The position numbers and the translations under genes are program-made. Shown piece after piece: positions 1 to 53,880 of a DNA stretch of 53,880 nucleotides. Each line of letters begins with the position of its first letter. The stretch's first letter is position 1. The DNA is from Caballeronia turbans (GTDB taxonomy: Bacteria > Pseudomonadota > Gammaproteobacteria > Burkholderiales > Burkholderiaceae): NCBI GenBank assembly GCA_001544655.2, contig FCOD02000036.1:1-53880 (forward strand), written 5' to 3'. The notes below the pieces were generated by a model, which worked only from the letters and a program-made list of their open reading frames with translations, was not told the DNA's origin and ran no database searches.

Positions 1-50
1 CGGCTCTTTAACCAACACTTCGTCATTCCTGAGCGACCAAAAACTTGATT

Positions 51-78
51 CAACGAACTTCTAACTCAGCACACTAGG
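51..78. repeat. 28-bp sequence repeated in inverted orientation at right edge
   Basis: This 28-bp stretch matches the reverse complement of 53804-53831 without gaps at 24 of 28 positions, counted by eye. At the right edge the copy lies just outside the IS element transposase region. Here it lies directly before a truncated MFS gene. The simplest reading is that both are terminal or subterminal sequences of related IS elements, and that positions 1-78 are the end of an IS copy lying mostly outside the window. Confidence 0.5.
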
Positions 79-346
79 TGCCGCCCTTTCGGGCGTCGGC
101 TATTCGCTCGTCTACCCCGGGCTAGGCGTTGAAGCAGTTCGCACGATAGCGCCCAACAATCGCGGCATGGCGATGGGTCTCTATACGGCCTTTCTAGATG
201 TGGCGATGGCTCTGGGCAGCCCCTTCCTTGGATGGGTCGGCGGACACGCCGGCCTGCGTTCAGTGTTCCTGGCCAGCGCCGTGATAGTTGGCTGCGCCGC
301 GGCCGTGGCCATTCATCTTCAACGTCGACATCACGTAATTGCATGA
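65..346 (+). pseudogene. C-terminal fragment of an MFS permease
   Basis: The open frame after the in-frame TAA at 62-64 reads as the last 90 or so residues of a YhhS-type major facilitator permease. It has GYSLVYPGLGVEAV, then a loop with NRGMAMGLYTAFLDVA, then the last transmembrane segments and a stop at 344-346. No start codon with a ribosome binding site precedes it, and roughly three quarters of a usual 400-residue permease is missing. The break falls at the repeat at 51-78, so an IS insertion or IS-mediated deletion is the likely cause. If the contig simply starts here, the upstream part may exist elsewhere. I am fairly sure of the family and less sure of the exact permease type. Confidence 0.65.
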
Positions 347-595
347 TTGGACGTCGCAGACTGTCGCTAACAACTTTCGCATCAGATGGTTACCCTTAAA
401 CATTGCCTAGGTTTCGCCACAATGAATGCGCAATTCGTTGAAGCGCTTTACATTCATGACCGTGTCTGATTAAAGTGGCGAAGCACCGCTTGTGTCATGA
501 CCCCGCCTCATGAGTCTGGGGCGCGGAGCAGCAGGTTCGCGCACGAAGAATTCGGTGCGCGAGTTGAAATTCGACTACAGCGGGCGCCTGGCGCA

Positions 596-1489
596 ATGGC
601 ACGTGAAAACTTCAACGACATCCTCGTCTTTCTCGCAGTCGCGCGGGAGCGCAGCTTTACACGTGCTGCCGCGAAGCTTGGCGTCTCCCAATCCGCACTG
701 AGCCATACGATTCGTGATCTTGAATCGCGGCTGGGCATTCGCTTGCTCACCCGGACGACACGCAGTGTGTCGATGACCGAAGCCGGAGAGGACCTCTTTC
801 GAACCGCCGCACCGCGGGTCGAGGAAATCGATGCCAAACTGTTGGCCTTGTCAGAGTCAAGGGAAAGACCTGCAGGCATCGTTCGCATCACCGCCACTGA
901 TCATGCGATCGACGCCATCGTTTGGCCGAAGGTGCGCCGGGTGCTGCGCGACTATCCGGAAATACAGGTGGAAATGACAGTCGACTATGGGCTCGTCGAC
1001 ATCGTGGAGGACCGATACGACATGGGCATACGGTTTGGCGATCAGGTTGCCAAAGATATGATCGCCGTGCGCATCAGCGCGGACATTCGTATGTCCATCG
1101 TCGGCTCGCCTGCGTATTTCGAACGCCGGCACTTGCCACGCTCGCCAGAAGACCTGCTCAAGCACGACTGCATCGCGCTGCGCCTGACGACGACCAAAGG
1201 TCTTTATGCCTGGGAACTTCAGAAAGGAAAGCGTTCGGTTCAAACCCGCGTGAGTGGACAGACCATTTTCAACTCGCAACCGCAAATGATCCGGGCCGCG
1301 ATCGACGGCTACGGTTTGGCGTTTGTTCCCGAGGACGCCGTGCTACCGCACATCCAGAGCGGTGAATTGCGGCCGGTGATGCGCGACTGGTGCCCGGCGT
1401 TTCCGGGCCTTCACGCCTATTACCCGAGCCGACGTCAGAGTTCAAAAGCATTCTCTGTCGTCTTGGAAGCGTTGAAACAGCCGCTGTAA
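596..1489 (+). CDS. LysR-family transcriptional regulator
   Basis: A 297-residue LysR-type regulator. The N-terminal winged helix-turn-helix spans about residues 1-60 (core AAAKLGVSQSALSHTIRDLE), followed by a linker helix and a periplasmic-binding-protein-like effector domain from about residue 90. I chose the ATG at 596 because the frame upstream to 497 is not protein-like and the family normally starts 6-10 residues before the helix-turn-helix. It lies downstream of a broken MFS gene in the same direction and is convergent with the NepI-like exporter, so it has no obvious divergent partner. It may control the exporter or the oxidoreductase operon starting at 2945, but no site in the sequence ties it to either. 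Confidence 0.9.
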   Translation: MARENFNDILVFLAVARERSFTRAAAKLGVSQSALSHTIRDLESRLGIRLLTRTTRSVSMTEAGEDLFRTAAPRVEEIDAKLLALSESRERPAGIVRITATDHAIDAIVWPKVRRVLRDYPEIQVEMTVDYGLVDIVEDRYDMGIRFGDQVAKDMIAVRISADIRMSIVGSPAYFERRHLPRSPEDLLKHDCIALRLTTTKGLYAWELQKGKRSVQTRVSGQTIFNSQPQMIRAAIDGYGLAFVPEDAVLPHIQSGELRPVMRDWCPAFPGLHAYYPSRRQSSKAFSVVLEALKQPL

Positions 1490-1514
1490 AGTCGGGCTAC
1501 TGGCTTGGGGCTAG

Positions 1515-2726
1515 CTAAGCTTGCCCCGCAACGCGTGACCCCGCCCTACCTACGTTTTCGCATCGAACGCGCGATGCGACCGCCGCCAGCACCGCACCGG
1601 CGAGAAGCAGCCCGGCTGAGAGACCAAACGTCGCGCGATATCCGCTGCTGTCGTAAAGCAGGCCGCCGAGCGTCGCGCCGAGCGTGATAGCAAGCTGGAT
1701 AACCGCCACCATCAGGCCCCCGCCGGCTTCTGCATCGCCGGGGAGCGTTTCAGATAGCCACGTGAACCAACCGACGGGTGCTGAGGTAGCGATCAAACCC
1801 CATGCGGCCAGCAATACCGCGGTCGTCGCAACCGATTCGCCAAAAAACATTAGCGCGACGGCAATGCCGCTCATAAGCAAGGGAATCGTGATCAACACGC
1901 CATGCAGATTCCGTTTGATTATCGAGCCGACGAAAACTGTGCCGCCCAACCCTGCGGCGCCGATCACGAGCAGCATGAAAGACAGAATTGACACGTCCAC
2001 CTTCGTCACCGTCTCAAGAAAGGGACGCAAGTAGGTGAACAGCGAGAATTGCCCCATAAACAACAGAGCGACAGCGCCGACCCCGCATAAGACCTGACGG
2101 TCGCTGATTATTTGAAGTACGCCGCGCCTAGTCTGCGCTTGGCGCTGCGCGGGTAGTTTCGGTAAGGTGAGCGCTTGCCAGATAAGCGCAATGGCGGCAA
2201 GCGGCACGACACAGAAAAAGGCACCTCGCCATCCAATGATCGAGCCAAGGAAACTTCCGGCGGGCGCGGCGACTGCCGTCGCGAGCGCACTGCCGCCCTG
2301 TACTACTGCGATCGCACGCGGCACGAAAGCCTCGGGTGCAATGCGCATCATCACGGCGGTGGACATCGACCAGCATCCGCCTATGGAGACACCGAGGAGT
2401 GCGCGCCCGAGCATCAAGACAGTGTAAGTGGGCGCCACGGACACGAGAATGCCCGAGGCTACCATCAGCGCCGTCAGCGTGAGAATCACCTTCTTTCGGT
2501 CAAGACGCCGCGTCAACGATGACACAGAAAGGCTCGTCAGAACCGCAAAAAATCCCGACACAGAAATCGCCTGCCCCGCCTGCCCTTCGCTTAGGGAAAG
2601 CTCATGTGCGATGGGCGTCAGAAGGCTGACGGGCAAGAACTCTGATGCGACGAGGGCGAAGGCACAGAGCGACATGGAAAGCACAGCGCCCCATACCTGT
2701 TTGTTCGATAGGGTGGATCGGGTCAT
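1515..2726 (-). CDS. MFS efflux transporter, NepI-like (DHA1 family)
   Basis: A 403-residue inner-membrane protein with about twelve hydrophobic segments. It resembles the E. coli purine ribonucleoside exporter NepI along its length: FLPVSLLTPIAHEL near the N-terminus, the loop GRALLGVSIGGCWSMSTA, and PVGWFTWLSETLPGDAEAGG near residue 330. NepI exports nucleosides by proton antiport, but related DHA1 proteins export sugars or drugs, so the substrate here is uncertain. The gene is convergent with the LysR gene at 596 and divergent from the molybdenum aldehyde oxidoreductase operon at 2945. It shares with that operon a 218-bp intergenic region holding perfect or near-perfect palindromes. It may be co-regulated with the operon and export the oxidised product. 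Confidence 0.85.
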   Translation of the reverse strand: MTRSTLSNKQVWGAVLSMSLCAFALVASEFLPVSLLTPIAHELSLSEGQAGQAISVSGFFAVLTSLSVSSLTRRLDRKKVILTLTALMVASGILVSVAPTYTVLMLGRALLGVSIGGCWSMSTAVMMRIAPEAFVPRAIAVVQGGSALATAVAAPAGSFLGSIIGWRGAFFCVVPLAAIALIWQALTLPKLPAQRQAQTRRGVLQIISDRQVLCGVGAVALLFMGQFSLFTYLRPFLETVTKVDVSILSFMLLVIGAAGLGGTVFVGSIIKRNLHGVLITIPLLMSGIAVALMFFGESVATTAVLLAAWGLIATSAPVGWFTWLSETLPGDAEAGGGLMVAVIQLAITLGATLGGLLYDSSGYRATFGLSAGLLLAGAVLAAVASRVRCENVGRAGSRVAGQA

Positions 2727-2944
2727 TGTAAAGAAAATTAATGCTTAGATGCGGTGAGAGCGGCGCCTTTGCGAAGCAAAAGGCTCGACCAAGGCGCTAA
2801 TTTACAGCAGGCTGTCAATGGGATTAATCCCCGAAGACTCATCGGGCTTATGAATACGGATCATGAATCGGCCGGCTTAGCGCCCTTATAGTTGGAGGAT
2901 TGAGCACGCTCGCCGCCGTGCGCGCGTTTCCAGGAGCGAAATAC
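2727..2944. promoter_or_regulatory. Divergent promoter region with two dyads
   Basis: This region separates the exporter (minus) from the oxidoreductase operon (plus). It holds a perfect 12-bp palindrome GGGATTAATCCC at 2820-2831 and a near-perfect dyad CCTTTGCGAAGCAAAAGG at 2766-2783, itself framed by GCGCCTT (2763-2769) and AAGGCGC (2791-2797). Such dyads are typical operator shapes. I could not assign the cognate regulator or a convincing sigma-70 promoter. AGGAG at 2932-2936 serves the start at 2945. Confidence 0.4.
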
Positions 2945-3652
2945 ATGAACGTTAGTAGCCAGCACGTTGACGACGACGGCGTCGCCGCAAATTGCAACGC
3001 CGCGGAAGACAATCTGAACATCACTCGGCGAAGTCTTCTAAAACTCGCAGGAATGGGCGCTGCCACAATCGCCAGCGGTTCGCTGTCGATTTCCAGCATG
3101 TCCGCCGAAGCACCCCCGGCGAGTGCCGCCACCGTAGTATCGGCATCGAAGGTCATGCTGCATGTAAACGGCGTGCCGCGCGAACTGTCGCTGGACACCC
3201 GCACGACGTTGCTCGATGCGCTGCGTGAACATTTGCATCTGACCGGCACCAAGAAGGGCTGCGATCATGGGCAATGCGGCGCCTGCACCGTGATCGTCGA
3301 CGGACGGCGCATCAACTCGTGTTTGACACTTGCAGTGATGCATCAGGGCAGCCACGTCGTCACCATTGAAGGCCTCGGCACACCGGCGAACCTGCATCCC
3401 ATGCAGGCGGCGTTCGTCAAGCACGACGGCTTTCAGTGCGGCTACTGTACGCCCGGGCAGATCTGCTCCGCCGTCGCGGTGCTCGATGAGATCAAGGCCG
3501 GTGTCCCCAGCCACGTCAGTACGGACCTGCTGGCTCCGCCTCGTCCGACCAACATGGAAATGCGCGAACGCATGAGCGGCAACATCTGTCGCTGCGGGGC
3601 CTACTCCAACATCGCCGAGGCGATGACCGAAGTCGCGGGAGGCCAGGCATGA
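2945..3652 (+). CDS. paoA: Aldehyde oxidoreductase [2Fe-2S] subunit, Tat-exported (PaoA-like)
   Basis: The iron-sulfur subunit of a xanthine-oxidase-family aldehyde oxidoreductase, 235 residues. Residues about 25-55 hold a twin-arginine signal ([17 protein letters not shown]), which exports the folded complex to the periplasm as known for E. coli PaoABC. After it come the plant-type ferredoxin cluster motif ([11 protein letters not shown] with a later Cys) and the second [2Fe-2S] domain with [12 protein letters not shown] and CRCGAY. The ATG at 2945 is preferred over an earlier in-frame one because AGGAG precedes it by 8 bases. It overlaps paoB by ATGA. Electrons flow from the molybdenum centre through these clusters to FAD. 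Family assignment is firm; the aldehyde oxidised is unknown. Confidence 0.93.
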
Positions 3653-4608
3653 AACCGTTTACCTACGAGCGCCCATCGACGCCCGCCGCCGCCGCAACTG
3701 CCGCCCAGCAGACACCGGGTGCGAAGTTCGTCGCCGGAGGCACGAATCTGCTCGATCTGATGAAGCTGCAGATCGAGACGCCGGTTCATCTCATCGATAT
3801 CAATGGGCTTGGCTTCGATCGAATCGAGACCACGCCAGACGATGGGCTGCAAGTTGGCGCGCTCGTGCGCAACACGGATCTCGCGGCGAATGAGACTGTG
3901 CGGCGCGACTATCCCTTGCTTTCCCGGGCATTACTTGCCGGTGCGTCGGGTCAACTCAGGAACAAGGCGACGACCGCGGGCAACTTGCTTCAACGCACGC
4001 GCTGCCCCTACTTCTACGACACCAACCTCCCGTGCAATAAGCGCGCGCCCGGTAGCGGCTGTCCGGCGCTACAAGGAAGCAGCCGGTCCTTGGCCGTGAT
4101 CGGTGGCAGTGATGCCTGTATCGCCACCTATCCAGGCGACATGGCCGTTGCATTGCGAGCGTTTGACGCGACCATCAACACCGTTCGCGCGGATGGCACG
4201 GAGAGAAACATACCCATCGCCGATTTCTACCGCCTTCCAGGCAAGACGCCGCATCTGGAGAACGCGCTGGAACCCGCAGAGCTGATCACGAGTGTCACGC
4301 TGCCCAAGCCCATTGGCGGCACGCACATCTATCACAAGGTTCGTGACCGGGCGTCGTATGCATTTGCGCTGGTATCGGTCGCCGCGATCGTGCGCAAAGA
4401 TGGCACGGGCCGCGTTGCGCTCGGCGGCGTGGCGCCGATGCCCTGGCGCATCGAAGCGGCTGAAGCAGAACTTCCGAATGGCGCGCGCGCTGTGATGTCG
4501 CGTCTCATGGCCGATGCCAAGCCGACACGCGAGAACGCGTACAAGGTAACGCTGGCAGAGCGCACGCTCGATGCGGTACTGACCGAAGCGAAGGAGGTGA
4601 GCCAATGA
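3649..4608 (+). CDS. paoB: Aldehyde oxidoreductase FAD-binding subunit (PaoB-like)
   Basis: The FAD subunit, 319 residues, with the vanillyl-alcohol-oxidase-like FAD fold: [11 protein letters not shown] near residue 30 binds the diphosphate. It carries the insert characteristic of PaoB, in which four cysteines (CPYFYD, PCNKR, GSGCPA region, about residues 120-140) bind an extra [4Fe-4S] cluster not found in xanthine dehydrogenase. A C-terminal CO-dehydrogenase-flavoprotein-type domain follows. Translation is coupled to both neighbours by 4-base overlaps, consistent with a 1:1:1 complex. It passes electrons from the iron-sulfur clusters to an external acceptor. Confidence 0.93.
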
Positions 4609-6803
4609 AGTTCGATACCCCCGCCACCGATAATCCGATCGACCGCCTAAAACACATCGGTCATGCGACGGACCGCATCGACGGACGTCACAAGGTGACC
4701 GGCACCGCGACCTATGCATACGAATGGCACGACTCAACCCGCGATCCTGCCTATGGTTTCGTTGTGGGCGCCGCCATCGCGCGCGGACGCATCAAGTCGA
4801 TGAACCTCGCAGCCGCGAAAGCGGCGCCTGGGGTGGTTGCAATCGTCACGGCCGAAAGCGCCGGTACTTTAACAAAGGGTGACTTCAACACGGTCAAGCT
4901 GCTAGGTGGGCCGCAAATCGATCACTATCACCAGGCGATCGCATTGGTCGTGGCCAACACCTTCGAACAGGCTCGCGACGCGGCCCAGAAGATACGTATC
5001 GACTATGTCGCCGAGGGCGGAAGCTACGATCTCGCCGCAGCGAAAGACACGGCTGGCATGGCTGGGAGCGGTTACTGGGGCGAACCGGCGACGCGCACGG
5101 GCGATTTCGATACCGCGTTCTCCGTGGCTCCAATGCGCCTTGATGCGACTTACACCACGCCCGATCAGAGCCACGCGATGATGGAACCGCACGCGTCTAT
5201 CGCGGTATGGACCGGCGACAAATTGACGCTGTGGACTTCGAACCAGATGATTGCGTGGGGAGCAGGGGACGTCGCCAAGACACTCGGCATTCCCCGCAAG
5301 AACGTGCGCCTCATTTCGCCTTATATCGGCGGAGGATTTGGCGGCAAGCTCTTCGTGCGCAGCGACGCGCTGCTGGCCGCGCTTGGCGCAAAGGCCGTGG
5401 GGCGCCCCGTGAAGGTCGCGCTCACGCGCCCGCTCATGTTTAACAATACGACACATCGACCGGCGACCATCCAGCGCATCCGCATCGGTGCAGACAAGAG
5501 CGGAAAAATCACGGCTATAGCGCATGAAAGCTGGTCCGGTGACCAACCAAATGGGCAACCCGAGACCGCCGTCGGCCAGACGCGCCTCATTTATGCGGGG
5601 GCGAATCGCATGACGGCGATGCGTCTTGCTACCCTGCATTTACCTGAGGGCAACGCGATGCGCGCACCCGGCGAAGCGCCGGGCCTGATGGCCCTTGAAG
5701 TCGCGATGGATGAGCTGGCGGAACAACTCAAGGTCGACCCGATCGAGTTCCGCAATATCAACGATACCCAGGTCGATCCGGAACAGCCCGAACGGCCCTT
5801 CTCGCAGCGTCAACTCATCGAGTGCTTCCGGGTGGGCGCCCAAAAGTTTGGCTGGGAGAAGCGTAACGCCCGCCCAGGGCAAGTACGCGACGGCCGCTGG
5901 CTGGTTGGCATGGGCACCGCCTCGGCGTTCAGAAACAATATTTCGATGAAGTCCGGTGCACGAGTAAGGCTTGATCGTCGAGGGTTCGTGACGGTTGAAA
6001 CCGACATGACCGACATCGGCACCGGGACGTACACGATCATTGCGCAGACGGCGGCTGAGATGATGGGACTGCCGCTTGACAAGATTTCTGTACGCCTCGG
6101 CGACTCGACGTTTCCCGTTTCTTCCGGCTCGGGCGGCCAGTGGGGCGCGAACAGCTCAACGGCGGGTGTCTATGCTGCCTGCATGAAGCTCCGTGAAGCA
6201 GTTGCTACCAGGCTTGAAATGCACGGTACGGATGTCGTCTTCGCGGACGAGCGCGTGCGTTCGGACGGGCGCAATGTGCGGCTTGCCGAAGCAGCATCTT
6301 CCGGCGAAATCGTCGTCGAAGGCACCATGGAATACGGCGATCTCGCAAAGCGTTTTCAACAATCGACCTTCGGTGCGCACTTCGTCGAAGTCGGCGTTGA
6401 TGCGGCCACCGCCGAGATTCGCGTGCGTCGCATGCTCGCCGTTTGTGCAGCGGGCAGAATTCTGAATCCCAAGGCCGCCAGAAGTCAGGTTATCGGTGCG
6501 ATGACGATGGGGGTAGGCGCAGCGCTCATGGAAGACCTCGTGGTGGACAAACGCTACGGCATGTTCATCAATCACGATTTAGCTGCTTATGAGGTGCCGG
6601 TCCATGCCGACATTCCGCATCAGAAAGTGGTGTTCCTTGACGAAGCAGACCCGACCTCCTCGCCTATGAAGGCGAAAGGCGTGGGTGAACTCGGCATTTG
6701 CGGCGTGGGCGCAGCGATCGCCAATGCGCTTTACAACGCTACCGGTGTACGCGTGCGCGATTATCCGATCACGCTCGATAAAATTCTGATGGGAATCGCA
6801 TGA
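4605..6803 (+). CDS. paoC: Aldehyde oxidoreductase molybdopterin-binding subunit (PaoC-like)
   Basis: The large catalytic subunit, 732 residues, the usual length for PaoC. It shows the a/b hammerhead domain (about residues 25-135) and the molybdopterin-binding domains with [13 protein letters not shown] near residue 240, [11 protein letters not shown] near 505, and the C-terminal [19 protein letters not shown] motif. That motif's Glu is the base that activates the water or hydroxo ligand at molybdenum. It has no export signal of its own and is expected to travel with PaoA. The chaperone PaoD (XdhC family), needed for cofactor insertion in E. coli, is not in the window. Confidence 0.93.
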
Positions 6804-7303
6804 GTACGTCGCGCAGCGCGAGACGACCGATCGCCGCGATCTGTTGTTTGTTGTGTTCCACGCTGCCGGCGGTGTCTAGCTCGGCATCAGCGCAACCATC
6901 AAGCCGTCCGCCCGCCGTCCCGTCGAAGGTCCGACCTCAGGAGCGAGTCATGAAAATATCGATCAAGTTCGATGGCCAAACGATCATCGCAGATCTGAAG
7001 GACAATCCGAGCAGCCGCGACCTTGTCGCACAATTGCCTTTGACGCTCAACTTCGAGGACTATCACGCCACCGAGAAGATTGCCTATCCCCCGCGAAAGC
7101 TAGCGACGCAAGACGCACCGGACGGCTTTGATCCGTCCGAAGGCACCGTCGCCTACTACGCGCCGTGGGGCAATCTTGCGCTGTTTTACAAGGACTTTGG
7201 CTACTCGAAATCGCTCGTCAATCTGGGAAACATTGTGTCGGGGCTAGATGCGCTTCGAAAGGCGGCGTCGTTCAACGCCACCGTCGAGCGAGTAATCGAT
7301 TGA
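6800..7303 (+). CDS. Secreted cyclophilin-like fold protein
   Basis: A 167-residue protein starting inside the paoC stop (ATGA overlap). Residues 1-32 form a plausible export signal (RRPIAAICCLLCSTLPAVSS then ASA). From the internal Met near residue 51 the sequence matches the bacterial cyclophilin-like family often called DUF3830 or cyclophilin_like: KISIKFDGQTIIADLKDNPS, then a central LNFEDYHATEKIAYPPRKL and AYYAPWGNLALFYKDF. Members are small beta-barrels without the proline-isomerase catalytic residues; function is unknown. Being in the same operon and periplasm as PaoABC suggests it assists that enzyme or handles its product. An alternative start at the internal Met (6950) would give a cytoplasmic form. 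Confidence 0.8.
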   Translation: MSTSRSARRPIAAICCLLCSTLPAVSSSASAQPSSRPPAVPSKVRPQERVMKISIKFDGQTIIADLKDNPSSRDLVAQLPLTLNFEDYHATEKIAYPPRKLATQDAPDGFDPSEGTVAYYAPWGNLALFYKDFGYSKSLVNLGNIVSGLDALRKAASFNATVERVID

Positions 7304-7354
7304 GGAATTGAGGCAACGTTCTTTGTCGGTAAACCGACTTTTTGGGAGAGAAAC

Positions 7355-7765
7355 TTGCAACTTAAACGCGCTGGATCACAGCCGTCGATGAAAGGACCAG
7401 AGGAATGGTTCACAGGCACGGTGCGGATCGATCCGCTTAATGCTCCTCCCCCGCCGGCCCGGGTATCATGCGCGAGTGTGACCTTCGAGCCCGGCGCGCG
7501 TACCGCTTGGCATACGCACCCGCTCGGTCAGACACTCCTGGTGACAGCCGGATGCGGCTGGACGCAATGCGAAGGCGAGCCGCGTGTCGAAATTCGTGCG
7601 GGCGATGTCATCTGGTGCCCGCCCGGCCACAAGCACTGGCATGGCGCGACATCGACGACCGCGATGACCCATATCGCCATCCAGGAAGCGCTTGACGGAA
7701 AGAACGTCGATTGGCTTGACAAGGTGACGGACGAGCAGTATCTCGGCGGCGGCGAAGCGCAATGA
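7355..7765 (+). CDS. Small cupin-domain protein
   Basis: A 136-residue single-cupin protein. Metal-binding motif 1 is [17 protein letters not shown] (two His plus the Gln position where Glu is often found). Motif 2 is [21 protein letters not shown] start at 7355 fits GGGAGAG just upstream; no ATG is available. This subfamily usually sits next to carboxymuconolactone-decarboxylase-type genes, as here. No signal peptide is evident. Its stop overlaps the start of a degraded second cupin gene. Roles proposed for relatives include mandelonitrile-lyase-like or sensor functions, but nothing here decides. Confidence 0.8.
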
Positions 7766-8246
7766 AAGGCCTCCCGAAAGCCATCGTTGTCTCCGCCTTC
7801 GCGTGGGTTTCGCTGGCCGCATCAGCGAGTGACGTTGATCCCGCGGGCGTGACGGTTTCACATAGCGGATCGAAACCCTCTGTACAGGGCATAGCGCAGC
7901 GCTTCATGGGGCAAGTTCGCATCGACCCGCTCTTTCAGTCGAACGCGCCCTCTCGCCTGTCAGGCGGCATGGTTACATTCGAGCCGGGCTCTCGCACTGC
8001 TTGGCATACGCATCCGCTAGGGCAGACCCTCATCGTTACGTCTGGGAGAGGCTGAGTTCAGCAATGGGGGCAGGAACGCCAGCAAATCGTCGCTGGCGAC
8101 GTTGTGTCGATTTCTGCTGGCGTCAAACACTGGCACGGCGCGACGTCGACCACGGTGTAACGCATGTAGCGCTTCAAGAGGCACTCGATGACAAGAATGT
8201 CAACTGGTTCGAACAGGTCACTGAGGAGCAATACCGTCAGCCCTGA
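7762..8246 (+). pseudogene. Second cupin gene, inactivated by a stop and a frameshift
   Basis: This frame begins ATGAAAGGC overlapping the previous stop and has an export signal (residues 1-22, ending AASA). It then follows the neighbouring cupin closely: [29 protein letters not shown]. At 8053-8055 a TGA replaces the codon expected to be Trp (GRG-stop-VQQWG against GCGWTQC in the intact copy). Reading on gives [13 protein letters not shown], then another stop. The remainder (THVALQEALDDKNVNWFEQV) continues in a different frame to 8246, so one base has been lost near 8155-8160. Two independent lesions suggest real decay and not a sequencing slip. Confidence 0.8.
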
Positions 8247-9036
8247 CCGCTGCTGCCGGCTCCTGCCGTTAATCGCGGCAGTGAGCGCCTCCATCCTCGT
8301 CTGTGCCTGCGCGCCTATGAAAAGGACTGACAAGATGCAACAACCTCCGTCCCTTGCGGACTTGAAATCAGTATCTCCGGCCTTCGAGCGATACACGACT
8401 GAGACCCTGCTTAACGGTCTTTGGAAGCGGCCGCATCTCTCCCCGCGTGACCGCAGCATCGTCACTCTTTCAGTAATGATCGCTCGTGGCCAGACTGTTG
8501 AAATGCCATTCCAGCTCAGGCTCGCGCTGGACAACGGCGTAAAGCCGACCGAGATCTCGGAAATGATCGCGCATCTCGCGTTCTATTCAGGATGGGCCAA
8601 CGCCACCGCCGCATCAAGCGCAGTGAAGGAAATCTTTGATGAGCGCGGCATCCGGGCTAATGACGTTGATCCTGCCGACGCGACGTTGCTACCGATAAAC
8701 GAATCCGCTGAGAGCCAGCGCGCGCAGATGGTCCAGGAGAACTTCGGTGCAGTTGCGCCAGGAGTCGTTCAGTACACGACCGACGCGCTCTTTCGTGACC
8801 TCTGGCTACGACCGGGGCTGGCGCCGCGCGATCGAAGCCTGGTCACGGTAAGCGCACTTGTGGCCAATGGTCAGGTCGCTCAAATCCCGTACCACCTGAA
8901 CCGCGCGATGGACAACGGCTTGAGGAAAGATGAAGCGTCCGAGATACTAACCCAGTTGGCCTTTTACGCGGGATGGCCGAACGTGTTCTCGGCGATGCCT
9001 GTGTTCAAGGAAGTGTTCTCGAAACGCGCAGCATAA
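8188..9036 (+). CDS. Carboxymuconolactone decarboxylase-type lipoprotein, two tandem domains
   Basis: A 282-residue protein with two repeats of the CMD/AhpD fold, about residues 60-150 and 180-275. Each repeat has the pattern LWKRPHLSPRDRSIVT (LWLRPGLAPRDRSLVT in the second) and a later LAFYSGWANA (LAFYAGWPNV in the second). Neither repeat has the AhpD CxxC pair, so peroxidase activity is unlikely. The N-terminus has a hydrophobic stretch ending LVCAC-AP, a plausible though not ideal lipobox, placing it in the periplasm. The start overlaps the decayed cupin gene; ATG at 8188 or 8197 are both possible. Last gene of the oxidoreductase operon. Confidence 0.85.
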   Translation: MTRMSTGSNRSLRSNTVSPDRCCRLLPLIAAVSASILVCACAPMKRTDKMQQPPSLADLKSVSPAFERYTTETLLNGLWKRPHLSPRDRSIVTLSVMIARGQTVEMPFQLRLALDNGVKPTEISEMIAHLAFYSGWANATAASSAVKEIFDERGIRANDVDPADATLLPINESAESQRAQMVQENFGAVAPGVVQYTTDALFRDLWLRPGLAPRDRSLVTVSALVANGQVAQIPYHLNRAMDNGLRKDEASEILTQLAFYAGWPNVFSAMPVFKEVFSKRAA

Positions 9037-9086
9037 AGCAACAAAACCAGTAATCGTGCGAAGTAAAGAAGATACACTGAGCGTCG

Positions 9087-9110
9087 AGGGCTCCGGACCA
9101 AGCCCTTTCT
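9087..9110 (+). terminator. Possible Rho-independent terminator
   Basis: A 6-bp stem AGGGCT / AGCCCT (9087-9092 and 9101-9106) with an 8-base loop, followed by a short TTCT. It lies between the convergent carboxymuconolactone gene and the SDR gene. The stem is short and the T-run weak. Confidence 0.35.
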
Positions 9111-9126
9111 GTACGCGGTCCATGCG

Positions 9127-9891
9127 TTAGACAGAAGGAATGCACGCCGTCTGACCGCCATCGACCGAGACAATGGCGCCCGTCATAAAACTGGCGTCAT
9201 CGGTCAACAGAAAGGCGGCGACCGCTGCAATTTCCTCGGGCTGACCTTCGCGACCTATCGCGTGAGCGGCCCGGATACGCTTGGCCTTCTCCGGATCGTC
9301 GAACATGTAGGCCGTGAAAGGCGTGCGTATCATGCCAGGCGCGATGGCGTTTACTCGAATTCCATAAGGCCCAAGCTCTGCGCCCATCGTGCGCGTAATG
9401 CCGGAGACCGCGAACTTTGAAGCCACGTAGGGCAGCCGGTTCGGCACACCCATGATTCCCGCTCCAGACGAAATGTTCACGATGGCGCGTGACGTGTTGT
9501 CATGTTGAACCGCGCGGGCAAACGCCTGGCACATGAGGAAAGTGCCGTCGAGGTTCACCGACATCACGTTCTTCCAGTTCTCAGACTCGCAATCCAGCAC
9601 GTTGCCCACACCCTTGATGCCAGCGCAATTGATCAGACCGTGCAAGTTCCCGAGCTTTTGTTGCGCCCCAGCGATGAACTGCCGCACCTGTTCTGCATCC
9701 GACACGTCGAGCTTTGCGGCGAAGATGCGAGCGTCGTCGTGCAACTCGGTGACGAGCTTGTCGATTCCGACCTGATCCTGATCCGCCAGCGCCACCGACG
9801 CGCCCTCTTCCCACAACCGGCGCACGCACGCCGCTCCAATACCGCTGGCAGCGCCCGTCACGACCACCGCCTTTCCTTCGAATCGCTTCAT
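9127..9891 (-). CDS. SDR-family oxidoreductase
   Basis: A 254-residue classical short-chain dehydrogenase: TGAASGIGAACVRRL cofactor motif at the N-terminus, NCAG near residue 90, catalytic Ser in NISSGAG, YVASK Tyr/Lys pair near residue 155, and GMIRTPF. Asp in ADQDQ after beta-2 favours NAD(H). Its start follows the MmgE/PrpD stop by 36 bases on the same strand, with GGGAG upstream, so the two form an operon. It probably oxidises a hydroxyl of the same substrate family; the substrate is unknown. Confidence 0.9.
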   Translation of the reverse strand: MKRFEGKAVVVTGAASGIGAACVRRLWEEGASVALADQDQVGIDKLVTELHDDARIFAAKLDVSDAEQVRQFIAGAQQKLGNLHGLINCAGIKGVGNVLDCESENWKNVMSVNLDGTFLMCQAFARAVQHDNTSRAIVNISSGAGIMGVPNRLPYVASKFAVSGITRTMGAELGPYGIRVNAIAPGMIRTPFTAYMFDDPEKAKRIRAAHAIGREGQPEEIAAVAAFLLTDDASFMTGAIVSVDGGQTACIPSV

Positions 9892-9927
9892 GCTGCTGTG
9901 TCTCCCTGTTGATGTATGAGCCTGCGA

Positions 9928-11352
9928 TTAGACGACTGCGTTGAACAACAGCGTCGAATCCTCTAGCGACTCGAGGTTGCGCACGAGGTTGATCGCTTGC
10001 TCGATTCGCTCTGTCGCAAGCGGCCTCGCCACAACCGAAGCGCAATCGCGAAATTTAGTGGCGAGCGCGTCCCATGACATGGGTGCTTCAGGGCTTCCCG
10101 GCACGTTGTCGCCGACCCGTACCAAGCGACGCCCATCGCGGGTCACGATTTCCATGCGACCGTCCGGAATTTTTACCTTCCAGTCGAGGCTGCTGTCTTC
10201 TACCGGAACGACCTTCTGAGAGATTGCAAGCACCTCCGAATCGCGCAACGCTGCTGCGCTGAAATCAGCGATACGGATTTGTCCGCGCGCCGCTGCAAGC
10301 GCGACGCAGAATGGAAGGCTGAACTTCGCGTCCACGAGGGTCGCGGGCGCGCGTCGCTGCTCCAGCGGATAACACATGCGTTGATGGAAATCTCCGACGA
10401 AGACCTTGATCTGCTCGATATCGCTCGCCTTCAGTTGATGCTCTTTCATCAAATCGATGGTGGCGTGAATGTATGTGTGCACGTTCCCGACGGCCGGCCA
10501 CGCTTTGTACAACATCGAGGCCCCGAGATACGCCTTGCCCAGACCGTCGACCATCTTTTCCCGGTCGTACTTTCCGCCGAAGTAGACGTTGAAGATGCCT
10601 GCCTTTCCCTCGAACAGTTCCGCGATTCCCGTAATGCCCTTCTGTGCGAGCAGCACCGACATCACCGCCCCCTGTGCCGTGAACCCGGCGTACATTCCGC
10701 GCAGATCGCTGCCGATGCCAAAGATGACCTGCATCGTCCCGCTCGACTGCATGCTCGCAATGCCGAGCGTATGCGCAATCTGCTCGCGACTCAGCCCCTG
10801 GACATAGGCCGCCGCCGAAGCAGCCGAGAATGCGCCGACGACAGACGAGAGATTCCAGTCCTGTCGCCATTGAACGTTGCAGCGCAGACGCACGAACAGG
10901 TCTTGTCCCAGCGCAACGCTTGTGATGAGATCTCGCCCGGAGACCCGTCCTTTGCGCTCGGCGAGTGCAAGCACAGCCGGAACGACGGAGCTGTCGGGAT
11001 GCGCGCCCCAGGGCGTCTGATCGTCGAAATCGAGGCAGTGCGCCATGACGCCGTTAGCAAACGCGGCCGACTGCGCCGGCGCTTTACCACCGAACCCGAG
11101 AACGGAAGCTTCCGGTCGCCCGCCTGCATCCAGGATAACGTCGGCGACGCCGCGTACCGCAGGCTCCATGCCACTGCCGGCGAGCGTGACACCGATGATG
11201 TCGAGAATGGACTTCTTGGCCGCTTCGACGGCTTCTTGCGACAGGTCTTCGAACCGGGTATCTGCAACGTGGTTGGAGAAGACATGGCAAAGATCGCCGA
11301 CAGGCTGGATAGATTGCGAATCAGCGTGTTCAGAAGGGTTATGCTCGTTCAT
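9928..11352 (-). CDS. MmgE/PrpD family protein (first paralogue)
   Basis: A 474-residue MmgE/PrpD protein, the family of 2-methylcitrate dehydratase, cis-aconitate decarboxylase and iminodisuccinate epimerase, which act on polycarboxylates or related acids. The core ANGVMAHCLDFDDQTPWGAH is present near residue 90, as is KAWPAVGNVHTYIHA in the C-terminal half. I place the start at 11352 (MNEHNPS), since the longer frame to 11418 adds only non-homologous residues. It is closely similar along its length to the gene at 36865-38256. It lies divergent to the LysR gene at 11457, its likely regulator, and upstream of the SDR gene. The exact reaction cannot be told from sequence. Confidence 0.9.
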   Translation of the reverse strand: MNEHNPSEHADSQSIQPVGDLCHVFSNHVADTRFEDLSQEAVEAAKKSILDIIGVTLAGSGMEPAVRGVADVILDAGGRPEASVLGFGGKAPAQSAAFANGVMAHCLDFDDQTPWGAHPDSSVVPAVLALAERKGRVSGRDLITSVALGQDLFVRLRCNVQWRQDWNLSSVVGAFSAASAAAYVQGLSREQIAHTLGIASMQSSGTMQVIFGIGSDLRGMYAGFTAQGAVMSVLLAQKGITGIAELFEGKAGIFNVYFGGKYDREKMVDGLGKAYLGASMLYKAWPAVGNVHTYIHATIDLMKEHQLKASDIEQIKVFVGDFHQRMCYPLEQRRAPATLVDAKFSLPFCVALAAARGQIRIADFSAAALRDSEVLAISQKVVPVEDSSLDWKVKIPDGRMEIVTRDGRRLVRVGDNVPGSPEAPMSWDALATKFRDCASVVARPLATERIEQAINLVRNLESLEDSTLLFNAVV

Positions 11353-11432
11353 GTGATGGTCTCTCGGTTCCGCAAACTGGCTGAGCATCAGTCTGATAGG
11401 AGATACACCGATGAACAAGCAATGAATCGTGA

Positions 11433-11454
11433 GGTATTCTTAAGAAACAGTTAA
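11433..11454. promoter_or_regulatory. Candidate LysR operator in divergent promoter
   Basis: It contains the perfect palindrome TTCTTAAGAA (11437-11446). Read on the minus strand it gives AACTGTTTCTTAAGAA, closely matching AACTGTACTTAAGAA ahead of the second MmgE/PrpD gene (38309-38331). It lies between the divergent LysR and MmgE/PrpD genes, the classical place for LysR-type control. The T-N11-A spacing fits loosely here and exactly at the second site. Confidence 0.5.
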
Positions 11455-11456
11455 TA

Positions 11457-12395
11457 ATGCGATGCATCGCGCGGTTCATGTCCCTTCCTCGATTCACGCC
11501 ACGACAACTCTCGGCGTTCGTGACCGTAGCCGATGTCAGGAGCTTCTCCAAAGCCGGAGAGCGTCTTAATCTGTCTGCATCCGCCGTCAGTCAGCTCGTC
11601 GGCGAACTGGAGTCCTCGATTGGCTTCCGGCTTTTCGATCGCACGACTCGCAGCGTTTCCTTGTCTCCCGCTGGCCGCGAGTTTCATCGCTCGGCTCGAA
11701 GCGTGCTCGCGCATATGGATCTCGCGCAGGCAGCGGCGGACGACATTCGTAATCGTGCAGCCGGCATTGTTCGTGTGGCCGCGCCGCTTATTCTGGCGAG
11801 CACGATTCTGCCAGCAGCGGTCAAGGCTTACGCAGGGTCCCAACCCAAGGTGCTCGTGCGTATACGGGACACGTCAGTAGAGAATCTAGTCGATAGCGTC
11901 AGGAGCGCCGCAGTCGACCTAGCCGTCGGACCGGATCAGTCTGTAAGCGATAGTGTCGCGCGGCTCGATCTCTTCAAGAGCGCGTGGGTAGTGTGGTTCG
12001 CAGCCGGGCATCCGTTGGCAGAACGCGAGGAGATTTCATGGGCTGAATTGAGGCACTATCCGCTGGTCGTCGCCGGGCGAGACTATGAGCGCACCATCTT
12101 GCTCACGCACGGCGAATACGATGCGAATGATCGCATTACGCCGGTCGAGATCGTCGAGAACATTAGCACGGCTTTCGGCATGGCAGCCGAAGGACTCGGG
12201 CTTGTGATCGCGCCCGCTTACGTCGGCCTGCTCGGGCGGCGCTTCGGCCTCGTAATGCGCCAGATCGTTCAGCCTGAAGTCATGCGTCAGGTCTGCCTTT
12301 ACCACTCCTCGACTCGCGATGCGTCTCCCGCCGCCGAGGGCTTCCGTGAACATTTGATTGCGTGGCTCGCGGGAAAGGATCACCTTGGCTTGTGA
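11457..12395 (+). CDS. LysR-family transcriptional regulator
   Basis: A 312-residue LysR protein. The helix-turn-helix spans about residues 12-70 (LSAFVTVADVRSFSKAGERL then LSASAVSQLVGELE), followed by the wing FRLFDRTTRSVSLSPAGREF and an effector-binding domain. The ATG at 11457 and another 21 bases downstream (11478) are both possible. It is transcribed divergently from the MmgE/PrpD-SDR pair and followed at 39 bases by the amidohydrolase gene, which may be cotranscribed. It is the best candidate regulator for the operator at 11433-11454 and perhaps the matching one at 38309. Confidence 0.9.
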   Translation: MRCIARFMSLPRFTPRQLSAFVTVADVRSFSKAGERLNLSASAVSQLVGELESSIGFRLFDRTTRSVSLSPAGREFHRSARSVLAHMDLAQAAADDIRNRAAGIVRVAAPLILASTILPAAVKAYAGSQPKVLVRIRDTSVENLVDSVRSAAVDLAVGPDQSVSDSVARLDLFKSAWVVWFAAGHPLAEREEISWAELRHYPLVVAGRDYERTILLTHGEYDANDRITPVEIVENISTAFGMAAEGLGLVIAPAYVGLLGRRFGLVMRQIVQPEVMRQVCLYHSSTRDASPAAEGFREHLIAWLAGKDHLGL

Positions 12396-12434
12396 AAGCG
12401 TTGTCCATGTTCGTGCTACAAGGGACTATCCACA

Positions 12435-13316
12435 ATGATCGACTTCCCTATCATCGACTCGCATATCCATTTGCTCGACCGGAAGCGCTTCGGCTATTCG
12501 TGGTCGGGCGGTTCGTCGTGGGCGACCGGCGCCGCGAAGCTCGACCGCGACTGGACGGCCGACGATCTGGCGAGCGCTTCGAAGCCCCATCACGTTGAAG
12601 GTTTTGTCTTTGTCGAAGCCGATGTAGACATGCCGTTCTATCTCGATGAAGCCGAATGGATCGCCTCCGCGTCCGTCGATGACGGGCGCATCATGGGGTG
12701 CATCGCCTGCCTGCCGATGGAAAGGGGCTTGTCCATGGAGCCGGAGATGGCGCGTCTGTCGGATTTGCACGCGGTTCGCGGCATACGCCGTCTTATTCAG
12801 AACATGCCGGACTCGACGGTCATCTTGCAGCGCGACTTTCTCGAAGCCGTCAACCTATTGCCGAAGTACGATCTTTCCTTCGATATCTGCATCGACCCGC
12901 ATCAGTTCGAGCATACGATCGAGATGGTGAGCAGATGCCCATCTGTGTCGTTCGTCCTGGACCACATGGGCAAGCCCGAGGTGAAGGAGAATCGGCTCGC
13001 TCGGTGGCGCGAGGGTTTGAGGGAGCTATCGTCGCTGCCCAACGTCGCCTGCAAACTCTCCGGTTTATTAACGCAGGCCGATCATGCGACATGGAGCGAG
13101 GACCAGGTGCTGCCCCTCATTGATCACGCGATCGACCGCTTCGGCGTGGATCGGGTGCTTTTCGGCGGAGACTGGCCTGTGCTGGAACTCGCGGCAAGCT
13201 ACGGGCAATGGGTTGATATCGTCGACCGCGCCACGCAGCACCTGTCGCACGCTGACCGGCGCAAGATCTTTCGCAATAACGCGATCAAGACTTATCGTCT
13301 CGATCAACCGTCCTAA
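12435..13316 (+). CDS. Amidohydrolase family 2 protein (lactonase-like)
   Basis: A 293-residue TIM-barrel hydrolase of the group that includes L-fuconolactonase and 2-pyrone-4,6-dicarboxylate lactonase. It shows the N-terminal metal motif IDSHIHLLD, VRGIRRLIQNM near residue 115, SFVLDHMGKPEV near residue 175, and the C-terminal FGGDWPVLEL with the catalytic Asp. It likely opens a sugar or aromatic-derived lactone. It is transcribed with the LysR gene at 11457 and ends two bases from the convergent MHS permease gene. A lactonase fits a pathway in which an upstream dehydrogenase makes an aldonolactone. Confidence 0.87.
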   Translation: MIDFPIIDSHIHLLDRKRFGYSWSGGSSWATGAAKLDRDWTADDLASASKPHHVEGFVFVEADVDMPFYLDEAEWIASASVDDGRIMGCIACLPMERGLSMEPEMARLSDLHAVRGIRRLIQNMPDSTVILQRDFLEAVNLLPKYDLSFDICIDPHQFEHTIEMVSRCPSVSFVLDHMGKPEVKENRLARWREGLRELSSLPNVACKLSGLLTQADHATWSEDQVLPLIDHAIDRFGVDRVLFGGDWPVLELAASYGQWVDIVDRATQHLSHADRRKIFRNNAIKTYRLDQPS

Positions 13317-13318
13317 CC

Positions 13319-14644
13319 TTATCTCAGGTCATGTGCGACGCGCGAAGCGCCCTCGCTCGGCGTCGTACTGGCAGCGGTACGCAGACTCACGCCTCTTGTT
13401 TCCGGCACGAACTGAACCAGGATGAGACAAGCTACGGCAACCAACGTCACGTAATAAGCCGGCGCGAGCGGTGAACCGAAGGCCTGAACCAACAGTGTTC
13501 CGATAAAAGGCGTCGTTCCGCCGAAGACCGCCACTGCGGCCTGATAAGAGATCGCGTGGCCGGTGGCCCGAAAGGCAGTCGGAAAGAATTCGGGCGCGGC
13601 AACGAAGCACGCACCTCCATATAGCCCAACCCCGACTACCAGCAAAAGCTGACCGGCAAGCGCGCCCGTGACGGTCCCGCTCGCGGCAAGGTACACGCCC
13701 GGATAAGCCGCGAACGCGAGCCACGCGGCGCCGAAGGACAGAATACGCTTGCGCCCGAGCCGGTCGCTCAATACGCCGCCGAGCGGAATCATGAACGACA
13801 GGACGACGATGGCCACCGCGTTCGTGATGAGCGCCGATGTCGGGTCGAGCTTCGCCACCCGAACCAGGAACGTGTACATGAATCCCAGCAGCAAGTAGGA
13901 TCCGACGGTCTGTATCGGCTGAATCATCGCCACGTTCAGCATGCCCCTGAGGCCGCCCTCGCGAATCGCGGTGCGAAGAGGATGCTTCGAACCCGATCGG
14001 CGTGTCGCCTGTTTGTACTCGTCCGGTTCATCGAGATTGCGCCGCAGCCAGAAGCCGACGATGCCGATCAGCCCGCCCGCAAGAAACGGAACACGCCAGA
14101 CCCAATCGGCATACGCGCTTGCACCGGCGGCGAACTGAAGGCCGATCAAGAGTCCTGCCACCAACGCATTTGGCAGATGCGAGAAGATCAAGGTCAGGCC
14201 GATCCAGCCGCCTCTGCGGTCGTCTGGCGCCGATTCGAGAATGAAGCTGGTCGTGCCCGTCGTCTCACCACCGAGCGCAAGCCCCTGAGCAATGCGGCAA
14301 AAGACCAGCAGCGCGGGCGCTGCAATGCCGATACTCGCGTACGTCGGCAAGAGCCCGATCACGGCGGTGCCGAGCGCCATCAACCAGACGGTCATCGCCA
14401 TGACCCTTACCCGCCCTACCTTGTCGGCCAAGACGCCGAACAAGAGCCCGCCGAGCGGCCGCGCGAAGAACGCAACGGCGTAGACGGCGAACGTACTGAG
14501 TAACGCTGCGGTGCGATCGCTGCCGGGAAAGAAATGAGCCGACAGAATAGGAACGGAGAATCCGAACACCGCGAAGTCATAGATCTCGCCGAAGTTGCCG
14601 ATTGAACCGGCCGAGAGGGTCCGGATCGAGCTTTGCTTGGTCAC
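13319..14644 (-). CDS. MFS transporter, metabolite:H+ symporter (MHS) type
   Basis: A permease of about 441 residues with 12 predicted membrane segments. Near the N-terminus is GNFGEIYDFAVFGF, the position of the MHS motif (usually GNxxEWYDF). The first cytoplasmic loop has GVLADKVGRVRVM, and the motif around residue 125 is GGETTGTTSFILESAPDDRRG, typical of proton-coupled uptake of organic acids. I prefer the GTG at 14644 because GGAGAAGAAAG directly precedes it; ATGs at 14680 and 14659 lack a good ribosome site. It is the last gene of the long minus operon starting near 23 kb, so it gives the organism a second uptake route for a related compound. Confidence 0.88.
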   Translation of the reverse strand: MTKQSSIRTLSAGSIGNFGEIYDFAVFGFSVPILSAHFFPGSDRTAALLSTFAVYAVAFFARPLGGLLFGVLADKVGRVRVMAMTVWLMALGTAVIGLLPTYASIGIAAPALLVFCRIAQGLALGGETTGTTSFILESAPDDRRGGWIGLTLIFSHLPNALVAGLLIGLQFAAGASAYADWVWRVPFLAGGLIGIVGFWLRRNLDEPDEYKQATRRSGSKHPLRTAIREGGLRGMLNVAMIQPIQTVGSYLLLGFMYTFLVRVAKLDPTSALITNAVAIVVLSFMIPLGGVLSDRLGRKRILSFGAAWLAFAAYPGVYLAASGTVTGALAGQLLLVVGVGLYGGACFVAAPEFFPTAFRATGHAISYQAAVAVFGGTTPFIGTLLVQAFGSPLAPAYYVTLVAVACLILVQFVPETRGVSLRTAASTTPSEGASRVAHDLR

Positions 14645-14696
14645 CTTTCTTCTCCACATGCGCTCGTAACAAAAACGCACTCAACATTGGTTTCTG

Positions 14697-14945
14697 CTAG
14701 ATCATTCGGCTGAGACGGAGGATGTCGGGTAGGCCGAAATCGCGCACGTCAGGTCGGGCGATGCCGCGAGAAAGCGCGACGTTCACCGCGATCTCGTAAG
14801 CCACCGACCGTTCACGCAAGAGCGCGGTCAGCCCTTGCGAAATGATCTTCCGATCGGCAACCGTCAGCGCTTCGGAGCCGGTGCAACGATCAGTCACGAT
14901 CAGGGGCTCCTGACCCAACGTGCAATCCGCAACGTGTGCAGACAT
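14697..14945 (-). CDS. Small protein of unknown function in ABC operon
   Basis: An 82-residue frame starting three bases after the permease stop, so it is probably translated by coupling. The predicted protein is soluble and acidic to neutral, with two cysteines (DCTLGQ, DRCTG) and a helical C-terminal half (ADRKIISQGLTALLRERSVAYEIAVNVALSRG). I do not recognise a family. Its place between the permease and the MHS transporter suggests an accessory protein. It could be a chance frame, but spacing and codon use look like its neighbours. Confidence 0.5.
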   Translation of the reverse strand: MSAHVADCTLGQEPLIVTDRCTGSEALTVADRKIISQGLTALLRERSVAYEIAVNVALSRGIARPDVRDFGLPDILRLSRMI

Positions 14946-14948
14946 GGC

Positions 14949-16190
14949 TTAGCGCTTACGACGTCGCGTACCGCCGACCGTATAGATGGCCGCTGCCGTC
15001 ACGACCACCGTTCCTTCGATGACGCCCTGATAGTTCGCGCCCAAGTTCAGGATGTTGAATCCGTTCGTCAAGGTGAACAGCAGCAGCGCGCCCGCAAGCG
15101 TTTTAATGACGGAGCCTGCGCCGCCAAACAGTGACGTGCCGCCGAGAATCGCCGAAGCGATGACAGTCAGTTCCGCGCCTTGCATCGCCGTCGGATTGAC
15201 CGCCCCCAGACGGCTGCCGAACAGGATTCCGCCAAAGCCGGCCGCCGCACTACAGAGAATGAAGCCCGCCATCTTGTACCGCTTCACATTGATCCCCGAT
15301 AAACGCGCCGCTTCGGGATTGCCGCCTACTGCATAGACCCGCCGGCCCACGTTCGTCAAACTCAGAACGAACCAGACGATCAACGTAAAAATAGCCATAT
15401 ACACGACGGGCTTCGGCATCGCAAGCGACATCCCGCCGGCCGCGACGAGAGCGAGGCAGCAGACTCCGCCTGCCAGCATTCCGAGGGACGTCACCGAGAC
15501 AGTGCGCGACTCGCGGCGCGCACGGACCACGAAATAGCATCCCGCCAACAGCAGGGCCGCGCCGATGACGATGAGCGGAATGGCTATCGGCAGTCGGCCG
15601 GACTCGAAGAGTCGCATCGCCTGCAACGCGTCGGGCGTGTCCACGGATAGCGAGCGGCCATCGGTATAGATCTGGACCACCCCACGAATCGCAGTCAATG
15701 TGCCCAGCGTTACGATGAACGCGTTGATACCGAGATACTGGACGATCGCGCCATTCAACAGGCCAGCCAAGACCGAGACCAGCATCGCGATGAGCGCAGC
15801 GGGCCAGAACCCGACGGTATCCGCGAGCCCCACGACCACCGCGGCCGAAAGCGCCGCCACCGAAGCGACTGAAAGATCGAAGTTGCCCGTGATCAAAATC
15901 ACCGTCATCGCAACGGCGATGATCGCAACCAGTGACGACTGGTAGAGCACGTTGGAAATATTGGCCACGCTGAGGTAACTGGGCCTGCCGGTATAGACTG
16001 TGACCGCGGAGATCACCAGCACCAGCAAGATGAGGGCGTAGTAGACGCCCATCTCGCGCAGACCCAATAAGCGTCGCCAGTCCGTCGCCTGCGCCTGCAT
16101 CGTCGCGGTCACGCCGTCCGTTGGGCCGCCCGAAGAACCGTCGCCGCCGTGGGACGGACCGGAATGGGTTGAAGTCGTCAGATTCATCAT
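14949..16190 (-). CDS. ABC sugar transporter permease, RbsC-like
   Basis: A permease of about 413 residues of the ribose/xylose/galactose type. It has about ten transmembrane segments and the family motifs GNFDLSVASVAALSAAVV near residue 100 and the C-terminal GAELTVIASAILGGTSLFGG. The long hydrophilic N-terminal tail (about 35 residues) and an internal loop around RARRESRTVS make it longer than RbsC (about 320). A TTG at 16205 overlaps the ATPase stop, but tandem ATGs at 16190/16187 after a purine-rich GAAAGAGCGAG are more likely. It forms the channel for the two binding proteins encoded upstream. Confidence 0.9.
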   Translation of the reverse strand: MMNLTTSTHSGPSHGGDGSSGGPTDGVTATMQAQATDWRRLLGLREMGVYYALILLVLVISAVTVYTGRPSYLSVANISNVLYQSSLVAIIAVAMTVILITGNFDLSVASVAALSAAVVVGLADTVGFWPAALIAMLVSVLAGLLNGAIVQYLGINAFIVTLGTLTAIRGVVQIYTDGRSLSVDTPDALQAMRLFESGRLPIAIPLIVIGAALLLAGCYFVVRARRESRTVSVTSLGMLAGGVCCLALVAAGGMSLAMPKPVVYMAIFTLIVWFVLSLTNVGRRVYAVGGNPEAARLSGINVKRYKMAGFILCSAAAGFGGILFGSRLGAVNPTAMQGAELTVIASAILGGTSLFGGAGSVIKTLAGALLLFTLTNGFNILNLGANYQGVIEGTVVVTAAAIYTVGGTRRRKR

Positions 16191-16201
16191 TACTCGCTCT
16201 T

Positions 16202-17740
16202 TCAAGATTGCGCGGCTGCACGTGGCGCGCTCGCCGAGTTCGCACTCGTGCCGCCTGCCAGCAGAACCAGTTCGTGCTCGGACGTTTCGTGGCCCAGGCG
16301 CTCGGCGATGCAGCGTCCATCACGCATGACTAGGATTCGGCTGGCCACAGCCAGAATTTCCTCGAACTCCGACGATACGACGATCACCGCCTTTCCCGCA
16401 GCCGCCAGTTCTCGCACGAGCAACAGAATGTCGGTCTTCGCGCCGATGTCGATTCCGGCGGTCGGCTCGTCCAGCAGGAACACCTTCACATCGCTGAACA
16501 GCCACTTTGCGATGGTCACTTTTTGCGCATTCCCGCCGCTGAGCTCGGTCACGAGAATGTCCGGCGAGTTCGCCTTGATCGACAAACGCCGGATGGCCTC
16601 CGCGCCTCGCTGCTGCTCTTGCGTTCTGTCCGGCAACCAGCGCCCCCGTGATACGCCATCGAGCGCGGGAAGCGTCGTATTGCGCCAGATTTCGAAGCCG
16701 GGCACGAGGCCCTGCGCCATGCGGTCTTCCGGCACGAGCGCCAGACCCGCCTTCACCGCGGCCGCCGTCGACTGGGCGAGCGCACGGCCTTCAAGTAGCA
16801 CTTCTCCCGTGGCGTCCGGGTCCGCGCCGAAGATCGCATGGAGCAATTCGCTGCGACCCGAGCCCAAGAGCCCGGCTACGCCTACGACCTCACCCGCCTT
16901 GAGGGACAAGGAGACCGGTTCGAGCTTGTGGGGCGACGCGAGATTCTTCAGTTCCAACAGCACGGGGGCTGCCGCATCGACAGGCCGCGGCGTCGCCCGT
17001 TCGAGTGCGACGATTTGGCGGCCGACGATGGCTTCCGCAATACGCGATTCGTCGAGATCACACGTCTTCGCATCCACGACCGCCTGACCATCGCGCAGAA
17101 TCGTCACACGGTCCGTGAGCGCGATCACTTCATCGAGAAAATGCGAGACGAACACGATCGCCTTGTTTTCGACGCTGGAAAGGTGCCGCACGATGCGATA
17201 AACCACCTCGCGTTCACTCGCGGCAAGCGAAGCGGTCGGCTCGTCCATTACGATCATTTCGGCGCCCGTGCCAAGCGCCTGCAGGATCGCGACCATCTGA
17301 CGTTGCCCGATGGACAAATCGCTCACGAGACCGTCCGGGTCGAGCCAGTATCCGACGCGCGCGCACAACTCCGAGAACCGCTGCCGTATCTTCGTATTTC
17401 GTCGCCACCGGCCTTCCTCTCCCAGGAACACGTTCTCGAGCACCGAGAGCGTCGGTACCAACGGAATGTGCTGATGGATGGTCGCAATGCCCATGTCATT
17501 CGCCGCTTTCGGACTTGAATATTCAACGGCAGCGCCCTTCCAAACGATTTGTCCGCCCGTGGCCGGAAGTGAGCCGGAGAGAATCTTGATGAGCGTCGAT
17601 TTGCCAGCGCCATTCGCGCCGAGCAACCCATGCACCGTACCGCGTGACACTTCCAGATTGACTCCGCGAAGCGCGGTCAGCCCGTTCGGGAATGTCTTCG
17701 TGACGCCCTCAAGCTGCAACAGCGGGACTTCGTTTGCCAT
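16202..17740 (-). CDS. ABC sugar transporter ATPase, RbsA-like
   Basis: A 512-residue ATPase with two ABC domains in one chain, the usual RbsA size. The first has Walker A GANGAGKST, signature LSIGQRQM and Walker B MIVMDEPTASL. The second has the naturally degenerate Walker A GLLGSGRSE, signature LSGGNAQK and VFLLDEPTAGID. Such proteins power uptake of pentoses, hexoses, polyols and autoinducer-2. It lies 40 bases after the second binding-protein gene in the operon. Confidence 0.95.
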   Translation of the reverse strand: MANEVPLLQLEGVTKTFPNGLTALRGVNLEVSRGTVHGLLGANGAGKSTLIKILSGSLPATGGQIVWKGAAVEYSSPKAANDMGIATIHQHIPLVPTLSVLENVFLGEEGRWRRNTKIRQRFSELCARVGYWLDPDGLVSDLSIGQRQMVAILQALGTGAEMIVMDEPTASLAASEREVVYRIVRHLSSVENKAIVFVSHFLDEVIALTDRVTILRDGQAVVDAKTCDLDESRIAEAIVGRQIVALERATPRPVDAAAPVLLELKNLASPHKLEPVSLSLKAGEVVGVAGLLGSGRSELLHAIFGADPDATGEVLLEGRALAQSTAAAVKAGLALVPEDRMAQGLVPGFEIWRNTTLPALDGVSRGRWLPDRTQEQQRGAEAIRRLSIKANSPDILVTELSGGNAQKVTIAKWLFSDVKVFLLDEPTAGIDIGAKTDILLLVRELAAAGKAVIVVSSEFEEILAVASRILVMRDGRCIAERLGHETSEHELVLLAGGTSANSASAPRAAAQS

Positions 17741-17780
17741 TTTGTCTTTCTCCTACGACATCGGTTGTCGTCGCTCGTGC

Positions 17781-18749
17781 TTACCACTCGGGCACGCATT
17801 GCGCGAGGCTCGCCTTGGTAACCTGAGGCGTGTCGACATCGACGAACTGTGCCTTCGGCGCGCTGGGGTTCGTCACCGCTGCGTACAGCGCCTTGAACGC
17901 GAGCTGCCCCATCTTTCCGGGCTGGATGCAGACGGTTCCATCGACGTCGCCGACCTTGATCGCGTTGATGCCAAGACGTGATCCACCGCGCCCGATCAGC
18001 TTTGCGTGCGAGCCTGCTGAGCGTACGGCGCGGGCGCAGCCAATCACCATGTCATCGGCCTGATTGAAGAACAGATCGATGTCCGGGTGCGCGGTCAGCA
18101 TGTTCTGGCAGACCGACTCACCTTTCTCAGGCGTCCAGTCCGTAGGCTGCGAGGCGACGATGCGATACTTGACGCCCGCCTTGTCGAGTGCCTCCTTGAA
18201 GCCCTGAGTCGTCTGCCATACGGTCGGATACCCGGGCGCGCCCTCGACGATCGCGATATTCGCCGTGCGCCCCTTGGGGAGCAGCGTCGCTGCAATCTGC
18301 CCGGCGTTGTATCCGGCATGCACTTCGTCGCTCGCGACCAGCGCGGTCAGCTTCGGATAGACATCCTTCACAGGATGCTTCTGGGGATCGCCGACCTGCG
18401 TCGCCACAGCCACGATCGGTATGTTGTGGGACGCAGCCCGATCGACCCAGGCCTGCGCGACGACAGCGTCGATCGGCAGAACGGCGATGCCATCGACCTT
18501 TTGCGCGATGAGGTCATCCACCGAATTCCCCTGGCGCTCGACACTCGTTTTCGCATCGAGGACGATCGTCTTGACGCCTGCCGCCTTCGCCGCCGCCTCG
18601 AAGCCTTTTGCGGCCGCAACGTTGAACGGGTACTGCATGCCCGCGGCAACGTAGCCGAGCGTGATGTCCTTCGCCAGCGCGACGTCTGCCATGAACGCCA
18701 ACGCGCTCGCCAGGCAAATCACGCCCACCTTCCTGAAATGACTCTTCAT
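17781..18749 (-). CDS. Periplasmic sugar-binding protein, RbsB-like (copy 2)
   Basis: A 322-residue periplasmic binding protein with a signal peptide (residues 1-26, ending ADVALA). The type I fold of RbsB/PBP-4 follows: ITLGYVAAGMQYPFNVAAAK, DDLIAQKVDGIAVLPID, IVEGAPGYPTVWQT, HPDIDLFFNQADDMVIGCAR. It aligns without gaps to the neighbouring gene at 18818 for the whole mature length, so the two are a recent tandem duplication. ATG at 18749 follows GGAG. Differences cluster in loops (for example IGRGGSRLG against VGWGGSRLG), which could shift ligand preference. It binds an unknown sugar or polyol and delivers it to the RbsC-like permease. Confidence 0.92.
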   Translation of the reverse strand: MKSHFRKVGVICLASALAFMADVALAKDITLGYVAAGMQYPFNVAAAKGFEAAAKAAGVKTIVLDAKTSVERQGNSVDDLIAQKVDGIAVLPIDAVVAQAWVDRAASHNIPIVAVATQVGDPQKHPVKDVYPKLTALVASDEVHAGYNAGQIAATLLPKGRTANIAIVEGAPGYPTVWQTTQGFKEALDKAGVKYRIVASQPTDWTPEKGESVCQNMLTAHPDIDLFFNQADDMVIGCARAVRSAGSHAKLIGRGGSRLGINAIKVGDVDGTVCIQPGKMGQLAFKALYAAVTNPSAPKAQFVDVDTPQVTKASLAQCVPEW

Positions 18750-18817
18750 GAGTGTCTCCGTCGATTTGTTTTGTTGTCTTGCTGCTTTCGTTACTTGGAC
18801 CGCGTTGAGGGCGGCGC

Positions 18818-19783
18818 TTACCACTGAGGCACGCAACTGGATACGTTCGCTTTAGTGACGCCGGGCGTCGGGATTTCGATGAACTTGCCCTTCGGTGCGC
18901 CTGGATTCGTCACAGCGGCGTAAAGCGCCTTGAACGCCTGCTGGCCCATCTGCTCCGGCTGGACGCAGACAGTGCCATCCACCTCACCCGCTTTGATCGC
19001 CGTGATGCCCAGGCGCGAGCCGCCCCAGCCGACGAGCTTTGCATTGGAACCGGCCGCGCGTACAGCGCGTGCGCAGCCAACGACCATGTCATCCGCCTGG
19101 TTATAGAAGAGATCGACATCGGGATGAGCGGTCAGGATGTTCTGACAGACGGCTTCGCCCTTCTCGGCGGTCCAGTCGGTCGGCTGGGACGCAACCACGC
19201 GATACTTCACTCCAGCCTTGTCCAACGCATCTTTGAAGCCTTTCGTGCGCTGCCAGACTTGCGGATAACCCGGCGCGCCTTCCACGATCGCGATGTTGGC
19301 GACGCGTCCCTTCGACAACAACTTCGCCGCAATCTCCCCGGCGTTATAGCCCGTATGTACCTCGTCGCTCGCCACCAGCGCGGCGAGCTTCGGATAGACG
19401 TCGTGGATCGAGCGCTTCTGCGGATCGCCCAGTTCAGTCGCCACCGAGACGAGCGGAATGTCGTGCGCCGCGACGCGGTCCGCCCAGCCTTGGGCGACAA
19501 CGCCATCAAGCGGCAGAAAAGCGATGCCGTCGACTTTCTGCGAAATCAGGTCGTCGATTGCGTTGCCTTGCTTCTCGACGCTCGTCTTGGGGTCGAGGAT
19601 GATGGCCTTGGCGCCCGCTGCCTTGGCCGCATCTTCAAAGCCCTTCGCGACAGCGACATTGAACGGATACTGCAATCCCGCAGCGACGTACCCAACCGTG
19701 ATTTGCTTTGCGCTTGCCGCACCGGCGGCCAGCAACAGGCTCGCCGCGCCTGCGCTCAGAAGACGCCTCTGAAACGTGCCCAT
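18818..19783 (-). CDS. Periplasmic sugar-binding protein, RbsB-like (copy 1)
   Basis: A 321-residue sister of the gene at 17781, upstream of it in the same operon and separated by 68 bases. Signal peptide at residues 1-25 (LLSAGAASLLLAAGAASA), then ITVGYVAAGLQYPFNVAVAK and the same order of ligand-lobe motifs ending in CVPQW. The longer open frame to 20017 is an artefact: ATG at 19783 has GGAG at 8 bases and begins the signal peptide. Both copies keep two conserved cysteines, around VCQNILTAHP and GCARAVRAAG. Retention of two intact copies suggests either dosage or different ligands. Confidence 0.92.
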   Translation of the reverse strand: MGTFQRRLLSAGAASLLLAAGAASAKQITVGYVAAGLQYPFNVAVAKGFEDAAKAAGAKAIILDPKTSVEKQGNAIDDLISQKVDGIAFLPLDGVVAQGWADRVAAHDIPLVSVATELGDPQKRSIHDVYPKLAALVASDEVHTGYNAGEIAAKLLSKGRVANIAIVEGAPGYPQVWQRTKGFKDALDKAGVKYRVVASQPTDWTAEKGEAVCQNILTAHPDVDLFYNQADDMVVGCARAVRAAGSNAKLVGWGGSRLGITAIKAGEVDGTVCVQPEQMGQQAFKALYAAVTNPGAPKGKFIEIPTPGVTKANVSSCVPQW

Positions 19784-19860
19784 CGTTTGTCTCCAATATG
19801 TTTGTTTTGGTCCAACGTCTGCGCTCGTTTCTGAACGGGTCTTCTTGTATTGAGCTTTTC

Positions 19861-21339
19861 TTAGATGCGTACTGTCTTTTGCAGCACTGTTTTCGTGACC
19901 ATGTAGGCGTCGAGCGTTGATGGACCGCCCTCTCGCCCGATGCCGCTGTCCTTGACACCACCAAAGGGCGTATCGGCGTCCGGCGTGCCGAAATGGTTGA
20001 TGGAGAGGACGCCACACTCCAGCTCGCGGCCGATGCGCTCGGCGTCCTCCAACGAGTTGGTGAAGGCATACGCGGCCAGTCCGACCGACAGGCTGTTCGC
20101 CAGCGCAATGGCCTCGCCCAGATTGTCAACGCGCACGCACGCGGCGAGCGGGCCGAAGGGTTCAATCGTCATTGCGTCGGCATCGTTCGGAACATCGGCC
20201 AGAACGGTCGGGGCGAAAAAGTAACCGCGTTCGCCAATCCGTTCGCCTCCCGCAGCCACGCGCGCACCGCGCTGCCGGGCGTCCGCCACCAGCGATTGCA
20301 TGGCCGCCAGCCGCCGTGCGCTCGCCACCGGCCCCATCTGCGCGGTCTCGCTGAAGCCGTCGCCGACGCGGACATCGTTCACTGCACCCGCAAAGGCGGC
20401 AACAAAATCGTCATACACGCTGCGATGAACGATGAACCGCGATGGCGACGCACAAATTTGTCCGCTCGCGTTCGTCTTGCCGCGCGCGGCGAGTCGTCCG
20501 ACTGCCGCGCCATTTACACCCTCGCAGACGAGGACCGGAGCGTGACCGCCCAGCTCCATCAAGACCGGCTTCATGGCCGCCGCGGCCAGCTGCGTGAGGT
20601 GCTTGCCGACCTGCACCGAGCCCGTGAACGTAACCAGCCGAATGACCGGCGAAGCAATGAGCACCGACGATATTTCCGCCGGATTGCCAAACACGAGATT
20701 CAGCACGCCGGGCGGCAGGCCCGCGTCTTCGAACGCCTTCACCACGAGACATGCCGTAGCGGGCGTTTCCTCGGCGGCCTTCAGAATGACCGAGCATCCC
20801 GCTGACAATGCTGCGCTGACCTTGCGGGCCGCCGAACTGATCGGCACGTTCCACGGCGTGAAGGCCGCCACCGGTCCGATCGGCTGTCGCAGGACGAACT
20901 TTTGCATCTGTGACTCGCCTGGCACAACTAACCCGTAGTCGCGCAAAGACTGCGCAGCATTCCATTCGAAGAAGTTCATCGAACGGTCGGCTTCCGCGTA
21001 GGCATCGGAGTAAAGCTTGCCGTTCTCCAGCGTGATCGTCGTGGCGATGAGGTCGAGTCGCTCGCGCATCAAAGCCGCTGCTTTCTGGATGACCTTGACG
21101 CGCTCCTGGGGCGGTGTGTCGCGCCAGATGCGGAATCCCCGTGCGGCTGCATCCAGAGCGCGCGAGAGGTCGTCGCCGGTCGCCTTCGGCACCCGTCCGA
21201 GCACTTCTTCCGTGGCCGGGTTTCTTACTTCGACGACTGTCTCCCGGTCGTAGATCCACTCGCCATCGATGAACAGACCGACTCGCGGATACTGTGTTCG
21301 CACCTTGCTTTGATCACTTTGAAGACTTGCGGTTGACAT
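19861..21339 (-). CDS. NAD(P)-dependent aldehyde dehydrogenase
   Basis: A 492-residue aldehyde dehydrogenase of the succinate-semialdehyde/vanillin type. Cofactor site FTPWNVPISSAARKV, general base Glu in MELGGHAPVLV (near residue 265), catalytic Cys in ASGQICASPSRF (near residue 300), and C-terminal PFGGVKDSGIGREGG. Its start lies 26 bases inside the end of the GMC oxidoreductase gene, so the two are translationally coupled. The pair could oxidise an alcohol to an acid in two steps. It is related to the aldehyde dehydrogenase at 38375 (shared MELGGH motif). Confidence 0.93.
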   Translation of the reverse strand: MSTASLQSDQSKVRTQYPRVGLFIDGEWIYDRETVVEVRNPATEEVLGRVPKATGDDLSRALDAAARGFRIWRDTPPQERVKVIQKAAALMRERLDLIATTITLENGKLYSDAYAEADRSMNFFEWNAAQSLRDYGLVVPGESQMQKFVLRQPIGPVAAFTPWNVPISSAARKVSAALSAGCSVILKAAEETPATACLVVKAFEDAGLPPGVLNLVFGNPAEISSVLIASPVIRLVTFTGSVQVGKHLTQLAAAAMKPVLMELGGHAPVLVCEGVNGAAVGRLAARGKTNASGQICASPSRFIVHRSVYDDFVAAFAGAVNDVRVGDGFSETAQMGPVASARRLAAMQSLVADARQRGARVAAGGERIGERGYFFAPTVLADVPNDADAMTIEPFGPLAACVRVDNLGEAIALANSLSVGLAAYAFTNSLEDAERIGRELECGVLSINHFGTPDADTPFGGVKDSGIGREGGPSTLDAYMVTKTVLQKTVRI

Positions 21340-23008
21340 CGAATGAATTCCTTTTGCTGAACCGGTTCAGACCGCGGATACCCTCTCTCTCTCGAATTTC
21401 CCGAGGAGATGAAGCGTCCTTCGCGATCATGTCTGCTGCCTTAACGCCGATCATGATGGACGGCGCGTTGGTGTTGCCCGACGTGAGATGCGGCATGATC
21501 GATGCATCCACCACGCGCAAGCGCTCGACCCCTCTCACGCGCAGGCGTTCGTCGACGACCGCGAGGCGGTCGCGGCCCATCTTGCAGGTACCCGCCTGAT
21601 GGTGTGCGGAGTTGCCGGTCGCCGCCATCCAATGAAAAATCTGTTCGTCAGTCTGAACCATCGGACCGGGAATCTCTTCTTCAACGACGCGCGATGCAAC
21701 TGGCTCCGTCGACATGATTCGACGAATCATCTTCACACCCGCGATCATCGCCCTGTTGTCGTCTTCATTACTCAAGAAGTTGGGCTTGAACACGGCAGGA
21801 TCGTCCGGCTTCGACGAGCGCAAGGTCACGGTTCCGGTGGCCCGCGGACGCAGTAGATACACCGACACGCCCATGCCCGGCTGGCGATCCACTTCGCACT
21901 CGCCGCCTGGATGGTAGGTAAAGGTCATCGGCCTGAAGCTAATTTGCAAATCCGCGTACGGTTCTTCTGGCCGGCTCTTCAGGAAGGCACCGACCTGCGA
22001 CGATCCGAGCGCTAGATAGCCCTTACGCGTCAGCAGATAGCGCGCGCCTTCCAGATACTTCCTGATGCCACCCAGTTCGAGGTTGTATGAACTGTCCGGC
22101 GTCGAGCGATAGCTTCCATGCACATAGAAGTGGTCTTGCAGATTGAGGCCCACTCCGGGTAGGTTCACGAGCGTTCTGATGCCGTGTCGTTGCAACTCCT
22201 CATCCGGCCCGATGCCGGACAGCATGAGTATCTGCGGCGAATTCAGGGACCCGGCCGAGACAATGACTTCCTTCGCCGCATTGAACGTTCTACGCTCTCC
22301 CTTAATGACGACTTCGACACCCGTCGCTACATTGCCTTTCAGCACGATACGTTGCACCGCAGCCTCGGTCAGCACCGTCAGATTGCGCCGGTGACGCACG
22401 GGTTCGATGAATGCCGTGTAGGCCGAATACCGCCGTCCTTCGCGAATGGTGTGCTGCATGAAGCCGACGCCGTCATGCACCGCACCGTTGAGGTCCTCGG
22501 TGCGAGGAACGCCCAACCGCTCCGTGGCTTCGATGAAATCGTGTGAGCTGCGGACCTTCGTCACGGGATCGCTCACCCACAGCGGTCCCCCTGTGCCGCG
22601 ATATTCGTTCGCGCCGCGCTGGTTGTGCTCCATCTGTTTGAAGTACGGCAGGAGATCGTCGTAGCCCCACCCCGGGTTACCCAGGTCGCGCCAACTGTCA
22701 AAGTCATTGCGGTGTCCGCGGATAAAGATCATCCCGTTGATGGAACTCGAGCCGCCCAGCGTCTTACCGCGCGGCCAGTACATCTTTCGGTTCCGGAGCG
22801 CCGGCATTGGATCGGTGTAGTAATTCCAGTTGAGCTCTTTATGGAAGTACAGCTTCGCCATGCCGGCTGGTGTGTTCACCCAGAACCTGTCGGCAGGAGG
22901 ACCGGCTTCCAGAAGCAAGACCTTGTTCTCAGGGTTGTCGCTCAGGCCGCGTGCAAGTGCGCAACCCGCCGACCCTGCTCCGATGGTGATGTAGTCGTAG
23001 ATTTCCAT
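21314..23008 (-). CDS. GMC-family FAD-dependent alcohol oxidoreductase
   Basis: A 564-residue glucose-methanol-choline oxidoreductase, like choline dehydrogenase. The FAD motif GAGSAGCALARGLSD is near the N-terminus. GMC signatures are WPRGKTLGGSSSINGMIFIR (about residue 80) and SAGSLNSPQILMLSGIG (about residue 255). The active-site His pair lies in GNSAHHQAGTCKMG and the C-terminal TNAPSIMIGVKAA. I prefer ATG at 23008 (MEIYDY), four codons inside the longest frame. It is the first gene of the long minus operon and oxidises a primary alcohol, passing electrons to a quinone or dye-type acceptor. No signal peptide, so it acts in the cytoplasm or at the inner membrane face. Confidence 0.93.
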   Translation of the reverse strand: MEIYDYITIGAGSAGCALARGLSDNPENKVLLLEAGPPADRFWVNTPAGMAKLYFHKELNWNYYTDPMPALRNRKMYWPRGKTLGGSSSINGMIFIRGHRNDFDSWRDLGNPGWGYDDLLPYFKQMEHNQRGANEYRGTGGPLWVSDPVTKVRSSHDFIEATERLGVPRTEDLNGAVHDGVGFMQHTIREGRRYSAYTAFIEPVRHRRNLTVLTEAAVQRIVLKGNVATGVEVVIKGERRTFNAAKEVIVSAGSLNSPQILMLSGIGPDEELQRHGIRTLVNLPGVGLNLQDHFYVHGSYRSTPDSSYNLELGGIRKYLEGARYLLTRKGYLALGSSQVGAFLKSRPEEPYADLQISFRPMTFTYHPGGECEVDRQPGMGVSVYLLRPRATGTVTLRSSKPDDPAVFKPNFLSNEDDNRAMIAGVKMIRRIMSTEPVASRVVEEEIPGPMVQTDEQIFHWMAATGNSAHHQAGTCKMGRDRLAVVDERLRVRGVERLRVVDASIMPHLTSGNTNAPSIMIGVKAADMIAKDASSPREIREREGIRGLNRFSKRNSFDVNRKSSK

Positions 23009-23358
23009 GCCGTCCAACAACTGGGTTCAGGGGTGTGCTGCTGTTTGATGAAGGTTATTTCCCAGTCGACGGTTAGGTCTAGTTGGTTTTTCTGGCGTTG
23101 AGGGTAAGCATCGCTAAACCAATCCTCGTGCTGGTTAGAGACCGTCCGCAAACGCCCGTCGCAGCGCCTTCGCCCGTCAGCATTAGGGCGGCAAGTTTTT
23201 GGATGCCTGCGCCGCATAAGGGAAACACCTAGTTCGCGATCTCATCGAGCGGCCCGCGGGAAGTCGCGACTCGCCTGGATGTATCCCGAGGGCGCTTTTG
23301 TTCGCCGATGCTCACGTATATCCTCGCCTTTCCTTTTTCCATATCACAGGAGAACACC
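23009..23358. promoter_or_regulatory. Divergent promoter region between the two central operons
   Basis: These 350 bases separate the GMC-ABC operon (minus) from the ABM-kinase operon (plus) and must hold both promoters. I see no gene. At 23215-23235 is the quasi-palindromic TAAGGGAAACACCTAG, which could be a regulator site; I have no proof. AGGAG just before 23359 serves the ABM gene. No LysR gene is adjacent, so control probably comes from a regulator elsewhere. Confidence 0.45.
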
Positions 23359-23649
23359 ATGTCCGAGGTATCCGCGATTGCCATCTCTTTTGCAAAGCCT
23401 GGGTGCGAGGAGAAGTTGGCCGACGCGCTCGAAGACTTGCTCGCGCCCGTTCACGAAGAAGAGGGCGTGCTTCAGTACGAGATGTACCGCGATATGCAGG
23501 AGCCGCGCTGCTTCGTCTTTATCGAACGATGGGAAAGCCTGGAGACTTTCAACGCGCATTGCATCTCGCCGCACGTCAAGGCTTACCTGCAGAAGACGGA
23601 AGGCTGGGTCGAGAGCAATAAGATTCACGTGCTCAAGCAAGGTAAGTAA
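23359..23649 (+). CDS. Antibiotic biosynthesis monooxygenase (ABM) domain protein
   Basis: A 96-residue single ABM domain, a ferredoxin-like fold that dimerises. VSAIAISFAKPGCEEKLADAL begins strand 1, HEEEGVLQYEMYRDMQEP follows, then FVFIERWESLETFNAHCISP with the conserved E-W and H. Relatives are cofactor-free quinol monooxygenases (YgiN) or autoinducer-2 processing proteins (LsrG). The start at 23359 has AGGAG seven bases upstream. It heads the plus operon whose later genes handle sugar acids, so an isomerase-like role is also possible. Confidence 0.88.
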   Translation: MSEVSAIAISFAKPGCEEKLADALEDLLAPVHEEEGVLQYEMYRDMQEPRCFVFIERWESLETFNAHCISPHVKAYLQKTEGWVESNKIHVLKQGK

Positions 23650-23784
23650 CTGGTTCAACAGCGGCCTTCAGCCTTGCTTACCGTCGAGCGAACAAAATCG
23701 AACTGGACCTGACAGGCAACGAGGCAATAACCTGCGTTGGAAGGAGACACCTCACCGCGTCATTTCCATTAAAAGAGCATATCC

Positions 23785-24609
23785 ATGAAAGAGCATCAGG
23801 CGACGCTCGTGGCCGATGGCTTCGTCTTCCTGGAGGCGCCACGCTGGTTCGACAACCGGCTTTGGGTGTCGGACGTTTTCGATTCCAAGCTTTATATCGT
23901 CGCCGAAGACGGTACCCGCAGCGTCGTCTGTGAGGTGCCGGGACGCCCGGCAGGCATCGGCTTCCTGTCAGACATGACGCCCATTGTCGTGTCATGCGCC
24001 CAGAGGAAGCTGATGAGGGTGTCGAACGGCGCCCTTTCGGTTTATGCGGACCTGAGCGATATAGCGACTGGAGACCTCAACGATCTCGTGGTCGATGAAG
24101 CCGGCCGCGTGTATGTCGGCAACTTCGGCTACGACTTGTTCGGCGGGGCGCCCATACAACTGACCGATATGCATGCCGTCGAGCCTGACGGCTCCATTCG
24201 CGTCGCAGCCGAGGGACTGGAATTTCCCAACGGCGCCGTGATCAAGGACGGCGGACGCACGCTCGTGGTCGCCGAGACCTGGTGCGGCAAGCTCACCGCG
24301 TATGACAGAGCGAATGACGGCACGTTATCGAACAGGCGAGTCTTCGCGGACCTCAAGGGCAGGCAGCCCGATGGAATCTGTGCCGACAAGCACGGCGCCA
24401 TCTGGGCGGGTTGCTATAACACCGGCGAGTTCGTTCGTGTACTCGAAGGCGGCGAAATCACGGACCGCATACGGTTCGAGGGCAACGCCGTGTCGTGCAC
24501 GCTAGGCGGCAGAGACGGAAAAACGCTCTATTGCTGCGTGTACCTTGGAACGGATCAACAACTGCAAGCGCGACAGCCGCGCAGCGCCATCTTTAAAACG
24601 GAGCTATGA
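23785..24609 (+). CDS. SMP-30/gluconolactonase-type lactonase
   Basis: A 274-residue six-bladed beta-propeller of the SMP-30/regucalcin/gluconolactonase family. Metal and catalytic positions visible are Glu in FLEAPRWFDNRLWVSDV, the GDLNDLVVDEAGRVYVGN segment (Asn), LEFPNGAVIKDGG (Asn) and RQPDGICADKHGAIWAG (Asp). Such enzymes hydrolyse aldonolactones to aldonic acids in the cytoplasm. Lying between the ABM gene and an SDR, it fits an oxidation sequence sugar to lactone to acid. The following SDR gene starts five bases later. Confidence 0.9.
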   Translation: MKEHQATLVADGFVFLEAPRWFDNRLWVSDVFDSKLYIVAEDGTRSVVCEVPGRPAGIGFLSDMTPIVVSCAQRKLMRVSNGALSVYADLSDIATGDLNDLVVDEAGRVYVGNFGYDLFGGAPIQLTDMHAVEPDGSIRVAAEGLEFPNGAVIKDGGRTLVVAETWCGKLTAYDRANDGTLSNRRVFADLKGRQPDGICADKHGAIWAGCYNTGEFVRVLEGGEITDRIRFEGNAVSCTLGGRDGKTLYCCVYLGTDQQLQARQPRSAIFKTEL

Positions 24610-24613
24610 AGCA

Positions 24614-25390
24614 ATGACGACGCATCGCAAGTGGAACTATGAGGGGAAAGTGGCTTTCGTGACCGGCGCGGCGAACGGCATCGGACAGGCAACGGCCCTG
24701 GCTTTCGCCCAGGAAGGCGCGGATGTCGTCGTGGTCGATCTCTCGGAAGAAGCCGCACAGGCAACTGTGCGGATGGTCGAAGCGGAAGGCGTCCGCGCGC
24801 TCGCCGTGAAATGCGATGTCTCAAAGCCCGACAACGTGCAGGCCGCGCTTGCGGCAACCATCGATAAATTCGACCGGCTCGACTTCGCATTCAATAACGC
24901 AGGCATCGAGCAAGCGCTCGCCTACACGGCCGACATTCCCGACGAAGCCTTCGAACGCAATCTGCGTGTGAATCTCGGCGGCGTCTTCTACTGCATGAAG
25001 TACCAGATTCCGATCATGCTCAAGAACGGCGGCGGTTCCATTGTCAACACGTCGTCTGGCGCGGGCGTGGTGGGCATCCGCGGCCAGGCTGCTTACTGTG
25101 CGGCCAAGCACGGCGTCATCGGTCTCACGAAGTCGGCAGCGCTCGAGTATGGGAAAGATGGCGTACGCATCAACGCGGTGTGTCCGGGCATCATCGATAC
25201 CCCGATGATCGGCCGCTTCACGCAAGGCACCGAAGAGAACCGCAAGCGGATGATCGCCCAAGAGCCGATTGGCCGCCTGGGTCGTCCGGAGGAGATCGCC
25301 AACACCGTCCTCTGGCTGTGTTCCGATGTAGCGGGGTTCGCCATTGGTCATGCAGTCGTGGTCGACGGCGGACAGACAGCGGGCCTCTGA
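24614..25390 (+). CDS. SDR-family oxidoreductase
   Basis: A 258-residue classical SDR: VTGAANGIGQATALAFAQEG cofactor loop, NNAG near residue 92, Ser in NTSSGAG near residue 145, YCAAKHG near residue 158, and GIIDTPM. VVDLSEE after beta-2 indicates NAD(H). The longest frame begins at 24545 inside the lactonase gene, but ATG at 24614 matches the family start, with GGAG ten bases upstream. It may oxidise the sugar to the lactone used by the neighbouring SMP-30 enzyme. Its YxxxK region and C-terminus (VVVDGGQTAGL) resemble the SDR at 9127, but the two differ widely elsewhere. Confidence 0.9.
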   Translation: MTTHRKWNYEGKVAFVTGAANGIGQATALAFAQEGADVVVVDLSEEAAQATVRMVEAEGVRALAVKCDVSKPDNVQAALAATIDKFDRLDFAFNNAGIEQALAYTADIPDEAFERNLRVNLGGVFYCMKYQIPIMLKNGGGSIVNTSSGAGVVGIRGQAAYCAAKHGVIGLTKSAALEYGKDGVRINAVCPGIIDTPMIGRFTQGTEENRKRMIAQEPIGRLGRPEEIANTVLWLCSDVAGFAIGHAVVVDGGQTAGL

Positions 25391-25443
25391 TCGACGAATC
25401 GACGGCGACCTTCGACGGTTAGCGAAGCCATGGAGACAGGTGC

Positions 25444-26925
25444 GTGAAGACATATCAGCTGTGGATCGACGGGAAGCCCGAAGATCCCGCGAAGGGCCAG
25501 TGGATCGACACGGTGGATCCCTACACCGGCGAGCCGTGGGCCAAGATTCCTCGCGGGACCGCTGGAGATTCCGCGCGCGCCGTAGAAGCCGCCAAGCGCG
25601 CGCTGGACGACGGTCCGTGGAGCCGGATGACCGCAACCGAGCGCGGCAAGGTGATGCGGCGCATCGGCGACCTGATCGTCCAGCACGCCGGGCAACTCGC
25701 CGCGACAGAGACGCGGGACAACGGCAAAGTCTTCACGGAGATGCAAGGTCAGCTCAAGACCATTCCCGAATACTGGTACTACTACGGTGGGCTTGCGGAC
25801 AAGATTGAAGGCGCCGTCATGCCTGTCGAGAAGGCTGACGTCTTTGCTTTCACTACGCATGAGCCAGTGGGCGTCGTCGCCGCCCTGACCGCGTGGAATT
25901 CGCCGCTGCAGTTCCTGTCGTTGAAGTGCGCTCCTGCGTTGGCCGCCGGCTGCACGGTCGTTGTCAAGCCTTCGGAATTTGCGTCAGCGAGTTCGCTCGA
26001 ATTTGCAGCGCTCACCAAAGAAGCCGGACTGCCCGACGGAGTCTTCAATGTCGTCACGGGCTACGGCAACGAAGTAGGCGCTGCGCTCGTCGAGCACGAC
26101 GACGTCGCAAAGATCAGCTTCACCGGCTCGGATATCACAGGCAAGCGGATCTACGAGACCGCGGCCGGAGGCATGAAGCGCGTCTCGATGGAGCTCGGGG
26201 GAAAGTCGCCGAATATTGTTTTCGAGGATGCCGACCTTGATGCTGCAGCAGTCGGCGTCGTCTCGGGCATCTTTGGCGCGGCCGGTCAGATGTGCATCGC
26301 CGGCTCACGGCTCCTAGTGCAGAATTCGATCAAGGAAAGTTTCACCGAACGTCTGCTCGCTCTCGCCCGCGGTGTGAGGCTCGGCGACCCGATGCAGCCG
26401 GAGACGAATGTCGGGCCCGTCGCAACGCCTCCTCAATATGCGAAGGTGCTCGACTACATCGAAATTGCAAGACGCGACGGCGCTCGTTGCATTCTCGGCG
26501 GCAAGCCCGCTTCCGGCCCAGGGCTAACGGGCGGCCAGTTCGTCGAGCCGACCATCTTTACGGACGTCACCAACGACATGCGCATTGCGCAAGAGGAAGT
26601 CTTCGGTCCCGTGCTGTCCATCATCGGGTTCGATGACGAGCAACATGCCGTGACGTTGGCAAACAGCGTGATTTATGGCCTGGTCGCGGGCGTCTGGACC
26701 GGGAACATCGGCCGCGCGATGCGCATGACCAGGGCCCTGAAAGCCGGCACCGTCTGGGTCAATACATACCGAGCCTACAGTTTCATGATGCCGTTTGGCG
26801 GCATGAAGATGTCGGGCATCGGTCGCGAGAACGGAATCGAAGCGGTTCATGAGTTCCTCGAAACCAAGAGCGTCTTCCTGTCTACCTCCGACAAGCCGCC
26901 AGCGAATCCATTCGTCCAGCGGTAA
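25444..26925 (+). CDS. Aldehyde dehydrogenase
   Basis: A 493-residue aldehyde dehydrogenase of the BetB/AldA type. AWNSPLQFLSLKCAPALAAG cofactor segment near residue 155, MELGGKSPNIVFEDADLDAA (Glu base), catalytic Cys in AAGQMCIAGSR near residue 289, and C-terminal MPFGGMKMSGIGRENG. GTG at 25444 is the start, with GGAGACAGGTGC upstream. It probably oxidises a hydroxy-aldehyde intermediate of the pathway. It is more distant from the aldehyde dehydrogenases at 19861 and 38375 than those two are from each other, judging by the active-site segments. Confidence 0.93.
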   Translation: MKTYQLWIDGKPEDPAKGQWIDTVDPYTGEPWAKIPRGTAGDSARAVEAAKRALDDGPWSRMTATERGKVMRRIGDLIVQHAGQLAATETRDNGKVFTEMQGQLKTIPEYWYYYGGLADKIEGAVMPVEKADVFAFTTHEPVGVVAALTAWNSPLQFLSLKCAPALAAGCTVVVKPSEFASASSLEFAALTKEAGLPDGVFNVVTGYGNEVGAALVEHDDVAKISFTGSDITGKRIYETAAGGMKRVSMELGGKSPNIVFEDADLDAAAVGVVSGIFGAAGQMCIAGSRLLVQNSIKESFTERLLALARGVRLGDPMQPETNVGPVATPPQYAKVLDYIEIARRDGARCILGGKPASGPGLTGGQFVEPTIFTDVTNDMRIAQEEVFGPVLSIIGFDDEQHAVTLANSVIYGLVAGVWTGNIGRAMRMTRALKAGTVWVNTYRAYSFMMPFGGMKMSGIGRENGIEAVHEFLETKSVFLSTSDKPPANPFVQR

Positions 26926-27059
26926 GACCCACTTACCACCACGCCGAGAAAATGCGACTCGACGCAGGGCCTGCCCAGGCGCACCATAACCTTGCGCCGT
27001 GTTGTTTGCGCGGCCGTCGGCCGAGTACATCGTCGGCATTAAAAATCAGGAGGAGATAA

Positions 27060-27977
27060 ATGCGCATCGGGTATATCGGACTAGGCGCCATGGGTGGGGC
27101 GCTCGCGCGTCATCTGATCGACAAGTTTCCGTTGAACGTGTTCGATCTGAACGAGAAGGCGGTGACTGCTTTCGTCGAACTGGGCGCGACAGCGGCGGCA
27201 ACGCCCGCGGAACTCGCGCGTAACAGCGATGTCGTGCTGCTGTGCTTACCCAGAAGCTCGGACGTCCAGGCGGTGCTCTTCGGCGCGAACGGTGTTGCCG
27301 AGGGACTGGCTCCGGGGAAGATCGTCATTGATCAAACCAGTGGCGTGCCGGCTGAAACCGCAGGGTTCGCTCGTCAGCTCGAAGAGATGGACGTCGTGCT
27401 ATTCGACGCGCCCGTCTCCGGTGCAATGGCCACTGCCATTGCCGGAACCATTTCGATCATCGCTTCGGGTCCGCACGACGCGTTCCAGAAGACGCTGCCG
27501 GTACTGCAAGCAATCAGCCCTAACGTCTTTCATTGCGGCGAACGCGTCGGTAACGGCCAAACCATGAAGACCGTGAACAACATGATGAACGTTAGTTGCC
27601 GCCTGGCGACGCTCGAAGTCGTGGCGATGGGACGAAAGTTCGGCCTTCCCCTTGAACTCATGACCGAGTCGATCAACGCTACGACGGCTCGTAACTACAC
27701 CTCGCAGGGCATGCTGCCCGCCATTGCGGAGGGACGTCAGTCCACCAAGTTCTGGCTTGCGCTGCAAGTGAAAGACATTCACCAGGCCATCGGTTTGGCG
27801 GCAGAACAGAAAGTACCCATGCCTATAGGCGGCGCTGCGCGCTCGCTTTTGCAGATCGGCTTGAATGCGCTGGGCAAGGACGCGCAACTCGAACAAATGA
27901 TCGGCGTCATCGAGTCAATGGCCGACACCAAGTTTGTTGGTACGCCGATAAATGTCGTGAACCAGGAGGCAAAGTGA
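27060..27977 (+). CDS. 3-hydroxyisobutyrate dehydrogenase-family oxidoreductase (complete active site)
   Basis: A 305-residue beta-hydroxyacid dehydrogenase, as in GarR, LtnD and 3-hydroxyisobutyrate dehydrogenase. GYIGLGAMGGALARHL binds NAD(P), DAPVSGAMATAIAGT (near residue 120) binds the substrate carboxylate, and the catalytic Lys lies in GNGQTMKTVNNMMN (near residue 170). AGGAGG eight bases upstream of ATG marks the start. Next to a DUF1537 kinase, homologues are often L-threonate or related sugar-acid dehydrogenases feeding that kinase. Its stop overlaps the start of a second, degenerate paralogue. Confidence 0.92.
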   Translation: MRIGYIGLGAMGGALARHLIDKFPLNVFDLNEKAVTAFVELGATAAATPAELARNSDVVLLCLPRSSDVQAVLFGANGVAEGLAPGKIVIDQTSGVPAETAGFARQLEEMDVVLFDAPVSGAMATAIAGTISIIASGPHDAFQKTLPVLQAISPNVFHCGERVGNGQTMKTVNNMMNVSCRLATLEVVAMGRKFGLPLELMTESINATTARNYTSQGMLPAIAEGRQSTKFWLALQVKDIHQAIGLAAEQKVPMPIGGAARSLLQIGLNALGKDAQLEQMIGVIESMADTKFVGTPINVVNQEAK

Positions 27978-28840
27978 CTACGATTGGAGTAGCGGGAAGC
28001 GGTGATATGGCCGCGTTTGTCGCACGGGCGTTGGCCAAGGCTCACTCGGTTCGCATCTTCGATACAGACCATGGCTCCCTGCGATGCGACGGCGCGAAAC
28101 AAGCAGATAGCGTTATAGGTTTGGCCAAGGGCGCAGACGTCATAGTACTTTGCAATGCCGAAGATGCGCGTGAGGCGCTGCTTCGCAACACGGACTGGCT
28201 CAAGGGCAGCTCCATCGTCATCGACATGGGGCAAGGTGACCCTGACCATAGCCGGTCGGTTTCGAAGGACTTGAGTAACCTCGGCATCACGCTTGTCGAT
28301 GCCCCTCTTCACACGGAAAACACCGAAGCGATTGCGCAAGCATCGGCCATCTTTTTTGGCGGCTCGGCCGCCGTCCTCGATTCCGTGCGACCCATCCTCG
28401 AAGCGATATGCCCGAAGGTCATCCACTGCGGCGACGCGGGGAGCGGCCACGCCATGCGTCTGGTGGTCGCCGCGATTGCCGCATGCAACCGCCTCATCAC
28501 CTATGAGTGCGCGGCCATGGGTGCCAGAAACGGACTGACGATTGCAGATATGGCCACGGTGTTGAACAAAAGCTCGGGCTACAACAGCGCCTCCGCGCGC
28601 GTGCTTCCGGCTCTCGCCGCGAACGGGCGAACCGCTGATGCAACGGTGGGCGACTGCGCAAACGACCTGAGGAAAGCGTCGGCGTTGGGCATGCGTTACG
28701 GGGCACCGATGCTTCTCGCAACCATGGTCCGTTCCACGCTGGATGCGGCGTCCAACCGCCTCGGCGAATCGGCGACTATCGACGCGTTGGCGAAGATCTG
28801 GGAGATCGATGCGGGTTTGCCGGCATCGGGCTCGGATTAA
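27974..28840 (+). CDS. Degenerate 3-hydroxyisobutyrate dehydrogenase paralogue
   Basis: A 288-residue protein with the same fold as its upstream neighbour, starting at a GTG that overlaps the preceding TGA. The nucleotide motif is altered (GVAGSGDMAAFVARAL), and the substrate loop DAPVSGG is replaced by DAPLHTENTEA. The catalytic Lys position reads Arg (GSGHAMRLVVAAIAACNR). The C-terminal helical domain is intact. It may be inactive and serve as a partner subunit of the upstream enzyme, or have changed chemistry. The tight coupling argues for joint function. Confidence 0.8.
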   Translation: MTTIGVAGSGDMAAFVARALAKAHSVRIFDTDHGSLRCDGAKQADSVIGLAKGADVIVLCNAEDAREALLRNTDWLKGSSIVIDMGQGDPDHSRSVSKDLSNLGITLVDAPLHTENTEAIAQASAIFFGGSAAVLDSVRPILEAICPKVIHCGDAGSGHAMRLVVAAIAACNRLITYECAAMGARNGLTIADMATVLNKSSGYNSASARVLPALAANGRTADATVGDCANDLRKASALGMRYGAPMLLATMVRSTLDAASNRLGESATIDALAKIWEIDAGLPASGSD

Positions 28841-28924
28841 TGCCCCAATAGACTCTGCGGGCGGCGGTTTGCGCAACCCACTTAACAACCAATACGGGCA
28901 TCGGATTCCCGAGGGAGCGAAGCA

Positions 28925-30205
28925 ATGGCGCAGGCACTGCTCGGCTGCATCGCCGACGATTTCACCGGTGCGACCGATCTCGCCAATATGCTGGTGCGCG
29001 GCGGCATGCGCACAGTTCAGACTATCGGCGTACCGGATACAGACGTCAGCATCGAAGCGGATGCGCTCGTCGTCGCACTAAAGTCGCGCACGGTTCCTCG
29101 CAAACAAGCCGTGCGGCAATCGCTCGACGCACTGGAGTGGTTGCGTGCGCAAGGCTGCCGGCAGTTCTTCTTCAAGTATTGCTCTACGTTCGATTCGACC
29201 AATCGAGGCAACATCGGCCCCGTCGCGGATGCGTTGCTTGACGCGCTGAAGGGCGACTTCACTATCGCTTGTCCGGCGTTTCCAGAAAACGGCCGGACCG
29301 TCTTTCGTGGCAATCTTTTCGTCGGCGACGTGTTGCTGAACGAATCGGGCATGGAGAATCATCCACTCACGCCAATGTCCGACTCCAACCTCGTGCGGGT
29401 GTTGCAGCGGCAGACCAAGTCCAAAGTCGACCTCATTCGATACGACATCATCTCGAAAGGCCCGGAGGCCGTCCGGGCGCGCATCGAAGAATTGAAAGAG
29501 GACGGCGTGCGGATCGCCATTGCCGACGCGCTTTCGGACGCCGATCTGTACACAATGGGCCGCGCATGCCGCGATCTACCTTTGGTCACTGGCGGCTCTG
29601 GAATCGCGCTCGGATTGCCGCAGAACTTCCATTCGGCGGATCTGCTCGTATACACAGGTGATGCCGCCGAGCTTCCTTGCATCGATGGCGGGTCGGTCGT
29701 GCTTGCCGGCAGCGCTTCCAAGGCGACTAATGCGCAGGTGGCCGAGTGGCGCGCATCCAGGCCTAGCTTTCGTATCGATGCGATTGCGCTGTCTCGCGGC
29801 GAACCGATGGTCGAGCGTGCTGTTGAATTCGCGCGCAGCCATGAAGAGACAGTATTGATCTATGCCACGACGTCGCCGGACGAGGTCAAGCTCGTGCAGA
29901 AGGAAGTGGGCGTCGAGAAGGCGGGGCATTTAGTCGAAGCTGCGCTCGCTTCTATCGCGTGCAAACTCCGGGACGCTGGCGTACGGAAGTTCGTTGTCGC
30001 AGGCGGGGAGACTTCGGGTGCCGTGGTTCAAGCGCTCGGTGTCCGCTCCCTGCGTATCGGGCCGCAAATCGATCCGGGTGTACCTGCGACGCAATCGATC
30101 AGTGCCAGGCCACTAGGGCTGGCTCTTAAGTCGGGCAATTTCGGAACGGTGAATTTCTTCTCCAAAGCATTGGAGGCATTGAACGGCGCGCAAGTGGCCG
30201 CGTAA
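28925..30205 (+). CDS. Four-carbon acid sugar kinase family protein (DUF1537, OtnK/OiaK-like)
   Basis: A 426-residue DUF1537 kinase. The N-terminal substrate domain begins GCIADDFTGATDLANML, the hallmark of the family, with FFKYCSTFDST near residue 82 and CPAFPENGRTVFRGNLFVGD near residue 115. The C-terminal nucleotide domain has VLAGSASKATNAQ and KFVVAGGETSGAVVQALG. Known members phosphorylate 3-oxo-tetronates (OtnK), D-threonate or erythronate (DtnK), or 3-oxo-isoapionate (OiaK). No aldolase OtnC, isomerase OtnI, PdxA2 or RuBisCO-like partner follows; the operon ends here at a strong terminator. GGGAGCGAAGCA precedes the ATG. Confidence 0.9.
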   Translation: MAQALLGCIADDFTGATDLANMLVRGGMRTVQTIGVPDTDVSIEADALVVALKSRTVPRKQAVRQSLDALEWLRAQGCRQFFFKYCSTFDSTNRGNIGPVADALLDALKGDFTIACPAFPENGRTVFRGNLFVGDVLLNESGMENHPLTPMSDSNLVRVLQRQTKSKVDLIRYDIISKGPEAVRARIEELKEDGVRIAIADALSDADLYTMGRACRDLPLVTGGSGIALGLPQNFHSADLLVYTGDAAELPCIDGGSVVLAGSASKATNAQVAEWRASRPSFRIDAIALSRGEPMVERAVEFARSHEETVLIYATTSPDEVKLVQKEVGVEKAGHLVEAALASIACKLRDAGVRKFVVAGGETSGAVVQALGVRSLRIGPQIDPGVPATQSISARPLGLALKSGNFGTVNFFSKALEALNGAQVAA

Positions 30206-30258
30206 AGAAGATGCACTTGTTGTCGCGGGAACGCTTTCCGTTATCGCTTGCAAACAGA

Positions 30259-30300
30259 CGCTCCATGATGCTTGATCATCCTCGCATCATGGAGCGCTTT
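30259..30300 (+). terminator. Rho-independent terminator
   Basis: A perfect 13-bp stem CGCTCCATGATGC / GCATCATGGAGCG (30259-30271 and 30284-30296), a 12-base loop, then CTTTT. It lies 53 bases after the kinase stop and closes the plus operon starting at 23359. The opposite strand lacks a good T-run after the stem. Confidence 0.85.
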
Positions 30301-30326
30301 TAGCATCTAGCGAGACGCACCACTCG

Positions 30327-31745
30327 TCAGTCGAAGCCGATCATGGCCTTGGTCTCGAGATATTCCTCAAGCCCGAAGACACCCATCTCCCGTCCATTAC
30401 CGGAACGCTTATATCCGCCCATCGGCGCCTCAGTGTTGCTCGCCGCACCATTGAGAAACACGCGCCCCGCTTGAAGTTGGCGACCGACAGAAACACCTCG
30501 TTCCCGGTTCGATGAGAACACGTAAGCGCCTAAACCGTACGGCGTTCCATTTGCGATATCAATGGCTTCTTCCTCCGTGCGATAAGGAATGACGGCAAGC
30601 ACCGGACCGAAGATCTCTTCCTGGGCGATGCGCATCTGGGGCGTCACGTTGGAGAATATCGTCGGCCTCACGAAGTAACCACGCTCAAGTCCATCGGGAC
30701 GACCTACGCCGCCAACGCGAAGCGTGGCGCCCTCTTCGGTGCCGATTCTGATGTAGTCCTGTACTCGTTCGAACTGCAGCTTGTTGACGACGGGCCCCAT
30801 GGTCACCTGCGGGTCGAGCGGGTTCCCCACTTTTACTGCCTTCCCTTCTTCCTGAAGCAATGCCAGCAGTTCTTCCTCTTGGCTTGCGTGAACCAGGATG
30901 CGCGTCGGCGCATGGCACGATTGGCCGGAATTCGAAAATGCGCGGGCGACGTTCCATTTGGCCGCGGCGCGCAAGTCCGCATCATCGAGGATCACGTTCG
31001 CCGATTTTCCTCCCAGCTCCTGAGCAACGCGCTTGACGGAGGGCGCAGCCGCTTCCGCGATCAGGACACCGGCTCGGGTCGACCCGGTGAACGACACCAT
31101 GTCGATGTCCATGTGCTTGCTGATAGCATTGCCTACGATGGGGCCGTCGCCAAGCACGAGGTTGAAGACGCCCTTCGGGACGCCCGCCTCGTGAAGCACT
31201 TCCGTGAGGTGGATGGCACTCAACGGCGTGAATTCACTTGGCTTGAGAACCACCGTGCAGCCGACAGCGAGCGCATATGCGAGCTTGGTGGCGAGAAGCT
31301 GAAGAGGCCAGTTCCACGCGGTGATCAGACCGCATACCCCAATCGGTTCGCGACGAACCGTGTTGGGCCCCAGGCGATACTCGAACTCGTATTCCCGAAG
31401 CGTTGCAAGTGCCTGCTTGAAAGAGCCGAGCGCCGCCGGCACATGAATCTTTTGCGAAATCGGTGTACCCAGTTCGAGCGTGACGACCTCTGCGAGCTCG
31501 TGCTCGCGGCGAACGAAGCAGTCGATGATGGTCTCGAGCAGTTCGATGCGTTCGCTCTTCGAAGTCTTGCTGAACGAAGTGAAGGCAGCGCGCGCGGCCT
31601 TCACCGCCAGATCGACGTCTTGCGCGCCGGCCAGCGTGACGCTTGCGACCGGTTCCTCAGTAGCAGGGTTCACCAGGGTCCATTCGTTACGGCTAAGCGG
31701 CGAAACCCACTCTCCATTGATATAGCACTTCTCGTACGATCGCAT
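30327..31745 (-). CDS. Aldehyde dehydrogenase
   Basis: A 472-residue aldehyde dehydrogenase: ITAWNWPLQLLATKLAYAL cofactor segment, Glu in QELGGKSANVILDDAD near residue 248, catalytic Cys in NSGQSCHAPTR near residue 283, and C-terminal MGGYKRSGNGREMG. ATG at 31745 is preferred to 31751 because GGAG sits six bases ahead of it. The active-site context (SGQSCxAPTR) resembles group members annotated as DhaS-like, acting on broad aldehydes. It is the fourth aldehyde dehydrogenase in the island and is transcribed apart from the operons, next to a small gene and divergent to LysR at 32313. Confidence 0.92.
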   Translation of the reverse strand: MRSYEKCYINGEWVSPLSRNEWTLVNPATEEPVASVTLAGAQDVDLAVKAARAAFTSFSKTSKSERIELLETIIDCFVRREHELAEVVTLELGTPISQKIHVPAALGSFKQALATLREYEFEYRLGPNTVRREPIGVCGLITAWNWPLQLLATKLAYALAVGCTVVLKPSEFTPLSAIHLTEVLHEAGVPKGVFNLVLGDGPIVGNAISKHMDIDMVSFTGSTRAGVLIAEAAAPSVKRVAQELGGKSANVILDDADLRAAAKWNVARAFSNSGQSCHAPTRILVHASQEEELLALLQEEGKAVKVGNPLDPQVTMGPVVNKLQFERVQDYIRIGTEEGATLRVGGVGRPDGLERGYFVRPTIFSNVTPQMRIAQEEIFGPVLAVIPYRTEEEAIDIANGTPYGLGAYVFSSNRERGVSVGRQLQAGRVFLNGAASNTEAPMGGYKRSGNGREMGVFGLEEYLETKAMIGFD

Positions 31746-31851
31746 ATACATCTCCAGTTTGATTTGGTCAGCCCCGTCTCGCTTGGGCGTTGCCTTGTAA
31801 AGCGTGTGTTTCCCGTGGTTCGGGTCCGTCTACCAGGCGCGCTATTCGCGC

Positions 31852-32085
31852 CTAAGCGCCGAGATTCATGGCGGGCCGCCTGCGCTCTGGCGGAAAGACA
31901 CACCAGCTCCCGTCGGCATGGCGAAAGAAGATGAACGCTAGCGGGCAGTCGTTCGCTGGCCCTTCAACACGTACGAATCTGTATTGATCGTTGCGACCGT
32001 GAATGAACTGCGTGACGCGAATTCCATTCGCTGCTCCAATCCACTTTTCGACAAGCGTGCGTAACGATGTTCTCGAAAGGCTCAC
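31852..32085 (-). CDS. Small conserved-looking protein of unknown function
   Basis: A 77-residue frame with GTG start preceded by AGGAG at 7 bases. The protein reads RTSLRTLVEKWIG, then a beta-rich middle (RVTQFIHG, YRFVRVEGP) and FIFFRHADGSWCVFPPERRRP. The aromatic-rich ending gives it the look of a genuine small soluble protein. I recall similar short proteins in Burkholderiaceae but cannot name a family. It is divergent to the LysR gene and upstream of the aldehyde dehydrogenase, separated from it by about 100 bases. Confidence 0.6.
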   Translation of the reverse strand: MSLSRTSLRTLVEKWIGAANGIRVTQFIHGRNDQYRFVRVEGPANDCPLAFIFFRHADGSWCVFPPERRRPAMNLGA

Positions 32086-32312
32086 TGCTTTCTCCTACTC
32101 TACATGCGGCCCCGAAGCGCCTGCCTATTTGCCGCGTCTAAAGCGACGATGATAGAAGTTTGAAATCGCACAGACGTTGGGTCAAGTCAGCTATTATGGT
32201 GTCGTGGTAAGCCGCGCTAACCGACAACGAAAATCATGAGACAAGGCGGAGATAACGCGCCCGCCGGTTGAAGCTCTGCTAACCGGCTGCAGTTGAAGGA
32301 GACACAATAAAG

Positions 32313-33242
32313 ATGGAACTTCGGCATCTTCGCTATTTCATTGCGGCCGCAGAAGAAGAGCACTTTGGGCGAGCCGCCGTGCGATTGCACATCACCCGAC
32401 CCGCCGTCTCGCAGATCATCGCCGACCTGGAGGGGGAACTCGGAACCCCACTGTTCGAGCGGCTGGCGCACACGGTGAAGCTCACCGCGGCTGGGCGCAC
32501 GCTGTTGCCCCATCTCGTGCGGGTCATGGACGACCTCAATGAAGCGATAGTCCTGACCAAGCGTGTTGGACATGGCATGACAGGGACGCTGCGCATTGGA
32601 TACGGATCGCTAACGCTGATGCATTCCATGTTCCGTGCCGCAGTCAAGCAGTTCCGCGAGACCTATCCGGAAATCAGCCTGTCGCTGGTTGAACTCTCTA
32701 CCTCGCTACAACCCAAGGCTCTTGCAGAGGGGAAGATTGATGCCGGCTTCATGCACCTGGGCCCCAGCCCGCATCCGGGCAAGCGCCGTACTGAGATCAA
32801 CATCGAGCGCGAAGGCATCGTTCTCGATTCCTTGTGCATTCAGACAGGCCACCTGGGCGTCGCGGTTTCAAACGACCATCGGTTAGCGCGCAGGAAGTCG
32901 CTTACGCTCGCCGATCTCGCCGACGAAGGGTTCGTAGTCGATCCAAAATCCAGCAGTAGTCTGAGCTATGGACAGTTGTACGCGTTCTGTCAGGCAGCCG
33001 GGTTCGAGCCGAACATCGTTCAGGAGGTCAGCACGATTGCCTCGCAGCTCAACCTTATTTCCGTGGGCATGGGCATTGGATTGGCGGTCATGGGCAAGAA
33101 CTTCATGTATCCGAGCGACCTGACGATCATCCCGCTGACGAACCTGGACTATTCGACCCGCTTTATCTTCGGATGGGTACGCCGGCAGAACGATCCGATT
33201 CTGGACAAGATGATCGAGATCGTGAAGAACCTGTCGAAGTAG
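32313..33242 (+). CDS. LysR-family transcriptional regulator
   Basis: A 309-residue LysR protein of the CatM/BenM/CbbR-like group. MELRHLRYFIAAAEEEHFGR starts the DNA-binding domain, RPAVSQIIADLEGELGTPLF is the recognition helix and wing, and an effector domain follows (LRIGYGSLTLMHSMF). This group usually senses aromatic or dicarboxylic acids. GAAGGAGACAC lies upstream of the ATG. It is divergent to the small gene at 31852 and convergent with the eight-gene operon ending at 33307, either of which it might control. Confidence 0.92.
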   Translation: MELRHLRYFIAAAEEEHFGRAAVRLHITRPAVSQIIADLEGELGTPLFERLAHTVKLTAAGRTLLPHLVRVMDDLNEAIVLTKRVGHGMTGTLRIGYGSLTLMHSMFRAAVKQFRETYPEISLSLVELSTSLQPKALAEGKIDAGFMHLGPSPHPGKRRTEINIEREGIVLDSLCIQTGHLGVAVSNDHRLARRKSLTLADLADEGFVVDPKSSSSLSYGQLYAFCQAAGFEPNIVQEVSTIASQLNLISVGMGIGLAVMGKNFMYPSDLTIIPLTNLDYSTRFIFGWVRRQNDPILDKMIEIVKNLSK

Positions 33243-33306
33243 ACGGGTTGGTGTTTTTGGGAGAGACACAACTGGGGCCGTCAATCGCCCCCAGCGCGCA
33301 GGCCCC

Positions 33307-34272
33307 TCAACGCTCGAACACCTCCGGATTGACCATGTTGGACAGCAACGTACCGTTCAGCGCGCCGACAAGGTTCTCGGCAGCGTTCTTGTTCATTGCG
33401 CGTCGCGTCTCCTGTGTGGCGGATCCGATATGCGGCAACGTCACGACGTTGTTCATCTTCAGAAGCGGCGACTCGGCCCGGAGCGGCTCTTCTAGATAGA
33501 CATCGAGTCCTGCGCCCGCAATGGTGCCCTCTTTGAGCGCTTCGACCAGCGCTGCTTCGTCGACGATTTCGCCGCGCGACGCGTTGATAAGGAATGCGCT
33601 GCGCTTCATCGCCTTCAGTTGCGGCGTACTGATCAGATTGCGGGTCTCCGCGGTCAAGGGCGGTTGCAGCAAAACGAAGTCGGACGCGCTGAGCAATTCG
33701 TCCAGTTCCACCTTCCTGGCCCCGTACTCGCGTCCAGCACGCTCGTTGACGCCGCGGTCCACGTACAGAACGTTCATCTGGAAGCCCAAGGCAGCGCGCC
33801 GGGCGACCGAGGTTCCAATACGACCCAGCCCAACGATGCCGAGCGTCTTGTGATGGACATCCACGCCAAACTTGTCCTCACCAATTTTCTTGGTCCACTT
33901 TCCAGCTTTTACGAAGGCATCGAGTTCGGCGAGGCGTCGGGCCGTGAGGAGGACCAGCGAAAACGCAGTGTCGGCGGTCGACTCGGTAAGGACGTCCGGT
34001 GTGTTCGTCAGCAAGATCCCGCGTTGATTCAGATAGTCAATATCGAACGCATCGAAGCCTACCGACACCGTTGATAGCACCCTGAGACGCTTGGCGTCCG
34101 CGAGGGTCTCGGCATTCATCTTCACGCCGGTTCCAATCGCGCCGTCAGCATCCTTGAGCGCGTCGATGAGCGCGCCCGGCTGCTTCGGATCAACGATTGT
34201 GACCTCCGCGTGAGACCGCAGGTAGACAATCGTTTCGTCGGGCAGCGGCTTATACACTACGATTTTGTTCAT
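33307..34272 (-). CDS. D-2-hydroxyacid dehydrogenase, GhrB-like
   Basis: A 321-residue NAD(P)-dependent 2-hydroxyacid dehydrogenase. GIVGLGRIGTSVARRA binds the cofactor, and the catalytic Arg (INASRGEIVDEAAL), Glu (LDVYLEEPL) and His (TLPHIGSAT) are all present. Family members reduce glyoxylate, hydroxypyruvate or 2-ketogluconate. ATG at 34272 has AAGGA upstream; a TTG two codons earlier is less likely. As the last gene after an HpcH/HpaI aldolase, it probably reduces a 2-keto acid or glyoxylate-type cleavage product. Confidence 0.92.
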   Translation of the reverse strand: MNKIVVYKPLPDETIVYLRSHAEVTIVDPKQPGALIDALKDADGAIGTGVKMNAETLADAKRLRVLSTVSVGFDAFDIDYLNQRGILLTNTPDVLTESTADTAFSLVLLTARRLAELDAFVKAGKWTKKIGEDKFGVDVHHKTLGIVGLGRIGTSVARRAALGFQMNVLYVDRGVNERAGREYGARKVELDELLSASDFVLLQPPLTAETRNLISTPQLKAMKRSAFLINASRGEIVDEAALVEALKEGTIAGAGLDVYLEEPLRAESPLLKMNNVVTLPHIGSATQETRRAMNKNAAENLVGALNGTLLSNMVNPEVFER

Positions 34273-34297
34273 TCGCAAGATCCTTGAGGGATAGCAG

Positions 34298-35095
34298 TCA
34301 GAGGTCGCGCATCATCGCGGCTTTTGCGCTCGCTCCGCTCACCAGAAACGAGATGTCGGTACCAGTCGAGACGTATCGTGCGCCCATTTCCACGAACTGC
34401 GCGACGAGTTTCGGATGAGCATTGAGGCCGCCGACACCAAGGTGCTTGCCGTGCTTTCGACATGCGGCAATGCCCTTCGTGTAAGCATCGCGCACGCTCT
34501 CATGCTCGAACTGACCCGCAATGCCAAGCGATGCGCACAAGTCGTTAGTCCCGATGAAGAGCAGGTCCACGCCTTCGATTGCGGCAATCTCGTCAATCGC
34601 GTCGAGCGCTTCCTTGGTTTCGATCATGATGACGACCATCGTCGCGTCGTTGACCGCCTCACCGACTTCGGAAGTCGGAAACGAGCGAAAGCCCATGTGC
34701 GGCAGCACGCCGCCATGAGAGCGCTCGCCCAGCGGCGGAAACTTGGCCGCACGAACGACCTGCCGCGCCTGCTCAGCGGTCTCGACATGCGGCGCAATGA
34801 CGCCGAGCGCGCCACCGTCGAGAATGCGCGCGATCACATCCGACGCGAGATTCGGCAGGCGAACGAATGGCGCGATACCTGCGTTCAGCGCCGAGATACA
34901 GATTTGGCTCGTCGTTTCCATCGAGAGCGCGCTGTGCTCTAGGTCAATGTAAAACGTATCGAAACCCGCCGTTTTGGCAATCGTTACGATTTCGGCCGTT
35001 CTGACCAGTCGAACGGTCATGGAGAGCGCCACTTCATCGCGCGCCAGCTTCTCCTTGACGACATTTCTAACGAGTTCCCGCGCGGTTACTTTCAT
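34298..35095 (-). CDS. HpcH/HpaI-type class II aldolase
   Basis: A 265-residue pyruvate-type aldolase. Motifs are TAGFDTFYIDLEHSALSMET (catalytic region, near residue 40), GVIAPHVETAEQARQVVRAA, the metal Glu in VVIMIETKEALD near residue 146, and the metal Asp in DLLFIGTNDLCASLG. The longer frame to 35233 is ruled out by ATG at 35095 with GAGGAGAC upstream. Relatives cleave 2-keto-3-deoxy acids or 4-hydroxy-2-oxo diacids to pyruvate plus an aldehyde. In this operon it is the likely carbon-carbon cleavage step, followed by the hydroxyacid dehydrogenase. Confidence 0.9.
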   Translation of the reverse strand: MKVTARELVRNVVKEKLARDEVALSMTVRLVRTAEIVTIAKTAGFDTFYIDLEHSALSMETTSQICISALNAGIAPFVRLPNLASDVIARILDGGALGVIAPHVETAEQARQVVRAAKFPPLGERSHGGVLPHMGFRSFPTSEVGEAVNDATMVVIMIETKEALDAIDEIAAIEGVDLLFIGTNDLCASLGIAGQFEHESVRDAYTKGIAACRKHGKHLGVGGLNAHPKLVAQFVEMGARYVSTGTDISFLVSGASAKAAMMRDL

Positions 35096-35138
35096 GTTGT
35101 CTCCTCGAGTACACAAGAAGCGCTCACGCGCTTCCCGT

Positions 35139-35798
35139 TTAGCGCACGCTGGCGAGTGCTCGCTTGAGCGCTGCGACACCGCTTTGCGGGCTGGATAGTA
35201 CAGGGATGTGCACGCCCTGCAGCTGCGGAACAAGCCGTGCCATTGAAGCCTGCGCCAGCACGACCACGTCGACCTGCTCGGTCAGAGCCGAGATCGTGCC
35301 CTTCACAATTTCGTCATGTTTGGCGGCGTCGCCGCTAAGCAGCGCCTCGAACGCGCCTTCCGCGATGCGCTCCGTCACGTCAATCGTGCGGCCCACTTCG
35401 GCGGCCTTTTTCTCGATCAGCCGCACGGTCGGTTCGAGCGTCGTTGAAACAGTTGCGACGACGCCAATTCGGCGGCCAATCGAGCTCGCTTCCTCGGCCA
35501 TCGCCTCATCGATTTTGACGATCGGCGTTGTAACGAAGTTGCGGACGTAGTCAACTGCTTCGCCAACCGAGGAGCATGCGTTCAAAATAATGTCGGCATG
35601 CATCGCTTGTGCATTGGACATGTATGAGTTGATCCGACTTGCGACTTCGGGCGTCAGATGCCCGGCAGTTCGTACATCGGCAAGCAAGCTGTCGTCAATG
35701 ATATTGATGACGCGCGCCTCAGGAATTTGCTCGCTGATTTGCTCCTTGATTGGCTGAACTGTAACCGGCCCGGTGTGAATTACGGCAATCGTAGTCAT
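35139..35798 (-). CDS. Asp/Glu/hydantoin racemase-superfamily protein with one active-site cysteine
   Basis: A 219-residue member of the Asp/Glu racemase superfamily. The N-terminal Cys is present in IILNACSSVGEAVDY near residue 72, but the second position, where two-base racemases have Cys, reads VVVLAQASMARLVPQ. A single Cys rules out a standard racemase mechanism; decarboxylases and isomerases of this fold can work with one. IGVVATVSTTLEPTVRLI matches the middle loop. It lies between the cupin and aldolase genes in the minus operon. The substrate is likely an acid of the same pathway. Confidence 0.85.
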   Translation of the reverse strand: MTTIAVIHTGPVTVQPIKEQISEQIPEARVINIIDDSLLADVRTAGHLTPEVASRINSYMSNAQAMHADIILNACSSVGEAVDYVRNFVTTPIVKIDEAMAEEASSIGRRIGVVATVSTTLEPTVRLIEKKAAEVGRTIDVTERIAEGAFEALLSGDAAKHDEIVKGTISALTEQVDVVVLAQASMARLVPQLQGVHIPVLSSPQSGVAALKRALASVR

Positions 35799-35860
35799 AG
35801 CCTAAGAGGGTTCCGTATAAGAGCGGCGTTAGACGAGATGCATTGTTCGATGCAGTCGCG

Positions 35861-36703
35861 TCAGAATGTTGGCAACACGATACGGAAAAATTCCGTTTCC
35901 TCTATCGCCCTGAGTGGCACCGGACCTTCGTTGGCGTCGAACTCAAACGCCGAGTGAAGACCGTACTCTTTTCCTTCAAAGCTGACCTTGCCCTTACTCA
36001 GGAAGAGCAACTCGATGGACGGTTGCAGCCCTGCGGCAAACGACGCCCCGGCTTCAACCTTGACAAAACCGATTCGTGTATTGCGTTCGGTAAACGAGCC
36101 GAGCCATTTCGTAAAGACGCCTTGCGTCGGTTCTGGGATCCACGCATAGTTCGCCGGGTTCATCAGTACAAGATCGTTGTATCGCGGCTGGGCATATTCC
36201 AGCTTGCGACCCATCACTTGTTCGAAGCAGGCCTCAAATCCGTCCTGATTATGCTTCTTGCCCGACTCGTCATACCAAGTGTAAATACCGTCTTTGAATT
36301 CGCCTTTGGTTTTAAGCAGCTGATTCGCTGCCTCACGCTCCTCTACACTGGCGAAGCCGTATCCTTGGGCGCCACCAAACTGGCAGACCATCATTTCCAA
36401 GCCTTCCGGACGGTCTTGCGGCCCGTAGTACACGCTTTCAGGGAAGTACCCAACCCAACCTTCCGGCATGCTTTTGCCCTGTCCGTATGGGAAGCTGCCT
36501 TTGATTACATAGCGAATCTGATCGAAGTTGTGGCGGTGACTTGGCGCTGTCCAGCCGCCGGCACCTGTCCGGCCCACATTAATCAAATAGTTGTTCGGGG
36601 AGCCGGGCTTACCTTGCAACAAGAACTTTTGCTCAAGGACCCCCTCCCGCATGTTGCTTCCGATCCTGCCGAAGTCTGTCGACGAAGCTTCTGAAACTCG
36701 CAT
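35861..36703 (-). CDS. Cupin-fold protein of unknown function
   Basis: A 280-residue protein with two regions that look like cupin beta-barrels. The first has APSHRHNFDQIRYVIKGSFPY (His residues typical of metal binding) and GWVGYFPESVYYGPQ. The second, near the C-terminus, has GASFAAGLQPSIELLFLSKGKVSFEG. I know no precise function for this bicupin type; some relatives sit next to MmgE/PrpD or decarboxylase genes. The start at 36703 follows GTAAGGAGGATTAA. It lies in the minus operon after the MmgE/PrpD gene, with a 161-base gap. Confidence 0.75.
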   Translation of the reverse strand: MRVSEASSTDFGRIGSNMREGVLEQKFLLQGKPGSPNNYLINVGRTGAGGWTAPSHRHNFDQIRYVIKGSFPYGQGKSMPEGWVGYFPESVYYGPQDRPEGLEMMVCQFGGAQGYGFASVEEREAANQLLKTKGEFKDGIYTWYDESGKKHNQDGFEACFEQVMGRKLEYAQPRYNDLVLMNPANYAWIPEPTQGVFTKWLGSFTERNTRIGFVKVEAGASFAAGLQPSIELLFLSKGKVSFEGKEYGLHSAFEFDANEGPVPLRAIEETEFFRIVLPTF

Positions 36704-36864
36704 TTAATCCTCCTTACGGGTTATTACATGCCCGCGTTTAATTGCGGATGCGCCCGACGGCGCAAAGTCCAATTAACTGGAACATCCATTAGGACTCCTG
36801 AGTCGGATGCCCATTTCCTTTTCGCTGGCGGATATCCACCGCTATGCGCTGTTCATTCCATGCG

Positions 36865-38256
36865 CTAAGACTTCCATGCTAGGGCTCGAAGTACGTCGGT
36901 AGCGTCATCGACAGTTTCGAGCTGTCGGATCAATCGCTCAGCCGTTTCGATACCCGCATCCGGCGGAGCCACGGCCGCAACGGATGCGCAACTTGCAAAC
37001 TTCTGGGAGAGCTGCTTCCAGGTAAGCGGTGCTTCAGGGCTGCCAGGGACCTTGCTTCCGAGCCGCTCGAACACCTGCCCGTCTTTCGTCGCAATCTCGA
37101 TTCGCCCGTCAGGCAGCTTGAACGTCCAGTTCTGGCTCGGGTCCTGCACCGGCGTCACCTTGGACGCCATCGCGAGCACATCGGGATCTTTCAGCGCTTT
37201 CTCAGTGAAATCGGCTATGTCCATTTTTCCCTTGCTCGCCGCAATGCCCACGATGAACGGCAAGCTCATCTTTGCATCGACGAGCGTAGCCGGCGCGCGG
37301 CGGACGTCGAGCGGTGTGCACATGGTGTACGTGAAATCGCCGACATACGTCCGAATCGTCTCGATGTCTTTCGGCGCAAGCTGCTTCTCCTTCATCAGCT
37401 CGATGACAGCGTGAATATAGGTATGGGAATTTCCGACTGCGGGCCATGCCTTATAGAGCGTCGTACTTCCGAGAAACTGCTCGCCTAACCCGTCAAGCAT
37501 TTTCTCGCGATCGTACTTCCCGCCGAAATAAACCTTGAATATCCCGGCTTTTCCTTCGAACAACGTGTCGATGCCCGTAATGCCCTTTTGCGCGAGCAAG
37601 GCGGCAATGACGACCCCCTTCGCAGTGAATCCGGCGTACAGGCCACGCAAGTCACTGCCGGTTGCGAAGATCACTTCCATCGTCCCGCACGACTGCTGGC
37701 TCGCAATGCCCAGCGCATGTGCGGTCTGCCTGGCGGACAATCCAAGCACGTGGGCCGCGGACGCCGTTGCGGAGAATGCGCCGACCATCGACGACAGGTT
37801 CCAATTCTGATTCCAGCCGACATTGCAACGCAAGCGGGCGAAAAGATCCTGCCCGATGGCGACGGCGGTGATGATCTTCTTCCCAGACACGCCGCCCGTG
37901 CGTTCGGCCAATGCAAAAACAGACGGTACGATCGAGCTCGCTGCGTGCGCGCCCCACGGTGTCTGATCGTCGAAGTCCAGGCAGTGCGCCATCGAGCCGT
38001 TAGCAAATGCTGCCGACATTGCCGGCAGCTTGCCGCCGAAACCGAGGACCGTGCTCTCTGCGGTCCCGCCGCTTTGTTCGAGCAGTTCTACCAGCGCTTT
38101 GACCGCAGGCTCCATCCCGCTCGCAGCCAACGTCACGCCCAGCGTGTCGAGTACCGTCTTCTTCGCGGCTTCGATTGCTTCGTCGGGCAGGTCTTCGTAG
38201 CGTGTATTCGCTGCGAAGTCGGCAAAGTGATGGCAGAGGTCCAGTTCGTCATTCAT
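36865..38256 (-). CDS. MmgE/PrpD family protein (second paralogue)
   Basis: A 463-residue paralogue of the protein at 9928. The two share long runs such as MAHCLDFDDQTPWGAH, ALLAQKGITGI, FEGKAGIFKVYFGGKYDREK and RRAPATLVDAK. The frame extends to 38571 without homology; ATG at 38256 (MNDELDLCHHF) matches the paralogue start, though its ribosome site is weak. Family members are dehydratases, decarboxylases or epimerases of polycarboxylic acids. A candidate LysR operator lies 53 bases upstream, giving it a possible internal promoter within the minus operon. Confidence 0.9.
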   Translation of the reverse strand: MNDELDLCHHFADFAANTRYEDLPDEAIEAAKKTVLDTLGVTLAASGMEPAVKALVELLEQSGGTAESTVLGFGGKLPAMSAAFANGSMAHCLDFDDQTPWGAHAASSIVPSVFALAERTGGVSGKKIITAVAIGQDLFARLRCNVGWNQNWNLSSMVGAFSATASAAHVLGLSARQTAHALGIASQQSCGTMEVIFATGSDLRGLYAGFTAKGVVIAALLAQKGITGIDTLFEGKAGIFKVYFGGKYDREKMLDGLGEQFLGSTTLYKAWPAVGNSHTYIHAVIELMKEKQLAPKDIETIRTYVGDFTYTMCTPLDVRRAPATLVDAKMSLPFIVGIAASKGKMDIADFTEKALKDPDVLAMASKVTPVQDPSQNWTFKLPDGRIEIATKDGQVFERLGSKVPGSPEAPLTWKQLSQKFASCASVAAVAPPDAGIETAERLIRQLETVDDATDVLRALAWKS

Positions 38257-38308
38257 GAATAAGTAGCTCAGTAAATCACGGCTTATATCGTCGTTTGATT
38301 TTGCGCGT

Positions 38309-38331
38309 CGAACTTTCTTAAGTACAGTTCG
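38309..38331. promoter_or_regulatory. Candidate LysR operator, CGAACT-N11-AGTTCG
   Basis: A perfect 6-bp dyad CGAACT / AGTTCG separated by 11 bases, which is exactly the T-N11-A geometry of LysR boxes. The centre is CTTAAG with the same AACTGT-CTTAAGAA arrangement (minus strand) as at 11433-11454, ahead of the other MmgE/PrpD gene. It lies between the aldehyde dehydrogenase stop (38375) and the MmgE/PrpD start (38256). Confidence 0.6.
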
Positions 38332-38374
38332 TTTTCCTCGACAGCGTGGTAAGTTTCGCTGACTACAGTGCGCA

Positions 38375-39832
38375 TCACGAAAACGACGCGTACTTAACGT
38401 TCTGGAACGCACGAAGCCCTTCGATGCCGCCTTCCGAATACATTCCGCTCTCTTTGTGACCGCCGAACGGCGTTTCCGGATACGTGACGCGCCAGCCATT
38501 ACAGATGACGTTGCCTGCTTCGAGGTCGTTGACCGCGCGGTGAAGCGTTTCGAATTCTCGCGCGTGCACATAAGCGCCGAGGCCGTAAGGCAGTCGATTC
38601 GCTAAGGCTATTGCCTCATCGTACGTATCAAACGGCGTCAACGCCGCAATCGGTCCGAAGGGCTCGGCGTTCGAGAGCTTTGCTTCGATGGTTGCGTCCG
38701 CGACGATAGTGGGTTCGTAGAAGAAGCCCGGTCGCTCGATCCTCTTTCCTCCGGTCGTAACTCTCAACTCGCGTTGCTTCGCGTCGGCGATCAGATCCTC
38801 AATCGCTTTCAGACGTCTTTCGCTTTTCAATGGCCCCATCTGGGTCGAGGAATCAAAGCCACAGCCCACGATGATCTGTTTCGCCTCGGCGGTCATAGCG
38901 TCGACGACGTCTGCATAGATCGAGCGTTGCACGTAGAAGCGAGTCGGGGCGAAACATACCTGTCCCGAATTTGCGAACTTGGCGGCGACCGCTCGTTTGG
39001 CAAAGGTACGCACGTCAATACCCTCGAAAGCCAACACGGGTCCGTGGCCGCCCAATTCCATGATCGGGCGCTTCATGTGCGTGACAGCTTGCTGCGACAG
39101 CAGCTTGCCGATAGCGGTCGAACCGGTGAACGTAATTGCTCGCGTTACAGGACTTTCGAGCAACTTGGTGGACATCATCACGGGATCACCAGCGAGCACC
39201 GACAGGACACCGGCAGGAAATCCGCATTCGTACACGATCTGGCCTAGCGCGAACGCGCACGCCGGCACTTCTTCGGATGCACGCAGCAGGATCGAACAGC
39301 CCGCACCGATGGCACCTGACATTTTTCGCGAAGGTGTTACCAGCGGTCCATTCCAGGTGACGAAAGCGGCGACCGGACCCACAGGTTCAACAAGCGCCAT
39401 CTGGCGGGCGTTTAACTCTCTAGATGGAATGACGCGTCCATATGCGCGCCTACCCTCTTCGGCCGCCCACTCCCACATCCCCGCTGCGACTTCTACCTCT
39501 CCGAGCGCCTCACTCCATGGCTTGCCAAGCTCCAGGACCAACAGTTCGGCGAGCGCGTCTGCTCGCTCGCGCATACGATCTGCAACACGCCGCATAAGCT
39601 TGCTGCGCTCGAAGGCAGACGTGTTACGCCAGATATCGAACCCTTTGCTCGCCGCGACCAGCGCTTCATCGACGTCGGCTTCGGTAGCCATCGGCATAGC
39701 GCCCAGAATCGAACCAGTCGTGGGGTCGATGACGTTCATCGACGCCTGAGTGCTTTCATATCGCATCTCGCCTGCGATAAGCTGGCCCAACCTTGGATAC
39801 CGTTTGGCCGCTTCTTCTCTGGTCCTGTTCAT
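38375..39832 (-). CDS. NAD(P)-dependent aldehyde dehydrogenase
   Basis: A 485-residue aldehyde dehydrogenase of the succinate-semialdehyde/vanillin group. FVTWNGPLVTPSRKMSGAIG cofactor region, Glu in MELGGHGPVLAFEG near residue 260, catalytic Cys in NSGQVCFAPTRF near residue 295, and C-terminal ETPFGGHKESGMYSEGG. ATG at 39832 has AAGGA upstream; the ATG at 39850 does not. It follows the alcohol dehydrogenase gene by 54 bases, giving a two-step alcohol-to-acid oxidation like that of the GMC and aldehyde dehydrogenase pair in the other operon. Confidence 0.93.
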   Translation of the reverse strand: MNRTREEAAKRYPRLGQLIAGEMRYESTQASMNVIDPTTGSILGAMPMATEADVDEALVAASKGFDIWRNTSAFERSKLMRRVADRMRERADALAELLVLELGKPWSEALGEVEVAAGMWEWAAEEGRRAYGRVIPSRELNARQMALVEPVGPVAAFVTWNGPLVTPSRKMSGAIGAGCSILLRASEEVPACAFALGQIVYECGFPAGVLSVLAGDPVMMSTKLLESPVTRAITFTGSTAIGKLLSQQAVTHMKRPIMELGGHGPVLAFEGIDVRTFAKRAVAAKFANSGQVCFAPTRFYVQRSIYADVVDAMTAEAKQIIVGCGFDSSTQMGPLKSERRLKAIEDLIADAKQRELRVTTGGKRIERPGFFYEPTIVADATIEAKLSNAEPFGPIAALTPFDTYDEAIALANRLPYGLGAYVHAREFETLHRAVNDLEAGNVICNGWRVTYPETPFGGHKESGMYSEGGIEGLRAFQNVKYASFS

Positions 39833-39886
39833 TTGTTTCCTTCTGTCCATGTTCCCGTCGAGCGACTTGCACTACGACCACCGCTA

Positions 39887-40906
39887 CTACATCAGGAACA
39901 CGCCCTTACCACCGCTTTGACGGTTAAAGGCTTGATAAGCTTCGTCGGCTTGCTCCAAGCGCCAACGATCGGTAAACAATGCGTCGAGATTGAGGCCTCG
40001 ATCAACGACGAAGTCGGCGCATGCCCGCTGTCCCTGGACCGACATGGTCCAGGACGTCAGAATGCGAACCTGGGTGCGCAGATACTTTGCCAGCGACAGA
40101 CTGAATTCAGAGCCGATTCCGACCAGACACACGGTGCCCCAGGGGCTTACTGAGTCGAGCGCGTCGCGATTGGCCGCAGCAGCGCCCGAAGTTTCCAACG
40201 CAACGCTTGCGCCTCTATCATTGGTGAGCTCCCGGATCGCCTCGGCAACTGGAACTTCGAGGGGATTGATCACCGCATCGGCGCCGAACTCTTTTGCTGT
40301 TCTGCGACGACTTTCATCAATATCAAGTGCGATGACCCGAGCGCCTTGGGCCTTGGCAAGCATCGTTGCAGACAGGCCCACAGGCCCTTGTCCAAACACG
40401 GCAACGGTGTCTCGGCCGGTTAGGCCGATGCGCTCAAACGCGCCCCAAGCTGTTCCCGTGCCGCAGGAGATGGCGGCGCCTGCCTCGAAGCTGAGCCGTT
40501 CATCCAACGGCACTAGCGTATCGGCCGAGACTTTCATATAGGGAGCGTGCGCCCCATGAGCGTCAGTTCCATACACCGTTATCGGCGCAGTTCGGCACAT
40601 TTGGGGCCATCCGGACCGGCAGTCCGGACAGCCCATGCAGCCGGCGTAGTGATGCACCATCACACGCGCACCAACGCGTGCATGAGGGCCTACCGCACCC
40701 TGACCGACTGCCACGACTACTCCACAGGGCTCATGACCGGCAATGACTGCCGGAACTTCTCCCGCCGGTCGCCGATACCAGTGAAGGTCGCTTCCGCACA
40801 TCCCCGAAGCCTTGATTTCAAGAACGACCTCGCCGACGCCCGGGGTTGGATCCGCAAAGGTTGCAAGTTCGAGAGTTGAGTCACCGCGAAACACAATACC
40901 GCGCAT
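39887..40906 (-). CDS. Zinc-dependent alcohol dehydrogenase (MDR family)
   Basis: A 339-residue medium-chain dehydrogenase. Catalytic zinc ligands appear in SGMCGSDLHWY and GHEPCGVV; the structural zinc loop is CMGCPDCRSGWPQMC. The NAD motif is GQGPVGLSATMLAKAQG, with Asp in ALDIDES favouring NAD. The start at 40906 follows GAGG; the longer frame to 40957 adds unrelated residues. It probably oxidises a secondary or primary hydroxyl of the substrate brought in by the MFS transporter encoded just upstream. Confidence 0.92.
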   Translation of the reverse strand: MRGIVFRGDSTLELATFADPTPGVGEVVLEIKASGMCGSDLHWYRRPAGEVPAVIAGHEPCGVVVAVGQGAVGPHARVGARVMVHHYAGCMGCPDCRSGWPQMCRTAPITVYGTDAHGAHAPYMKVSADTLVPLDERLSFEAGAAISCGTGTAWGAFERIGLTGRDTVAVFGQGPVGLSATMLAKAQGARVIALDIDESRRRTAKEFGADAVINPLEVPVAEAIRELTNDRGASVALETSGAAAANRDALDSVSPWGTVCLVGIGSEFSLSLAKYLRTQVRILTSWTMSVQGQRACADFVVDRGLNLDALFTDRWRLEQADEAYQAFNRQSGGKGVFLM

Positions 40907-41024
40907 GTCCGATTTTCCTCTTCTGGGTTGAGCTGTCGATTGCGGAAGACAGGTCACACCGTATTCACGAGTAAGCGTGTGAGCGCCCGCGTAGGGCAGC
41001 TCAATCCTTGACCGGATGTCTTGC

Positions 41025-42413
41025 TTATTGTCGAGACGCGGTGGACGCGAGCGTGCCGTCCGCCTCAGACATCTCCTCAGGCTCCAATGCCTCGAGGGAT
41101 TGTTGGTTGGTCTCGATACCAGCCAACATGATCAAAATCGCGATGAAAATATATGCTCCGGATATGGCGAAAACGACACCGGTAATTCCGAAGCGGTTAA
41201 ACAACTCGAGGACGATGAAAGGCGAACCAATCAAACCAAGCCGTCCAAACATTTGCGCCACTCCGCCCCCACGGAATCGATATTCCGTCGGGAACATTTC
41301 CGGCGTCATACCTAGACCCAGCGTCAGGAAGATTGCGACGGACGATACAAGCAGGAAGCCGCACAAGATAATCGTGGTTGCGGACGTGAGGAACGGGTAA
41401 ATCGCTCCCAGACACGCGCACACAGCAGCAAACACCATGATGGCAGTACGTCGTCCCATCTTGTCCGAAACGTACGAAAGGAACAGCGGCCCAGCGATCC
41501 ATCCGCCCATCATTGCAGCGGTGAAGCCCAGCGAGTGGGTAACGCTCATACCTTGCTTGACGAAGAATGTAGGCATCCACCCGGTGAGGCTATACGACCC
41601 GAACAGACAGATAACGTTCACTACGATTGCAAGCAAGGTACGCCGGATGACCGTCCTCGAGAAAAGCGTGGAAAGCGGTACCCAATGCGCCTCTTTGGCA
41701 GGCGCTGTTGTTTGCGTAGCAGAGGGTAGCGGCGTCGCAACGCCCGCATCTTTTTCGATGGCCCGCATAACCTCTTCCGCTTCAGCATGGCGCCCCACCC
41801 GTTCCAACCACCGGGGCGATTCGGGAAGGTGACGACGCATCCACCAAACCCAAAGCGTCCCGACACCGCCGATCACGAACATTGGGCGCCAACCGATCCA
41901 CGGAATAATGAATGTCGCGACGACCGCCGTCACGAAAACTCCGGATCCTCCAATCAGGGCGAGTTTTCCCAGGTACCGTCCACGATGCGACGGCGGAACA
42001 AATTCGATGATGAGGCCATATCCCATGACGTACTCAGCGCCCATCCCGATGCCCATAATGAAGCGAGCAGCGATGAGCCACGGCATTGATGGGGCGAGCG
42101 CCGACACAAGCGCCATTCCACCGAAAATCGCAAGGTTGAACTGGTAAGCAAAGCGACGCCCGAACTTGTCGCTCAACCAACCTGCAAGTGCTGCTCCAAC
42201 TGTCAGGCCGACGAACGTTGACGACATGAAGACGGAATTCAGCTGCAACGTTGACCAGCCGCTCTTGAGCATTGCAGCAAGGACGGAACTCGAAAGCGTA
42301 TTATCGAATGAGTCGAAGAACATACCCAATCCGATTAGCCATAAGACGCGCGTATGGAAAGGCCCGATCGGAAGGCGATCAAGCCGCGCACCTGCATTTA
42401 CCCTATTGCTCAT
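41025..42413 (-). CDS. MFS transporter, aromatic acid/sugar:H+ symporter type
   Basis: A 462-residue twelve-segment permease. GLGMFFDSFDNTLSSSVLAA in segment 1 carries the Asp motif typical of the AAHS family. The loop motif is GWLSDKFGRRFAYQF, with EFVPPSHRGRYLGKL and PESPRWLERVGRHAEAEEV in the middle, as in sugar-porter/AAHS proteins. AGGAG lies eleven bases before the ATG. It is the first gene of the eight-gene minus operon and so probably imports its substrate. The substrate is not decidable from sequence. Confidence 0.9.
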   Translation of the reverse strand: MSNRVNAGARLDRLPIGPFHTRVLWLIGLGMFFDSFDNTLSSSVLAAMLKSGWSTLQLNSVFMSSTFVGLTVGAALAGWLSDKFGRRFAYQFNLAIFGGMALVSALAPSMPWLIAARFIMGIGMGAEYVMGYGLIIEFVPPSHRGRYLGKLALIGGSGVFVTAVVATFIIPWIGWRPMFVIGGVGTLWVWWMRRHLPESPRWLERVGRHAEAEEVMRAIEKDAGVATPLPSATQTTAPAKEAHWVPLSTLFSRTVIRRTLLAIVVNVICLFGSYSLTGWMPTFFVKQGMSVTHSLGFTAAMMGGWIAGPLFLSYVSDKMGRRTAIMVFAAVCACLGAIYPFLTSATTIILCGFLLVSSVAIFLTLGLGMTPEMFPTEYRFRGGGVAQMFGRLGLIGSPFIVLELFNRFGITGVVFAISGAYIFIAILIMLAGIETNQQSLEALEPEEMSEADGTLASTASRQ

Positions 42414-43498
42414 CCGAAGTCTCCTAATAAACCGCCGCTCTAGTCTTCTTCCTAGAAGCTCGTCACGACGCCGCGCGAGAGCGTGTTCTGCACTCGCCGG
42501 TGTGGTGAGCGCCCACGCACCGCGAGTACGGCTGCTTGCCGATTGCTGCTATTGATGCGCAGGTCAGGAACGAATAAAACTTCACCTTCTGCTGGCGAAC
42601 GAGAGTGCCTTGGTACAAGCTTATCGCAGCACTGACCCCCTTTAGCCTCTCGCTTGTGAGGAGCTACCGCCTCGAGGCTTGACTGTTGTTCGGAAAGACG
42701 TCCCGATGGACAGCAGGTTGCGCCGCACGCGTCACCATTGCGGTGGACTGGCTTATCGAAGGTTGTCTCCCTGCTTATTCGGCCGGTAGCCATCTTGTAA
42801 GGCTAGTTTGCTGTGTGAGCTCCGCTGCGTACAGTTGATTATTCTTCTTTTTGCGTAAGCTAAGCTAACCGAGGCGCCCCCCTTCAGATTGCCAGTGTTT
42901 GATGAAACGGGACCGGTACGGGAGCAAGTACCGGTTTATCCGGGGTTCTGCGGTCGGTCTGGCCGTCCTTGTCCTTTGCCGATCGCATCTCCAATCGCTG
43001 CCGCGCTAACGGGCAAAACGCAACATGTGCTGCTTGCGAGCGCCTTCCCGAAGGCGTCGATTTCTCCTGACCGTAAAAAATAGAGAAACTCGCGACGTCG
43101 CATCGAGAGTAGACAGACATAAAAACACGACATCTGTATTTAGCCGGCGGTACGACATTTCAAAATAGCCGGGACATGCGTGTGTCGAGGCTTTTTTGAA
43201 ATGTCGAACACGACATTCTCATGTTGCTCCTACATGCGTGCGTGCGACACGACGGCCTTATGTCAACCGGGGTCGAATTGGACCATCGCTTACCTTGCTG
43301 CAGCACGGTCTAGTACACCTCGACATGGTGCTTTCCCGTTTCCCTGCCGCGCGACGTGTCTCCCAAGCCGCGGCGCCGGTCTTGCCGACGGTTCAAGACG
43401 GGCACGTGGCGAAGCTCCGTTAAACTGCTTACGCGGCGGCTCGAAAAAGTTTGCTTTGTCGCTGCGGTCGTTGGCTTGTATCAACTAGCGAGAACGCA
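42414..43498. other. About 1.1 kb without a supported gene
   Basis: The stretch contains the promoter side of the MFS operon and no convincing coding frame. Open frames on both strands are short, Arg- or Ser-rich and lack ribosome sites. Positions 42800-42880 are comparatively AT-rich (TTCTTCTTTTT) and may hold the operon promoter. The only structure I find is the cluster of CGACAT repeats at 43125-43216. The segment may be remnant DNA marking the border between the catabolic island and the stress-gene block. Confidence 0.5.
43125..43216. repeat. Cluster of direct and inverted CGACAT repeats
   Basis: A perfect 13-bp inverted repeat CGACATTTCAAAA (43153-43165) / TTTTGAAATGTCG (43194-43206) is flanked by direct repeats ACACGACAT at 43125-43133 and 43208-43216. 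The arrangement (outer direct repeats, inner inverted repeat, 28-base spacer) resembles a recombination site, a multi-site operator, or an IS scar. There is no T-run, so a terminator is unlikely. Confidence 0.55.
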
Positions 43499-43681
43499 AT
43501 GTCTGATGACAAAAAGAACCGCGGACCGGATGACAGAAGCCGAATCAACGTCAATGAAGATTACGAACTGCGCTATTGGAGCGGCAAGATTGGCTGTACC
43601 CATGACGAGCTGAAAGCCGCTGTGAAGAAAGTGGGCGTGATGGCGGCCGATGTTGAGGCCTATCTGAAAAAGAGCAAGTAA
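43499..43681 (+). CDS. DUF3606 domain protein
   Basis: A 60-residue protein, nearly all DUF3606: MSDDKKNRGPDDRSRINVNE then YELRYWSGKIGCTHDELKAA and a Lys-rich end. The family is common in Burkholderiaceae and rhizobia, often beside general stress genes; no biochemical role is known. ATG at 43499 with AGCGAGAACGCA upstream is chosen because the longer frame lacks homology. Confidence 0.85.
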   Translation: MSDDKKNRGPDDRSRINVNEDYELRYWSGKIGCTHDELKAAVKKVGVMAADVEAYLKKSK

Positions 43682-43688
43682 GACAAGG

Positions 43689-43716
43689 CCATGTAGGGTT
43701 GTTCGGCCCTGCATGG
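43689..43716 (+). terminator. Hairpin after DUF3606 gene
   Basis: Arms CCATGTAGGG (43689-43698) and CCCTGCATGG (43707-43716) pair over 10 bp with one wobble and an 8-base loop, starting eight bases after the stop codon. A T-run is missing, so it may be a weak terminator or an mRNA-stabilising hairpin. Confidence 0.4.
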
Positions 43717-43904
43717 TCGCACCGATTCGTGTTCCGGCATCGCGCCGACCGCGCCACGCTAGCGACAGGGCAGGTTCGTGGCCGACCGATGCCGCCGGTC
43801 GATCCACAGAACGACTTAACGCTCGGCGTTTTGCCAGCCCGTTGAGTCATCGACACGATCGCTCGGACCGTTCTCGATGAAATCGTCTTCGAAGCTCTGG
43901 CCGA

Positions 43905-44126
43905 TCAATTATCGTAGTTCGCTTGCTCGCTACTGACGATGGGTCGGAACATTTGGATCAACGCGTTGCCATCTTGAAGATAGGCGACGACTACACGAGC
44001 AGTGCGCAGCGAAACCGATTCGCGGACGGGCGGCGCCGTACTTCCATCATGCAATTCGAATGCGAAACGATGGACCTTTTCATGCCCTTCCGGCAGTCCG
44101 GTATGGCCCCAAATTGTTGCTCTCAT
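43905..44126 (-). CDS. Hypothetical small protein (uncertain)
   Basis: A 73-residue frame with codon use similar to real genes in the window. The product has HRFAFELHDGSTAPPV, then SVSLRTARVVVAYLQDGNAL. I know no family. The start (ATG at 44126) lacks a recognisable ribosome site, so the frame may be remnant. Around it, 43717-44279 holds nothing else I can support. Confidence 0.3.
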   Translation of the reverse strand: MRATIWGHTGLPEGHEKVHRFAFELHDGSTAPPVRESVSLRTARVVVAYLQDGNALIQMFRPIVSSEQANYDN

Positions 44127-44279
44127 GCACGTACAAAAGGAATTTTTCGAGGAGAGGTCGTATGCTTTTCCAGCTACGTCCCCGTGAACTGAAGCTTGGC
44201 CGCGAAGACGTGAGAAAGCCTGCTTCGAACAGCGCTCGGTTGACTTCGATCGGATGCCTACGCGCGTGCGCAGAAGCCT

Positions 44280-44462
44280 TCAACCTGCTTCCACTTCAAC
44301 CCGATCTGGATGGAGGCCGCAGTCGATCGCCTGTTGCTCGACATCTTCGGCTGACTCACAGCCGGCTATCGCGCCAAGTTCTTCGTCGCCGGCAAACAGC
44401 TTTCCGGACCATTGCCCGTTCGGCGCGCGGTAGATGCGCAATATGATCGTGTCGTCTGCCAT
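44280..44462 (-). CDS. Small conserved-looking hypothetical protein
   Basis: A 60-residue acidic protein: MADDTIILRIYRAPNGQWSG, KLFAGDEELGAIAGCESAED, ending DRVEVEAG. ATG at 44462 has GGGAG seven bases upstream, which is better than the longer frame to 44495. The strand-turn pattern suggests a small beta-alpha fold. I do not know the function. It sits between DUF3606 and DUF2382 genes in the stress block. Confidence 0.6.
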   Translation of the reverse strand: MADDTIILRIYRAPNGQWSGKLFAGDEELGAIAGCESAEDVEQQAIDCGLHPDRVEVEAG

Positions 44463-44649
44463 GGCCGTCTCCCAGGAATTTTTTGCAGGATACACGCGCG
44501 CGCTGGCACGCGTCAGTAGCGCCGCGTGGCGCAGGCATACGCTATGTGCGCTTGTGATGCGGACGGGGCGTCAGAGCCCTGTCGCGTGAGCATCAGGCGC
44601 GTTCGCATCGTCCGATCGAGCTTGAGGGCGTCAAGACAACCCCGGTCGC

Positions 44650-44669
44650 GATTTTCACCAGTGAAAATC
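44650..44669. repeat. Perfect palindrome GATTTTCAC-CA-GTGAAAATC
   Basis: Nine-base arms around a two-base centre, in the 447-base gap between genes at 44462 and 44910. Nothing else in 44463-44909 looks coding. The shape suits a dimeric repressor site. Similar TTTTCAC/GTGAAAA palindromes occur at ends of some IS elements, so a scar is possible. Confidence 0.45.
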
Positions 44670-44909
44670 CCCTCCTCCGCACTCGCCCAAAAGCCTCACC
44701 GTTTATAACGGGAGTCGTCACGGGTGCTGTCTTCTCGGAGGGCGCCTCTTCCTCTTCGGCCCTGACCCGTCAAAGGCATGCCCTATAAGCACGGTCAGAC
44801 ACCGAATGGGAAATGCCGCCTGCCGATCTGGGGCGTCCGCGACAGGCACATCCGTTGCGCTGGATGAAAAGCGCTGCAGGCGCTCCTTTTACGTTCATAG
44901 GAGGAACGG

Positions 44910-45339
44910 ATGCGAGAGGACGAGAATACCGGCGCGATTCCAACGCCCGATTCACTCAGCGAAGTGCGCGTCGCGGCAGTCCAGGAAAACATTGCGGCCG
45001 GAATCGAGACGGTGGAAACGGGTTGTCGTCCATGAAGAAGAGCATCCTGTCTCGCTGCAACTCCGTAGTCAGAAGGTCGACGTTCAGCGCATACCCATCA
45101 ACCGGCCGGTCGAAGAGAAAGAGGAGCCACGGCGCAAAGGCGATACCCTCGTCATCCCAATCTACGAGTATGTCCCAGTGGTCCGGATGCAGCTCACCTT
45201 GAAGGAAGAGGTGCGCGTCAGGACCACCGAAGCGCAAGAAGACGTGACGTCTCGCGTGCTGACAAACTCAGAAGAACTCGTCGTTGAGCGTCGCGACGGC
45301 CCGAACGGTCCATGGAAAAAAGACCGATCATTCGACTGA
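44910..45339 (+). pseudogene. DUF2382 stress protein, frameshifted
   Basis: The start is unmistakable: AGGAGG five bases before ATG at 44910, reading MREDENTGAIPTP and then SLSEVRVAAVQENIAAGIETVE. After codon 36 this frame hits TGA at 45033. The next frame then gives a clean DUF2382 domain (RVVVHEEEHPVSLQLRSQKV, PIYEYVPVVRMQL, VTSRVLTNSEELVVER) ending at 45339. The switch falls at AAA 45016-45018. Removing one A restores ETVERVVVHEEE. The family (YsnF-like) has conserved Glu-rich repeats and is linked to stress response. A sequencing error in the A-run would also explain it. Confidence 0.75.
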
Positions 45340-45426
45340 ATTGACTAGAGGAAAAGCGGAACATTTGTTGCAACACTGCCAGACACTCAGACACATTGGT
45401 CCTTTAACTTGTTCGGAGAACTTGAA

Positions 45427-46278
45427 ATGGCACAAACGATAATCGGCGTATTCGACACGTTCGAAGCGGCGGAGCGCGCTCAAACGCGACTTGAGTCGGA
45501 AGGCATCGCTCGCGCGCAGATGGAAATTCATCGCGCGACTACCGGGGACATCTCGGCGACGGGCGGTGATCCGACGGGCCGGTCTGTCACTAGTGAGGTT
45601 GCGGACGACGGACGTCACGATGTGCCCATAAGCGGCATTGAACACTTCTTCAAAAGACTGTTCGGCGGCGACGACGAACCTGAGGAGATCGGCCACTATC
45701 ACGAAGCAGTTCGTCGAGGGGGCGCATTACTTTCCGTGGAGGTCAACGACGAAGCATCTGTGGAACGGGTACGGGACGCACTGTATGCATCAGGCGCGGT
45801 CGACATCGACTCGCGCGTCGCGCAGTGGCGCAGTAGCGGATATACGGGCTACGACCGCAACGCACCCACCTACACCGCAGACGAAATCGCGGCAGAACGT
45901 AAAGCTTTTCCGGTCGTCCAGGAAACGCTGGAGGTCGGCAAGCGCGAAGTGCACACGGGCGGCGTTCGCGTATATTCCCGCGTGACCGAAACGCCGGTCA
46001 GTGAATCAGTCAATCTGCGTGAAGAACGCGCAACCATTGAGCGCAGAGCCGTGGACCGTCCGGCGACCGCAGCTGATCTCAAGGAAGGCTCCGTCGAAAT
46101 TCGCGAAACACAAGAGCAGCCCGTGGTTGCCAAAACCGCGCGTGTCGTTGAAGAGGTGGTGGTGGGCAAGGAAGCGTCAACCAGGACGGAGACCGTCAAC
46201 GATACGGTACGTGGCACCGAGGTAGACGTCGAAAGAACGGAGGGTACCGATGGAGGTCCCCGCCGTCATCCCGGTTAA
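45427..46278 (+). CDS. DUF2382 domain (YsnF/AvaK-like) stress protein
   Basis: A 283-residue protein. The N-terminal part (about 1-120) has the general-stress-protein-17-like fold: MAQTIIGVFDTFEAAERAQT, a Gly-rich linker, then HYHEAVRRGGALLSVEVND. The C-terminal DUF2382 (about 150-260) has VVQETLEVGKREVHTGGVRV, VNLREERATIERRAVDRPAT and AKTARVVEEVVVGKEAST. Members are soluble and of unknown activity, often near CsbD and DUF883 genes as here. ATG at 45427 follows GGAGAACTTGAA. Confidence 0.9.
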   Translation: MAQTIIGVFDTFEAAERAQTRLESEGIARAQMEIHRATTGDISATGGDPTGRSVTSEVADDGRHDVPISGIEHFFKRLFGGDDEPEEIGHYHEAVRRGGALLSVEVNDEASVERVRDALYASGAVDIDSRVAQWRSSGYTGYDRNAPTYTADEIAAERKAFPVVQETLEVGKREVHTGGVRVYSRVTETPVSESVNLREERATIERRAVDRPATAADLKEGSVEIRETQEQPVVAKTARVVEEVVVGKEASTRTETVNDTVRGTEVDVERTEGTDGGPRRHPG

Positions 46279-46305
46279 TAAGCCGCCGCTTTAAAACCGG
46301 TAGGT

Positions 46306-46345
46306 GGGGATGAGCGCGAAACGGCCGCGCCCGTCCCCTTTGTTT
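46306..46345 (+). terminator. Rho-independent terminator
   Basis: A 13-bp stem with one wobble and one mismatch (GGGGATGAGCGCG at 46306-46318, CGCGCCCGTCCCC at 46326-46338), 7-base loop, then TTTGTTT. It lies 27 bases after the DUF2382 gene. Confidence 0.7.
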
Positions 46346-46380
46346 CTCGTCTACATCAGCTCTCGCGTTTGGAGGAAGCC

Positions 46381-46734
46381 ATGGCGAAGACGGTCCACGA
46401 ACCGGTCGACTCCCTGATCACGGAGAAGGCCGACACAACCTATGAATTTCCGACCAGCGCAAACCACGGCGCGTCGAGTGGAGACACTCAGCCGCCCGCG
46501 ACCGCTGGGGACGGCAATCAACGCGAAGCTTCACAGTCTGGAAACAGCCAGTCATCAGGCGACGACGCGCGCGCAAACATGAAAAACAAGCTCTCGGACG
46601 TACAAGATACTGCCGTTGAAAAGTACAGACTTGCGACGGAGACGACTGACGATTTTGTGCATGACAACCCTTGGAAGGCGATTACCATCGCTGCACTTGG
46701 AGGCGTGATCATTGGCATGCTGGTTTCGCGGTAG
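46381..46734 (+). CDS. DUF883 (ElaB/YqjD-like) membrane-anchored protein
   Basis: A 117-residue protein with a long hydrophilic, Ser/Gly/Gln-rich N-terminal half, then an amphipathic helix (MKNKLSDVQDTAVEKYRLAT). The C-terminal HDNPWKAITIAALGGVIIG is a single transmembrane helix diagnostic of DUF883. E. coli YqjD and ElaB bind ribosomes and anchor them to the inner membrane in stationary phase. GGAGGAAGCC immediately precedes ATG at 46381. The N-terminal extension is longer than in YqjD. Confidence 0.88.
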   Translation: MAKTVHEPVDSLITEKADTTYEFPTSANHGASSGDTQPPATAGDGNQREASQSGNSQSSGDDARANMKNKLSDVQDTAVEKYRLATETTDDFVHDNPWKAITIAALGGVIIGMLVSR

Positions 46735-46809
46735 ACAGATGCGAACTGCTGCCTAGACCATCGTCGAGCGACGTATCGCCCGCCATGGCTGCAGAGCGCC
46801 GCTGACGGT

Positions 46810-46852
46810 CTGGCGGACGGGCCCGACACGGGCCGGCACACGAGTCCGCCAG
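46810..46852. terminator. Long GC-rich hairpin between convergent genes
   Basis: Perfect 9-bp outer arms CTGGCGGAC (46810-46818) / GTCCGCCAG (46844-46852) enclose a second small stem (GGCCC/GGGCC). It lies between the convergent DUF883 gene and the secreted-peptide gene and could stop transcription from either side, but no T-run follows. Confidence 0.3.
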
Positions 46853-47004
46853 CATGACTGCTGAGCATGCGCGCCGCGGGTCTGCCGGGCGTTATAACAC
46901 GAACCGTTTGCTCTTCTGTCCGCGCTGCGCGATATGCTGTGGATGGACGCGGTCAACACTCAATGGCCCCTCCCGCCGGACCACGTCGGGGAGGGACTGG
47001 AGCT

Positions 47005-47262
47005 TCACTGTTTTATTTTGCCGGTCGCCTTTCCATTTCCGTCCGTCCCCGAAGCGCCATCCGGCGACATGCCCTTTTCACGTTGCTGCATCAGTGTGGG
47101 GCCGCCTGGGGTGCTTGCCCCGCTAGAAGCGCTGTCGGCCGCTTGATTCGTCGCGGCGCCGTTCTGAGTCGTTGGTGACGGCGCCTTCTGCGTGGTTTGC
47201 GCGAACGCGCTCGTGCCGGTCGCTACAAGGAGGACGCTTAATAAAGCTGAGATGCGATTCAT
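47005..47262 (-). CDS. Small secreted protein, low complexity
   Basis: An 85-residue protein with a clear signal peptide (MNRISALLSVLLVATGTSAF ending AFA-Q, cleavage near residue 22). The mature part is rich in Thr, Ser, Gly and Gln (TQKAPSPTTQNGAATNQAAD) and has no fold I recognise. Likely periplasmic and disordered. It ends beside a GC-rich hairpin and lies downstream of the CsbD gene on the same strand. Confidence 0.7.
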   Translation of the reverse strand: MNRISALLSVLLVATGTSAFAQTTQKAPSPTTQNGAATNQAADSASSGASTPGGPTLMQQREKGMSPDGASGTDGNGKATGKIKQ

Positions 47263-47312
47263 GGCTGTCTCCGGAGCCTTTCACGGCTTCCCTCATTCTT
47301 GAACCAGATAGA

Positions 47313-47534
47313 TTACGGCGCGACGGAACCCGGGTCACGGTCACGATCCGCCGCCCCACTGGCTGCGTCTTTCGCATCCTCTTCTGCGTTGCCGACTTGT
47401 TTTCTTGCCTCGCCGCCAATTTGCTGAGCGTCGCCCTTCGCCTCCTGCGCGGGATCGTCCGTCATCTTGCCGACACCCTCGTTGATCTTCTCCTTCACCT
47501 TCTCTCCGACGCCTTTCACCTGATCTTCATTCAT
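47313..47534 (-). CDS. CsbD-family stress protein
   Basis: A 73-residue CsbD-like protein: MNEDQVKGVGEKVKEKINEG, then VGKMTDDPAQEAKGDAQQIG, a helical Lys/Glu/Gly repeat pattern. CsbD is a sigma-B general stress protein in Bacillus; in proteobacteria it is induced by osmotic or oxidative stress, function unknown. GGAGCGCGGCC precedes the ATG. Confidence 0.9.
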   Translation of the reverse strand: MNEDQVKGVGEKVKEKINEGVGKMTDDPAQEAKGDAQQIGGEARKQVGNAEEDAKDAASGAADRDRDPGSVAP

Positions 47535-47635
47535 GGCCGCGCTCCTGATGCGCCTGCGGATCGCAAGCGCATATAGCGACGCAAAAAAGATGCCTTGAAA
47601 TAAGGGCCGTCTATAGTGAGACGAGGAGGCGAGAA

Positions 47636-47842
47636 ATGTGGCAATCGTTCGAGATCATGCTGGAACGCCAGTCCGGCGGCTGGGTCTTGGCAGCCTTTCT
47701 ATCAAACGCGGAAGATGGCACAGCTATCATGGTCGGACAGTCTTCGGAAGCTTTTGCTACCGAAGAAACGGCGCGTCTTAACGCAGAGCGCTCGTTGCAC
47801 GACCTCTACGACAAGCCTATAGCGGACGAGCGACAAGCCTAG
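47636..47842 (+). CDS. Small hypothetical protein
   Basis: A 68-residue acidic protein (MWQSFEIMLERQSGGWVLAA, FLSNAEDGTAIMVGQSSEAF, ATEETARLNAERSLHDLYDK). The strand-strand-helix pattern is like small dodecin-size domains. GAGGAGGCGAGAA precedes the ATG at 47636, which makes this frame better than the overlapping one at 47616. No family recognised. Confidence 0.65.
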   Translation: MWQSFEIMLERQSGGWVLAAFLSNAEDGTAIMVGQSSEAFATEETARLNAERSLHDLYDKPIADERQA

Positions 47843-47869
47843 GGGCATGGCCGTTGCTCTATTCGCACC

Positions 47870-48310
47870 ATGACACATTCAAAGACTGTCATGGTCGCGA
47901 CGCCTGGATTATGGACCGATCGCCTGTTTGACCGCGTGTTGCCGCCGGTCGTCGTGCTCATTGTCGACGACGATACGGCCGGCGCGCAGGCGTTGGCTGC
48001 GGTTGTTGTGGTTGAAGGTTTTCGGGCGACGGTCGTTGAGAGTGGCCCCGACGCCTTCCGAATGCCGCTGGCGACAACGCCTCACGTCGTGATTCTCGAT
48101 ATGGAGATGCCCGCGTGCGATGGGTTCGCGGTGGCTTCAGCCATGCGAGGCTCCAGCCGCTTCGCGAACACGCCGATTATCGCCTACACCTCGCTGGCGG
48201 AAGCGGATGTGGAGGAACGTGGCAAGCAGGCGCAAATCGATGCTTTCTGCCGCAAAGGCATTTCGATCCAGCCGCTGCTCGATCTCATCGAACATGTCGC
48301 ACCCGTCTAA
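47870..48310 (+). CDS. Receiver-only response regulator
   Basis: A 146-residue protein that is one CheY-like receiver domain with a 25-residue N-terminal lead. The acidic pocket is LIVDDDTAG (Asp 33-35), the phosphoacceptor is Asp77 in ILDMEMPACDGF, with Thr107 in AYTSL and Lys129 in FCRKG. No output domain follows, so it must act by protein contact. No histidine kinase is in the window. It starts 27 bases after the previous gene; the ribosome site is weak. Confidence 0.85.
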   Translation: MTHSKTVMVATPGLWTDRLFDRVLPPVVVLIVDDDTAGAQALAAVVVVEGFRATVVESGPDAFRMPLATTPHVVILDMEMPACDGFAVASAMRGSSRFANTPIIAYTSLAEADVEERGKQAQIDAFCRKGISIQPLLDLIEHVAPV

Positions 48311-48540
48311 CTTCCGAGCGCGTCAATGGCTCATCCACTGCAGCGCGCGCTGGGCCGCCTCGGTTGACCGAAAGCTTCGACGGTCGTCACGCATCGCTTG
48401 CTGCGGTTCGGTGCCTTCCTTCGATCCCGAACCGGTCGCTGAAAGCACGTCGGTCGGAGGAGTCTGGTTATCTTCGTAGGGACCGGTCGAGCGAAGCGAC
48501 ACCGGGCGGCAACCACGTTGCGCCGGACACAGTTTCGCGT

Positions 48541-48600
48541 GAAAAGAAAAACCCGCTCGATTGAGCGGGTTGAATCCATATCGGTGGACATGGAGGAGAC
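48541..48600 (-). ncRNA. Candidate small RNA with anti-Shine-Dalgarno segment
   Basis: On the minus strand a strong promoter (48607-48634) and a Rho-independent terminator (48550-48571 followed by TTTTTCTTTT) delimit a transcript of roughly 60 bases with no gene in it. Its 5' part reads GUCUCCUCCAUGUCC, complementary to ribosome binding sites of the GGAGGA kind. A small CCAU/AUGG hairpin and the terminator stem follow. This architecture is that of a trans-acting sRNA. I cannot match it with certainty to a named family. Confidence 0.6.
48550..48571 (-). terminator. Terminator of the candidate sRNA
   Basis: A 9-bp perfect stem AACCCGCTC / GAGCGGGTT with a 4-base loop. On the minus strand it is followed by TTTCTTTTC, so it works in the minus direction, although no minus-strand protein gene lies upstream of it. 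Confidence 0.75.
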
Positions 48601-48606
48601 AGGGTT

Positions 48607-48634
48607 AGTATAAACCCTTATCGCCGGAGTGCAA
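48607..48634 (-). promoter_or_regulatory. Sigma-70 promoter of the candidate sRNA
   Basis: TTGCAC (minus strand, 48634-48629), a 16-base spacer, then TATACT (48612-48607). Each hexamer is one mismatch or less from consensus at the key positions. The predicted start is near 48600. Confidence 0.6.
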
Positions 48635-48723
48635 GGCCATCCAGGATTGGCAACCGATCCGCCCTCCTCGTTCGCCTGGCCCCGGGCGCAAGGCTTGCGC
48701 CTCTGGCGACAGGAGGTGCCGCC

Positions 48724-49008
48724 ATGAAAGCGACAGCGTTCTTGGAACAAGCCAAACGGGAAGCGCAACTCATCGATGCGCTTTTGGTTGCGCGCTATGC
48801 GCTCGTCATCCATGACGGCATGACGCTGTTGGGCGACGACGAACCACCCACGCGGTGGCGAGCCAGTTTCAAGGCCGAGCTTCGGCGCATTGACGCGGCT
48901 CTTGAGATGACGGGCATCGACACGCAGCGACCGCTTCGCCCGCCGATGATCGGGAACGACGCAGGGTACGATGGCGACGGCTTGCCGCCGGACGCGGACG
49001 ACGAATGA
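48724..49008 (+). CDS. Hypothetical protein ahead of ligD
   Basis: A 94-residue acidic protein, helical in its N-terminal half (KATAFLEQAKREAQLIDALL), with an Asp/Gly-rich tail (NDAGYDGDGLPPDADDE). AGGAGG lies seven bases upstream of ATG at 48724. It ends one base before the likely ligD start, so the two are probably coupled. No family recognised; not the LigD phosphoesterase domain. Confidence 0.6.
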   Translation: MKATAFLEQAKREAQLIDALLVARYALVIHDGMTLLGDDEPPTRWRASFKAELRRIDAALEMTGIDTQRPLRPPMIGNDAGYDGDGLPPDADDE

Positions 49009-49009
49009 C

Positions 49010-50968
49010 ATGGGGCGATGGAATGGTTCGCGCGCGACGACGCGCGTACGCCCTCTCGAGACTGCGCCAGGCGAAATGCCGGCCCTCATCGAGCCACAAC
49101 TGGCCACATTGGTGGAGCGACACCCTGCGAAGGGAGATTGGTCCTACGAGATCAAGTTCGACGGCTACCGAATGCTCGCTCGCATCGAGTTGGGCAACGT
49201 CAAGCTGATCACCCGCAACGGACACGATTGGACAGAGCGCATGCCTCGGCTGCGAGACGCATTGGCGGGCCTGCCCGTCGGCAGCGCATGGATTGACGGC
49301 GAGGCGGTCGTGCTGGACGCCAGTGGCAAGCCCGACTTCAATGCGCTGCAGAACGCGTTCGACCGGCGCAGTACGGCAGACATCGTCCTGTATGTCTTTG
49401 ATCTTTTGTGGCTCAACGACACTGACATCCGCGAGCAGCCGCTCCGGTCGCGCCGGGCCCTGCTTCACGAGTTGATTCAGAGCGTTGCGAGCCCTCTCCT
49501 TCGCTATTCCGACGATTTCGCCGAGGACCCGACCTCGCTCGTCGCATCGGCCTGCAAGATGAAACTCGAAGGCATCATCGGCAAGCGCGCCGATGCGCCG
49601 TACCGCTCGGGACGTTCAAACGACTGGATCAAGCTCAAATGCAATCTCAGGCAAGAGTTCGTGATTGGTGGCTTCTCGCGTGTGAAGGGCGCCAAGACGG
49701 GCGTGCGCTCGTTGTTGCTGGGCGTCTACGAACAAGACGGCACGCTCAGGTATGCGGGCCATGTTGCGCCTCATCTGACGCCCTCCCGCAGTGCCGCGTT
49801 CAACAAGCGCGCTCAAGCCTTGTTTCAGCCTCAGCCCACCTTCTACAACGCGCCTGAACCCGAGCGCGATCGCGAGTTCCATTGGCTCGCGCCGGACATT
49901 GCGGCGGAGGTGTCCTTCCTGGAGTGGACGCCCAATGGAGAAATCCGGCATCCCGTGTTTCATGCCCTGCGCGAAGACAAGACTGCGCGGGCGGTCACGG
50001 AAGAAAAGGTCGTCGACGATCCACAAGCAGGACATGTCGGCTCGACACGGGAACGACCCGGTCCCCGCGGCACGGTCATGGTGGGCGACATCAAGATCAG
50101 CAACCCACAGCGCGTGATGGATCAGGCCTCAGGCCGCATCAAGCTCGACATCGTGCGCTACTACGACGCGATCGCGGAGTGGGCGCTGCCCTACCTGCAC
50201 GCCCGGCCGCTTGCGCTCGTACGTGCGCCTGACGGGATTGCGGGTGAACTGTTCTTTCAGAAGCACTCCGAGCGTGCGCGCATTCCCGGCGTGGAAGAGT
50301 TGCCCGTAAGCGTCTATCCGGGACACAAACCGCTGCTGGTTGCTAACACCGCAGACGCACTGGTCGGGCTCGCTCAGATGAGCGTCGTCGAGATCCACTC
50401 ATGGAACGGCGTGGCGCCCGATCTGGAACACCCCGACCGTGTCATCTTTGACCTCGATCCCGATCCCGCGTTGCCTTGGTCCGCAATGTTGGAAGCCGCA
50501 TCACTCGTCAAGGTCGTGCTCGACGAACTGGGTCTACGCTCCTTTGCGAAGACGAGCGGCGGCAAGGGATTTCACATCGTCGTGCCGCTCACCCGCCGGC
50601 AGGGATGGGAGGAGGTCAAGCTTTTCTCACAAGCGGTCGCACAGCACATGACACGCGTCGTGCCGCAGCGATTTTCAGCCGTCCTGGGCCCGAAAAATCG
50701 AGTCGGCAAGATCTTCATCGACTATCTGCGCAATGGACGAAGCGCCAGTACGGTGGCCGCGTTTTCGGTGCGCGCCCGCCCGGGCATGGCGGTATCGATG
50801 CCGATATCGTGGGATGATTTGACGGAGGTAAAAAGCGGCGACCAATGGACGATGGCGCAAGCCATCCACCGACAACGCACGCTTGCAGCGGACCCATGGG
50901 AAGGCAACTGGCGCACGCGGCAAGGAATCACTGCCGCGATGCGACGGGCGGTCGGCATGAAGCGCTAG
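49010..50968 (+). CDS. ligD: DNA ligase D, ligase-polymerase form
   Basis: An ATP-dependent DNA ligase fused to a primase-polymerase, 652 residues from ATG at 49010. The ligase domain comes first (about 25-330): adenylated Lys49 in YEIKFDGYRML, YVFDLLWLN, and KLEGIIGKRADAPYRSGRSN. The polymerase domain follows (about 370-650) with VIFDLDPDPALPW metal Asp residues and KTSGGKGFHIVVPL His. The N-terminal 3'-phosphoesterase domain of Pseudomonas LigD is absent. LigD acts with Ku in bacterial non-homologous end joining; no ku gene is in the window. The longer frame to 48971 overlaps the preceding gene and lacks homology. Confidence 0.93.
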   Translation: MGRWNGSRATTRVRPLETAPGEMPALIEPQLATLVERHPAKGDWSYEIKFDGYRMLARIELGNVKLITRNGHDWTERMPRLRDALAGLPVGSAWIDGEAVVLDASGKPDFNALQNAFDRRSTADIVLYVFDLLWLNDTDIREQPLRSRRALLHELIQSVASPLLRYSDDFAEDPTSLVASACKMKLEGIIGKRADAPYRSGRSNDWIKLKCNLRQEFVIGGFSRVKGAKTGVRSLLLGVYEQDGTLRYAGHVAPHLTPSRSAAFNKRAQALFQPQPTFYNAPEPERDREFHWLAPDIAAEVSFLEWTPNGEIRHPVFHALREDKTARAVTEEKVVDDPQAGHVGSTRERPGPRGTVMVGDIKISNPQRVMDQASGRIKLDIVRYYDAIAEWALPYLHARPLALVRAPDGIAGELFFQKHSERARIPGVEELPVSVYPGHKPLLVANTADALVGLAQMSVVEIHSWNGVAPDLEHPDRVIFDLDPDPALPWSAMLEAASLVKVVLDELGLRSFAKTSGGKGFHIVVPLTRRQGWEEVKLFSQAVAQHMTRVVPQRFSAVLGPKNRVGKIFIDYLRNGRSASTVAAFSVRARPGMAVSMPISWDDLTEVKSGDQWTMAQAIHRQRTLAADPWEGNWRTRQGITAAMRRAVGMKR

Positions 50969-51040
50969 ACAGGTAGCATTTCATGCCGGTGGAGTAGACA
51001 ATCAGACCTTAGCCATGTCACTTACGCGCCTCGGTGCCCT

Positions 51041-51238
51041 TCAGTTCATCGTGCTTGTGTGAGTGCGTCGCCGCATATTGAGTTCGAAGTGGGCGCCCTT
51101 GCCGCTTCTCGTCGGAGGAAAATGTTCGCCCTCCACACACGTGACTTCGAACGTATCCTTGCCATCGTCATGAACGACGGAATAGATGCCGGACACCTTG
51201 ACTATCTCACCGGGCTTATACGAATTGTCGCCTGCCAT
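51041..51238 (-). CDS. YjzC-like small protein
   Basis: A 65-residue protein beginning MAGDNSYKPGEIVKVSGIYS, then VTCVEGEHFPPTRSGKGAHF, the pattern of short YjzC-family proteins. GAGGAGG precedes the ATG. It is convergent with ligD. Members may bind metal or nucleic acid, but the usual Cys pair is replaced here (PTRSGKG). Confidence 0.65.
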   Translation of the reverse strand: MAGDNSYKPGEIVKVSGIYSVVHDDGKDTFEVTCVEGEHFPPTRSGKGAHFELNMRRRTHTSTMN

Positions 51239-51324
51239 CGTTGCACCTCCTCAGTAAAGCACAAAAACCGTTGAGCAAGGCGCGTTCCGAGTGGCTTTCG
51301 GCAGGCGGCTGCCGCTGCCCACGA

Positions 51325-51938
51325 TTATGCGGCGAGTCGATGCTCGTAGTAGGGCCGGTCTCGGTCCTCGAGAATCGCATCGAGTGCGGCGAGGTCGGAC
51401 GCCTGCGGATTCAACCAGGCGTCGACGTTCTCACGTTTGATCGGGACGATGCAGCGATCGTGGCCTGCGGCTTCCACCTCGGCAGGCGGCTCGTCTGTGA
51501 TGGCGGCAAACGAGAGGAGCTCCGGCTGACCGGGAGCCGTCCACTTCGACCAGAGACACGCGACCATCAACAGCTGACCGTTGTTGGGCCGAAACTCCAG
51601 GACGACATTTTCACCAGGCGCCTGTGGTCCGTCATGCGTCTCGAACAATGTGTTCTCGCACTTCGCGCGCGCGACATTCTCATAGAAGACGTCAACGAGC
51701 ATCAGCCCATGTGTGTAGCCAAAACACGGCTTCCAGAACTTGTCCAGGCTATCGCGCCGCGCGTTGTACGTGCCGGGGTACTTAACATCGTAGTGCGCGG
51801 GCTTCCCCGCGATGCGACATTGATAGCGCATCGGCTTGACGACATACTGCCCGTCTTCGACCACCAGCACGGGGGCGTAGTAGCCGGGGAAAATGCGGGA
51901 GTCCCGCGGCTCTTGTTCAGTTCGACCAAAGTCAGCTG
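51325..51938 (-). pseudogene. SRAP (HMCES/YedK-like) protein, C-terminal part only
   Basis: From RTEQEPRDSRIFPGYYAPVL onward the frame is a good match to SOS-response-associated peptidase (SRAP) proteins of the longer Burkholderiaceae type: KPMRYQCRIAGKPAHYDVKY, KCENTLFETHDGPQAPGENV, LSFAAITDEPPAEV, AAGHDRCIVPIKRENVDAWL. The N-terminal part with the catalytic Cys2, which crosslinks abasic sites, is missing. It is replaced by an unrelated sequence joined at about 51935. So the gene is probably non-functional despite an open frame extending to 52149. Confidence 0.8.
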
Positions 51939-52109
51939 CATGATTCCGATCAGCAGCACCGCGAGCGCCAGCAGACCCGCGCCCGGAATACCCATGACAA
52001 TGAACGCGACACCTATGAGCAGCATCTGGATGAACGCGATCCCGACCACGCCTTGAGCGACCGCGCGAATGGTGGCCGTGCAGAGATCCGCGATCTGCGC
52101 GCCATTGTC
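51933..52109 (-). pseudogene. AI-2E family transporter, internal fragment
   Basis: A 59-codon segment reading DNGAQIADLCTATIRAVAQG, VVGIAFIQMLLIGVAFIVMG, IPGAGLLALAVLLIGIMQL. This is the central part of a YdiK-type AI-2E/PerM permease. Both ends are cut: the lower joins the SRAP fragment out of frame, the upper ends near TCTAGAG just before the IS element. It is a deletion scar. Confidence 0.75.
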
Positions 52110-52139
52110 TAGAGAGCGTCAAGCAGCGCGGCCGGTCGT

Positions 52140-53800
52140 GTTGCCTCACGGAATGATGTTACTCCCGGCTAGTTGTCACCGACGAATCGCGTTGTGGTGA
52201 AGGCTGGCGCTGCGTAGCAGTGTCAGCCTTCACCACTTCGGCGTCGGCGCCGCTGAGTATCCGGGTCACCAACTCCCTCGCTCGGTCCGATCGCCACACT
52301 TTCACCCGGCGCTGCAGGGTGCGTAGTTGCGCGCCGGAATACAGCGTGGGAGCCATCGCGGTGAGGCGCTCGTATAGCTGCTTTGCGGTAATGCCGGGTT
52401 CGGTTTCGAGCCACTCCAGTATCTTCGGCCAGGTATGTTCGAACGGATCTTCGCGAGTGCGCCAGTCATGTGGGACGCGCGCTTTGCGGTGATGTGTCGG
52501 TCGAATCTCGCCGGCTTGCCACGCTGTCCCGAGACTGGACAGGAAATCGGAGAGTGGAACCTCAGTTGCTGTCTTCGTCGACGCTGGCGGCCCGCTAGCA
52601 GCGCTGCTTTGTGCAACGCGTTGTTGTGCTTCGCGAATTCGATGCAGCAGATCCAATGGATCGAGCCTACGAAACCGCGCGCGAAGACTACGTTTGGTCG
52701 CCTCGGGAATAGATGGGGATCGCAAGACGCGCTCAAGCGGCGTCAACGGAGCTTCATAGCGCTTCGTCACCTTGGCGCCGTGACGAGTCTTCGATTTCAG
52801 TTTGAATGATGGCTGGAAGAAGTTGATGTACAGCCGTGACACTTGATAGAGAGAAGCAAGCGTTTCTGTGGCTTCAAGACCTCGCAGCCTGCCGTAGCCC
52901 ACAAGGCGGCGGACGATGGCGCCATTCTTTTGCTCAACCCACGCTTGATCATTCTTCTTATAGGCACGCGAGCGCGTCAGCTCGATACCCGTTGCCTTGC
53001 AGAAGTCGAAGACAGCCGCGTTCATGAAGGCGCTATCGTTATCGCAGTCCAGACCACGCAACGGAAACGGTAAGGCAGCGCTCACCTGCTCGACGTGCTC
53101 AAGAACGAACGCGCCGCTGCGAACCGGCATAGCGAGGCACTCGGTCCAACCCGTTGCGATATCCGTCATCACGAAGCTGTGTACAAAGTCGCCGTCGATC
53201 TTGGTCCCACCGCAATGCTCAACGAAATCCACCTCGAGATAACCGGGTAGCGGGTCGTTCCAGTCAGTGAAGGTCCTGACCGGCACCGCGCGGCGAATCG
53301 CATTGCCGATTCCGCCAGCCCGCCGGCGCTGGCCGCTGAAGGCTTGCTCGCGCACATCCCGCAGCAGCCGATCAATGGTCGCGGCGCTGATCTGCTTGAG
53401 CCGCTGACGCAGGTCCTTCGGCAGCGACAGATGACCATGCCGTGTCATCGAGTCGATCAGCGTCGGGATGAGCGCCTTCAGGCGTTTGCCGCAAATCCGG
53501 TCAGCAGCCTCCCATAGCGTAATCAGCGCGGCACGAACGTCATCGTCATAGCGGCGCTGCGGGCCCGGCTTCGCCTTCGGCGGCTGCGGCTCTCGGCATA
53601 GCACCCGGATTGCGTGCTTACGATGATAGCCCGTCAATTGAACGAACTCGTCCAGGATCTGGCGCTTGTCGTTCCGGTCGGAGCGGCGGTACCGCTCTCC
53701 AACTGCCTCAGTCAACTCCCGTCTCGTTGTCATGCTGAGCCGCCTCGTCATAAGTCGCCCCCGCCAGCCGTCTGACAGGTAGCAAAATACTTGAGGCAAC
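52140..53800 (-). mobile_element. Insertion sequence, IS481-like/ISNCY-like
   Basis: The element encloses the transposase. Its ends share GTTGCCTCA (52140-52148) and, inverted, TGAGGCAAC (53792-53800). After these, similarity continues loosely inward (TGTTAC / TGCTACC). No target-site duplication is visible at these limits, so the true ends may lie further out, for example at the nested repeats at 53804-53879. The transposase frame is intact. Confidence 0.65.
52159..53751 (-). CDS. DDE transposase (rve integrase catalytic domain)
   Basis: A transposase of about 530 residues. The N-terminal region has a helix-turn-helix (ILDEFVQLTGYHRKHAIRVL). The rve core follows, with catalytic Asp in LEVDFVEHCGG, Asp in GLDCDNDSAFMN and Glu in NDQAWVEQKNGAIVRR. 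A C-terminal domain is rich in Arg and Lys. Starts at 53751 or 53733 are equally plausible. The family is close to IS481/ISNCY-type elements; I cannot name the element. No internal stop or frameshift is seen. Confidence 0.85.
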   Translation of the reverse strand: MTRRLSMTTRRELTEAVGERYRRSDRNDKRQILDEFVQLTGYHRKHAIRVLCREPQPPKAKPGPQRRYDDDVRAALITLWEAADRICGKRLKALIPTLIDSMTRHGHLSLPKDLRQRLKQISAATIDRLLRDVREQAFSGQRRRAGGIGNAIRRAVPVRTFTDWNDPLPGYLEVDFVEHCGGTKIDGDFVHSFVMTDIATGWTECLAMPVRSGAFVLEHVEQVSAALPFPLRGLDCDNDSAFMNAAVFDFCKATGIELTRSRAYKKNDQAWVEQKNGAIVRRLVGYGRLRGLEATETLASLYQVSRLYINFFQPSFKLKSKTRHGAKVTKRYEAPLTPLERVLRSPSIPEATKRSLRARFRRLDPLDLLHRIREAQQRVAQSSAASGPPASTKTATEVPLSDFLSSLGTAWQAGEIRPTHHRKARVPHDWRTREDPFEHTWPKILEWLETEPGITAKQLYERLTAMAPTLYSGAQLRTLQRRVKVWRSDRARELVTRILSGADAEVVKADTATQRQPSPQRDSSVTTSRE

Positions 53801-53879
53801 GAGCCTAGTGTCTTGAGTTAAAAATTCGTTGCCTTATTTGCGTGATGTACTAACCTGGATTGCAGGGTTCGCAAATAAG
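53792..53879. repeat. Nested inverted repeats at the right edge
   Basis: Outward from the transposase: TGAGGCAACGA pairs with TCGTTGCC (53826-53833), and CTTATTTGCG (53833-53842) pairs perfectly with CGCAAATAAG (53870-53879). Between them lies the 28-bp sequence 53804-53831 that recurs inverted at 51-78. Such nested repeats are typical of transposase-binding ends. Confidence 0.6.
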
Positions 53880-53880
53880 C

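Follow-up and report, generated by a model that had tools for sequence, protein, structure and literature searches.

The locus

The window, as we call the whole 53,880-nucleotide stretch of Caballeronia turbans DNA analysed here, contains a divergent pair made up of a minus-strand small RNA (sRNA) and a plus-strand gene for a 94-residue protein, p94, the latter followed by a ligD-like gene. The features concerned, with the basis for each, are:

48543..48601, minus: sRNA of family RF02278, 59 nt (Rfam 58 bits vs gathering 50; model positions 1-64 of 64)
48629..48634, minus: -35-like element TTGCAC, 16-base spacer to the -10 (sequence)
48607..48612, minus: -10 element TATACT (sequence)
48607..48617, minus: GGGTTTATACT, promoter element common to class D and E copies, overlapping the -10 (9/9 occurrences precede RF02278 copies)
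48595..48601, minus: free 5' heptamer UGUCUCC, presumed seed (unpaired probability 0.98-1.0)
48575..48594, minus: hairpin 1, 8 bp, loop CACC, without the second anti-Shine-Dalgarno stretch of other copies (computed fold)
48550..48571, minus: terminator hairpin, 9 bp (T-rich tail 48549-48543)
48685..48701, no strand: inverted repeat GGCGCAA-GGC-TTGCGCC in the p94 leader (sequence and alignment of 13 divergent regions)
48724..49008, plus: p94, 94-aa protein, divergent from the sRNA (15/19 p94 loci with a divergent RF02278 copy)
48971..50968, plus: ligD-like gene with NHEJ ligase and primase-polymerase domains, after p94, exact start uncertain (domain matches)

Downstream of p94 and ligD lie a YjzC-like gene (below the Pfam cut-off) and a SRAP gene; an integrase-core (rve) transposase-like gene (52159-53799, minus) adjoins the SRAP gene at the contig end. 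The p94 protein has no match in Pfam, NCBIfam, PHROGs or PADLOC. A minus-strand ORF called mechanically at 48331-49107 spans the sRNA site and overlaps the conserved p94 gene, and is presumably spurious. The GGCGC and TTGC parts of the inverted repeat are kept in the 13 aligned divergent regions; the repeat could be an operator or an mRNA hairpin.

The sRNA is a member of the RF02278 family

At gathering scores Rfam finds a single match in the window, to RF02278 (Betaproteobacteria_toxic_sRNA, also called double-hairpin RNA), with E = 3.8e-9 taken over the full window; the sRNA reaches 58 bits, the covariance model's gathering score being 50. Two hairpins, of which the second is an intrinsic terminator, are present as in the family, and so in the model alignment is the 5' segment UGUCUCCUCC; the second CU-rich stretch that the consensus carries in hairpin 1 is absent, the loop being CACC, and the score does not require it. 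The window sRNA is thus a further member of this known family. The next-best family at the site, RF02837 (anti-hemB), shares a CU-rich stretch and a terminator with it; at 27.9 bits against a gathering score of 49.5, membership was rejected. A phage origin was rejected too: phage records gave no match, and viral contigs did not contain the promoter-sRNA pattern.

Folding of the 64-base stretch 48541-48604 is unusually stable (z = -6.3; 0/200 shuffles equally stable), and the structure is upheld by compensatory changes. In 101 distinct RNA sequences (classes A-E, defined below), 1286 of 1311 pair cells hold standard pairs, and both partners have changed in 7 of 13 pairs; a control in which the pairing partners were slid gave 37-44% pairing and one or two pairs with two-sided changes.

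Generic scans of 44000-53880 contributed little. They found 11 terminator-like sites, the sRNA's own included, where 9.4 are expected by chance, and missed the sRNA promoter because TTGCAC agrees with TTGACA at only 3 of 6 positions. As a consensus scan cannot tell promoter or terminator from chance, conservation had to decide: weak by themselves, these features are made those of a real sRNA by their conservation. The promoter element, the 5' segment and both hairpins recur in RF02278 copies of the genus, bearing out the conservation expected in a preliminary description of this DNA made from sequence alone. Its promoter and terminator also stand as drawn: TTGCAC at 48634-48629, N16, TATACT at 48612-48607, the 9-bp stem and the T-rich tail. 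Where it put about 60 bases between promoter and terminator, the distance from the -10 to the stem is 35 bases; it is the whole transcript, at about 59 nt, that fits its predicted length of 55-65 nt.

The free 5' end is complementary to the heptamer most closely tied to start codons in the sampled genome

In the computed fold the heptamer UGUCUCC is free, while UCCAUGUC, directly 3' of it in the window RNA, sits in hairpin 1. The segment originally singled out as complementary to GGAGGA-type ribosome-binding sites (RBSs), GUCUCCUCCAU, is therefore half buried in hairpin 1, its free part being UGUCUCC. Complementarity of the 5' end to RBSs is upheld; the choice of site is not. Since the next bases are paired in hairpin 1, most of a match to GGAGGA is inaccessible, and GGAGACA is the site complementary to the unpaired part.

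The frequency of this site was determined in the 22 bases before the start of 281 genes called from 400 kb of the window genome. GGAGACA is the commonest heptamer there (9/281 genes, rank 1 of 3376); GGAGGA occurs ahead of only 4. Because the choice of start codon could bias such counts, the test was repeated without ORF calling, ranking heptamers by association with an ATG at RBS distance in two separate 400-kb samples (800 kb in total). GGAGACA again ranked first, of 14,619 heptamers, with an ATG at 24 of its 43 sites against a base rate of 10%; in the two halves taken separately it ranked 1 and 2. The register at sRNA positions 2-8, which reaches one base into the stem, ranks 2, and deeper registers fall to between 978 and 6529. 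AAGGAGG, which is near the classic consensus, ranks 1021 in the window genome sample. In smaller outgroup samples (200 kb each) GGAGACA ranks 210 in Paraburkholderia and 44 in Cupriavidus; 100 kb of E. coli held four sites, too few to rank. Against attaching weight to the match stands the consideration that any anti-Shine-Dalgarno RNA would match some RBSs.

Candidate targets

The preliminary description linked the sRNA to stress genes with starts at 44910, 46381 and 51238. This link did not survive comparison with the 281 background genes: the three have ordinary Shine-Dalgarno sequences, complementary to the sRNA over 6, 7 and 6 bases respectively, and 20%, 6% and 20% of background genes show complementarity as long, while 10%, 4% and 13% equal them in duplex energy. 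An earlier background set of 320 genes, derived by long-ORF calling with no codon-position filter, was dropped for its implausibly few Shine-Dalgarno sites; it placed the three genes at 9%, 3% and 11% by energy, near the later values. Two sites not named in that description pair as well or better—47636, which has the lowest duplex energy among the nine local sites tested, and 47262, an exact GGAGACA. The ATG at 44910 opens a frame that ends after 41 codons. A longer ORF lies in a different frame within 44806-45339, possibly a frameshifted gene; plasmid matches to about 45025-46233 are annotated as YsnF/AvaK proteins.

GGAGACA occurs at 16 sites in the window, 7 of them with an ATG at RBS distance. 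A plus-strand ORF lies opposite one of these, at 7794 (minus), which is probably a chance occurrence; the remaining six precede genes for a LysR regulator, two periplasmic binding proteins, an HpcH/HpaI aldolase, a short-chain dehydrogenase and an 85-aa protein without family. A larger set was assembled from the 800 kb, using a slightly different pattern and retaining ORFs of at least 80 codons (stop included) with coding composition, which left 17 ORFs as against the 24 sites above; all were scanned. They encode a MalK-like ATPase, a periplasmic binding protein, an AcrB-type pump, an MFS transporter, PEP carboxykinase, an alcohol dehydrogenase, a GMC oxidoreductase, an enoyl-CoA hydratase, an HMGL-like enzyme, an isochorismatase-like enzyme, two L-PSP (RidA-like) proteins, a 2Fe-2S protein, a metallo-beta-lactamase-fold and an APH-fold protein, a response regulator and one protein without family. 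Twenty control genes were picked and 17 scanned, one having been dropped as a shorter reading of a target ORF and two as short; about half of the 17 are likewise metabolic or transport genes. The excess of catabolic and transport genes among the seed-matched set is thus suggestive and not clear against controls. It agrees with B. cenocepacia, in which the predicted targets are transport and carbon genes (PMC5688073).

RF02278 copies in the genus and their classes

The window genome has six RF02278 matches, five of them over the cut-off, and the window copy is the lowest-scoring of those five. The sixth, at 34 bits, carries GUCUCCUCC followed by a different hairpin and terminator; matches of 31-40 bits resembling it recur in most of 20 genus genomes, and may represent another sRNA family. 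These 20 genomes, chosen partly for carrying relatives of the window locus, have 5-13 RF02278 matches each, 146 in total. Of 61 genomes drawn, 51 gave a match at E <= 0.001 and 43 one over the cut-off; all 37 genomes of the genus among the 61 match, as do 14 of the 24 from other families of the order.

We sorted 129 distinct copies (score at least 25, fetched loci) into classes by promoter and hairpin loop, leaving out 23 of 152 rows, lower-scoring and nearly all opposite-strand or chance matches. Classes A to E comprise 34, 20, 20, 22 and 29 copies, with 4 unplaced; the copies come from more than the 20 genomes, and these counts are not per-genome rates. The 5'-terminal GUCUCCUCC is kept in all A-D copies and in 25 of 29 E copies. 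As to the second stretch, CCUCC is found in bases 12-26 of all A (34/34) and all C (20/20) copies and in none of B (0/20), D (0/22) or E (0/29), and the shorter CUCC in the same bases of 20/20 B and 8/29 E copies. The window copy belongs to class E, and has the one-site form.

The p94-ligD neighbourhood

The p94 gene is present in 18 of 58 genus genomes, and in 10 of 150 genomes (2 of 25 genera) drawn from the family; more distant matches came from five Paraburkholderia plasmid records. The 20 genomes were scanned for p94 as well as for RF02278: an RF02278 match accompanies 15 of 19 p94 loci, always divergent and with 108-132 bp between the 5' ends. The four lacking it are two partial p94 matches, a locus in genome G079 that keeps p94-ligD and one in G065. 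A whole or partial ligD follows p94 in 12 of 14 fetched contexts and an Hfq-like gene in the other two (G006, G030).

These data bear on two other readings. In the first, the window copy is a paralogue that is redundant or in decay and is transcribed weakly if at all, regulation being left to other copies. Its place as lowest scorer of the five copies over the cut-off would accord with decay, as would the G079 locus, which keeps p94-ligD with no recognisable RNA, and the altered 5' segment in 4 of 29 class E copies; but promoter, 5' segment and both hairpins are intact in the window copy, and the divergent arrangement is kept in 15/19 loci although the flanking DNA diverges. We consider such decay unlikely. 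In the second, the sRNA or its promoter would serve mainly to control p94-ligD locally, as the divergent pair, kept at 108-132 bp in 15/19 loci, and the presence of GGAGG in most p94 leaders might suggest. Nothing stands out, however, in how the 5' end pairs with the p94 leader, the match being of 5 bases, a length reached by 44% of background genes, and the energy reached by 29%; p94 was accordingly rejected as a preferred target. Moreover, most class D and E copies at other places lack p94, which is found within 1 kb in 5 of the 80 listed loci described in the next section. A mainly local role seems less likely still than decay.

A promoter element confined to RF02278 copies in the genomes searched

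The conserved RNA 5' end, the U at 48601, lies five bases past the -10. A TTGCA-like box is frequent, though not invariant, in class E copies, and GGGTTTATACT covers the -10 in classes D and E, with a few variants within E; class A copies have a similar ATAGGGGTTTTTACT about 45-60 bases upstream of the RNA. In the window's own genome AAGGGTTTATACT occurs twice, both times at RF02278 copies. The nine occurrences of GGGTTTATACT in five genus genomes (35 Mb) all fall at RF02278 promoters; the reversed control occurs once. Allowing up to three mismatches, GGGTTTATACT-N6-GTCTCCTCC was found at 17 places in 7 of 10 genomes, with no matches to the control; 16 of the 17 are RF02278 copies, the exception being a place with three mismatches. 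With a gap of 6-7 bases, the exact pattern was found in 115 stretches among 84,980 genomes. The 80 of these that were listed are all from Burkholderiaceae by record title, Robbsia, Trinickia and Mycetohabitans being genera that we take to belong there; inspected by eye, each of the 80 runs on into a hairpin starting in the CUCC segment. Judged by these matches, GGGTTTATACT is a promoter element exclusive to RF02278 RNAs within the genomes searched. A common upstream motif of the B. cenocepacia double-hairpin RNAs, mentioned in a supplementary figure (PMC5688073), may be the same element.

The placing of the promoter also tells against regarding the site as the terminator or attenuator of a longer minus-strand transcript, with no independent sRNA. 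Terminator-like sites do occur near the chance rate in the region, and Bordetella S17 (PMC11722255) and B. cenocepacia ncS27 (PMC5688073) are processed from longer RNAs. Yet the conserved promoter stops five bases ahead of the conserved 5' end, and the minus strand upstream is the start region of the divergent p94, making this reading very improbable. That the AUG at RNA positions 11-13, after the CU-rich segment, opens a short peptide gene can be dismissed, as loop lengths among copies differ by non-multiples of three (by inspection), so that the frame is not kept, and the frame would enter the terminator.

Plasmid copies and hfq

The 20 genomes have 59 Hfq matches, of which 5 are less than 1 kb from an RF02278 match; random placement would give 0.13. 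The five Hfq-adjacent copies represent two arrangements, and none is the window copy. Relatives of hfq adjoin RF02278 copies at G030:C62 and G021:C21.

The sRNA-promoter stretch of the window has matches in 32 records of named plasmids; 12 of the 32 were looked at, one of them without annotation. On two Caballeronia plasmids, NZ_CP084269.1 (4001-4482) and NZ_CP084276.1 (3001-3482), hfq is annotated 131 bp downstream of the RF02278 copy on the same strand, and NZ_CP084269.1 is evidently the record behind one of the five Hfq-adjacent copies. In the second arrangement (L155 7193-8058; L156 7254-8119) the RF02278 copy is followed by a divergent p94-like gene and then, where ligD would otherwise stand, by an Hfq-like gene whose product shares 40% identity with plasmid Hfq. 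Plasmids NZ_CP014582.1 (3001-3078) and NZ_CP134199.1 (3001-3052), of 23 and 30 kb, carry RF02278-like copies with the GGGTTTATACT promoter near parA and a replication gene.

As a general rule, partnership with p94 or hfq is contradicted by the 80 listed pattern loci, in which p94 lies within 1 kb in 5 and an hfqA match in 2, some loci ending nearby.

Discussion

Much about the family is in print: the existence of several copies, the anti-RBS stretches, growth inhibition on overexpression and, for a relative, Hfq-dependent repression (PMC4603805, PMC5688073, PMC7011215, PMC11722255). A free-standing sRNA with an RBS-complementary 5' end, as the preliminary description proposed for this locus, is already known from B. 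cenocepacia and Bordetella relatives (PMC5688073, PMC11722255). In the parts of the literature available to us we found no published account of the seed-RBS ranking, of the exclusivity of GGGTTTATACT, or of the p94 and plasmid-hfq links.

The closest counterparts are the B. cenocepacia double-hairpin RNAs ncS03, ncS05, ncS27 and ncS62 (PMC4603805, PMC5688073), which the window sRNA resembles in family score, length (about 57-67 nt), two hairpins, an RBS-complementary CU-rich 5' segment and several dispersed copies per genome. It departs from them in having no second CU-rich stretch, in its place within an accessory branch that has the GGGTTTATACT promoter, and in its pairing with p94. We rejected ncS35 as a relative, the text available of its paper giving no Rfam match and another structure. 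Bordetella pertussis S17, whose authors note its likeness to RF02278, is similar in the type of 5' segment, RBS pairing and terminator (PMC11722255). It differs in having a Site 2 in the loop, which the window sRNA does not, and in that RNase E releases S17S from a 190-nt precursor, whereas the window promoter abuts the RNA 5' end (PMC11722255). By the comparison in PMC5688073, the Neisseria sibling sRNAs NmsR / NgncR_162 and 163 work alike, two CU-rich stretches pairing with the RBSs of metabolic genes; by the same description they are arranged in tandem and differ in sequence.

Relatives are expressed as short RNAs, and inhibit growth when cloned in E. coli or overexpressed (PMC4603805, PMC5688073). 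Overexpression of ncS27 slows growth and its antisense silencing speeds growth (PMC5688073). S17, which is not toxic in E. coli BL21, represses a target by pairing with the RBS, and binds Hfq as seen by co-precipitation (PMC11722255). For the window copy the analysis establishes membership in the family, a fold upheld by compensatory changes, a conserved promoter, a seed accessible in the computed fold and its match to the RBS; that it is transcribed, at what times, and that it binds Hfq and represses, we infer. The dedicated promoter, with GGGTTTATACT over the -10, would make a 59-nt RNA ended by the intrinsic terminator; its unpaired 5' UGUCUCC would pair with GGAGACA, the heptamer most tied to ATG in the sampled genome, and so compete with the ribosome and lower the translation of many mRNAs at once, genes of transport and catabolism being likely targets. 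Competition with the ribosome is the simplest mechanism, by analogy with one target of the Bordetella relative. Hfq would probably take part, as the preliminary description envisaged; Hfq dependence is plausible from the co-precipitation of S17. The window sRNA is thus probably a broad RBS-blocking regulator, and we hold with reasonable confidence to the whole of this reading: an RF02278 member with its own promoter, whose 59-nt RNA blocks GGAGACA sites through its free 5' end and lowers the translation of many mRNAs. Counting against it, the window copy scores lowest of the five and is without the CCUCC stretch of classes A and C.

More tentatively, class E might constitute a mobile, largely accessory branch of RF02278, its members being translation-damping modules fitted to the host's favourite RBS heptamer, with one exclusive promoter element and a dedicated partner, p94 or a plasmid Hfq, p94 acting on the RNA as its regulator or effector; we regard this as possible rather than likely.

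In the literature available to us the RF02278 family is called toxic and its role is left open. That the seed is the complement of the start-linked heptamer offers a simple reason for the growth inhibition, in that the RNA could occupy very many RBSs. This match and the partner genes of the accessory copies are the more interesting leads. If the accessory-branch reading is true, accessory replicons bring with them their own brake on host translation; and if the link with p94 and plasmid hfq has a function, riboregulation kits would travel with plasmids and accessory loci, and p94 would gain a first handle.
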